Part shown: positions 1-64,000 of the stretch, in pieces
Layout of the letters: each line of letters opens with the position of its first letter
Numbering within the stretch: the first letter of the stretch is position 1
From: Cerioporus squamosus
Taxonomy: Eukaryota; Basidiomycota; Agaricomycetes; Polyporales; Polyporaceae
Reading direction: 5' to 3'
Length of the DNA stretch: 64,000 nucleotides
NCBI GenBank assembly: GCA_022592435.1
Contig: JABYQS010000042.1
Span: 124,001 to 188,000 of the forward strand
Made by a program: the position numbers and the translations under genes
The notes under the pieces: model-generated
Database searches by the model: none
What the model was told of the DNA's origin: nothing
What the model saw: only the letters and a program-made list of their open reading frames with translations

Positions 1-216
1 TATATAGAGGGTTACATCATTGCTATTCACAAGAAGATAGGTATAATATATCATTAGCACAACAGTAGCAACGTCAGCAGACATCCCAGAAAAATCCCGG
101 TCGCAAGACCAAGAGGCGAGAGCAGGTCATCACAGCGACCGACAGCGAATACACAAGTCCACGAGCGTCGTGAAAGTCATGAGCCCACGTCTGAGCGGCG
201 GGAAGGAAGGGTCCTC

Positions 217-2654
217 CTAAGCGGGGACCGGGACCTTCTTCTCGTCCGTGTCGGTGGACATGGTGTCTGATTCAGTCTCGGTGAGACCCATCTGGGAAGT
301 GTCGTAACCGTGTTGCTCGAGGTACTCCCGGAACTAAGACAGTGTCAGAGAAGGGGAAGAAACTGACGTAGACGATGGAGCTTACCTTGCGGTCCTCCTC
401 CTCCATGCCATCATGGGTGATCGGGTGGATGAAGAAGAACGTGATGAGAGCGCTGACGATAGCAAGGCCTAAACGTACGACTCAGTTGAGCACAGGCAGG
501 GAGGCCGCACAACCTCGGTGAACGTACCGCTGCCAATCCAGAAGGGACCGGTGTTTCCGATGTTGGGGTCGTTGGGGTGCAACTTCTGGAAGTCTGAAGA
601 CGTGTCGTCAGTACGCATGATGCTGTAGCGACTGAGAATTATATCTTCCTCACCATCGACGATACGCTGCCAGGCTATTAACGCGTAATACTCGTGAGTT
701 ATGTTCGAACTAGCTCGAGAGGGAGGATATGACTCACCCCAGGTACCACCGAAGGCGCCGATCTTGCCAACGGCAGCAGCAATACCGTAGAACTTGCCAC
801 GGACAGCAGTGGGGCCCGACTTCGCAGCGAGCATACCAAGACAGTTGCCAGGGCCAAGTTCACCGAAGCTCAAGAAGATGCCGTAGACGACCTGGAGAAT
901 GTGTCAAGGAGCTGTCGTAGGTTGGCATTAACATCACGTACAGCGAATGCCGCGATATGCTGAGTCAGTTGCGTGTATAGGCCGCTCATAATGAAGCCAA
1001 TGACGGCCTGCGCGAGAAGACCGGTAATCTGATCCGAGTCAGATGGTTTTGGCATGGAAAGAGCGGCAGACCTACCATCGTCCACTTGGGGCCCAGGTAG
1101 TCGACGATGAACGCACCAGCGAGGGTTCCGGGGATGTAGAACAAGCTATATAATACTGCGTCAGTCAAGAGCAGCTGAATATCATGCTCGAGTACCCACT
1201 TGATGACAACCGACCAGCCGAAGACGACGCTGAGCGAATCGCTATTGCCAGTGATTCTGAGAGAACGTTAACACCAGGAGGCACAATGTATGGAAAATGA
1301 ATGCTCACGCGTCCGTGACGGTGGAGGTATACAGGCCGAACTAGAGATCACAGATCAAGTGTGAATACACGCTTTGAGCGCCGTCAAGTGCGACTTACGG
1401 GGTACCTGAAGGCAAAGTTCAGATCAGGGAACTGACTTTGTCGGGCACGAACGAAGCTTACACGATGAAGTCGTAGATGAACCAAGTGATCGAGATGGCC
1501 GCGAGTCTAACCCAGTACCGACGAATGATCAGGAGGTACGGAATCTTGCCTCGGACCATGGAGTCCTTCTTGTAGCGAGTGGGCTCCGACATGCGAAGCC
1601 GCCAGATGAATACCGCAAGAGCAGGAACAACTCCAAGTCCGAGAGACAAACGCCAGACAGCGCGGAGGTGATTCTCGCCGAAGATCCAGAAGAGGACCAG
1701 CGGAACGAACGCGCCGATCACAAAGCCGAAGTCAATCATCGTGTCTGCGTGAACGCAAGGTTAACATTGTTGGAATGACCCGACGTTCGTAGGTCCTGAC
1801 TTACTGGTTGCAAGCGCGAACCAACGATGCTGGGCGTTCTTGCTGATACCAGGTTCCTCGGACTGCTCCGATGCAGCGACCGAACCGCACGGGTACTCAG
1901 CACCCACCCCGATACCAAGGAGGAAACTGCACCGCATATGTACATTAGCCGTGGTTCCGACCGAGCGGAGGGGAGGATTGGACTCACCGGCATGCCATGA
2001 GCATAGCCAGCATACCGCCGACGCTATGGTGCGCGCCGGTGGAGGCTGCTGACAGTCCTGAGAACACAGCGACTATGCCGGTCGCCGTCATCTGCACATG
2101 ACGTTGTTCGCGCCGATGCTGCGCTACATGGAGCGGAGAAGCTCACCATTCCGAACTTGCGCCCCATCTTGTCGGACAAGTACCCGAACGAGAGCATACC
2201 GACGACAGTACCGGCGAATGCCAGACTGGAGAGGGTGGTGCTGTAGTTTTTGTGCTTCGCGAACTCATCTCCGTAGATGCGCTTGAGAACTGTCCGGACG
2301 GACTGATTGAGTCGGGCGCAAGATAAGGCAACAATTTGAATACGTACGAGTGTTGACTGGAAGGGATTACACGCGGATCCGTCGGTCAGCATATGCTCCT
2401 ACGAAGCTCTGTGCAAGAGGAACGCACCGGAGCCAATGACATTATTGGCGTAACCTGGACTCACACACGTCAGATAGGCTGTTGAGCATCCATGTACTTC
2501 CGGACTACTCGCCGTCAGAGAAAAGAGCCGTCCCACAGCTGCGCGAAACATATCATGAGCATACAGTCTAGCCAGTTGGGTGTAAAGGATTCGAAACATA
2601 CGCGAAGATAAGGGAGACCTGGGAGAGGCTCTTTTTCCTGTATGCTTCGGACAT
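217..2654 (-). CDS. GIT1-like major facilitator transporter (glycerophosphodiester/phosphate type)
   Basis: Major facilitator membrane protein like yeast GIT1, which imports glycerophosphoinositol/glycerophosphocholine with protons at the plasma membrane. Spliced exons give [14 protein letters not shown], then [16 protein letters not shown], the MFS loop signature [48 protein letters not shown], and a hydrophilic acidic tail ending KKVPVPA. These blocks run in the order expected for the GIT1 family. The start (ATG at 2652-2654) gives a short N-terminus, [18 protein letters not shown], directly before the first membrane segment, with a TATA-like box about 90 bp upstream. At least eight introns; one appears to be GC-AG (2455-2512), and one exon is only 7 nt (1399-1405). 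Substrate specificity (phosphate, glycerophosphoinositol or glycerophosphocholine) cannot be read from the sequence. Family call is firm; the exact exon borders are inferred. Confidence 0.88.
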
Positions 2655-3900
2655 CGTCTGAACTGCGCGCGGGGCGGGGACGGACGAAGGGGGAGCACGA
2701 GGAGGACGGAGGTCGAAGGACCATGGTGCAGCGGGGGTGGGGTATATAACTGCGCGTCCTGGCTCTGACCACAAGATACCGTTCCCCCGGCGTGACATCT
2801 CAACACTTTGATCTTTGATGGAGGGCCATATCGGGGCGCTGTACCTGAGAACTCCTCCCTTATCAGGCTCTACACGCACGTTCGTGATATTCCTGGCCAC
2901 ACTTCTGGCCCAGGAAGGCGGATCCTGGCAAGTAGTACTAGGCAGCCTGAGTACTTCCGGCCTCTTCTTCCCCTACGCTGTCACACGAGACATATAACCA
3001 CGCCGTACAAGGCATCCTCTTGTCCTCTACCATGTCCTCGAGGCCAGCCAAACCTTGCTTGCTATGAAGATCGAGAGATAGTCCGCCGTGGTGCCTGTCC
3101 ACCAGCCTCAGGCTCATGCATCGTCGGACATCGTAGAACAACGTGTCATGTACACTCGGAGGCTGCTGCGCGACAATCATGATGGTGCGACGTCCAACGC
3201 GTCCAGCGTCGCACAAAACTCACCGACAAACGTTCGCCGCCGCCATGATGAATGGCCTGCAAGTCATCATGCATCAACTATGGCAATCACAGCGGATGGG
3301 ACTCGGCACAATTTCATAACGAAAACCTCATCGTCAACATTCGTGATCATGGACGAAGCGGATCTCCTCCATGTTCATCGTCAGCCACCACCACCATATG
3401 CATGATGGATCGCAAGGACCGATTGTACTGTATCGCTGTCGAACACGGCATGCCTTCCGAGACCCACATGGACCGTCCACGCTCTCGATCGAGGTCCCGT
3501 CCGGCCATATACCCGCGGCAGGCTCGATGAGCACGGTGCCTTGGTCAGCATCTTCATAAATACGAGACAACGGCGGTGAATAGCCATGACATAACTTTAT
3601 GCCACGCACCGGTGAGACTCGACCGGTAGACGAACCTCCGGCAGACGCACCGAACACATTCGAACAGCCTCCCAGACAGTAACACGCCGATATCGATGCG
3701 TGGAAGATCCCAGACCAATGGCCTGCGGAAACCCAATCTTCGTAGAATCTCTTCACCCGCGAAACCGCATCCGATTTCATCCACGAACTTTCCGTCTGTG
3801 TGGAGACTGGATCCGGAAGAGATGTAGGGGACAAGTGCATTGGTACAGAGTGACGGATCCGGTGAAACATCGTCGAGGCACGCCGAGGAACAGTACGCAA
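2655..3900. other. intergenic stretch, no supported gene
   Basis: About 1.2 kb between the promoter side of the GIT1-like gene and the 3' end of SEM1. Several open frames of 60-190 codons exist on both strands, but they overlap each other, show no recognisable domain and do not join into a longer product by splicing. I see nothing else firm in it. Confidence 0.4.
2743..2748 (-). promoter_or_regulatory. TATA-like box of the GIT1-like gene
   Basis: TATATA on the minus strand about 90 bp upstream of the proposed ATG at 2654, in an otherwise GC-rich stretch. Position suits a fungal core promoter element. Inferred only. Confidence 0.45.
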
Positions 3901-4385
3901 TCAGTGCTGCATTGACTCCGGGCCGCTACCGTTGCCCTTCTTCTTCGCCAATTCGCTCCTGGGAAGCACACACGCGCATGAGAGAACAGCAAATACAGGC
4001 GAGGCATGCCAGACGCACCTTAGCTGCACACTGAAGTCGTCCTCGATATCATCGTCGTCCCAGTTGTCCTCCCACAGCTTGTCCCCGCCCGACTTCGCCG
4101 CGCCCGGCGCTGTGCCGCCCAAATGCGCGAGGTCCGTCTGGGAATCATCCCAGTCTAGAGCGCGAGTTATAACGGTCAGTACGCACGTTCGTCCGTACAA
4201 GGTTATGCGGGCGCAAGGCCTTGTGGCAACCCAGTACATGACAGGGACATACCTGCTACTGCGAACTCCTCGAACTCATCGTCTTCCTCCAGGACGCCCA
4301 AGTGGGGAACGTCATCATCTTTCGTGTGCTCGACTGCCGCAGATGTGCTCTGGACGGGCTGGGATGTGGATGCGGACGAGGACAT
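3901..4385 (-). CDS. SEM1: 26S proteasome lid / TREX-2 subunit SEM1 (DSS1)
   Basis: Small, very acidic, intrinsically disordered protein of 108 residues. SEM1/DSS1 is a lid subunit of the 26S proteasome, also part of the TREX-2 mRNA export complex and, in fungi with a BRCA2 homologue, a recombination cofactor. Three exons (4253-4385, 4019-4154, 3901-3958) join to give the two family blocks: GVLEEDDEFEEFAVADWDD and, near the C-terminus, LWEDNWDDDDIEDDFSVQLR, followed by a basic tail ELAKKKGNGSG. The Trp/Asp-rich block and its spacing match the family. Exons sum to 327 nt, in frame throughout. The gene is divergent from the unknown gene at 4670, with a 284-bp shared upstream region. Confidence 0.93.
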
Positions 4386-4669
4386 GGTGGTGGCAGAACG
4401 TAAGGTGGTGGGACGCGTCGAAGCTGAAGGACGCGTCAGTGCGCGTAGGAGCGTGAGAATCGAAAGACGCGTGCTATCGCGTCCAGGCGCCTCCGCAATC
4501 CGAGCCTTGTTCGAGCTTGTTCAGTGCTCTCATGCATGCAGCTTAGCTTCACATAACCCTGATTGCGCTCTTTGCGAGGCTCATTTGCCCCCAGGCTTGA
4601 CTTATCGCCCGGACAAGCTCGCCGCCGAACCAAAAACGTGCTTCTGCTGCACCTTCTGCGACCACCGAG

Positions 4670-6059
4670 ATGTCGTCACAGCCGATGTCCACGAAGATGA
4701 AGAAGAGGAAGACAGTCCTCGACGACGATGACTATATCGAGGCAGACTTGAAGTGGTTCAAGGATAAGCAACTTGACCAGTCTGTGCCACTCGTTCATGG
4801 ACATTCGCCTGGACAAGCTGAACCAACCCCCGTGGAACCTCCGGATCCCTGTGTAGGCGGTTCTAGTGCAGCAAGTGCCCTCGAGGACGAGTTGCTTGCG
4901 CAAGAGCGACCGCGCTCTCGGTCACCCTCGATACCCCTGCACCAGGTTGTGCAGGCGAAGCCTCGACCATCTATGTTGTCTGCTGCGAAGGCCGACGCAC
5001 CACTCGCGCATGCCCCACGGAAGGCATTTGTGAAGCAGAAGAGGAGAGGGAAGGGTCCTCCTGGATTCAAGAAGCCGCCGATCTCTGTGGGACAATCACC
5101 ACATAATGGCGAGAGTATGCGTAGCCATGATCGGGAGAGCGGGAGTTCCAAGAAGGAGGGGGTCTCCCAGCATGCCCATCCCGCCTCAACGTCGACATCC
5201 ACTGCCCAGTTCCCAGGACAGAATCCGTCCGCGTCGCCATTCGCGCATAACTGTAACCGTGTACTTAGCCTCGCGCGCGGCCGCCCGTCACACGCGCATG
5301 CCCAGCAGCTCCTCACGCTAGCTTTCGAGCTGACCGCCGAAGAGGTCGCGCAAATCGAACGGTGGAGGAGTAGATATACAACCATCGAGTAAGATTCCCG
5401 ACTCTTCTGCGAGGAAACCACTTGTACTCACGCTATGCTGCAGAGACCTCTCAACTAGCATGTGCGTCTCTCTGGTGTCGTATACAAGCTCTCAGTGCAC
5501 CGCCATGTTCGTAGACGAAGGCGGCAAGGCTTCTGTGGACATTGTCAAGTGCGGTCATCCGGTGAAATGGCCCGCAGACTCGTCCCTCTTCGCGATGCTG
5601 GAAAGCGCTGGTAACCGTGGTTCGCCACAGAGCATTGCGCTCTCGCCTCCCTTCAACGAGGTACGTCTTTCTGTGTCTTTACAAGTCACGGTCTACGGCG
5701 CCATTTGCTTACTTCGGTGTCAGTGCGAGCCGGATGGATCCATCGACCTCGGCGCACATGGTCTGCACCCGGGATCTCATACGCTACAGATACACCAGTA
5801 CCGTGACTACTCAGATCGAGCTTTCGCCATCGTCCTTCATCACCCTACCGCTGCTCAGCTTGCCGATCTAAAACGACTCCGCGACCAGGATCGCTCGTGG
5901 CGGGAGATGCTTGACCGACTGGGCACATTCAGCCTGCCTGTGCCGCCATTGAAGACGCCTACCTTACCCAAGATGAACGCTGTGAGTCGCCGCTCGCCAC
6001 TGGGTCGCGCCTCCGCATCCGATTGCTGACCTTGCTGCTACCAGATGTATGATATCTGA
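4670..6059 (+). CDS. conserved-looking hypothetical protein, not recognised
   Basis: Predicted 402-residue protein from four exons (4670-5388, 5444-5660, 5724-5981, 6045-6059); the exon lengths keep one frame. The N-terminal half is low-complexity and charged: a basic start (MKKRKT), an acidic DDDDYIEADLKWF segment, Ser/Pro-rich stretches, a Lys-rich KRRGKGPPGFKKPP motif. A compact folded-looking region follows, containing AEEVAQIERWRSRYTTIEDL, then a Cys/Trp-containing segment (KCGHPVKWPADS) and a helical segment rich in Arg/Asp. The last exon may be skipped, giving an alternative end at 6029 (intron 5982-6044 retained). I recognise no domain. The basic disordered N-terminus would suit a nuclear protein, but that is only a guess. 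Confidence 0.6.
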
Positions 6060-6848
6060 TGTATGAGGATAGGAACTGTAACGCAAGGCATGCTGTCCCC
6101 GCCGTCGACTACTTTATCGCTCTCATGATATCGCAGGCCGCACCTTGTGCTGTCCAACAGCACCGACGCATTATGTACTCATGGCATTGACGCTCTCTTG
6201 ACTCCTCACTCCAGACGCAATATTGTTTGGAGGTCCGCGACATGGCGTTCAAAACGGCGCTGAATTCAATACGGCTTCGTCAGTTGGATACCGACCATTT
6301 CACCGTGCCTTCATTCAGCACGGAGGAATGTTGACGTAATTCTGAGACTACCTCCGCATTGCTCGTACTCGCTGCCTGTCGATGGTGGAGCTGACCTCGC
6401 GGTACATGTCAAGACTTCAAGCTTCGAGGTCCGGCCTATTCGCACCAGGTAATTCCAGCGGACTATGTACGAGTGGGATGAGAACCGGGGTATGATGGCC
6501 TGAAGTTCGTGTGAGTATAACCTGCAGGCTGAGCTGCAGGACGCAGGACTTCATGCCGGCATTCGAACGATGGGTGCGCATGCGATGATGTTGCTGCGAT
6601 AAACTAAGCATAGAAGTGGGTGCAAGTAGGTGTAAGTACAAAGTAAACAGGACTAGACACGGTGCTATAAGGGAGATAAACGGAGATTTGAAAGCGCCCC
6701 CCGACTCGACCGGCGCGCCACCGCGTCAAGTGCCCAGGCAATTGAACTGCCTGCTCCCAACGCTTGTCCCCTCTTCCACGACCTCCTGTCACTGCGCACT
6801 CCTCGTCCGTCGCGTCCACCCCGCCCACCGTCCCCCGCCAACTCTGCG
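6060..6848. other. intergenic stretch and upstream region of the sirtuin gene
   Basis: Holds the 3' flank of the unknown gene and the 5' flank of the sirtuin gene. From about 6690 the plus strand is rich in C and CT, as is common near fungal transcription starts. No coding region or RNA gene seen. Confidence 0.4.
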
Positions 6849-9506
6849 ATGACGGCGTTCCTGCCGCTGGAGGCGGCCACGCCGTTACCGCCCTCGCCAG
6901 CGTTTCTCGTGCCCTCGCCCGACCCCGCCAGCCACATGAAGCGGGTCGTCAAGGCCGTTCTCAAAGCGCGCCGCATAGCAGTCGTCTGCGGTGAGTGGCG
7001 AGCATATGGCATGCCGCGGTGCGCTGTCGATATACTGAACGCGGCGCTGTAGGTGCTGGTATCTCTGTCCAGGCCGGTATCCCTGACTTCAGATCTTCTG
7101 AGGGCCTGTTCCAGTCGCTGAAGAAGGACCACCCGACGCTAAGCTCGGGGAAGGACCTGTTCGATGCGTCGGTGTTCAACGTGAGTCTTGTATCTGGTCG
7201 TGGAGCCTGCTGCAGAGGTCGTTATGGACGTCGCGATCCATCGTCGTCGCAACCCCTCGCAACACCACCGCGCGACTCGCCTCTACATGAATGCCACACG
7301 CAATCACCGTGGCCGGAGGCCGCGATTCGAAGAACCCCGCAAATGGCCACGAGCACAGTGTTTTCTGGGGACATCGTTGAATGTGTTGTCGGTCCCTAAA
7401 GGGGGACTGTGTGGGGGCTCAATTTGCGTCCCCACGAGGACATGGTTATCGCGAGCTCGATCATATGCAGCGTAGACCTCTCAGCACCGGTTGCTTCACG
7501 GCCGACGTCGCACGAAGCAGATGAACTCACGAACATGCATCTAGTCGGAAGATACCACTTCGCTCTTCTGCCAAATGATCGGGCAACTCTCGCAGTTGTC
7601 GGACGCTGCCCAGCCCACGGCCTTCCATCGTTTCCTTCGTGTCCTCGACGAGCGCCGGCGTCTTCTACGAGTGTACACGCAGAACATCGACGCACTCGAG
7701 GAGAAGTCGGGCCTCACTTTTGGAGTACCCGAACTTGACGGTAAACGGTCCAAACCACGCTCGACGAAGGGGAAGGCTGCCCCCGTTGAATCAACCGCAC
7801 CTGCTCCCGAGGAACCATCCACAAGCCGGCTACCATCACCGCCTGCGGAGACGCCCAGATGCATTCCTCTACACGGCACCTTACAGTTCATGCATTGTCA
7901 AACTTGCACACACTCGTTCCCCCTGCGTGACTACGTCGACTCTCTGAATGGTGGGACTCCTCCGGCCTGCCCTCAGTGCACTGCCATCGAGGAGACCCGA
8001 CAACTAGTTGGTAAGCGGTCCAGAGCTGTTGGCCGCTTACGCCCGAGCGTCGTGCTCTACAACGAGGACCATAAAGACGGCGAGGAGGTTGGCAACGTCG
8101 TCCGGAAGGACCTCATGGGAAGCGCGAAGGGCAAGGGTCGTGCCGGAGCGGACCTCCTGCTCGTTGTCGGCACGAGTCTGCGTGTTCCTGGGACGAAGCG
8201 CATCGTGCGCGAGTTCTCTAAGGCCGTGCGCTCACGGCATGCTGCGATGAATGCTCCCGCCGACGAGCCCTCGACATCTGCCCACGGTCTCGTGACGCCC
8301 ACACCGTCTCCTCGTCGGTCCCCGGCGGCGGACGAGGAGCCTCCCGTACGGACCATCTATCTTAACCTGGACTTCCCCGTTCCCACGAGAGAGTGGGACG
8401 GCGTGTTCGACGTGTGGATACGCGGAGACGCTCAGACCTTTGCGCGTATGGTGCAAGAGGAGCTCGAGCGGGAAGAGCAGGCCAAGGAGGCGGCTGAGGA
8501 ACGACGGCGCAAGCGGAAGGAGGCCGCTGCAGAGACCGCGCGACAGGCTGAAGAACAGGAGCGGCTTGCGGAGCAGCGCGCTAGCCAGGAAGGTAGTGTG
8601 AAGAAAGGCAAGAAGAGGAAGTCGGAGAACGACAGGGACGCCCATGCTCAACCGGTGAAGAAGCGGAAGACTGGTATTCCGCCGCTGTCTCCTGTATCGC
8701 CGTCGAAGAGCTCACGAAAGGCGGGAGCGAAGGAGAAGAACAAGACTCGGAAACGCGAGGACTCTGCGCTGCCCACGCCTCCTGTATCCAGAGACGATTC
8801 GTCGAAACGTCTTGTCATCAAGGTTCCGGCGGCAAGGCCCAAGCTAGTCCCAGAAGTGGTCATCACGACGACGCCGTCGAAGAACGTACGTGACCATGGG
8901 CCGTTATCATCTCCGTTGTCGTCTCCTCCAACATCGATCTGTCTCTCCCCGCCAGCCCTCTCGAAGGCTGCGAGCACGATGACCCAGCTATCCTCGCCGC
9001 TGTCTTCGCCACCCCTCTCCACTTGCGCCGAGTCTGTGTACGACCTCTCGCATATAAGCACCACCCTGTCGCAGATCTCGTCTCCGCTCTCCTCCCCTCC
9101 TGCGTCCATCGGTATGCCTTCACCGCCGAAATTGACCAGGACGATTAGCGGCACGACGCAGCCGTCGTCGTCGCTTTCATCACCGCCGGAATCCTCTTAC
9201 TTCGATGAGCAGCTCGCTTACCGCCGCCGAGACCTGTCTCCTCCGCCATCGCCATCGCCCTCCCCTTCCAAGCGGCGCCGTCTGTCGGGCGGCCGCGGTG
9301 AGTATATGGGAATTCGTCCCGGGAAGCCGAGGTCATACGATTTCTCCCAACGCGGGCACGGCCATCACCAGCAGGTTCATCTCTCGGGGTTCGACGATGA
9401 AGGGGAAGATGCCCCTCGTGGGGACCCGGAGAGCCGGTTGCCCATGTCATACGTTCGGAGTCGGACTCCTCCCCCGGACGGTCGTAGAACAGGACGCATC
9501 CGCTGA
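6849..9506 (+). CDS. HST3/HST4-type sirtuin (NAD-dependent protein deacetylase) with long phospho-site-rich tail
   Basis: Class I sirtuin of the fungal HST3/HST4 branch, whose yeast members remove acetyl from histone H3 Lys56 after replication. Three exons (6849-6990, 7053-7180, 7545-9506) give 743 residues in one frame. Sequence shows the NAD-binding VCGAGISVQAGIPDFRS block (about residues 46-62), LLRVYTQNIDALE, catalytic LHGTLQ, two zinc-binding pairs (CQTC and CPQC), RPSVVLYNE and LLLVVGTSLRVPGTKRIV. After the catalytic core (to roughly residue 390) comes a Glu/Arg/Lys-rich helical region, then a disordered tail with several near-copies of SSPLSSPP and a basic KRRRLSGGRG element that could be a nuclear signal. 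The second intron (364 nt) is unusually long for this locus. HST3 versus HST4 cannot be separated by eye. Confidence 0.9.
8899..9193 (+). repeat. Ser-Pro-rich repeated segment inside the sirtuin tail
   Basis: The encoded tail contains four close copies of the module SSPLSSPP (one as SSSLSSPP), each separated by 20-30 residues. They carry clustered Ser-Pro sites. The repeat is visible at DNA level as tct-tcg-cca/tct-cct type runs. Confidence 0.7.
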
Positions 9507-10033
9507 GGATACCACGCATATAGTCTCATTCATCCATCGACGTGACCCTTGCGCACGAATCGACACACTGCTACTACGCATCACACTGTACATTTGATCG
9601 TTCATGTGCCGTTTGACGGACTGATGCCCAGGTGGTCGAGCTACCTTATTGTTATTTGTACGAGCAGATCCCGCATCTTCATCCGACCCTCGAGCGCACG
9701 CATATATGTACCATGGTGTACAGATTCCGAACATTCTACGAGTACGTTCTAATCCTATATAATCTATATGTATCCGGCTTCTGCATCTTGAGGGATATCT
9801 ACAGCCCTCGCATGTCGACATCGGCCTCTATCGAAATCTCTAGGTGGCAAGATATATCCACTACTGCGTCCGACGTGCAAACACTGTCCAGAGTTGCGAC
9901 GTCGCCAACGTCGAGAATACACCGTTGCTGGGGTTGACAAGAAACCACCATCGTCCTCGAGGACATACGACTATGGTACATGGCTGGTATGGTACAAATA
10001 TGCGAAGCGACCTCCACTGTCCGATTGAGCTCT
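9507..10033. other. convergent 3' intergenic stretch
   Basis: Between the 3' ends of the sirtuin gene (+) and the small-protein gene (-). AT-richer than its neighbours with several TATATA-like runs, as expected for 3' untranslated and terminator DNA. No gene seen. Confidence 0.4.
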
Positions 10034-10507
10034 TCAGCGTCCAGTAGCAGCACCAATCTCGACATCCTTCTCGTCGTTCAACACGCCGCTCTCGTCGAAG
10101 AGGCTGTCGACGGCGCGTTCCTGTTTGTATGCGTCGACACGATTGCCGCGGGTGTAGCTGCTGACGTTGCGTTCGTCGTTGGTGGTGCTCGACATGAGCT
10201 CATCGACTTCGCCTGTGCTACGCGTCAGTAACAGTGAATGCGATATTGTGAGAAGCCTCTTACCCTTGGGTATAGTCCCGGTCTTCTCAGAATGCTCCGT
10301 CTCACGATCCTCCTTCTGGTAGTCGCGGTTGGTGGGCTGGTTGGCGGCCCCACGAGCGCCGACGGGGTGCATGTCGCCGTAGGTGTCATCGTCGTACGCG
10401 GCGTTGTCGGGGCGAGCGTCCGCCTGGGGGTTGTAGGTCATGTTGTCGACCTTCCGGTCGCCCGGAGGCAAGTTGTAGGGGCCGCGCGACTGGGAGGGAT
10501 TAACCAT
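10034..10507 (-). CDS. small hydrophilic protein, unrecognised
   Basis: Predicted 140 residues after removal of a 51-nt intron (10213-10263; donor gtaaga, acceptor cacag). Because 51 is divisible by three and the intron has no in-frame stop, a retained-intron form of 157 residues is also possible. The protein is polar throughout, rich in Asp, Asn, Arg and Gly, with no membrane segment and no signal peptide. It begins MVNPSQSRGPYNLPPGDRK and ends EKDVEIGAATGR. A TATA-like box lies 86 bp upstream. Composition resembles small stress-related disordered proteins, but I recognise no family and assign no function. Confidence 0.6.
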   Translation of the reverse strand: MVNPSQSRGPYNLPPGDRKVDNMTYNPQADARPDNAAYDDDTYGDMHPVGARGAANQPTNRDYQKEDRETEHSEKTGTIPKGKRLLTISHSLLLTRSTGEVDELMSSTTNDERNVSSYTRGNRVDAYKQERAVDSLFDESGVLNDEKDVEIGAATGR

Positions 10508-10592
10508 AGTTACTGAAGAGTGCTGCGACGGTTGTGGTGAAGATGGTGCGGAATCAAGAGGCTTTGCGGGGAAACCATGGTTCTGGGGGGTC

Positions 10593-10598
10593 TATATA
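10593..10598 (-). promoter_or_regulatory. TATA-like box of the small-protein gene
   Basis: TATATA on the minus strand 86 bp upstream of the ATG at 10507, the same spacing as in the GIT1-like gene. Inferred core promoter element. Confidence 0.45.
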
Positions 10599-10960
10599 CT
10601 GGGGCATGGAGTCGCCTACGTTCGCTCGAGCTTCTCGCGTCGTTCTCTGACCTCAGCTCGACGTCACGGCGCGGTAGGATCGCAGAACCCGCTTCTCGAG
10701 ACTTGCCATACATGGTGAGACCCTTACCAAATGAAGCCCTCCCCGCCCCAACCATGTCGCGGAGTGTGCGACGGATGACGTCTGTTAAATCCTGAGGCCT
10801 GAGTCTCTGTCTATGCCGATCCCAGTTGACTTTTCCTCCAGTCAATGCGTGCCTTGCTATGTAAGACATGCCATCAGCTGGGATGTTTGGCATTCAATGG
10901 GGGGACAGCGAAGCTCGAGCCTTTCCCACGCATGTTTTTGAGTGGTCGCTGCCTCCCAGC

Positions 10961-11083
10961 GGCCGACTGGCCTAATGGTTAAGGCGTCAGTTTCCGGTGT
11001 AGAGAAATGCGAGGTCTCAGCGGCGGGGACCCGAACTCAATGGTTTAAGCTGAAGATTCTGGGTTCGAATCCCAGGTTGGTCG
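10961..11083 (+). tRNA. tRNA-Arg (anticodon CCG) with a 50-nt intron
   Basis: Folds by eye into a complete tRNA: acceptor stem GGCCGAC with GTTGGTC (two G-U pairs), D arm GCC-TAATGGTTAA-GGC, anticodon stem TCAGT with GCTGA, T arm CTGGG-TTCGAAT-CCCAG, discriminator G. The anticodon loop reads TT-CCG-G, so anticodon CCG at 10994-10996 (Arg). An intron of about 50 nt (10998-11047) sits one base 3' of the anticodon, the usual position for nuclear tRNA introns. The A box (GGCCTAATGG) and B box (GGTTCGAATCC) for RNA polymerase III are both present. Confidence 0.9.
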
Positions 11084-11384
11084 CTTTGTGTTTCAGTCAG
11101 GTATTTTTGTATGCTCATCGACGGCGAGTGTCCACAAATCTACACGGTAGCAAGTCACTCGGAGTGTCGCGCATATTTGTTCTCTTGACAGCCTCTGGGA
11201 GAGGCGACATTGGGTGGTGTGACGGCGTGATTGCCTGTTGCGGAACAAAGGTCACGGGCTGTGGAAGTGAACTCTGCCGCATGCCGGTCCCGAGTCCGCG
11301 ACCTTGCCTCTCTCCTTCATCTCCGTCTATCAGCTCTTGTCTGCTCACTCGCCGACGCACGCAACGAGCTGAACCCCGGCTACC

Positions 11385-12814
11385 ATGTCGTTCTTTGGCA
11401 GCTCGACCTCAGGCACCCTCGGTTCCAATGCTCCAGCAGACAAGGACATCGAGGTCGCCGACCCTCCGACCGACTCGATATCAAGCTTGTCTTTCTCACC
11501 AAGCGCAGACTATCTGGCGGTTGGCTCTTGGGACAACAATGTACGGCTGCGAAAGCGTTTGACGCGTCACCATGGTCATAAATTGACGTGATATGTGCCG
11601 CTTGGTGGTTAGGTCCGGATTTACGAGGTGGGCCCGAATGGCCAGTCGCAGGGCAAGGCGATGTACCCGCATCAGGGACCCGTGTTGAGCGTGTGTTGGA
11701 ACAGGGTGCGTGGCGTCTCTTTTCCGAGTTGCGAGAGATACCGACGTCGGCGCGTCCTTGCAGGATGGAACGAAGATCCTCTCCGGTGGCGCGGACAATG
11801 CAGGACGCATGTTCGACGTGACCACGGGTCAGGCGTCGCAAGTCGCCCAGCACGACGCGCCGATCAAGGTTGTACGATGGATAGAATCTCCTCAGGGCAG
11901 TGTGCTCGCGACGGGTAGCTGGGACAAGACCGTCAAGGTGCGTTCGTCCCCTTTATCACATCTGTTACTCCCCCCTCATCGTCGATCGGCGTGCACAGTA
12001 TTGGGATTTGCGCACACCAACTCCAGTGTCGACTGTCCAACTGCCGGAACGGTGTTACACATTGGACGTCGTATTCCCATTGATGGTCGTCGGCACCGCC
12101 GAGCGCCACATACAAGTCTTCAACCTCCAGAACCCCACTACCCCCTTCAAGGTAAGTGCATCCTGTGCTCTGAGTCCGAGGAGTGCTGACGCCGCTGTCG
12201 TCCAGACCTTGGTTTCGCCACTCAAGTGGCAGACGCGTGTAGTGTCTTGCTTCCCCTCAGCGAACGGCTTCGCTGTGGGCAGCATTGAGGGGCGTGTAGC
12301 CATCCAGTATGTCGAGGAGAAGGACTCGTCAAACAACTTCTCCTTCAAGTGTCACCGTCGCGACTCAACTCCCACGGGCAAGGACCAGTCCCTTGTCTAC
12401 GCCGTGAACGACATCTCCTTCCACCCTGTGCACGGTACATTCTCCACCTGCGGTACGCTGCGTCTCTCGTCCCACGCATGATCCCTAACTCGTGACTTAC
12501 CACCCTTGGTCTGCAGGGTCCGACGGCACCATCAACTTCTGGGACAAGGACGCGCGCACGCGTCTCAAGTGTACGTCACCCCCTCCATTCCTTATGGACA
12601 GCAGGCTTACCGGAGCGTCTCTGCCGTAGCGTTCGACCCCGCGCCGGGCCCGGTCCCGTGCACGACCTTCAACCGCACGGGCACCATCTTCGCGTACGCA
12701 GTGTCGTACGACTGGTCGAAGGGCCACTCGGGCATGACGCCCGGCCACCCGAACAAGCTCATGCTGCACGCGTGCAAGGACGAGGAGGTCAAGCGCAAGC
12801 AGCAGAAGCGGTAA
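11385..12814 (+). CDS. RAE1: mRNA export factor RAE1/GLE2 (WD40 nuclear pore protein)
   Basis: WD40 beta-propeller that binds the nucleoporin GLEBS motif and works in mRNA export at the nuclear pore. Begins MSFFGSSTSGTLGSNAPADK, followed by DIEVADPPTDSISSLSFSP, then blades containing LAVGSWDNNVRIYEVGPNG, ILSGGADNAGRMFDVTTGQ, LATGSWDKTVKYWDLRTPTP, MVVGTAERHIQVFNLQNP, GSIEGRVAIQYVEE, a conserved FKCHRRD segment, VNDISFHPVHGTFSTCGSDG and a final blade ending TPGHPNKLMLHACKDEEVK. Order and spacing match RAE1/GLE2 throughout, about 350 residues. At least seven short introns. The tRNA-Arg gene lies 300 bp upstream on the same strand. Confidence 0.95.
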
Positions 12815-13592
12815 GACGCGCGGCGCTGTCGGTATTCGTGGGTCCCGTTCTCGTGCCCTGCTCCGCGGTCGGCGCTCCCACCATGACTGGACGACGTGGG
12901 CGAGAACTCTGGAGAGCGCGCCTGTGGGAGGGGCGCTGTATGTACATGATCATACTCGTTGGGATGGGGAGGAAGGGTGGGACGGAAAAGTACGTCGTAC
13001 ACGTGGAACGCGATGCACCCTGCTGTAACTTCATCACCCTCGACACTCGATGTTGAGTTATCCTGTCTTGTGTCCTATTCTGTGTCTTATCTTTTCCAGC
13101 ATCATGTCTAATGCTATCGTGTTGTGCTATAAGCTCACCTGGCTGCTCATCTCAAGAATATTATGTATGTCATCGCAAGTCGCTGAACATTTGGTCTCCC
13201 CCTGGACTTACGACGGGAACTCATTGGCACATGGTACGTGTCCTACGAGTTGACAACGATGATGTATCGCACCGAAACAAGACATGCATTAAGACGGCTA
13301 CACGACTCTTGAACTAGCAACGATTAGATCCTCTTCTCCCTACAAGTACCTAGATGACGCGGAAATGCCTCGTTCGCACCCGCGCTGTACGCAGCGCGAG
13401 CAGCGAGGGCCATGCGATGAGTAATAGTAATGTACATTTGACTGGGTCGTGGCGTATCGTGGACGGGAAGAATAAACAACATGCACGCAGGCAGATGGCA
13501 GTGGGCGGTATATGGGGATGGGATGAACGAGCACGAACGAGGAGCACGGAGCGGCATGTGCAGGGCGAAGGAACAGAGAGCTCTAGAGGTGC
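12815..13592. other. convergent 3' intergenic stretch
   Basis: Lies between the 3' ends of RAE1 (+) and ERG3 (-). Contains AT-richer 3' flank DNA; no coding or RNA gene supported. Confidence 0.4.
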
Positions 13593-14809
13593 TCACAGAT
13601 CCTTGCCAAGCGCCGCCTTTTGCTGCTTGGCCTCGGCGGCCTTGACCTCCAGCATGGGGTCGAGCTCGGAGAGCGGCTGCCGGTAAGAGTTGCCCATGCG
13701 GTCTGCCCACGTGAAGTACTATGTGGGAGGGTAAACGTGTCAGTGTTTCGATCACGACAGATGCCGCGCGAGCGGTGCGTACCTGGCCGTAGTTAACGGT
13801 GAAGTAGAGATGGTGCAGCGTGTGATGCGCAGGGCCGTTGATGATTTTTTCCAGGGGGTGGCCAGTAATCATGTCCGAGTCATGGATGAGGATGGACCAA
13901 ATGTTGACGAAGACGAAGAGCCCAAGGTACAACAGGCGGTGGAGGGGGAAGAGGTGGATGAAGAGGTGGTAAGGGATGGACTGAGCATAGCCATCGAGCG
14001 GGTGGAACGCATGCGACGAGAAGGGCGTAGGGACTGCGCAAGGTACGATCAGTACGCTACGAAGCGGGGGAGACGTGGCGCAAGATAACGAGTACTCACT
14101 GAGCCATTTGTGGTGCGGCTTGTGCAGCCACTTGTAGCAAATGGGGTGGTGCTCCCCGCGGTGGATCCAGTAAATGCAGTAATCCGTGAAGACGAGGAAG
14201 CTATGAATAGACATAAGCCAAACGAGATGTCTCGTGAGCCGTGGCGGGGACTCACAAGAATATTGAGAAGAAGAAGTATCCCCAACCATACTCCGAGACG
14301 TCATCGTAGAGCTTCGAGTGGCCGCGGACCTCCGCAAGGAACCATGGGAGGGTGAGCGCAATCATTCCTGGGAACGCCTTCAAGCTAGACTGGATCTCGA
14401 GCTTGACTTGGTTCTTGAGGAAGCGTGGATGCTTCATCATGTCGTGGTTGAAGATGAACTTGTAGGAGAGGCCGGCAATAAGGAAATACAGCACATGGAT
14501 GCCGACAAGGGTGAGGGCGAAGAGGGAGATGATCTGGCGGGGCATGTAGTCTCGTGGCCATGCCGACGCGACCTTGCCGGACTCAACGAGAGGAGCGGTG
14601 AGGAGCTCGCTGGTGAGTGGCGGATGGGGGATGTACGAGATGAGCTGCGACCAGGCCGAGGGCTGGGAGGCCGGGGGCAAGACGTGAGAAGAGACATTGT
14701 ATAGGCCGGCCGCATTGGAGGTAGCAGTTGTGAACGCGGACACGGGAAGAAGCGCAGCCCATGCGCGATCGAGGACGTAGTCGTCGGCGAACTTGAGAAT
14801 AACGTCCAT
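13593..14809 (-). CDS. ERG3: C-5 sterol desaturase (ERG3 type)
   Basis: Endoplasmic reticulum di-iron desaturase that introduces the C-5 double bond late in ergosterol synthesis. Four exons. The N-terminal exon carries two to three hydrophobic segments (including IISLFALTLVGIHVLYFLIA). The fatty-acid-hydroxylase-type histidine clusters follow: HRGEHHP, HKPHHKW and, further on, PAHHTLHHLYF, with the family block FSSHAFHPLDGYAQSIPYH between them. The tail reads YFTWADRMGNSYRQP and ends in a Lys/Ala-rich stretch. Start at 14809 (MDVILKFADDYVLDRAW) fits the family. All metal-ligand histidines appear present. Confidence 0.93.
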
Positions 14810-16121
14810 GGCGACAGAGCTGGGGCTGCGCTAGACTGGGGCGAGCGTTGGGTAGGCCGGCAGCAACAGGGACGACGAGGAGAGGGACCGAGCAGGCCGT
14901 GCTGCTTATATTCAGAGCGCGCACCCGAAAGTCGTCCCACTTGCCTCGAATTTTGACACATGTGATCTGATTAGATGTCCGCCATCTAATCTTGCCGCGG
15001 GGAGCGCCGGCTGCGTGCGTCCGGGATGCTGACCACGACGCGCTCCCCTGTCTGTGCCCGACGCTGCGCACAGGCTGCCCGCCGCCGTCTCTGCCTGCGC
15101 CGGCGATGCCCCTCTCTGTGCACACCGGCGATCTTGCTGCCCGCCTCTGAGTCCTCCTGCATCGCCCGGCCGCGGAATCGCACCGGGCGCCCCTGGGTCC
15201 GCACTGGGTCCGTCTGTGGAGGCCTGGTGGCGCCCCGGCAGGCCGACCCCTCGCAACAGTGGGCTCTCTCCAGCGACTCCGAGGGCGCAAAGAATCCACA
15301 GTCGTACCACTCACCTTGGCCAACCGATGTTCACAAATATCACGACGCCGGACGGACATGGCATGCCGCTGCCGGGCGCCTCCCCGTGACCATCCTGCAC
15401 GCCTCGAGTCGGCCTCGTCCTGGACAATGCTCTCGAGCCCATGCTGGTGCTGGTGCCTTGCTGTCGCTTTCCGTGGGGGTCCGGGGCCCTGGAAGTCGAA
15501 AGGTGGGTGAAGTGAGGGGACGAAGAGCGTGCCCAGCGTCAGGTCGCCCCAGGCCAAGTGGTACTTTCAATGTAGAGTACGTCACTGTACCGATCGGCAC
15601 CATCTTCCCAAATCTGTCCTGCTCACTCGTCCTCTCAGCAGGTTCACACCTCTTCATGTAGTCTGTCAGTTTGGTGGCTGCACCCATGCGCAGCGCGCAC
15701 TCAGATACGCTCATTATCATGAGCGTGCTCGGTTAGGGACGACGGGGTCCTCAAGTTGCGCAACCAGGCCAGTACGTCGACGCGCGGAGGATGACAGAGG
15801 CAAAGAAGGGGATTTCGGTATGCTCGACACGTCGCCCGCAGATAAATACCCATGCCATATCGCATCGCATTCCGGTGCGAACAGGACCAATGCATATCTC
15901 CGACAATGGTGCCAATCTGGACGAAGACGCCGTCCGCGAGATTGAAAGGGCTCTTGAGAAGCTGCTGAGTCGCACGATCTTACGGCCATCGCGCAGTATA
16001 GATTCACGGATCGCAACGTTCCACTGATCTCAACAGGTTTTCCGACGCATCGTACAGATGTTAGTAGATTCAAGCATCACCCCGTGTGTAGGTATCATCC
16101 GTCCGGGTCGTCATATATCGT
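14810..16121. other. intergenic stretch including the ERG3 upstream region
   Basis: 1.3 kb between the ERG3 start and the 3' end of the prolyl aminopeptidase gene. Both strands have overlapping open frames up to about 320 codons, but this is a GC-rich stretch with no recognisable domain, no consistent splice pattern and compositionally odd predicted products (Arg/Pro/Ala-rich). I support no gene here. Confidence 0.4.
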
Positions 16122-17914
<1,793 letters not shown>

Positions 17915-18295
17915 GTGGACGGTACCGGCGGAACGACTGGTGCTGTGATACCTGTGATTGTGGTTAACCCGCCTGCTGCGCTCGATGATGTTGCGTCCTT
18001 GATAAACGGTATTCCAGCTGGAAGATGGCCGTACAGGGTGGCCGAGACGGCGGACTGCACCGTGACGACAGAGTTCAGGGCAAGAAGCATCCAGGATCAG
18101 TCACACGTGGTTCTTGATGTGTGGCCTGTGTCACAGGGCCCTAGTAGTAAGTATTGATGATTGCCTCTGATTCAGCTCACCTAGTCGACGACGGAAGTGG
18201 CTTTCCGCATGTTCATAACCAACGATGTCTCAAAATGCTTTGCAGAAGGGAAAGAGATGATATGACGAAAAAGGTAGAACATATCATTCCCTTAG

Positions 18296-18387
18296 TGATG
18301 AGAGTGGGATTCGAACCCACGCCCGTGAGGACCAGATTATAGAACAAAGCCTTAGTCTGGCGCCTTAGACCGCTCGGCCATCTCACC
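18296..18387 (-). tRNA. tRNA-Leu (anticodon AAG) with a 12-nt intron
   Basis: Acceptor stem GGTGAGA pairs with TCTCATC, discriminator A. Long variable arm (CCTCAC-GGGC-GTGGG region), typical of class II tRNA-Leu. Anticodon stem CCAGA/TCTGG with loop CT-AAG-G, anticodon AAG at 18351-18353. A 12-nt insertion (18338-18349) one base 3' of the anticodon is the expected intron. T arm reads GTGGG-TTCGAAT-CCCAC. Confidence 0.92.
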
Positions 18388-18666
18388 ATAGGGTCATCTG
18401 GCATGGCGATTTATACATGGTCGCTCATATTCAGGTCTGTGATGGAGTCTTCCACCGTACTAGTGACAGTCAGGTGTCAGTAGGGCAACTAACTGCTTTC
18501 ATTGATTCATTGACCATGGTCTAACGATGGTCCGAAGCTCATCGATAAGCGAGGTGTTCAGTATGTTTGCCAGATATGGCAATGGCATTGCCGTTCTGGG
18601 AACGCTGAGGATGATGTCATGGGACCCGTCATTCGAGATGCACCTTGGAGAGAGCGCGTCTCTGGG

Positions 18667-18674
18667 TATATAAG
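18667..18674 (+). promoter_or_regulatory. TATA box of the phosphomannose isomerase gene
   Basis: TATATAAG, a good match to the fungal TATA consensus, about 40 bp before the ATG at 18715. The short distance suggests a short 5' untranslated region. Confidence 0.6.
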
Positions 18675-18714
18675 GACGCCAACTGGGGAGCGAGTGAGCG
18701 CAATACAGAACACC

Positions 18715-20224
18715 ATGTCTGCACACAAGAACCTGATCCGTGTCCAGGCTTCCACCCAGAAGTACCCCTGGGGCAGGCAGGGCTCGTCCTCTCTGGCGGC
18801 CCAGCTCGCCTCTAATGCCATCGGCCATGGCTTCAAGATCGACGAGAGCGAGTCTTATGCAGAGGTGCGTACCCTCCTTTCCTGGCATGGCCGTAGCACT
18901 CGTGCTAATTAGCCTGACGACAGATATGGATGGGCACTCACACCAACGGCCCCGCGCATCTTTACGACGAACCCTCCAAATCACTGCTGTCCCTCATCTC
19001 CTCCGACCCCAAATTCTATCTCGGGAAGACTCTGCTCAGGAAATGGCCCTCTACTACCCATATTCCCTACCTCTTCAAGGTCCTCTCCATAGAGAAAGCG
19101 CTCCCTCTGCAGGCACACCCAGACAAAGGCCTCGGCGAGCAGCTGCAGCTCAAGGATCCCTCCAACTTCGTCGACTCGAATCACAAGCCCGAGATCGCTG
19201 TCGCCATCGGAGAGCCGCTGAGAGCTACCCGGGCGAAGACGGCAAAGTCGCAGGGAGATGAGGAAGAGGCGGTCGGCGACGCAGACACTGCCTTCACCGG
19301 GTTCGTCGGGTTCCGCCCTCTTGAGGAGATCAAGGCGGTCCTCCAGGCAATCCCGGAACTTGGCGAGGCCATCGGTGACTCGCAGCTCGTCTCCTCGTTC
19401 GTTCAGAACCCGTCCAAGGATTCTCTCCGCCAGATCTTTGGCAGGCTGCTCAAGCGCGGCGTGGAGGCGCGCGAAGAGGTTGCGAAGACGATCTCCCAGC
19501 TACAGGACCGCATCAAGCAGAGTGGGGGCAAGCTCGGCTTCCACGACAGCGAGGAACTCGCGAAGCTCGTACTGAAGGTGAACAAGCAGTACCCCGGTGA
19601 TGCCGGCGTGCTTGCGACCACCTTCTTCATGAACTTCGCCAAGCTGCGGAAGGGCGAGAGCATCTACATCGGTGCGGACGAGATTCACGCCTACCTCGAG
19701 GGCGGTAAGTTTCGCCAATTCTCGGGTTTCTGGCCGCCTCCTGACAGATCGTTTGCCTAGACATCATCGAGTGCATGGCCATCTCCGACAACGTCGTCAA
19801 CGCCGCGTTCGACTCACCAGACTCCCTCGCTTCCCAAGTCGACACCTTCATCGACATGCTCACCTACACGGCACGTCCCGTCTCGCACTGGTCGCTTCCC
19901 GCACAGAAGTACGAGCATTCGAAACTCGGACGCACGGTGAAGTATGACCCGCCCATGGAGGAATTCATCGTTCTGGGCACGTTCCTTAGCGCGAAGAAGG
20001 CGAAGGAGGAGCACCTGGGCGCCGTGGACGGCCCGACGATGGGCATCGTGACGAGAGGCAAGGTCAGGATTACCACGAAGAAGGGTGGGGAGACGGAGAG
20101 CTTGGAGCTCGACGAGGGCGCCGTGGTGTTCGTCGCTCCGAACAACGAGATCGAGGTGGAAATCCTCGGGGGACGCGGGCCAGACGAAGCGGGTGAGGTG
20201 TGGTGGTCGTTGTTCGGTGCATGA
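18715..20224 (+). CDS. PMI1: mannose-6-phosphate isomerase (type I)
   Basis: Zinc enzyme interconverting fructose-6-phosphate and mannose-6-phosphate; feeds GDP-mannose for cell wall mannans and glycosylation. Three exons (18715-18864, 18924-19704, 19761-20224) give 464 residues. Visible family blocks: QKYPWGRQG, ESYAEIWMGTHTNGP, PYLFKVLSIEKALPLQAHPD (zinc-ligand Gln-x-His region), NHKPEIAVAI (Glu ligand), the signature YIGADEIHAYLEGD, ECMAISDNVVNAAF, RPVSHWSLPA and a C-terminal cupin segment. Length is normal for fungal type I enzymes (about 430-470). Convergent with the lyase-kinase fusion gene, 189 bp apart. Confidence 0.96.
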
Positions 20225-20413
20225 CGACCTACGAGAGCGAGAGCAGGACAATATCATGAGGCAGGCACAGAGCATACCACTCCGATATATTATAGTAGAT
20301 CCACATCAACCACCGCGATCCATTTGAGCATATACAACACCATCGCATTAAGACTAATAGAATACAACAACTCCAGCATAGATCCACAAGTTCGGTGCAC
20401 ACCAGGTGCACGT

Positions 20414-23400
20414 CTAGACATACAGCCACTTTCCGCGCCTCGACGCCCACTGGGAGAGCTCCGTGTTGCTGATGCTCTCGAAGCGACGCCGGATAGAACG
20501 CTGGGAAGCGGAGCCGTCTGCACCATCCCCATTCGGCGTCATGGGCGGGGAAAGCGGGGAGAGCGGCTCAGAGTCGTCGTCCGAGTCGGCAGCCACCTCG
20601 TCATACGGCGAGAGGATACCAAGACCAGAGCCGCCGACAGCTGTGACGTACGCCTGATAGCCTGCTGCCTCGATCGACTTAATGAGCGACTGGAGCTTCT
20701 CATCCGGGAAATCTGGTGCGGACAGCTTGGTCAGTACCGCTGTTGGTAGGATGCATGGATTGTGTCTCACCGTCAGGAACGAGAGTGACGGCGCATCCTC
20801 CGCCTCCTGCACCGGTCAGCTTGGTGCTAAGACGGTAGGGCGCGCCGGCGGTCTTCGCGCGGATGACCTCGAGCGCCGGGTGTGAGACACCGAGCGAAGC
20901 GAGGTGGACGTGGTTCTCATCGATGAGAGACTACAGAGGATGGCAGAAGTGTCAGTGAAACACTTAGCATTCGATATGGCATTACACGTACCGCGAGCCC
21001 AGAAAGAAGAACATTGCGCGGGACTTCAGGATCCGCAAGTGCACGCCGCGCCTCGTTGCTGATCGTCTGGATAGCATCCAGCAGCTGGCCCACGAGCTCA
21101 GGCTCCGCTGCCTTCTTCCTCGCAACACCAGCGACGAGTGCCTTCGTGTCGCGGGGTACCTTCGAGTCGATGAGGAGGAACCGCAGCGACTTGAAGCCCT
21201 GGATTTGGTCCATGCCACTGCGCTTCCCGAACCCGGGGCGCACGTATGCAAGCGCACCACCAAAGACCGCGACGGAGTTGTCGACACCAGAGGGGTTCCC
21301 GTGCAGCACCTTCTCGGCGACGAATGCCCAGCGATTCGTCTCCTCTGCGATGTCTGGCGGGATGGCGCGGCGACCTCCGTGCGAGACGTGAACGTGACCA
21401 GGGTCGTTGCCGATGGCCTCGCGAGATGGTGGCGGGACCGCTGGGAGCTCGATGCGACCGTGCAGGATGAGAAGTGCAGTGGCTATGCAGACGGAGAAGG
21501 AGGCAGACGAACCAAGGCCGGCACCGATGGGGAGGCTGGAGCGACAGACGAAGTGGAACGATGGTCTGTTACATGATGTGTCAATCGCTGCCATTTACTC
21601 GCACAGAAGCATCTGAAGAACTCACCTGCTACCGCCAGAGGTCATCATCATGTAGAGATAGAGAAAGGCGATCGCTGCTGCGTGTGTCTTTGGGGGCATC
21701 TTGTCCTCTGATGGGAGAGCTCTCGACTTAATCGCGTCTACAACACGTTGATCCAGCGCGTCGGGATGGACTTCGCCATTTGGTATGGGAACGACAGCGT
21801 CCCATGGCAGCTCGTCAATGTCCCACTCGTGCTTGTAATTGTTAATGTCCGCGAAGTGCACCGACAGCTTGCCGTCATAGCGTGGAGATGTGAGGCCGTA
21901 GCAACGAAGGTCCACAGAGGCAGCCACAGCAGTCTGGAGGCCTATTCAACATCGTATACTCGAGAAACTGAAGGGAGACTACTTACAACACCATGGACGA
22001 CTGCGTGTTCACCAAACAGAATGACCTTGCCAGGAGCGCTGACAAACCATTCGCGGTGGTCCTGGGGACGGACAGTACGTGCCTCCCCGAGAGCGAGCTT
22101 CTCGACAGCCCGGCTAATGGGGTTCGGAATGCGGATGTAGTTGTTGGCGGCGAAGGTAATCGCGCCGGCTTCGATGAGAGCATGGCGCAGATCGTCCAAG
22201 AGATCCGCAGGGTCCTCGATACCGACACACAGGCGGATCAGATCTTCAGGAAGGCCACGAGCCGCACGAGTGGCCGGGTCGATGGAAGCGTGCCTGGCAG
22301 GAACGATTAGCGAGCTTGTTCGGAGAAAAGACACCCTCTGGAGAAGCTGAACTCACGACATCACGCAGGGCATGCTGATGAGACTGTTCACACAGCCAAA
22401 GCTTACACTGATGCCCCACAAACGAGTAGCTGCCACAATACGCTCACTCAACTCCTTGTCTCCAGTCTCGAAGGAGAGGACGGCGCCGTAGCCTGCGCAT
22501 GCATGCGTTGAGTATATGGGCTTACATGCAGAATCGTGTCGGACTTACCGTCAGATATCCGGTCATGAATATCCTTGCCAGGATGGTTGGGCAAGCCAGG
22601 GTAGTGAGTGACGAAGCCGAGCTTCGACAACATCTGCGCGACAAGCATCGAAGTAGATTGCTGACGGTCCATGCGGATAGCAAGGGTCTTCGTGCCGCGA
22701 AGAAGGAGGAAGGAGTCGAAGGGGGTCAACGCATTGCCGACAGAGTTGATGATGAAGGCCATTTCCTGCAAAGAAACGACATGTTAGCAAGACGTAAAGT
22801 GGGATGTCGTCTGCACGTCTAGACCGTACCTTGGCGAGGTCGTCGCGGTTGCACGTAATAACACCAGCCATCAGGTCATGGTGACCACTCAGGTACTTGG
22901 TGGCGCTGTCGTAGACGATGTCCGCGCCATGCTCCAGAGGCCTCTGGAGGTACGGGCTCATCATGGTGTTGTCGACCACGACGACCGCATCCTCGCACTT
23001 CTCCTTCACCAGTGCGCTGATCCCCGCAATATCGACTATCTTGAGCAAAGGGTTCGTCGGAGACTCCAGGAGCACCATTGCGGTCTTGCCAGGGTGCAGG
23101 TATGGGATCACACTCTCCGCCTTCGTCGTGTCAACATGGTGAACCGTGACGCCCATGTGCGTGCGGAGGTACGTGAGCAGACGGTTGGTACCGCCGTACA
23201 AGTCGTCGCCGGCGATAACCTCGCATCCTGGCTTGAGAAGGCGCGTAATCACGTCCAAAGCGGCCATGCCGCTCGACACCGCAAAGGCATGCGCGGCAGA
23301 CGAGATCTTCGCAATATGGTGCTCTGTGCAGAAGAGCGTCAGTCGAGTGCAATATCATACGATCCCTGGGGGTTTGTGCGGGCGTCCACATCCAATTCCT

Positions 23401-23783
23401 GCACTTCCTCTCGTAACAGAGTTTTCCTGCAGAACCAAGGGGCTCCACCAGCTCATCTGACAGAATCTGAACTGCACTAGCCAGAGCCTTCCTTCTCCCG
23501 CGATACGAGGACGGAACGGTGACTTACCTAGATGAGATCGCGTCGGGTTCCCGCTTCGGGTGTAATCATACTGCCCTCCGACGCCCTTGAACGTCGCAGT
23601 CTGGTAGATCGGCACGCTCGAGCTTCCGTGCTGATCCTTGTGATCCGCATCGGGAGAGTCGACGGTGGCACAGAGCGTCGAGAAACGGTACGGCTGTCGG
23701 GGTCGAGTCAGGGAAGGTGATTCGGGCTCCGGGGTCGGGAGGTCGTAGGCGGGCGCCTTTTTGACGGAGCTCGTCGCTGCCAT
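20414..23783 (-). CDS. fusion of cystathionine beta-lyase and mevalonate kinase (one reading frame)
   Basis: Nine exons (23528-23783, 22830-23323, 22549-22765, 22357-22492, 21987-22293, 21626-21933, 20992-21565, 20771-20930, 20414-20712) make one 916-residue frame. Residues 1 to about 430 are a PLP-dependent Cys/Met-metabolism lyase of the cystathionine beta-lyase (STR3) type: PIYQTATFKG, YDYTRSGNPTR, SSGMAALD, ESPTNPLLKIVDI, DSATKYLSGHHD (PLP lysine about residue 228) and a C-terminal DLIRLCVGIEDPADLLDDL. From about residue 451 mevalonate kinase follows: FVSAPGKVILFGEHAVVHG, PIGAGLGSSAS, EKVLHGNPSGVDN and KLTGAGGGGCAVTL, all GHMP motifs intact. Only about 20-35 residues lie between the domains, with no stop and no in-frame ATG. 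The lyase makes homocysteine from cystathionine; the kinase phosphorylates mevalonate for sterols. Whether one transcript is made needs RNA. Confidence 0.85.
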
Positions 23784-25477
23784 CGTCGCCGAGTCAAAAC
23801 AAAAGAGGTGATGGGCGGGCAGGAACGGCGAGAGGAGCTTATATGCTGGCGAGAGGGCGCGAAGCGGACGTCAGACCAGCTTGTGGTTTTTCGCAAGCAG
23901 GAGCGGGGTCGGGCCATTCACATTATCCCCACGTCACGTGCGTCATTACATGCAACGATCGCGCCATGCATCCCGCTGGCGGCTCGGGAACGCTGTCCCT
24001 TGTATGTTTCAGGCCGCCGCTTGGTTTCGCAGACAAAACCGCTTGAATTGACCTCTACATCGTTAGCAGTCATCCCACGCGATTGGAGTGCTAGGTAGTC
24101 CTAGAAGTTGAAGTTTTCCCCAGGTGCGCAAATGATAGACCATCTACGTCAGTCCTCAGGGGTGAGACTAACCACCCGAGGCGTTCCGTGAGCCTCAAAA
24201 CCCTCATATTGACGCACAGTGACAATGCACTGTATAGAATCGCAAATGCAGTACAACGACTGCGCCCCTTGGTTACACCGATATCCGCGGTACCGGTGCT
24301 GGTGTATTTTCGGAGGTGTGTAACATACTTGATGCCTTACACACGTCAGCCTCGTTGACAACTTGACCAATATAGGTTCGCTCGTATGATATCTTGTATT
24401 GCCGGGTGAAGGACACTCAGCTGCGAGAGCTGTGCAAAGGACAGCACTGAAGAGTCTAAAGCCTCCAACGATCTCTCGATGCTGGCTGTGAACTCATAGG
24501 CGACCCCAACTACTCAAAGTATCCTAGAAGCTGGCAACCACTCCCTTACGCGCAACCTCGCCAGTCGCACCTCAGGCGGTCAGAAGCCACATTAATTCTA
24601 CACCGCGCGGATTGCTGATGCCGCCTCGCTGAACTACGTCGACACCTTGGCCATCCCGCAAGAGTGAGTTGGCAATTGGTGCCATTGACAGTTGGACACT
24701 CACAGCCGCAGGCCTATCCAGCAAGTACAGAACGATGATCGTGGAGGAACAGATCTCTGCTGTATCAAAAGAAATAGGCCTGGCGAAGACCGCGACACCC
24801 TCAGAGCATTCAAGAGATGCCGTTGGGACCCGTGCTACACCAGGCTACACCCTCTGCAGACACGGTACCGAGACTCACCTGTACGAGAAAAGTGCTTGGG
24901 GGCGACCGTTGCCGCAGGCCCATAATCAATCGCACACATGTGATACATAGTTGTGGGGCAGCGAATGACATTCGCAAAAACATACGGCGATCGCATGAAC
25001 AGGGGGTGCCGGGGCGGGGCGGGGTACGACGACGGGGACGACGAACGCGACGAATTATAAATAAATCAGCGGTATTTAGTACACTACGAGCCAACGTAAG
25101 TCATAGGAGGAAAAGGAAACGGAAGCCCTCCTGTGGGGGTAAACGAAACGAGGCGGGGTGGACGGGGTGCAAGGTGAGGATCGCAAGGGGGCGGGACGGG
25201 ATATGGGGCCGAAGTGTCCGCGCCTCGACGGGGATGGGAGCACCGGCGAGAGTCCGAGCGCGGGTGGGCGAGAAACAACAACCAGCGGGGGGTGGGAGCG
25301 TCAACGTATCATGACCCACGTATCATGTACATCAAGAGGAACGGGATGAGCATCCAGACTCGACATACGAAAGCAAGGGGCGGCTAGCACAACGGAACAA
25401 GGAGGGGACGGCGGCGCACGCGCTCAGCTCAAGGTGGCGAGGACAGAGCTCGCCGTAAAGGATGAGGTGAGCCAAGC
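23784..25477. other. 1.7-kb intergenic stretch, no supported gene
   Basis: Promoter region of the lyase-kinase gene at its left, 3' flank of the membrane-protein gene at its right. From about 24980 to 25330 the plus strand is strikingly purine-rich (G and GA runs). No recognisable coding or RNA gene. Confidence 0.4.
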
Positions 25478-26923
25478 TCATGGCGTGTTTGTGTTCGACG
25501 TGTTCGTTCCCGGGGGCAGCGGGAACTCGCGGACAGTTACGGCGTCGTCTTCGTTCTCCGAGTAAGCAGAGTAGGTTGAGCCCTGCATAGAGACCACGCG
25601 CAAGCGCTCCTCGACCTCCTCTTTGCTAAGGTCGAGAGCGGCGATGAGGGAAGCCATAGCGCGCGGGTTTCCGAAGGCTTGTGCAGACGCACCGCTTGCA
25701 ACGGCGGCCCTGTTTGGAAGACCTGCGTTGGGCGACAAGGCGTCGGGCATGGGAGCCGCCTCGACGGCAGAAACGGGGACGGCCTCCTGCAGGTCAAGGA
25801 AGGGGTTGGTGTTGACTGTCACGGTGTGAGCCGTGGCACGACTCTCCGAACGCACGAGACTCTGTCCGCGGCTCGTGCGGCTGTTACTGCGACTGCGAAT
25901 GGCACGGCTCGTGCGATGCATGTCCTGAGCGTTGAAGAAGGGATTGTTGCCCCGCGCTCTCCGCTCCTCAGCCATCTCCGCGAACGGATTGCGCGACATG
26001 GAGGGAGCGATCGGAGACGACTCGTCCTCCTCAATGTGGAGGACCTCGGCGGACTCCCACTTGTGTGGCGCAGACGAGGTCGCGGGCGGGGTCATCTTGG
26101 CCATGACCATTGTGGGGGACATCGCGCCAGAATCAACACGGACGGAGCGCATGGACAGGAACGAGTCGTCACCGAGAGTCTCGCCATCCCACGATACGCC
26201 GCTGTTTTGGCGGGCGGCAGCGGCGGCGGTGGCGAAGGGCTTCTGGGGGTTCTCCAGAGAGAGCTCCTCTGCGAGTGTCGGGTGGTACTTCGTGAACTCG
26301 AGCTGGGGGAGGTCGAACTCGTCCGTGGTCGTCTTGGTCGTGTACGCGGTGCGGATGCTGGGAGACTTCTTGAACATCGAGAAGTTCTTCTCGTCCGACT
26401 CCTGCAACTCCCGGGCGTTGGGCGACTGTGGGACATCGCCGCGGGGCTTCTCCGAGTCGTCCAATGGCTTGAACGACCTGGCATACGCCCGCTGCTGCTC
26501 GGCCTGGCCCGCGGCATTCCTCCTCTCGGAGGAAGTCAACTTGTCCGACGACCGCTTGTACCACGCGAGGAAGAGGCAGATGAGGAGGAACAGGCCGACG
26601 AACGCACCCACACATGCACCGATGACCACTCCGATGGGGATCTGCTTTGACGAGCTTGCGGAAACGCCAGAATCCGCCGCGCCTGACGGTGAGACGACGG
26701 GCGAGGAAGTCGTGGGCACGGAGGTGGGCGAGGATGTGAGCACGATGGTGGAGGACTGGACAAGCGGGACCCCCGTCCCGGTCACCAGCTTCGTAGCAGA
26801 CGTGTCGACGGCGAGCCCCGTGGCTGCTGCGGACCCGGACACGGTGATCCCGCCTGGGAGAAGGCCGTCGATGCTGGTCGCGTCATCGAGTTGTCGGGGC
26901 TTGTGGTTTGGATGTATGCGCAT
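25478..26923 (-). CDS. single-pass membrane protein with Ser/Thr-rich outer part, unrecognised
   Basis: One uninterrupted frame of 481 residues. The first about 95 residues are Ser/Thr/Gly/Val-rich (TSSPTSVPTTSSPVVSPSGA), as in glycosylated extracellular stalks. One clear membrane segment follows (IPIGVVIGACVGAFVGLFLLICLFLAWY), then a basic stop-transfer KRSSDK and a long cytoplasmic, disordered Ser/Pro/Arg-rich tail. This layout resembles fungal MID2/WSC-like or SKG6-like surface proteins, but no cysteine-rich sensor domain is seen. There is no signal peptide at the chosen start (MRIHPNHKPRQLDD). The frame stays open a little upstream without another ATG, so a small 5' exon with a signal sequence may be missing. 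Confidence 0.65.
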   Translation of the reverse strand: MRIHPNHKPRQLDDATSIDGLLPGGITVSGSAAATGLAVDTSATKLVTGTGVPLVQSSTIVLTSSPTSVPTTSSPVVSPSGAADSGVSASSSKQIPIGVVIGACVGAFVGLFLLICLFLAWYKRSSDKLTSSERRNAAGQAEQQRAYARSFKPLDDSEKPRGDVPQSPNARELQESDEKNFSMFKKSPSIRTAYTTKTTTDEFDLPQLEFTKYHPTLAEELSLENPQKPFATAAAAARQNSGVSWDGETLGDDSFLSMRSVRVDSGAMSPTMVMAKMTPPATSSAPHKWESAEVLHIEEDESSPIAPSMSRNPFAEMAEERRARGNNPFFNAQDMHRTSRAIRSRSNSRTSRGQSLVRSESRATAHTVTVNTNPFLDLQEAVPVSAVEAAPMPDALSPNAGLPNRAAVASGASAQAFGNPRAMASLIAALDLSKEEVEERLRVVSMQGSTYSAYSENEDDAVTVREFPLPPGTNTSNTNTP

Positions 26924-28200
26924 GACAGTTAGAGTTGAAAGGAGACAGGATGGAGGAGTGAAGTAAGGAACGACGAGGGGATGCGCCCGCTGGAAGCGGG
27001 GCGATGATTAGACTGAAATACGCGCGGGCTAGGGCGCACGGACGTAATTAGACGGGTTCATTCGAGGACGAGCGGGCACAACGGATGGGAGCTCACCTGG
27101 TGAAAGGGGGAAAGAGGCAGCCCGGGGAGACGAGGGTGGGCCTGAGCTCTTCTACGCCGTCTTGGTCGACGGAGAGCGGGTGGGAGAGGGAACGGAGGAG
27201 GAGGTCGCCATCAGCAGAAGGCGTCCTGAAACCGTTGCATGGAATTGGTAACTGCCGCGGCCGGCATCCGCATCGCCGCCTGCGACCCGACGTCCCGGCC
27301 CCGCTTCCCGCACTCGCGCCCGCCTGTGCGCGCCCCAGACTCAGTGCGTCGACGATGTCTGTAAGTACTGCTACACCGCGTCCACCGTGCAGTCTGCTGA
27401 CGAGTGTGTTGCTCAGAGGTGCTGGGGGCGCACGGCTCTGCATGTAAGCCAGCTTACGCCGCGATAGGGCCAATCACAGCACTGGCAGTTTCATCGGTCT
27501 CGCAATGATCATCATACTTACAGGCGCGCCGACCGCTCGAGCGTCGACGAGCACTAAATATATTCTCTTGCAGCCCACATTCTACCTGGCAGAATCGCAC
27601 GCGCTCGGTATGAAAGAAATGTACATTGTCAAACTTGAAGGTTCCTGCCAGTGCCTGACATTTCCCGTCCATGGGAAACAAACCACAGAGCGACCTGTGG
27701 TATGCAGCCCGGACTGTGTAGGTCTACATATACCGCCCAGCGCGCCCTGTGTTGCTCTGTTCATGATGTTCCACACCGCCGCGTGAGGGGAATCAAGCAT
27801 GATGAGGCTGAGTATCGGTCCCTGGGACGCCCAAGGGCGTAAGGCGCATTCCTATCTAACGTGTGCGGTCTCGAGTCTGTCACTTGCAGCCGGTGGCAGC
27901 GAGTCGACGGATGCAATCTTGCTTCATTCTCTGGCTTATTGTTGTCCGACGTGTTCGCCTGGATGTCGCCTGGATGTTCAGCCGATAGTTGCTCTGAAGT
28001 GGACTGTCTTCCGCCTGAATGGGGCTACTACTTACTACACGACGACCTGAAGCAAATACACCGCATATCGGACATTCTGCACCTGTACGAGAACTCAGGA
28101 GAAGATATGTAGGAGAGGCAAGAGACGAACTGTTATCAACATAGTACAGTATGATGGGCCGCGCAAAGCTCAGACCGCAGGAAATGGAGCCAGATGCAGA
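26924..28200. other. intergenic stretch, no supported gene
   Basis: Upstream region of the membrane-protein gene and downstream region of the DUF6533 gene. A plus-strand ATG followed by a donor site (about 27354, ATG TCT gtaagt) was examined but leads to no recognisable product. Nothing firm seen. Confidence 0.4.
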
Positions 28201-29937
28201 TTACGGGGAAGACGACGACGCAGCGACCTGACACTGGGACACCTGGATCCCACCTTCCTCCTCCCCGCCTGAACCCGACCCAACGTCCCACTCGAGTTCA
28301 TTGTCGGACGTTGCCGGAAGATCCGGATTGATGAAAGCTCCAAGGGGCGAGATGAAGCTTGGGGTATCGTATGGGTCCCGCGAGGAATGCAGCGCATCGT
28401 CGGCGTCGAGTCTGACAACCGCCTGGTTTACTTCTTGCAGGTCGAGGAGGAAGCGCGAGATGAGGGTGGCCGTGAGGCTGCAGAAGCAGAGTGGCAGTCA
28501 GCAGACGATCGCATATTAGCCTGAGGGCGAGCCCGAAATGCGTACGGGCCGGTGAAGTAGGACACGTAGCTCGATTCCGAATTGGTCGCTATCTGTCGAG
28601 GTTAACGAAGAATGAGCTTCCGGTTGGGAGGCGTGAGACAAGTCATGCGCATTACCGCAGTTGCCGAAAGGACGAGGTGGAGGACATTCAGGATGAGTAG
28701 AACTCTGGGTAAGAGTAATGTGTGAGTCGGTCCGCCATCCAAATACTTCTGCCTTTGTTGTTCGACGTACACAAAATACATTGTTCCTGTGTGTGGTGTG
28801 AACAAACCGCGACGTCCTTCGGTACATCGGTTGTTGCTGAAGAGCGACATACCATCGCGGAAGAGGACATCCGACAGCGACAGCCTCTTCGACTGTCGCA
28901 TATCCCTTAAGGCACCCCTACTGTCTAGCTTTGCCCATGTGATGTAGATGAGTAGAACATCGGCAACAATAAGCGGTACTCGAGAGATTATTATGACTGC
29001 GTAGTTCTCAGGATGAGTGTGTGCCATCGCATGTGAGCAGTAGCCAACCTACGTCTTGTGCAAAGTCAGTACACAGTTATATAAAATGAGATGGAGAGAG
29101 CGCAACCTTAGGCCAACTGTCGCATTCACATCGCCTGTCTGAAGGCATCCAAATGGCGGGAAGTTCTCTCCAGAGAGCTGGTAGCCATATACAGCCTGCA
29201 TCGTTGACTAGTCTGAGTCCATCCACATGATCTGAACAAATATCCATCCACTCACCGCATTAGCCCCCACTGGCACTAAAGACAAGGTGAGGACGAGTAG
29301 TCCAAGAAGCTTGCTCCTGCTCAAAACGTATGCACGGAGGGCGGAGAATACTGGTTGCGACGCATCAGAGACTTCCTTTCCAAGACGGAAGGATGACTTA
29401 CTCGCCGCGGGGACGAACTGTAGTAATGTGAAAGCCACTCCTGTCCTTATGAACAACTCGCAACTGCGGATGTCAATAGTCAATCCATGGTACTTTGAGC
29501 TCTGCATGGCCATACACCAACCTCTGGAAACCGGTCAGACATTGCCATGGCACCACCTGAGACGGCTCACTCACCTTATCCGAAGGAAAAGTTACGAAGC
29601 CGACCAACACCATGATGTAGAGCGTCATGGAAATCCACCTGTTCGCGAAGAACAAGAGTGATGCCCCGCCTCGCTTAGCCCAGAAGCACGCCACCTCTCG
29701 TTCGAACGTGACGAAGGCATCATATATGAAGAGAACTATGGCGAGTAATAGCGTGAGGTTGAGGGGGACGAGCTTGTAATGGAACGAACGTACTGCAGGC
29801 TGCCATCTGGCAGTAATGCTCGGTATAGCTGTTACAGGTTGGCGGTGTTAGCAAGTCGCATCTGCGCCAATGGCGTAGAGAGAATCGACGCACATGCTGC
29901 TGAATAGGGCCGTGGCAGCATCTGCGTCGGAGGACAT
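28201..29937 (-). CDS. DUF6533-type multi-pass membrane protein
   Basis: Member of a large, functionally unknown family expanded in Agaricomycetes. First exon MSSDADAATALFSSI is spliced to WQPAVRSFHYKLVPLNLTLLL; then the family pattern appears: a hydrophobic segment ending FIYDAFVTFEREVACFWAKRG, FFANRWISMTLYIMVLVGF, and later hydrophobic segments (LLGLLVLTLSLVPVGANAV, IIISRVPLIVADVLLIYITW, LLLPRVLLILNVLHLVLSA). The cytoplasmic tail reads LISRFLLDLQEVNQAV, is acidic and ends VAASSSSP. About seven membrane segments are expected. No catalytic motif is seen. Exon borders in the middle are less certain than the ends. No function should be inferred. Confidence 0.78.
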
Positions 29938-31188
29938 GTTGGAAGCTGAGAGGCGATGGGAGCGAGGGCCCAGGACGTTCGCAATGGCATGCTATGGCTC
30001 GACCTGGCCTTAAATAGAGAAGGGTGCTCTCAGTAACCGGCACTGTCCTGACCCTACAAGCATCGTCCAGGTCTCGAGACAGAGATATCTGCGAGCGTGA
30101 GGCGGCGCAGCGTGGATTTTGAAAACACGGTCTGGATCGGATCAAGTTACGGAAGTTCATGTTCAACTTAGCTCAAGCTAAAATGGACGCTCTATGAGCG
30201 GCGATAGTAGAGGAACCAAGGTATAAGTACATTGCAACATCAGCCATGGGCAGTTCCCCAGAGGTCGAACATACTGACTAGCTCTACACTTGGGCCAATG
30301 TAGGACGCACAGGCGGCGGAAGCCCGGCGAGCCTGAGGGACGAGCAAACAAGTTTGGCTTCTCGATCAGCGTGCATCCCACATTTTGTAGCTCGAATTTG
30401 ATATCCGCGCGTCTCGCGGGTTCGACCAGCGCGCGAACATTGACCGGCTTGCAGGCAGACTTCGGGGAACCCCTACCTGTCAGATTGGAAACGGGTTTCA
30501 TCAGTTTTTCGTGCACAGCTACAGCGCAGAGGAACTCACAACCGAAAGACGGCCTTGCTGGGTCCGTATATAGTCCTGTACTGGTACCCGCTTTCGAGTC
30601 CGGGTGGCAAGTGGTGCGGGAATTGCTCAGGCTCATGCAGGAATATACGCGTTAGCACACCCTCACCCGACACGGGGGATTAGTTCGGGAGACACGTAGA
30701 ACGATGAGAAGGGAAACATAGTGAGAAGAGGCAAGCTAGTACTTGAGCCTCGATGGAGCGCCGTGTCGCATCTGGGGCGAGAGACCCTGAGGCCTGAGAG
30801 ACACATGTGGGCGCGTACCTGCTCGAGAACATTGGCGTTTGGCAATTTGTTCGTGTAGTATGCGGCCCCGAAGCCGAGCGGGCTGCCTCCCATGTTTTAC
30901 ATGGAGACATCGTGATGACCCACGAACTTGAGGTCCTATAGATCCGCTCGCTGTCGACCTTGTCGTCCCCACGCTCCGAGAACATTGGTTGTTGAGCATC
31001 CGCGAGGTGTCTGAGTAGGGCAGTCAATTGATTAGGGAGCCTCCTTGTGATACTGTATGTGTAGGCTGTATGATACAGACAATCTATGGATGTGCGATGT
31101 GCGAGAGCGGTGAGTGTGCAGATATAGACAATGTGAGAGTGCAGGACGGGGGAAAATTAGTATATTATGTATATCGTTAGCTTTTGTA
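29938..31188. other. intergenic stretch with weak coding-like fragments
   Basis: Promoter side of the DUF6533 gene and 3' side of the RMND1-like gene. On the minus strand two short pieces look protein-like: one starting at 30893 (MGGSPLGFGAAYYTNKL) and one near 30530-30620 (LPPGLESGYQYRTIYGPSK). Plausible donors and acceptors exist, but no joined model is convincing. Could be a tiny gene or a relic. Confidence 0.3.
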
Positions 31189-32686
31189 TCACACTGTCAG
31201 TGTGAGTTCGGAGGAGGCAGGAGACTCGGGCTTCTCGTCCTCGCCGAAGACCATGTGCCAGAGCTCTGGGCCGTCGCGGATGAGACACTGTCATAACTCG
31301 TCAGCATAAAATCAAAGGAGTAACAGCAGGGTTAGAACGCACAATCACGACCTCAACGGCGATGAGGGCGATGATGATAAGCTCCATGCGGTGCCCAGAC
31401 GTCTAGGTGAAATGTTTGAATCCATCCGGGTGAACGTAAACGAAACCGTGCACGTACCTCCGTCAGCAGTTCTCTCAACACCGATTGCATCTGTCCAATA
31501 CGTCAGAACATAGCCGATAGGCACCCAGAGTTAAGTGTACGGACCTCCGCAGCGTAAGTGATCTTGTCGTTCACGGACCGAATGCGCGCCCTGACGTCGA
31601 GAGCATTGCTCAGAGAGTTGAAGTATCCTGCGTCCACATTTTTAGCATCGCGCATAAACAATGACGGTTCTTTGACGCAAAGGTACCTTCTAACACGGGC
31701 TCTGACCAGTAGAAGTCGGGCGTGTCGGAGAAGTTCTCGCGGTTGAGGTTGAGGCCCTGACGGAAGCGGAGCAGCTCCCCGAGCTTCATGACGAGAGCGC
31801 GCCGCCCGAGGCCGGGCTTGCCCGTCTTCTGCAGCGTGCGCGGGAGTAGCGCTACGGAAGAAAGATAGTGGTCGAGCGCGGTCTCCAAGCCGGAGAGGGC
31901 AGTCGACCGTGACAGGGCCTGCGAGAACGCGTACCGGGCGAGCAACGTCTCGCGCGGGAGGGTCGACGGGGGCAAATTGGCGGGCATAGAGTCTTCGCTG
32001 CTGAGCGGCGGCGTTCGCCCAAGGATGATCAAGTCTCCTTGCAGACGCGTATCCCTACACAAAACACACGGTGTCAGCACCGTAAAGCGGAGTTTGCCAG
32101 TCCACAGAACACCGAGCACTCACTCCTCAGGATCCGTGACGAACTCAAGGTCCTCCGTCTCTGCTTCCTTGAGGGGCGCGACCGCCGCCCCACTGCGATC
32201 CAACACCTGCCGCTTGAACCGCTCCGCCTCCTCCTCGCCGAGACCCCAGCACACGAAGCTGCCGTTCCCGAACACGAACACCTCGCCCTCCTTTTTACTC
32301 ACCGGGTCCGTCCAGCGCGGGACCCACCACGCGTCGTGCAGAAGCTGCGTACCCGGGGGGAGCGCGGCACGCAGGCTTGGCATGAGGTACCGCTCCGCGG
32401 ACGCGTAGGTGAAGATGGGGTGGATGTCGCTGCGGGTGGGTGTCGGGTTCGAGCGGATGGGGAGCGAGGCGGAGGCTGCGCGTCGGAGCGGTGTCGAGGC
32501 TTTTGGCTTCGGCTTCGGCACGTCTGTCTGAGGTTGTGGGGGCTTCTGTGAGAAGGCGCGGCGGAGGAGTAGTCGGGAATATGGGGACGGTGTGGATGGG
32601 TGCGCGGGTGTCGCCCATTGCCAGCAGCGGGGTGTGCGAGTGAAGCTCTGGCGAAGCTGCCGTTGAACGAGCGTGGCCGGGTTCAT
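31189..32686 (-). CDS. mitochondrial DUF155 protein (RMND1 / MRX10 type)
   Basis: Homologue of human RMND1 and yeast MRX10, inner-membrane proteins needed for mitochondrial translation. The N-terminus is a typical presequence, rich in Arg/Ser/Thr and lacking acids (MNPATLVQRQLRQSFTRTPR). The DUF155 domain follows: VFVFGNGSFVCWGL, EDTRLQGDLIILG-type segment, LARYAFSQALSRSTALSGLE, GKPGLGRRALVMKLGELLRFRQ, LNRENFSDTPDFYWSEP, YFNSLSNALDVRARI. The C-terminus has one membrane segment after a conserved RMELIIIALIAVEVVI, then a short tail. About six introns. The presequence argues for the mitochondrial branch rather than RMD1/RMD8. Confidence 0.88.
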
Positions 32687-33368
32687 GGTGAATGGGTCCG
32701 CAGATGCCTCTGGCAGTCTGCACAGTCCGTAGTGTCGTATGGACTGATGGTTAGAAGCAAAGTTCAGCAAGTCACTACAACTCGCAAAGATGACAGTTAT
32801 GGGCGCCTGTCTGCCGCCGGATGCGTAACGCAGCTTCTCGGCAGCATCTCTCATCGCTTTGACCTCCTCTTTACTCCGGATTACCCTGGATCACCTCTTC
32901 CTCTCAGACTGATAGATCGTCGTCATCCTGAGCAACGCCACGCTTGGAAACAGCGCCTTCGCCACGGAGGGAGATACTTAGCTGAGATCTGGATGCAGGC
33001 ACGCCTCCGGACACTACACATCGAAGTAACCACAGGTCCATCCGCGTGTCTCTGTACAGCGTCGACGACGCGTTAGCAACATTGAACGAGTACAACGATA
33101 CAAGGGCTCCAGTCGTCTGACCGTCCTTGGTGCGTCCTTGTAATTCTCGCTGGAAGCTCGTTTCCGCTTACGACAGTCTTGTGATGCCATTGTCCTGTGC
33201 AGATCACGCTAGCCGTGCAACCCAGCGATCGCCCTCGAGGCTCTACAGGATCTTGGTCAGGAGCTTCTCGTCAGCCCTACTTAGCTTCCACCTCAAACTC
33301 CGTCGGGGATTATTCGTACAGATACATCGCCCAAGCCTCTGCCTTCATAACCATCACGGCAGCCTGTC
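32687..33368. promoter_or_regulatory. divergent upstream region (RMND1-like gene / transcription factor gene)
   Basis: 682 bp between two divergent starts. Pyrimidine-rich stretches lie on the sense strand just before the transcription-factor ATG at 33369. No specific operator recognised. Confidence 0.4.
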
Positions 33369-36300
33369 ATGGCGCAACATCCTACCCACCCTCCGCATCC
33401 CCAGTTTCTCGACGTCGACTGGCCGGGGCCCCAGCATAACGAACCCATCCCGCCGCAACCTCTCCAACTCGAGAACGAGTACGATATTGACCCCTCGCGC
33501 TACGACATTCTCCAGAACGACGTCCCACTCATGGATCGCCGCCGTCCGCAGCAGGGCTCCGGATATATGTTGAATGACTTTGGCAGGCAGCAGTTCGGAG
33601 GCACGGGTGACTATGCCTTCACTTTCCCCAACCCTCAGTCCCAGTCCCAGTCCCAGCACTTCGGTGCTCTCTACAATGGCGGCCAGTACTACCACGATCA
33701 AACGGCCCAATTTCCCGGCATGCCCTTCGGGAGCACGTCCCAGTCGATGCCCAGCTCTCCCTACTACGCCGCTGAAGACACCCCCGCGTTTACGTACAGC
33801 CAAGGCCAGGGTCTCCCTGTCAGGCAGCACGCGCGTTCCAGCTCCAATCCTGGCAATCCGGGTCTGACTCCGACTGTTCGCTCGTTCCAGGGCGAGCAGA
33901 CGCCTGTTTATTCCAATGTCCCATCTCCCATGACGCCCAACTTCGGATCGTCGCCGAACTATGGCCCTGGGATGGGCGTGCAGCCCGGGATGCCGTACCA
34001 TGATCGGGGACACATCGACAGCATTGGAGCGCCGCATGCGTCTAAGCGGATGCGCGTGCTGGACGACGGAGAGGGCGAAGTGTCTTCTGCGGACGGAGAT
34101 ATACATGAAGACGGAGGGGCGCAGGGGAAGGAAGGCGGGAAGGCGCCGAAGCCGTGAGTGCAACGTTTCCCCTTGAACTGTATATGGCCATGTCTTGACC
34201 GAGAGTGGGTGCATCTAGCTTGGGAGCGTGCGCGCGTTGCAAAGGCCTGAAGGTGCGCCTGTTCACGCGTCTACGTTGTATGGCTTGATCTTACCTCGCA
34301 TGCTGTCATGTGTAGGTCAAATGCGAGTTCAAGACGGACCCTGACATCTGCAAGCGTTGCCTCAATGGCGGGCACGAATGTGTCATTCCTGGTCGGAAGA
34401 AGCGGCGAGCACCCCCGTACGCAGTCCTCTATCTCACAGCTTCTGGGTCTGGGAGCTTATACGCGCTGTTGAACTGTCCTCAGGAGACGTGATTTGCTCC
34501 TGGGTCAGATCCGCGAACAGGCAGCCAAGATCGAGGAGCTCATGAAGCAGCTGGAGCAGGCAAACAAGCGGGCCAGTCAGAAGGCTGTAAAGAGTGAAGG
34601 GGCCAACGCTGCCTCTCCTTCCCATTCCGCTTCCGGGTCCACGGCAGACTTGTCGAATTTCTCGACTGGCGAGCTGACGGGGTCTGAGATCGGTACTCCG
34701 GAACCGGCGTCAGACCACTTAACAAAGCCGGACGTTCTGGACTGGATTGCCAAGGCGCGTCAGTCAATGGAGGCGTTCGGTGGGTACATCAACATGGGTG
34801 GCCCGAGCGTCACGAAAGACATGCTCGGCGAGGACGTACTGGGTTGGAAGGACAGCAGCAGCGAAGAGGGAGATTCCGCTGGGCAGGACGACGCGGACGA
34901 GACGAAGAGTGACATCCACGTCGAGGTACAGGATGTTGACGCCCCCAGGTCTGAACCACAGCGGGGTCGTACGCGGCCAGAAGGCCCAGGTGCCGCTGAG
35001 GCGAGTACGTCGGCGGCTGAGACCGGAACGGCGAGCAGCACCACGCAGAGCTCGCGCCGGAAGAAGAGTCGCACCGGTGCTGGGCGCGAGAAGCTTGCGA
35101 TCCTTCCGAACGAGGTTGCCCCGATCGGAATGCTTGCGAACCTCAGTCTGAAGAAGTCGAGGAGCCGGAGGTCGAGTCGCAGTCGTAGCGTCAGCACGGT
35201 GGACGACAATGAGTATGGAGTGGCAAATGACGACTACTTCCGTGCGAATAGTACGTGAACTCGTCTCTTCGGCATGCAGTTCGGGACTGACACAATTTTG
35301 AAGGTCCAGGACCGGATCGACCCATAATGTATGCACAACATCAAACACCATATATTCTGCGCAGCGGCTTGGTGACCCCTACAGACGTAGAAAAGCTGTT
35401 CAAGATGTATGCACACCAGTCCATATTCTGCGTCATTTCACTGACCTTTCTCCAGTTATTTCGATTATATCAACCCAAATGTATCACTCCTAGACCCTGT
35501 ACTCTACACCGCTCAGAAGACTTATTGGAGGAGTCCTTTCTTGTTTACTGCTAGTGAGTGTCTCCGACGTATCTGATGGCGTCGCATTGACTCGCTTTCC
35601 AGTCTGTGGCATATCTTCCAGGTTTTACTCCGAGCGTCCGGGGTTGTATCAACAAGCTATGACTTGCGCTCGTCTCGCCGGAGGATCAACACTCATCGGA
35701 GGGCAGAAGAGCGTAGAGACTGTCGCGGCATACATCTTGCTTGCTCTGTATCCTGTCCCGGCCAGGAAATGGGAGGAGGACCGTTGCTGGGTCTACCTGG
35801 GCCTCGCCATCCGGTGCGTATATCCCGTGTATGCCACAGATTCAGGACTGACCTTATCATTTTCCAGCATCGCAACCGACATCAACCTGCACCATCCTCA
35901 CACAGCCCAGCCGCAGAACGAGCAGCACGCTCGAGAGATGCTCAACCGTACCCGCGTATGGCTCAACTGCTTCAATGTTGATCGTTCTATGGCTTCGCAG
36001 TACGGCAAGGCGCCCATCATCAGCAACACCGACTACGTGGCAAACCACACAGAGTTCTGGTACAAGAGCTCTCCGTACAACATCCCGGATATTGACATCC
36101 ACCTGTGCGGGTACAATGCCGAGCTGAAGGTCCTTGCAGAGTACCGTTTCACCATCTTCAGTGATCCGGACCATCCAGTGGGGCTTAACAAGGTCAGTTG
36201 ACCAGACTGACCCTGCCCGGTCTCACCATCGCTCACCCCTTGCTAGAATCTCGACGTCACTGTTGAAGCTAGCAGAACGGATGATCAGCTTGCGCGCCTG

Positions 36301-37434
36301 TGGGAGACTTGGGCTGCGCGCATGCGGGAGGAGAACAACAACTCCCCGGTCTTCCAGTTCCGAATGCATCTCCTGAAGGTAGCGATCAGCTATGCTCGGA
36401 TGACAGCCCTCGCATTCGCCTTCCAGCACACATTTGGTCGAGACCCCTCACAAGGTTTCAGCGACACGTTCTTCTGGAGGGTCAGTTCGATCCGGACTCA
36501 TCTGTGATACAGTAACTCACTTCTTCTGCCAGTGCCTTCGCGCATCAAAAGATCTCATCAGGACACTTGTGGACAACATCGGTGTGCCCGAATTGCGTAC
36601 GTCTCTCTCGGGCTCTCGTCGGCATCTTGTGTTCACAATGCGGGACATGCAGGTATCTACCTGCGCCATGGTCCAGACTCAGAATGTGTCTTCGTAACCT
36701 TCACTTGCGCATTCCTCATAAAGGTACATATCTTAGCATCGTGTCTATCTTCCTCGTGCTGATTCTTGTGATTCAGTTGCTAAGCCCCAAGTTTGCTACC
36801 TACATCCCCCGTGAAACGCGAGTGGAGATTCGATCTATGGTGGAAGAAGTCTCCGACTTCCTAGGTTCTCCCGACATTGCCATCGACGACCGCCATGGTC
36901 CCAAGATGTACTCGCGATTCCTCAAGGGCCTTCTTGAGACCCCTCTGGCAACCATAGATCACTCGCCTACGGCTCTGAAGCGCGCGATGAGGTCCCTTGC
37001 AGCATCTCCATCTGACCTCGACCATGCTTCTGACCGGCCCAGTGCGTCCCCCGCCCCGCCTCCTCCTGCCTCCTCCTCTCCTCCTGGCGAAGATGGAACG
37101 TCAACCCAGAACCAGGCAACGTCTCCGACTGACTCGCAGATGTTCGAGGGTCTTGGGCTGCAATACCCAGAAGATCAAATGTCGCAACCCGTAGATGCTG
37201 CGGAGCTATATGCACCGCCGCTGCCCTTCGATACCGAGCTCTTGCACTCTATGCAGGCGCTCACCGAGTCAAACTGGTCGAACATGGTGTTGCCCGGTAA
37301 GACATAAACCTTTGAATAACCAGCCACGACGACTGACTGAGATGTCCCTGACAGGATTTAACTGGATGGATTCCATACAACCAGATACGGACGTTCAGAT
37401 GCGCTTCAATGACTCTCAAGCTGTGACCCACTGA
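33369..37434 (+). CDS. Zn(II)2Cys6 transcription factor with fungal-specific regulatory domain
   Basis: Nuclear DNA-binding regulator. A long disordered Gln/Pro/Ser-rich N-terminus (about 265 residues, with a QSQSQSQ run) precedes the binuclear zinc cluster, CARCKGLKVKCEFK then DICKRCLNGGHEC, spacing CX2CX6CX8CX2CX6C, followed by basic RKKRRAPP and a coiled coil (LLGQIREQAAKIEELMKQLE). After an acidic linker comes the fungal-specific domain: YFDYINPNVSLLDPVLY, ISSRFYSERPGLYQQAM, AYILLALYPVP, ATDINLHHPHT, MLNRTRVWLNCFNVDRSM. The C-terminus is disordered with a short FNWMDSIQPDTDVQM end. About ten introns, one splitting the zinc cluster. Resembles PriB/xylanolytic-activator-like regulators of wood-decay fungi; target genes unknown. 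The 37195-37434 end exon is less certain. Confidence 0.88.
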
Positions 37435-37576
37435 ACTCTCTTGCTTCTCTTTGCTGTTCTTCGTACTTGTGTTGGATATGTCTTCAGGCTATCGTCTCAT
37501 GCTCGTGTTGTCGTGCCAAATGTAACTCTACAGTACTCTAATCTGTCCGAACCCATTATGTACTGGTACTGGTAGC

Positions 37577-44197
<6,621 letters not shown>

Positions 44198-45151
44198 CGT
44201 GCTTGACGAGGATGGCTGGCTGGCTCAGACAACGGGAGAGCTCGAGGAGAATCTGCGGGGAAGGCGGGGGAAGCCCTGCGCCTGGTCCTGCGTACATATA
44301 GAATTTTATGGAGGAGTTCGCATGGCGGCAATGGGTGCGAAGATAACAGGATGCCGGGTCCGGGCACGGCAGAGAGTGGGTGCTAAAGTTAGCGCTCAGA
44401 AGATGCACAACAACACGCAGTGGCTATGTGGTTTACCCCGAAAAGCCGACGAAAAGTGCGTCATCCCAATAGCATGTTCTTGCCGCCCACACCGAGCGAG
44501 ATGGCCAGGGCAGCCACCGTCTGCTCGAATCACCATCCTTGGCCGCGAATGCTGGCAAAAAGATCCACATCGCAGTCCGTTGCCCGAATATTTATGTCAT
44601 CTTTGTATGTGTGCTTGCCGCCGATACCGAGTCGCTCAGCAGCAGCCGGAGCGCGGTCTCGAGAGTGCGTGCCGGTAGCCGGTCCGGCGGTAGCTGAGGG
44701 AGGACGATGTTCTGGATCTCCTACAGCTGAGGACATACATATGTGAGTACCCCATCCACGCGACGCGAAAAGAGCACTGTACAGCAGGCGATGCGGACGT
44801 CAACACATGTTACACAGCGCAAAGACCACAGTGAGCGGCTGTGCCTTAGTGCCGAGCATTATGCCCGAGCACTGTGCTCGCTGTTTCCCAGCCATCCAGA
44901 TACAACGCCACACCATGACGACGTAGAGTATCTGTAACTCGAACATCTCAACTTCATCCACCTCCTCCTTCTCCATACCACCACCACAAACGACCACTCT
45001 CGTGTTCGTCGGCAGCCCAGGACAGCAGGCCAACAGCGATCGTGTGACAGACGCCGTGCAGAACACGCCGCGCCGCAGAAATCCCCGTATGCGCAGCGTC
45101 ATATTCTCAGAGCACGGTCCGCTGACCTAGTCTGCTGTTCTCAGATCGAGC
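44198..45151. promoter_or_regulatory. divergent upstream region (ABC transporter / C2-protein gene)
   Basis: 954 bp between divergent starts. No drug-responsive element identified with confidence and no gene seen. Confidence 0.35.
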
Positions 45152-46776
45152 ATGAGCAAGGAAATCGGCACGCTTGTCGTGGTCGTCCTCAAAGCCCGCA
45201 ATCTTCGCGACAAGCATACTATCCACAAGCAGGATGTGTTCGCACAGGCGACCCTGAACAAAATGACCAAGAAGACGAAGACCGATGTCAGGGGAGGGCA
45301 GCACCCGGTCTGGGACGAAGAGCTCCGCTTCCCCATCTTCAAGAACGTGTCTGATGAGACGAGGAAGCTGGAGATTGCCTGCTACTCGAAGGAGCCCAGG
45401 TCGGACGACTTCATTGGGCGCGGGACAGTGGACATCTCGGAGACCTTGAAGACGGGAGAGTTCGATGGTGAGCATCTCCAGTCCATCCCCCACAAAGAGA
45501 GTCGCTCAGCGCAAAGTCCTCTTTACCAGACTGGGTCCCGCTGCAGATGGAGGATGGCCAGTATCGCGGCGACATCTTCCTCGAAATGACCTTCTACTCT
45601 GCTGCGCCTCCGCCACAGCGCCGCCCGTCCAAATGGCAGCCCAAGGACCGCTTGAAGCGTCCAGAGTCTGCGTACGCCTACCCCGCCTCTACCCCCCAGG
45701 CTACCCCTGCGCCCAATGGTCACAATGGCCACAGCCCCGGCGCGCACAAGCACGACGCCCTTCCTCCTCTCCCCGAAGAGTCTGCACCCCCACCCGCGAT
45801 ACCCGCGATTCTCCGTCCAGGAGGAGGCGCACCCCCTCGCACTAGCCCGAAGGCAGGCGGAGGTCTCCTACCCCCAGAGCATCCCGCGCACACGCATGCG
45901 CCGTACACTCCGCCCCGCGATCCCTCCCCACCTGCCCCCGTTCGTCACTCGCTTTCCGACGCGCCGCTAGACTCTATCCCGCCCTACCTCCGCCCTGGCG
46001 GCGGCGCTCCTCGCCCACCAGCGCACGCTCAACCCGGTCCTCCCGCCGCCGCTGTTGCTCATATACCCGAACCGCAGATACCCACCCCAGAAATCCCGGC
46101 GTACAACACTCCCGCGCGTCCACAGACGTACTACGGCACAGGCGACTACGCCCCTCCTCCTGTACCGCGGCCATACCCCGAGTACACCACGCCTGCACCG
46201 CGACCGCATTCGTATGGGGAGTACGGCTCGCCTCCGCGGGGATCGTGGTGCGGGGCGCCCCCGGTGCCTCAGCCCCAGTCTCAGCCGTACCCCGCTCCGT
46301 ACGCAGGTTACCCCAGCGCGGACGTGGCGTACCGGCGCGAGCCGCAGAATCTGGACCTGCCGGACCCGTACCTCCAGGCCCGCTACCAGACGCCTCTCCC
46401 GCTCCCGAACGACGGCCGTACCCCCACACCTTCGCACTCCCAACCCCAACCCCAGTCTCAGCCCAAGCCTACGCCCAAGCCGCAGACGCAGACGCAGCCA
46501 CCGCCGAAGCACCCGCAGGCGCAGGCGCAGGCGCAGCCTACGCCCACGCCGAAGAGGCCCAGCAGGGAGGAGCGCGACCTGCAGATCGCACTGGAGCTCG
46601 AGAAGGAGGAGGAGGAGCGGCAGCGGAAGCTGCGCGAGCAGGAGGAGCGCGATATGGAGCTCGCGCGGCGGCTCGACATGGAACTGAACCTCGATGGTAA
46701 CGGCGAGCCTTCGAGTTCGTCCGGGTCGGAGGTGCGGACTGCTGCCGGTGCGCCTGGGATGCCTGGCGGGTTGTGA
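45152..46776 (+). CDS. C2-domain protein with proline-rich tail (INN1/FIC1-like)
   Basis: Two exons (45152-45467, 45530-46776) give 520 residues. An N-terminal C2 domain (about residues 5-130): IGTLVVVVLKARNLRDK, DVFAQATLNKMTKKTKTD, GGQHPVWDEELRFPIFK, and, after the intron, DWVPLQMEDGQYRGDIFLEM. Then a long Pro/Gln/Ala-rich disordered tail with many PxxP motifs, and a final charged coiled coil (RDLQIALELEKEEEERQRK). Yeast INN1 and fission-yeast FIC1 share this C2 plus PxxP layout and act at the cytokinetic ring. The match is by architecture; membrane or SH3 partners are inferred. Calcium-ligand aspartates are only partly present. Confidence 0.78.
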
Positions 46777-47491
46777 GTCGAGCGAGGCCGGGAGAGTCTG
46801 AGACGACTCGAAGGGGAACTTGGGAAGAGTGTATATTATTGTCACCCATCTACGACTAGCTAACCTAGGATCTATCTACGAGGATGTGGCTGTCGCGTAC
46901 AGATGTCTTCTCCCTACAGTGCGATACCCTATGAGAGGCTTAAGCTTCGTATTCATTGTTCCCGGACGGTACTAATACATTGAGACAGCTCGTCACAGCA
47001 GGATAGACCACGGAGACAGCAGATACGACATAAGTAGTAGTAGAGTGGGAGGAACGAGAGTGGACACCAGATTGAAACTCGCGCAGGGAAAGATCGGAAG
47101 ACGCAGAGATGAAGCAAGGAAGCAACGACGGATGGACGGGCACATGAGTGTGCATGTCTGCGAGCGAGGAGAGAAAGAAATAAGAGCCTAGAGGAGTTAG
47201 GCATAAGTGAAGGAATTAAACAGTCTCGATTGGTAGCCGGTAGGTGGTTGTGCAAAGGGAGTGGTCATAACGGTCATAAGTGAGTCGTATGCGTGGAGGT
47301 GTGTTGCGTGGGCGAGTGCTTGATGCCTATGGTTGCGAGGATGCGATGCGATGCGTTATGCGATGGAGGAAGGAGGGCATAGATGCGATGCGAGAACAGA
47401 CTGGAAGGGGATGCATAGGCGCATGGAAGGGTGTGGGGATGGATGTATAGGCTCCTCCTCTCCTCTCCTCTTCTCCTCATCCTCCTTACAA
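46777..47491. other. convergent 3' intergenic stretch with a short GATGC tandem repeat
   Basis: Between the 3' ends of the C2 gene (+) and the SUN gene (-). Around 47336-47396 there are short tandem runs of GATGC(G). No gene seen. Confidence 0.4.
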
Positions 47492-50400
47492 CTACGCAGA
47501 CTCCTCCTCGGGATACGGCAACGGCACCTCGCCTATCCGCTCGCCATGCACCCGCATCCGGTAGAGGCACGTGAACTCGTCCTTGCCCCAATTGCTCTTC
47601 ACCAGCAGCACGACGACGCCAAAGTCGATCCCAAGCTCCTTGACCTCCTCGTGCACGGGGTACGTCTGAATGTGCGCGGATGCGTGGATGTCGTACGTGA
47701 AGTTTGCAACGCGGATGTACTGGGGGTTTCGGGGGAGCGTCCGCGGGTACACGACATCGTCCAGGAGGCTCGGAGGCAGAGACTGGCCAGCAGCCTCCGC
47801 AGCCTCGCGCCTCTCAGCCTGTCGTTCCCGCCATTCGCGGAGCTTCGCGACGTTGTCCCTGCCCTCGACCATGCCCCACAGCTCCATCTGCCGAGGAGCG
47901 GAACGCATGTCCATCGCGACCTCCTTGGCGACATGGTCTATGGTTACGTCGGTGATGTACACAGGAGCAGCAAGCGCGACACCAAGCTGACCCTGCGAGC
48001 CGCCGAAGGGCCAGCAGTGTCCAGTGTGGATCTCGTGGTGCAGCGCAGTAACAGGGGGTCGGCCAATAGCGTAGCCATTCCCGCCAGTGATAAGGCCCTT
48101 GAGCTGCCCACTGAGGGTCTGAGGACGGACCTCGAGCGTCTCGCTGGTAAGGGAGGGGATAATACGTGCGCCACCAGAGTGAAGGGCAAAGTCCACGCGC
48201 GCAAGCGTGTCCTTCGACGTGCGCATGACCGCACTGTCGACGAGCTGGTTGATGAGCGAAGTGACATCCTGGCCGTCCGAAGACTTGATGGTGACGCCCT
48301 TCGTCTTGCCAGAGGCAACGTTCTCCCACCAGTTCGCGATCTTGCCCGTAACGGCCCCAGCCTTGACTGCGTTCTTGCCGAGCTCCATCGCCTCCTTCAC
48401 ACCACCCTCCACGGTACCGACACGCTCCTCCAGAGCCTTGAGTTTGGCACGTGCCTCCTCGTCGCTGCCGACAGACGGTCGACGTGATTCTGCGTCCCGG
48501 AGCTGCTGCAGCTGAGTAGAGAGGTGGCTGATCTCCTTCTTGACGGCATTGATACCGTCGCTTGTCGAGGCGCGGAACTTGCTCTCCGCGTCCTGTGCCC
48601 GGATGCTCTCCTTCTGTACCCGCGTCTCCAATGAACCGATCCGACCAAGGACATCTTGACGGTGCTTGGCGTCGCCCTCGATGTAGACACGCGAACGTTC
48701 CGAGTCGAGCGAAAGGCTGGCGAATGCCTTCTCAAGACTCTGCAGACGTGCTGACAGGGCGGCGAGGTCGGCGGCAGGGATCTCTGGAGCATGATAGACA
48801 GGGGCGTGGCCTCGAGGAATCGGGATCTTGCTCATGTCAAGCATACCGCTGTTGAGCGCGTACCATGCCAACCAAATTGCGATGCCGGCCAGAGCGTACT
48901 TGTGGAGATTGAGCCGTACGAGCGCTCGAGGGATAGAGGACACCAACGCTACGAGAGAGCGGATAAACCAGGTGATGGCGCGGACAAGCTCGTGCACTAC
49001 CCGTCCGAGAGTGGCGCCCACGGAGAATGAGTTCTTGCTCGGAGGGAACGCACCGTCGATCTGAGGTGGCAGCTCCTCGAGCTCAGATAATACTCCACCC
49101 CCTTCGAGATCCGTCGAATGGTTCATTCCACTGGAGTCATAATGTGGAGGGACTGAAGCTTGACGAGCAAGCGGCGGGACAGAGGCTCTGGCTATCGAGG
49201 GTACTCTCTGGAACGGAGTAGTGCCCCGTTGTGATCGCTGGTAGTGGTTAACGTCAAGTCGGCTGCCTATATGCAGATCGACATACCTGTTCGCTGGCTT
49301 GTTCATCTTCCACCGAGCTGCCCTCATCATCGTCTTCCGCTGCTCCATTCTCTCCTCTTGCGCCCCTCTTCTTCTTCTTCCGCTTATCGTAGCCTGCAAC
49401 AGGCAGGGTCGTGAGGGGCCCGCCGGTTGGTCCGCCCTTCTTCTTCTTGCGCCGCGTCCGCTTGCCATTCTCCTCCTCGAAGTCCTCGTCGGACTCCTCG
49501 AGGTCGGACATGCTCGGTCGGTAGGCCTTGTTGTCCGTCGACATGCGGTTCTTTCGATGCTGGGCGACATTGCGTCGTGATGTTGGCTTCTGCGATGCAT
49601 TGCCCGCTTGGAACTCTCGTTCTTCGGCAGAGTAGTCGTAGCTCGACTGGTCACGCGCGCTCTCGTTCCCATTGGGGGATAAGAACGAGCCGTCGGGCTC
49701 CTGCGACCGCTCTCGCAAGAGGAAGGTAGCGGGGATGACACGTCGGACAAAGTCGTAGCCTTGTTCCAAAGGGGTCTTCGCGCGCCCATTCGGTTGGACT
49801 TCCTCCTCCCCTTCCGAGTCAGGCACATGACGCACGGAGGCGGTCTTCGATACTGGGCGGGCCACACGGGCCTGTGATAGGCGGTTAGGAGGAGGGGCGA
49901 GTCGGCGGTTGATGGTGGACTGGGTCTCCTTCTCGTACTCGACCGAAGTACTGCGAGGGACCATGGGCTGTTTCCGGATACCGGACGCCCATGCTTCATT
50001 CGGGTTCATGGCGGTATTGTTCGCGGTAGCGTAGCTCGTGTTGCTGCCGCTGGCGTTGCTGGAGTTGGCAGCGGAGATATCGAAGGAGTTCGAAGTCGCG
50101 GCCTGGGTGATTGCGCTCACGATGTTAACAGACGTGTCGCGGACACTCCACTTCTCTGGATGAGGTGGAGAGGTAATGGTACGAGGACCCACAGAGCGAG
50201 ATGGCTGAGCCTGAGACTGAGAAGACTGCTCGCGCTGCTTGAGACGGGCAAAGCGGACGAGAGCGGGCTCCTCTGCGTCGTCTTCCTGGGGGAGGGGGGC
50301 CTTGTCGGGTTTGGGAGGAGAGCGCGAACCGACGGTAGGTGCTCTGATCTGCTATCAGACGCGGTTCTATATGAAAGGTGACGCGAGGCCACGCACCCGT

Positions 50401-50515
50401 ACGAGTAAGAAGTTGGTATCGCGCGGCGTTGGGCTGCGTTGGGGTTGTTCTTGTTGAGGAAAGTGTGGTGATCTAGACGTCTGCCTTGACCGAGAGGTGT
50501 GCTCGAGAAGGACAT
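47492..50515 (-). CDS. SUN-domain nuclear envelope protein (SAD1/SUN type)
   Basis: Inner nuclear membrane half of a LINC bridge, linking chromatin or spindle pole body to KASH proteins. Three exons (50397-50515, 49287-50343, 47492-49237), 973 residues. A disordered nucleoplasmic N-terminus has acidic and Lys-rich stretches (KRTRRKKKKGG, KRKKKKRGARG). One membrane segment (YALAGIAIWLAWYAL, about residue 530) is followed by a coiled-coil lumenal region (LSARLQSLEKAFASLSLD). The C-terminal SUN domain shows DFALHSGGARIIPSLTSET, ALHHEIHTGHCWPFGG, VYITDVTIDHVAKEV, MELWGMVEG and the terminal CLYRMRVHGERI. Matches Sad1/Mps3-like proteins in layout; start chosen by frame continuity. Confidence 0.92.
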
Positions 50516-51067
50516 GTAACTCGCGTGTTCGAGAGTGGGAAACGCGCAGACAGAAGCGGGGTGTTTTGGATATGAAAAGTAGGCTCGTCGATGAGAACGG
50601 GAGCGGGGGGCATGTAGGCCGTGCGTCTGTCGCGTGTCGTGGTGGTGGTCAACGTTGTGGCCGACCTCAGCGAACACGCGCGACCGCCTCGCCTGCCCGG
50701 CGCTTACAGGTCTTGGGCAAACAAAGACAACGTCGCTTGTTGTCAGGGAGCGCGCGTCTGGAACGCGTTACCTCGAGGACAATGAGTCTGAGTCTGACAT
50801 GGACCCGCATTGTACAGCGTGCAGCACCGTCCAAACCAAACAGCTGAACAGCAAGTATATATCATAGCAAGAATCAACAAGCAGCGAACGTGGTGAGTTG
50901 AGGGTATGCGTTAGTAAGTGGTGGATACAATACGAGATGTGGAGACGCAGGGGGCCCAAGTACTTTGTCTGTCTATTCTATCGTTATCATCGTGAAAAGA
51001 GCGTGTCGGGGCGCGACGAGCGCAGTACAAGAGGAATTTTGAAGCAAGAAAAGCCCGGCGGCCACAT
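50516..51067. other. intergenic stretch (SUN upstream region / J-protein 3' flank)
   Basis: 552 bp between two genes on the same strand. No motif or gene supported. Confidence 0.35.
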
Positions 51068-52973
51068 CTACTGTGGGCGACATTCCGGTTCGCCATCCTC
51101 GTCATCATCCTCGTCCTCCCAGTCGACTTCGTCGCCTTCGCCGAACTGGAAACCAGAAGGGTGATCAAAGAAGTTTGAGCCAGCGGGGAAAGGCGTTTCA
51201 CGCACGTCGACGATGTCGCTCGCTTCAAACGGCACCTCGTCTACCACCGCGGGTTTCGGGTCCATCTCCGGCTTCTTTGGCGGGAGGATCGCTTCAAGAG
51301 CCTGTGGCCGAAGGTGATCAGCCGGGGAGGTGAGACTAGTTAATGAGACCACAAACCTGAGGGTCGATGGTCTTGAGCCAGCTCTCTTCTGGCATGTCGA
51401 TCTCGAGCATGACATAGAGATTGCCCTTGTGATCAGGCGTCTTATAATGTGGCATGCCCTCACCACGAAGGATGATGCTATCTCCAGGCTTGATGATCTT
51501 GCCCTTCGGGCTTGTTACATGGACGCCGCGGCCATCCAGATGGGTAAGAAGAATTCGCGAGAACCCAAGCAGAGCCTCGGAGAGTGTGATATGCACGGTG
51601 GTGAGTAGGTCGGCGCCTGACCGCTCGAACGACTCGTGCGGCTTCGTCTTCAAGGTGAAAATCACGTCTCCTGGAGGGATGCCGGGCTGCTTGGACATTG
51701 GCATATGAGCAATACTGCCAGAGTATGTGCTGACGTACCTCCTCATCACCTGCGCCCGCAAGAACGATCCTCTGTCGATCCGCCATGCCGCGCTCAATGT
51801 AGATCTCTTGCCGCGTCTTCTCCTTGACAGTCTTGTTGCCCTTGCACTTTTTACACCTGTAGACAGCGTAGGCGCCATGCAGGCAAGTGATATCTTGATA
51901 TATACGTACCGATCCTTTTCCCGGAGCTTCTCGCCATGCCCTTCGCACTCTGTGCACATGGCCCTGTGCGAGCCGAGTCTTGATCCTCCTAACTACAAGG
52001 CAAACGGTCACGACAAGAGTCAGACGCACTGCACAACACTCACTGATCTGGTGACCATCGTCCACCCCTTGCCTTCGCACTTCACGCACTGCTTCGGCTT
52101 CGCATTGCCTTTCGCGCCCGACCTTCTCGAAACTGTCAAAATGCCAATGTACGGCGCGGATACTAGAACAGGAACGCACCCTTTGCATACACCGCACACA
52201 ACCTCTTTCTCCATGTTCATCTTGACCGTCTTCCCGTTGTACAGATCCTCGAGCGTGACCTCGTAAGGGATGTTCGAGTCTTGTCCCTTCGTTCGTCTCG
52301 GTCCCCGCGATCCTGGGCCAAAGTCGAAGCCGAAGCCCATGCTCGCCCCAAAGAGTTCTGCGAAGATGTCTGCTGGATCCATCCCGGGGCCGAATCCTCC
52401 GCCTGCGCCACCTCCCGACATGCCCTCCATTCCGTACCGGTCGTACGCTTCTCTTGTTTCGACAGAGCTCAGAATCTCGTAGCTGTGGAACTGTTTGAAT
52501 GTTATTCGGGGTGGTTGGAATGAGATGACATACGCGGCGGCCATCTCTTGAAACCGTTGTCCGGCTTCAGGGTCATCGGGATTCTACGCGACAATGTTGA
52601 CGCAAATCCAAGAAGCACGTGGATATGTCAGTACGTACCTTGTCCTAAGAGTGAAGGATGCTCCGTCACGCTCGTGTCCCAGGATAACGACGTTAGCAAC
52701 ATACCGGATGGTGTTCTCTTGCCTGGCGAGCAAGTTAGCAATTGGTCACTAGAAGAGAGATATAACGACGTACCTTCTTCCTGTATGCTTTCTTAATCTC
52801 ATCTGAATCCAACACGTATGTCAATACACCTCCGCGTTCGCTAAGCTTGAAGGTAATCATAACCTCCGGTGGCAGTAGGCGACACTCCGAGAAGCTCGTA
52901 GAGAGCCGTCTCGATAGGCACTGCGAGCAATTTGAATACGGTGCTGCTAATCAGCAAGCACTTTCCACGCACT
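51068..52973 (-). CDS. class A J-protein (YDJ1/DNAJA type) with C-terminal CaaX-like end
   Basis: Hsp70 co-chaperone that stimulates Hsp70 ATPase and delivers clients. J domain: MPIETALYELLGVSPTAT, KKAYRKKAREHHPDKNPD (HPD intact), FQEMAAAYEIL; a G/F-rich linker (GGGAGGGFGPGMD); four zinc-finger repeats (CGVCKGSG, CVKCEGKGW, CTECEGHGE, CKKCKGNK); two client-binding beta domains (GIPPGDVIFTLKT, GMPHYKTPDHKGNLYV); an acidic tail ending ECRPQ. Two unusual exon features keep the frame: the start codon is split (A at 52973, TG at 52919-52920, intron 52921-52972), and Asp-Lys of HPDK is a 6-nt exon (52639-52644). CRPQ resembles the CaaX box of YDJ1 (CASQ), so farnesylation is possible. Confidence 0.9.
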
Positions 52974-53553
52974 TATGAATGTGAGGGCCTAATCAACGGC
53001 TGTAAACAAGCAGAGGTGGGGGGAGGAGAGTGACGAAGCAAGTGCAGCAGTTGCGGCAGGTCGGTGTGGCTGCAGGCGGAGAAGCGCCCATAATTGCCGA
53101 GTGTGGCATTTGATGCGTACGCGTTTTGTCGAGTTTGCCGGAGGCGCCCACCGGCAAATTTCCTCTTTACCTCTGTCTTCCACCAGCTCTCGGACGACAA
53201 TATTGTTAGAAGTGCACGCATAGCGGGGTGCTTGTTTCGCAGTTCTATAGGTATGTGTCTGCTCTGTCCACAATGTTTCAGTCGCTCTTCATGATGTCTA
53301 CACTATACAACTTATCTACATTGTCGGAATGGGTCTCCCCATGCTTGACGTACACATTTTCGCTGACCTCTCATATCTGTGCCCTCACTTCTCCTGTGAC
53401 CTCTTCGCTGACCACTGTCTCCAGGTATCTCGCTGAAGAGCGCGTTGAGTCGAGAGGGAGAGGAGGACACATCGGCAACTTGCAGGTCCCACTACGTCTC
53501 TCTCGAATTTCGAGGGCTTACCTCACTCGTCCTGTCGTAGCACATCTATCGTT
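52974..53553. promoter_or_regulatory. divergent upstream region (J-protein / NSUN5-like gene)
   Basis: 580 bp between divergent genes. Heat-shock-element-like GAA/TTC triplets are present but scattered; I do not call an element. Confidence 0.35.
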
Positions 53554-55456
53554 ATGAATTTCTACTTCGAGGCTGTCAATGTTCTTGATAAGTTGGATGC
53601 GAAGAAGGGCTCAATCAAGGGCGTCCTCGCGTCCGTGCCCGAGAAGAACAGGAAGCGGATGGCCGCGCTCGTTATCGAGACTCTCAAATGTGAGCCTGAC
53701 ACGTTTCTCTTTCCTGAGTGTATTCCACCTATACGATACGGTGCCACGGCAGACAAGCAGGTCCTCGGTGAAGTGATCGATGCCGCCCAGTTGCTCAAGC
53801 AGGAGAAGAAAATCACATCCCGCAACCTTGCTCTCGTGCTCGTCCATGACCTCCTGCTCGCCAGAGGTATCCAGGCTGGAGATGGTCCGGTCAAACAAGC
53901 CGTCCTGCGTCATAAAACTCGACTCACCAGCGAGTTCACAAGAGCGAAGATCAAGCGAGGGGCCAAGTCTAACGAAGAACTGGCACAGACAGGCGACGCC
54001 AGAGCTGGTATGTGTGTTGTTTGTGTTCGACCAGTCTAGTCAGGTTAATTGTGGTGATAGCCTCGATACCTCGGTATATACGTGTCAACAGAACATGTTG
54101 GACAACGGACGAGGCTCTGAAGACCTTCCAGGCTAAAGGATACGAGCTGGGAGACCCGCTGGCGTCCCCGTAAGTGCCGCATACATCCTCCTACACGCAC
54201 ACAATACCCATCTTTCATCACTTGTAGCAAGTCATTCAAGCAGGATGAACACATTCCCGACCTGCTCGCCTTCCATCCTAGTGTACGCTTCATCGAAGAT
54301 CCCCTATACCTCTCGGGAAAGATCATACTCCAGGACAAGGCGTCGTGCTTCCCTGCACACATCCTTGCCCCGCCTGCGCGCAACGACGCCGTCGTGATCG
54401 ATGCTACAGCTGCCCCAGGTAACAAGACGTCGCACCTCTGTGCCATCATGCAGAACAAGGGGAAGGTGAGCGCGCTCCCCGTGACTCCACACTGCAGTCC
54501 ATTCAACTGCGAATTCACACAGTTGTACGCATTCGAGCGTGACCGCAAACGGTTCTCCACACTCGAGAGCATGCTATCCAAGGCCCACTGCACGAACGTC
54601 GAAGTTGTCAACTCCGACTTCCTCACCATCTCCCCGAACGACGCCGACTTCGGTCGCGCGACACACATGTATGTCCCGCATATATACGTCTGCCCACCGT
54701 ACAACACTCCTCATACGACACCACTAGACTGTTGGACCCATCATGTAGCGGGTCAGGTATCGTGAACCGTATGGATCACTTGCTCGCAGCAGGTAAACCT
54801 TCCACCAGACCGATTCCTGGTGTGCGACGATGACAGATTACTCGATCGACAGAGCAAGAAGAGGACGATGACTCCGACCGACTGAACAAGCTGGCCGCCT
54901 TTCAACTCAAAATGATCCGACACGCCATGACCTGTAAGCCTCATCCGCCTCTTCACGCTCTCAGAGTAGGAGTTCCTGAAAGAAATATATTACCAGTCCC
55001 TTCGGTGCGGCGGATAGTCTACTCGACATGCAGCGTGCATGCCATCGAGAACGAACACGTCGTCCGCCAGGCACTGAAGACTGAGGAAGCGATGACTGGT
55101 GGCTTCAGGCTGGCGCGGAGAGAGCAGGTGTTGCCTACTTGGCCTCGGCGAGGGTTCCCTGAAGAAATGGATGACCCAGGTATGTGACCGCAATCCTCAA
55201 CTTGCCTCATATTTGACGTTGACGTGACGTTGCGTATTGCGAAGCGGATGGGGACGCTCTTGTGCGTTGTTCACCAGGAGAGGATGCTACGAACGGATTC
55301 TTCGTGAGTCTCTTCTTCCGTGGCGACGACGAGACGGACGTCTCGGAACGCGACGCGAAAAAGAGGAAGGAATCTGCAGATCCACACGACAATTCCGAAC
55401 AACGCCCCACCAAACGGAAGAAAAAGAAGAAAACGAGCAAGGCTGTCGAGCCTTGA
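53554..55456 (+). CDS. 25S rRNA cytosine-5 methyltransferase (RCM1 / NSUN5 type)
   Basis: SAM-dependent enzyme of the NOP2/Sun family; yeast RCM1 makes m5C2278 in 25S rRNA in the nucleolus. Seven or so exons. N-terminus MNFYFEAVNVLDKLDAKKGS with the RCM1/NSUN5-specific IKGVL and ITSRNLALVLVHDLLLARG segments; PRYIRVN; SGKIILQDKASCFPAHIL; SAM site VIDATAAPGNKTSHL; LLDPSCSGSGIVNRMD (motif IV cysteine); VYSTCSVHAIENEHVV (catalytic TCS motif VI cysteine). Both catalytic cysteines are present. The C-terminus adds a poly-Lys nuclear/nucleolar signal (KRKKKKKTSK). Exon phases agree throughout. Convergent with BBP. Confidence 0.93.
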
Positions 55457-55799
55457 ACATATTGTTTCCACTGATCTGCTATGCAGGACACGTTATGATC
55501 ATCTCATCTCTCTCGATACAACAGGAATGTTTAAAGACCTAGTGAGTTACAACGTGAAGAGTCCTCGAGCTATACGGCTGGTTAGGAGGCGGAGACGATG
55601 AGTACAAACCGAATCCTACGAGAACCCAGGTTCGGCACGTCGCCGACAGTCCAGGTTCCGCATGTAAGACTGTTAGACGTTGGAAGCGGTGCGGGGAACC
55701 AAGACTGGACGTGTGAGCGCGATCGGATCTGTGTGAGCCACCGGCGAGTCGAGCGAACGGCATGTAGACGTGAGACGTGAGGTAATCGTCAGGGAGATG
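55457..55799. other. convergent 3' intergenic stretch
   Basis: 343 bp between the 3' ends of the NSUN5-like gene (+) and BBP (-). No gene seen. Confidence 0.4.
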
Positions 55800-57574
55800 T
55801 TAGTGTGCCGGAGTACTGATCTGCTGCTGGGAATACTGGTTCTGGTAGTACTGAGCGTAGCCGGCTCCGTAGTCCTGCGATTGAGGATAGTAGCCGGCGC
55901 CGCCCTGCTGCTGCCCGTAACCAGCTTGACCATAGCCGGGCGCGCCTCCACCGTAGCCACCAGCAGGAGCGCCGCCGTAACCGTTGTACGGTCCTTGAGG
56001 AGGCCGGAAGCCGCCCTGTGGGTTAGCGTTAACCGGGGGCGCGCTCTGCCAAACCTCGGGACGCCGCCACGGAGGGATGTTCGACCCGCCGCCAGTGATG
56101 TCGCCTGCGCCTCCACCCCATCTCCCACCGTCACCTCCTGGTCCCTTCCCTGTCTCCCCGAGCTCCGCCATCAGGCTAGCATACTCGGAATCGAATCCGC
56201 CCTTCATCATGCTTGGCGGGCTGACTGCGCCGTGAGCTGCTGCGTTCGGGTCCCTGTTGACAGTACAGTCGCGAGCCATGTGTCCGGCGCTGCCGCAAAC
56301 ACGGCAGATGATGTTCGCTGTGAAGTTCCGCTGCTCCGGACAGTCGTACTTGCGGTGCCCGACACCGCCGCAGTTCTGACAGATCTGATTTTCGTCATCA
56401 CGGAGAGTACCATTGAGTGCGGCAAGTTCGCGAAGCTGGTTACGCTTGTGGTCGTTCTGCCCCTCTGGCGTCGAGGCAGCCTGGATTGGGATGTCAGATG
56501 TGACTTCGGTATGTGTCAATAGGGCAACGCACCGTTTCGATGACCTTGTTGATCAGGTTGACACAAGTAGCGACCTTGTCCTCAGAGTCAGCAGTAACGA
56601 GACAATGAAGATCTTCTTCAGCGTCTTCGGCGTACTGTTCAGGTCGGGCCTTGCCCTCCTTGACGCTACCCTTGCCCCGAATGCTGATCTTTGCGCCACT
56701 CTCCCGCTCCATCTTCTTCAAACTGTTCCCACGAGGACCGACCAACAATCCGAAAAAGTTGATCTCAGGGAACTCCTTGACGGGTATGTACACCTTCTCG
56801 GAGGGTCGCTGCGACCGCTTCATTTGATGGTACTCGACTGGAGGACGGAAGTTAGGGTCGTTCTTCATGGCGCGGTCGACCAGCCGGATGCGTTCCTCCT
56901 CCAACTTCTTGCGATAACGGACCTCGCGTGTGTTAGTACGACGACCAGTGAGCATCATACGTAGGGGGAGGAGACGGAGAACTGTTGTAAAATCGTAGAT
57001 GAAGCACGTCAGTCTCAAAAGGATATGCGATACGATGGCAATGACAACGTACCGTTCGCGTTCCGGGGGGATGAAATCGTTCAAACGGAGCTTGCGATTA
57101 ATCTCCTCCAATCGAAGGTGGATCGCGTAGTTGTCAAGGTGGGCCTGGGATACACCATTGGCGTTGATGGCAGTGGGCAGACCAGGAATCTCGGTCTTCG
57201 CGTCACCCCAACGGCTTCGCCGCTTGCGAGGAGCATTAGGGTCAGTAGCTGATGAAGAACGAGATAAGGCGTTAGTAATGAGTACGTCAGTTAGCAGGCT
57301 TCGGACGCAAGCCATGGCGGGATCACCGTGGTGGCCTGCGCGAACGTAGGAATGGGGCGAGAATGAGTCCACCGCAGATGTCTCCGTACTTACCGGCGCC
57401 GTTCGACGGAGTGGTATCACGGTCTGAGCGTGAGCTCTCCCTGTCGTTTTGAGATTGGAACCGGGGGTATGCAGAGGGGGATGGCTGCGCCAGCTGAGGA
57501 GGAGTCGACTCTTCTACAGGCGCGGGTCCGAACCTCCGGCGATTGCCCAACGGAACTGCTGGCTGGTTAGACAT
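55800..57574 (-). CDS. MSL5: branchpoint-binding protein BBP / SF1 (MSL5), with one frame-breaking extra base
   Basis: Splicing factor that recognises the intron branchpoint and joins the U2AF partner in the commitment complex. Order seen: N-terminus [36 protein letters not shown] (U2AF-ligand Trp motif); [10 protein letters not shown] then [33 protein letters not shown]2 domain with [19 protein letters not shown] and [11 protein letters not shown]; two zinc knuckles ([28 protein letters not shown]); a Gly/Tyr/Gln-rich tail. Between YDAH and the conserved GRRTNTRE there is one extra nucleotide (T on the coding strand, about 56947), so the two parts lie in different frames. Either a sequence error or a broken allele. 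Divergent from XPB. Confidence 0.9.
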
Positions 57575-57985
57575 GGCTGCAAAACGAAGGTTGACAATAC
57601 GCACTCTCGTTGGTACCCGTAACTTCACGAGTAGCAGGTCTCCACATGTTGCGAGTGTTCGGGATGAGCGGGCTGAGCGAGCGAGATGGAAGATTTGGAA
57701 CAAGTCCACTCGGGGGCAGCTGAGCAGCAACGCCAGCAGTTGAAGCTCCGACCAAATGCTGACTCATATGGCAAGTCGACACTAAGTCCGCTGGTAAGTG
57801 GTTTGCAAGTTCATTTATGGTGATAAGTGTGCACTAATACTTGAGCTTATTAATCAAAATTCTAAGGTATCTTGTGATTCACGTATCACTAAGTCAGTCA
57901 CGCATTCGGTCCCGTCGAAACTTCACCTCCAACCACCACTGTCCTCTTGTTCGCAGCGGTCAAGTACCCTTGGAATCAATAGGAG
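57575..57985. promoter_or_regulatory. divergent upstream region (BBP / XPB)
   Basis: 411 bp shared by two essential nuclear genes running apart. A short AT-richer centre (about 57785-57900) flanked by GC-rich DNA suits a nucleosome-free divergent promoter. Not tested. Confidence 0.4.
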
Positions 57986-61306
<3,321 letters not shown>

Positions 61307-64000
61307 GGGACGCTGTGCCCAGCGCACGGGTAGACCGCGGTGATATGATTGACGTCGCCGTTTGTCATTTGATTGGGGCCGTCTGCGAGGCGGTAGAACA
61401 GACCTCTGGTATACGGACGCGGAACTTTGTTATCTGTATCATACTCATCGTCGTCGCAAACCAATACATAGTGTCGTTATACGCAGCGTGCTACGCTCTT
61501 CTGTTAACTTTCCTTATGGAGCAGTGCGGTCGCAGTGACAGGAGGTTATGTGTCGGCTAGTCAACGTTAGTCATCTGGCTCGGGGATGCCGCCTCACACT
61601 GTGGTTGAGGACCATGAGCAATGCTGGTTACGTCCGACCCCGCGACCGACGGCTCTCGACTGCGCAGCGCGCCCGTCCGTTACATTGCTCTACTGCCCGT
61701 TGATGAGGGAGCTCGAGGAAGACCACTGTGACCGGAAAGCGGTGAGCTCCCCAGCGAATGAACGACGATCTCCGACCTCACGCCTCTTCAGAATACGTTA
61801 TCCACAGGGCGCAGCGTCGGGCAAGAGGCTGAGATGAGTGAGCAAGTGCCCGAACGAAGGCGTCGCAAATTGACTTCGTGCGCGATCCAGCAGCCCGATG
61901 GACCCACAACGTCTTATAGACGCCTGTGGCCAATTTACAATTGCCACCTTGGCACTGCCGTACTCTGCCGGCGGGTGCGGTCAACCACCACCAGACGCTC
62001 CGAGCAGGCTGGCTCTTGCCGCCGTGAATGTACGCGCCGTCCCACCGGCCTGGTAAGCCCCGACACACTAATGAGTGTTGAGGAGAAATGCTTCATTGAT
62101 GTTACGGCGCACCTACAGACGCCTCTCCTGCCCTAACGTGATATTTCCCCCAGTAATCCGAAGACTGAAGAAGGTCCGTCGGCGGGGTACGGCGGCCGCT
62201 ACGCGGAGTCCACGTTGAAGGTCGGGGACGATCACTGCAATTGCCAGTACCCGAACTTGTCGTGCGCGGTTAGCGGCGGGTCGACGGTCGCTGGATGATC
62301 TCAAGCGATCTCGCAATTGCTATCTCTGATTTTCGACCTCGGAGTGGACTGCATTTGAAATGCGGCAAAGCCAGAGGTGTACTACGTTGATTGCAGTGCT
62401 GCCTGTATGAACCCCGCGTCACGGACCGTCACCTGGGCAGCCTGAGATGGACTTGTGAAACTCGACTTCGAACGTGTTCGCGGAGGCATTTGCGGCGAGC
62501 TCGCTTGCTTGCGTGGATGGGTACCCAGACGCTAACAGGCGGACCATGCCTCTATCTTGATTGCACAAGCGAATTGCTGCGACAAGTCGAGCTCGGACTG
62601 CCAAGTTCTTGGTCTATTCTAAGGGGATATGCGGTGAGAAGTGGTAGCCGTAAGACAGAGAGACCTGTCAAGGTGCAGGTGGCTCATACCTCTAGGTGCC
62701 CTTGGTCAATAGGAGCGGAGACGCTGCTAATACCGAGGGCTATCACTTGGCAAGCGTCAGCCACCCTCGGTGAGAGCGGACTGAGGAAGCCAGTCGAATT
62801 CGCGGTTACGCCGATGGGCGTAATGATAGCAGGATTGCCCACCGGTGCGAATGCAGTTCCGTAGGCGGGATGCTGGCATAGATGATCACATATGTCAGTG
62901 ATTCGCATTCTACACCGCTGCCAAGAACCACTTGTGTACGGTGGCTGTCTCTTGAGCGTCGAGCCCGGGGATCCTATGTCCTGGCCGCGAAGGAAGTGTC
63001 GCAGCCTGTTCAGGAAACAGACTAGCTTCCAGAAGAGACTCCGTCGACATGGGCGGGACGCTTGCAAGGATACGACGAGCGAGCCGCCCGTGCAGGTAAG
63101 AGACGAGAGCTGCGGGCTCTCCAGCGGGAGAACCCGTCATATACTGTGCTGCGCATCTCTAGCACGAGTACTTTCAAGGGGTGGGGGTCGCAGACCACGA
63201 CGCCAGCTGAAGGGTGGTGAGAAGTCCCCAGTACTTCCACGCGGCGGGAGGAACAAGTACCGGGAAATATTGGCAGCTCGCATCATTTGATCGCCATAGC
63301 GCGCTGCTCACGAGTTGCCCACGAGCCAGGACGGAGATGCAGTGCATTTGAAGGTTGTTAGTTGGGATTTCATCGATAATCGCAGATCCAATCCGCCAAG
63401 GGGGGAGAGCAAGCTGGCAGGACTTGCACCGGGAACGTGTTGGATTTACGAACAAAGTTTCACGTCAAGCTTCCCGTTGCAGACAAGTGGTCAACGGTCA
63501 TTTGCGCGTTTTTTGCCGGCTGCACGACGATTAAAAACGTAGAATAGAACCGAGAGCGAGGCGCGGCTCACCTACACATGTGTAGGAGCGCGATCCTAGT
63601 CATGGTCTCCGGGACCCGCTAGGGTCGTTCGGCGGGAGGCTGGACGAGGATGTGCTTGCGCTCACGATCGATGCGCAAGACTCTACGAGCACGGAGTTGG
63701 GCAGGAAGTAGCTATGCGGCATCACGCGGATATTACAGGAAGGTATTTTGCGCGCATCTTGAACTGGCAACGTGTATTTTCGCAAGTGTCATTGTCCACC
63801 TGGCTGCTCGCGTAGGCTCTTCGGAGAGTTGATGGTTCCGGGTGCTACCAGGATCGTCCTTGCGCAGATACTTACTTCTGTGCAGCTGGAACACGTATGC
63901 ATACTTCGCAACGAGCCATCATCGCGACTGTAGGAATGAAGGCAACTGTCAGGACGCGTGTATGGCGCCACCACCACGTTGCTACTTACCCAGACAGAAT
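61307..64000. other. gene-poor end of the window, only weak coding-like fragments
   Basis: 2.7 kb without a supported gene. On the minus strand around 62684-63140 two pieces could be joined by an intron with good signals: HKWFLAA, then AYGTAFAPVGNPAIITPIGV and SPLSPRVADACQVIALGI, followed by a possible donor. I recognise no family and cannot find convincing flanking exons. May be an exon pair of a gene continuing past the window, or chance. Confidence 0.3.

Follow-up and report, generated by a model that had tools for sequence, protein, structure and literature searches.

A cystathionine beta-lyase and mevalonate kinase fusion gene of the metC-MVK (STR3-ERG12) type in Cerioporus squamosus

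Fusion of cystathionine beta-lyase to mevalonate kinase is known in basidiomycetes from two independent reports of 2012. In the available part of the first, Liu et al. (PMC3342255) describe the fusion in 12 basidiomycetes, name it metC-MVK and give it as the only mevalonate kinase homologue there, with Laccaria bicolor lacking it. The second, a study of STR3 in the rice-blast fungus (PMC3468542), records in its accessible portion a C-terminal mevalonate kinase on all examined basidiomycete STR3 proteins except that of Postia placenta, and no stand-alone mevalonate kinase was found in basidiomycetes. It also states that STR3 and ERG12 are not clustered in ascomycetes. A fused unigene was later found in Pleurocybella mycelial transcripts (PMC3720577, 2013), and GME67_g of Lignosus rhinocerotis was described as a 918-aa fusion and the sole mevalonate kinase match (PMC4129116, 2014), as given in the available sections of these papers. 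The purpose of the fusion is left open in the accessible text of PMC3342255, PMC3468542 and PMC3720577. No enzyme assay of the fusion was found in the openly licensed PMC literature, represented here in part, and work in subscription journals may be missed. The yeast-type STR3 and ERG12 proteins each match one half of the fusion and are encoded by separate genes in ascomycetes.

The gene described here lies on the minus strand (23783-20414) of the window, the whole 64,000-nucleotide stretch of C. squamosus DNA that was analysed. With GT/AG splice sites picked by eye, it consists of nine exons (Table 1) and a 2751-base coding sequence for 916 residues followed by a stop. The protein is laid out as a cystathionine beta-lyase at residues ~48-411, a short linker, and a mevalonate kinase at ~451-850. 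The start, the end and exon 5 (22293-21987, minus), as claimed in an earlier note on this DNA, are all borne out by the spliced gene model. Adjoining the gene on the plus strand is a 159-residue open frame (19745-20224) with no Pfam match at E <= 0.001. By eye it resembles what we take to be the C-terminal part of mannose-6-phosphate isomerase.

Table 1. Exons of the fusion gene in window coordinates, with the basis of each assignment.
Feature	Position	Strand	Basis
Exon 1: start codon and lyase N-terminus	23528..23783	-	spliced gene model
Exon 2: lyase core, putative PLP lysine K228 in SATKYLSGH	22830..23323	-	gene model and alignments
Exon 3: lyase	22549..22765	-	spliced gene model
Exon 4: lyase	22357..22492	-	spliced gene model
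Exon 5: junction, with lyase C-terminus, linker and kinase N-terminus	21987..22293	-	gene model and alignment
Exon 6: kinase	21626..21933	-	spliced gene model
Exon 7: kinase with GLGSSAS and AEKVLHGNPSGVDNSV	20992..21565	-	gene model and alignments
Exon 8: kinase with KLTGAGGGGC	20771..20930	-	gene model and alignments
Exon 9: kinase C-terminus, acidic/Ser-Pro tail, stop codon	20414..20712	-	spliced gene model

The earlier note knew of no established fusion of these enzymes, which the two 2012 reports show to be wrong. As the fusion was already in print (PMC3342255, PMC3468542), the find, although real, is no novelty, so far as the available text of both papers goes. Like metC-MVK of Ganoderma lucidum and the other basidiomycetes in the accessible part of PMC3342255, the window protein has an N-terminal lyase and a C-terminal kinase; those fusions average about 886 aa against 916 here, and no difference of kind was found within that description. 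The STR3-kinase proteins of PMC3468542 share the architecture and, in the available portion, were surveyed only, with no work on the fused protein. GME67_g of L. rhinocerotis, also a polypore, differs from the window protein only in length and species on the details available.

Profile searches identify both halves. PF01053 (Cys_Met_Meta_PP) matches the window protein at 48-407 with 422 bits (cut-off 27), while GHMP_kinases_N and GHMP_kinases_C score 35.3 bits (cut-off 22.3) and 22.5 bits (cut-off 21). In P0001, the nearest relative, labelled Lentinus brumalis, the NCBIfam model TIGR01329 'cystathionine beta-lyase' scores 526.5 bits (cut-off 487.5) and is the sole model above its cut-off among 25 of 51 listed. 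The best solved relatives are the cystathionine beta-lyase 1ibj for the lyase half (E 1.6e-104) and the mevalonate kinase 1kvk for the kinase half (E 5.5e-66), which we take to be the plant and rat enzymes, respectively. PF01053, together with TIGR01329 in P0001, thus points to the N-terminal cystathionine beta-lyase of a metC-MVK fusion, and the GHMP domains and 1kvk match point to its C-terminal mevalonate kinase in the same chain.

Catalytic motifs, claimed earlier for both halves, are intact. In an alignment of 132 proteins (the window protein and 131 fetched ones, 860-960 aa long), 132/132 fusions share K228 in the lyase and K457, S592, S593, E657, D668 and KLTGAGGGGC in the kinase, and the conserved motif columns align with 1ibj and 1kvk. 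The catalytic roles of these residues are those we presume from the two enzyme families. Mean major-residue frequency in the alignment is 0.87 for the lyase, 0.76 for the kinase and 0.57 for the linker. Within the kinase, residues 627-642 of exon 7 include the His-rich stretch GHVHVSHGGRRAIP. This segment, DPGHVHVSHGGRRAIP, sits where the rat kinase 1kvk has a gap and is filled in 128 of the 132 fusions. A 16-residue kinase insertion is noted in 7/12 fusions in the accessible part of PMC3342255.

The architecture extends well beyond this locus. A protein search with the junction region, restricted to proteins of about 500-1600 aa, returned 540 proteins, and by our own count 119 of the 120 listed carry PF01053 and a GHMP-kinase domain, the exception being the 576-aa P0035. 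A Botryobasidium query gave 529 matches, with lyase and GHMP-kinase domains in 118 of the 120 listed by the same kind of count, Dacryopinax and Calocera being among them. Among the matches listed, many Agaricomycetes and some Dacrymycetes have a fused protein of comparable length. Going by species names, we place the listed fusions in Polyporales, Boletales, Russulales, Agaricales, Hymenochaetales, Auriculariales, Cantharellales and Dacrymycetes. Judged from sequence, such recurrence across the listed relatives is far beyond chance. The case that would have told against the fusion, separate genes always in related species, is contradicted by fused Polyporales relatives among the matches listed. 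That one protein holds both enzymes is backed by these relatives of the same architecture and by PMC3342255, PMC3468542, PMC3720577 and PMC4129116 in their available parts. The junction-search matches listed also include a fused Postia protein (P0014, 909 aa), hence the P. placenta exception, as it stands in the accessible portion of PMC3468542, looks like a matter of gene models.

When 261 sequences, the window protein and 260 fetched ones, were scanned for patterns, lyase-end and kinase-start were found in one chain in 137, the kinase start only in 30, the lyase end only in 15 and neither in 79; the patterns are strict, and many in the last class are fragments, non-basidiomycete kinases or sequences that the patterns missed. 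The spacing from lyase end to kinase start ranges from 43 to 111 residues, most commonly 66. In two more distant fused pieces, P0176 and P0180, the linkers are long and of low complexity, with 106 and 111 residues separating the motifs, which suggests that the tether length is free to drift. One or two Met residues lie between the motifs in 40/137 two-pattern proteins, so an internal start is possible in some relatives. Several relatives come from contigs close to coding length, namely P0003 (914 aa, 2922 bases), P0032 (908, 2915), P0044 (900, 2883) and P0103 (919, 2906), compared with a gene span of 3370 bases in the window. As these short contigs encode 900-919 aa without introns, they are probably cDNA from spliced transcripts, going by their lengths.

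A mevalonate kinase search returned 7282 proteins at E <= 0.001, and the best 120 listed include stand-alone kinases of Mortierellaceae and Ascomycota. In 13 kinase-start-only sequences, the sequence leading into the kinase is of lyase or fused type in nine; P0146, P0177 and P0206 begin inside the linker, and P0249, an ascomycete (Hypoxylon) protein, has an unrelated lead sequence. Several other Agaricomycete-like entries among the 120 listed do not reach the length of a complete kinase and could be fragments. A true split of lyase and kinase in some mushroom is possible.

In the C. squamosus assembly, which may be incomplete, a search with the kinase half found no other mevalonate kinase. Its only strong match is the fusion locus, followed by a galactokinase-like gene on contig C224, with the galactokinase-like motif RITGAGWGGC when read by eye, and then by an insignificant match (E 0.5). 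The lyase half has no other close match in the assembly; its remaining matches are weak as well as short, at 34-57% identity and E about 1e-5. The assembly thus appears to have no mevalonate kinase homologue besides the fusion, as expected of metC-MVK, and, with no second mevalonate kinase and weak lyase-half matches elsewhere, one gene probably carries both steps. Other PF01053 genes are present, of which one fragment resembles O-acetylhomoserine sulfhydrylase and is the sole one assigned a family; a family search with locus L004 gave none. Contigs C167, C634 and C282 (L003, L004 and L006) carry Cys/Met-enzyme genes with nearly equal scores, as if they were recent duplicates or uncollapsed dikaryon haplotypes.

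The junction bears on whether the fusion is an artefact. Exon 5 holds both the lyase block LIRLCVGIEDPADLLDDL and the kinase block FVSAPGKVILFGEHAVVHG, in a single frame and with no stop between, as the earlier note had claimed and as is read directly here. Successive Met residues fall at 367 and 549 with none between, hence the linker has no in-frame Met and the kinase no in-frame start of its own there. An assembly or base-calling error could in principle have joined two adjacent genes, the kinase truly starting at an ATG near 22050, and the earlier note had cautioned of a one-base error. The out-of-frame ATG does exist and sits just ahead of the kinase block, but it meets a stop after 13 codons, so a separate kinase start is ruled out. 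P0001 is identical to the window protein at 40/41 junction residues, with no indel, and at 881/916 residues overall, so a sequencing slip does not account for the junction. The same junction recurs in independent genomes, and its conservation rules out a sequencing or assembly error, a reading to which next to no probability is given.

Two further readings accept the fused gene and dispute its product. A single fused precursor could be cut in the linker to give separate lyase and kinase. Inside the protein, conservation is lowest in the linker, and in the structure model of P0001 residues 428-441 are poorly structured (pLDDT below 50), but these features equally suit a simple tether. No conserved cleavage motif was noted by eye, and the model itself is modest overall (mean pLDDT 76, pTM 0.54), with a confident kinase and a less confident lyase that is low in parts. 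It fits two units on a tether, although this is not proof, and cleavage is regarded as improbable. Alternatively, the kinase half alone may matter, with the lyase half a relic or scaffold, since the O-acetylhomoserine sulfhydrylase-like gene could make homocysteine directly. Against this, the lyase is the more conserved of the two halves, its motif residues are invariant, and the TIGR01329 cut-off is passed (as measured on P0001). A relic lyase is rated slightly less probable still than cleavage.

The gene is almost certainly the known basidiomycete metC-MVK (STR3-ERG12) fusion, encoding one bifunctional protein whose halves are probably independent on a flexible linker. We infer a single spliced mRNA that would be translated into one 916-residue protein with both activities. 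In methionine synthesis, the N-terminal half would convert cystathionine to homocysteine; in sterol/isoprenoid synthesis, the C-terminal half would phosphorylate mevalonate. Their substrates are chemically unlinked, and the two catalytic units would work independently, joined by the flexible linker. Most likely, the fusion is simply the ordinary bifunctional enzyme of the cell.

It is conceivable, if rather unlikely, that the fusion ties the methionine-synthesis step to sterol control. In Ganoderma lingzhi, a mevalonate kinase, g3941, is reported as a direct SREBP target (PMC9810662), in a text that does not contain the term cystathionine. Were such a tie real, sterol regulators that induce mevalonate kinase would raise the lyase too, and methionine, hence S-adenosylmethionine for C-24 sterol methylation, would be matched to sterol output. 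The window confirms an old and widely kept fusion of enzymes from unrelated pathways. Co-regulation or physical coupling of the two steps, if real, would tie methionine supply to sterol synthesis in mushrooms.
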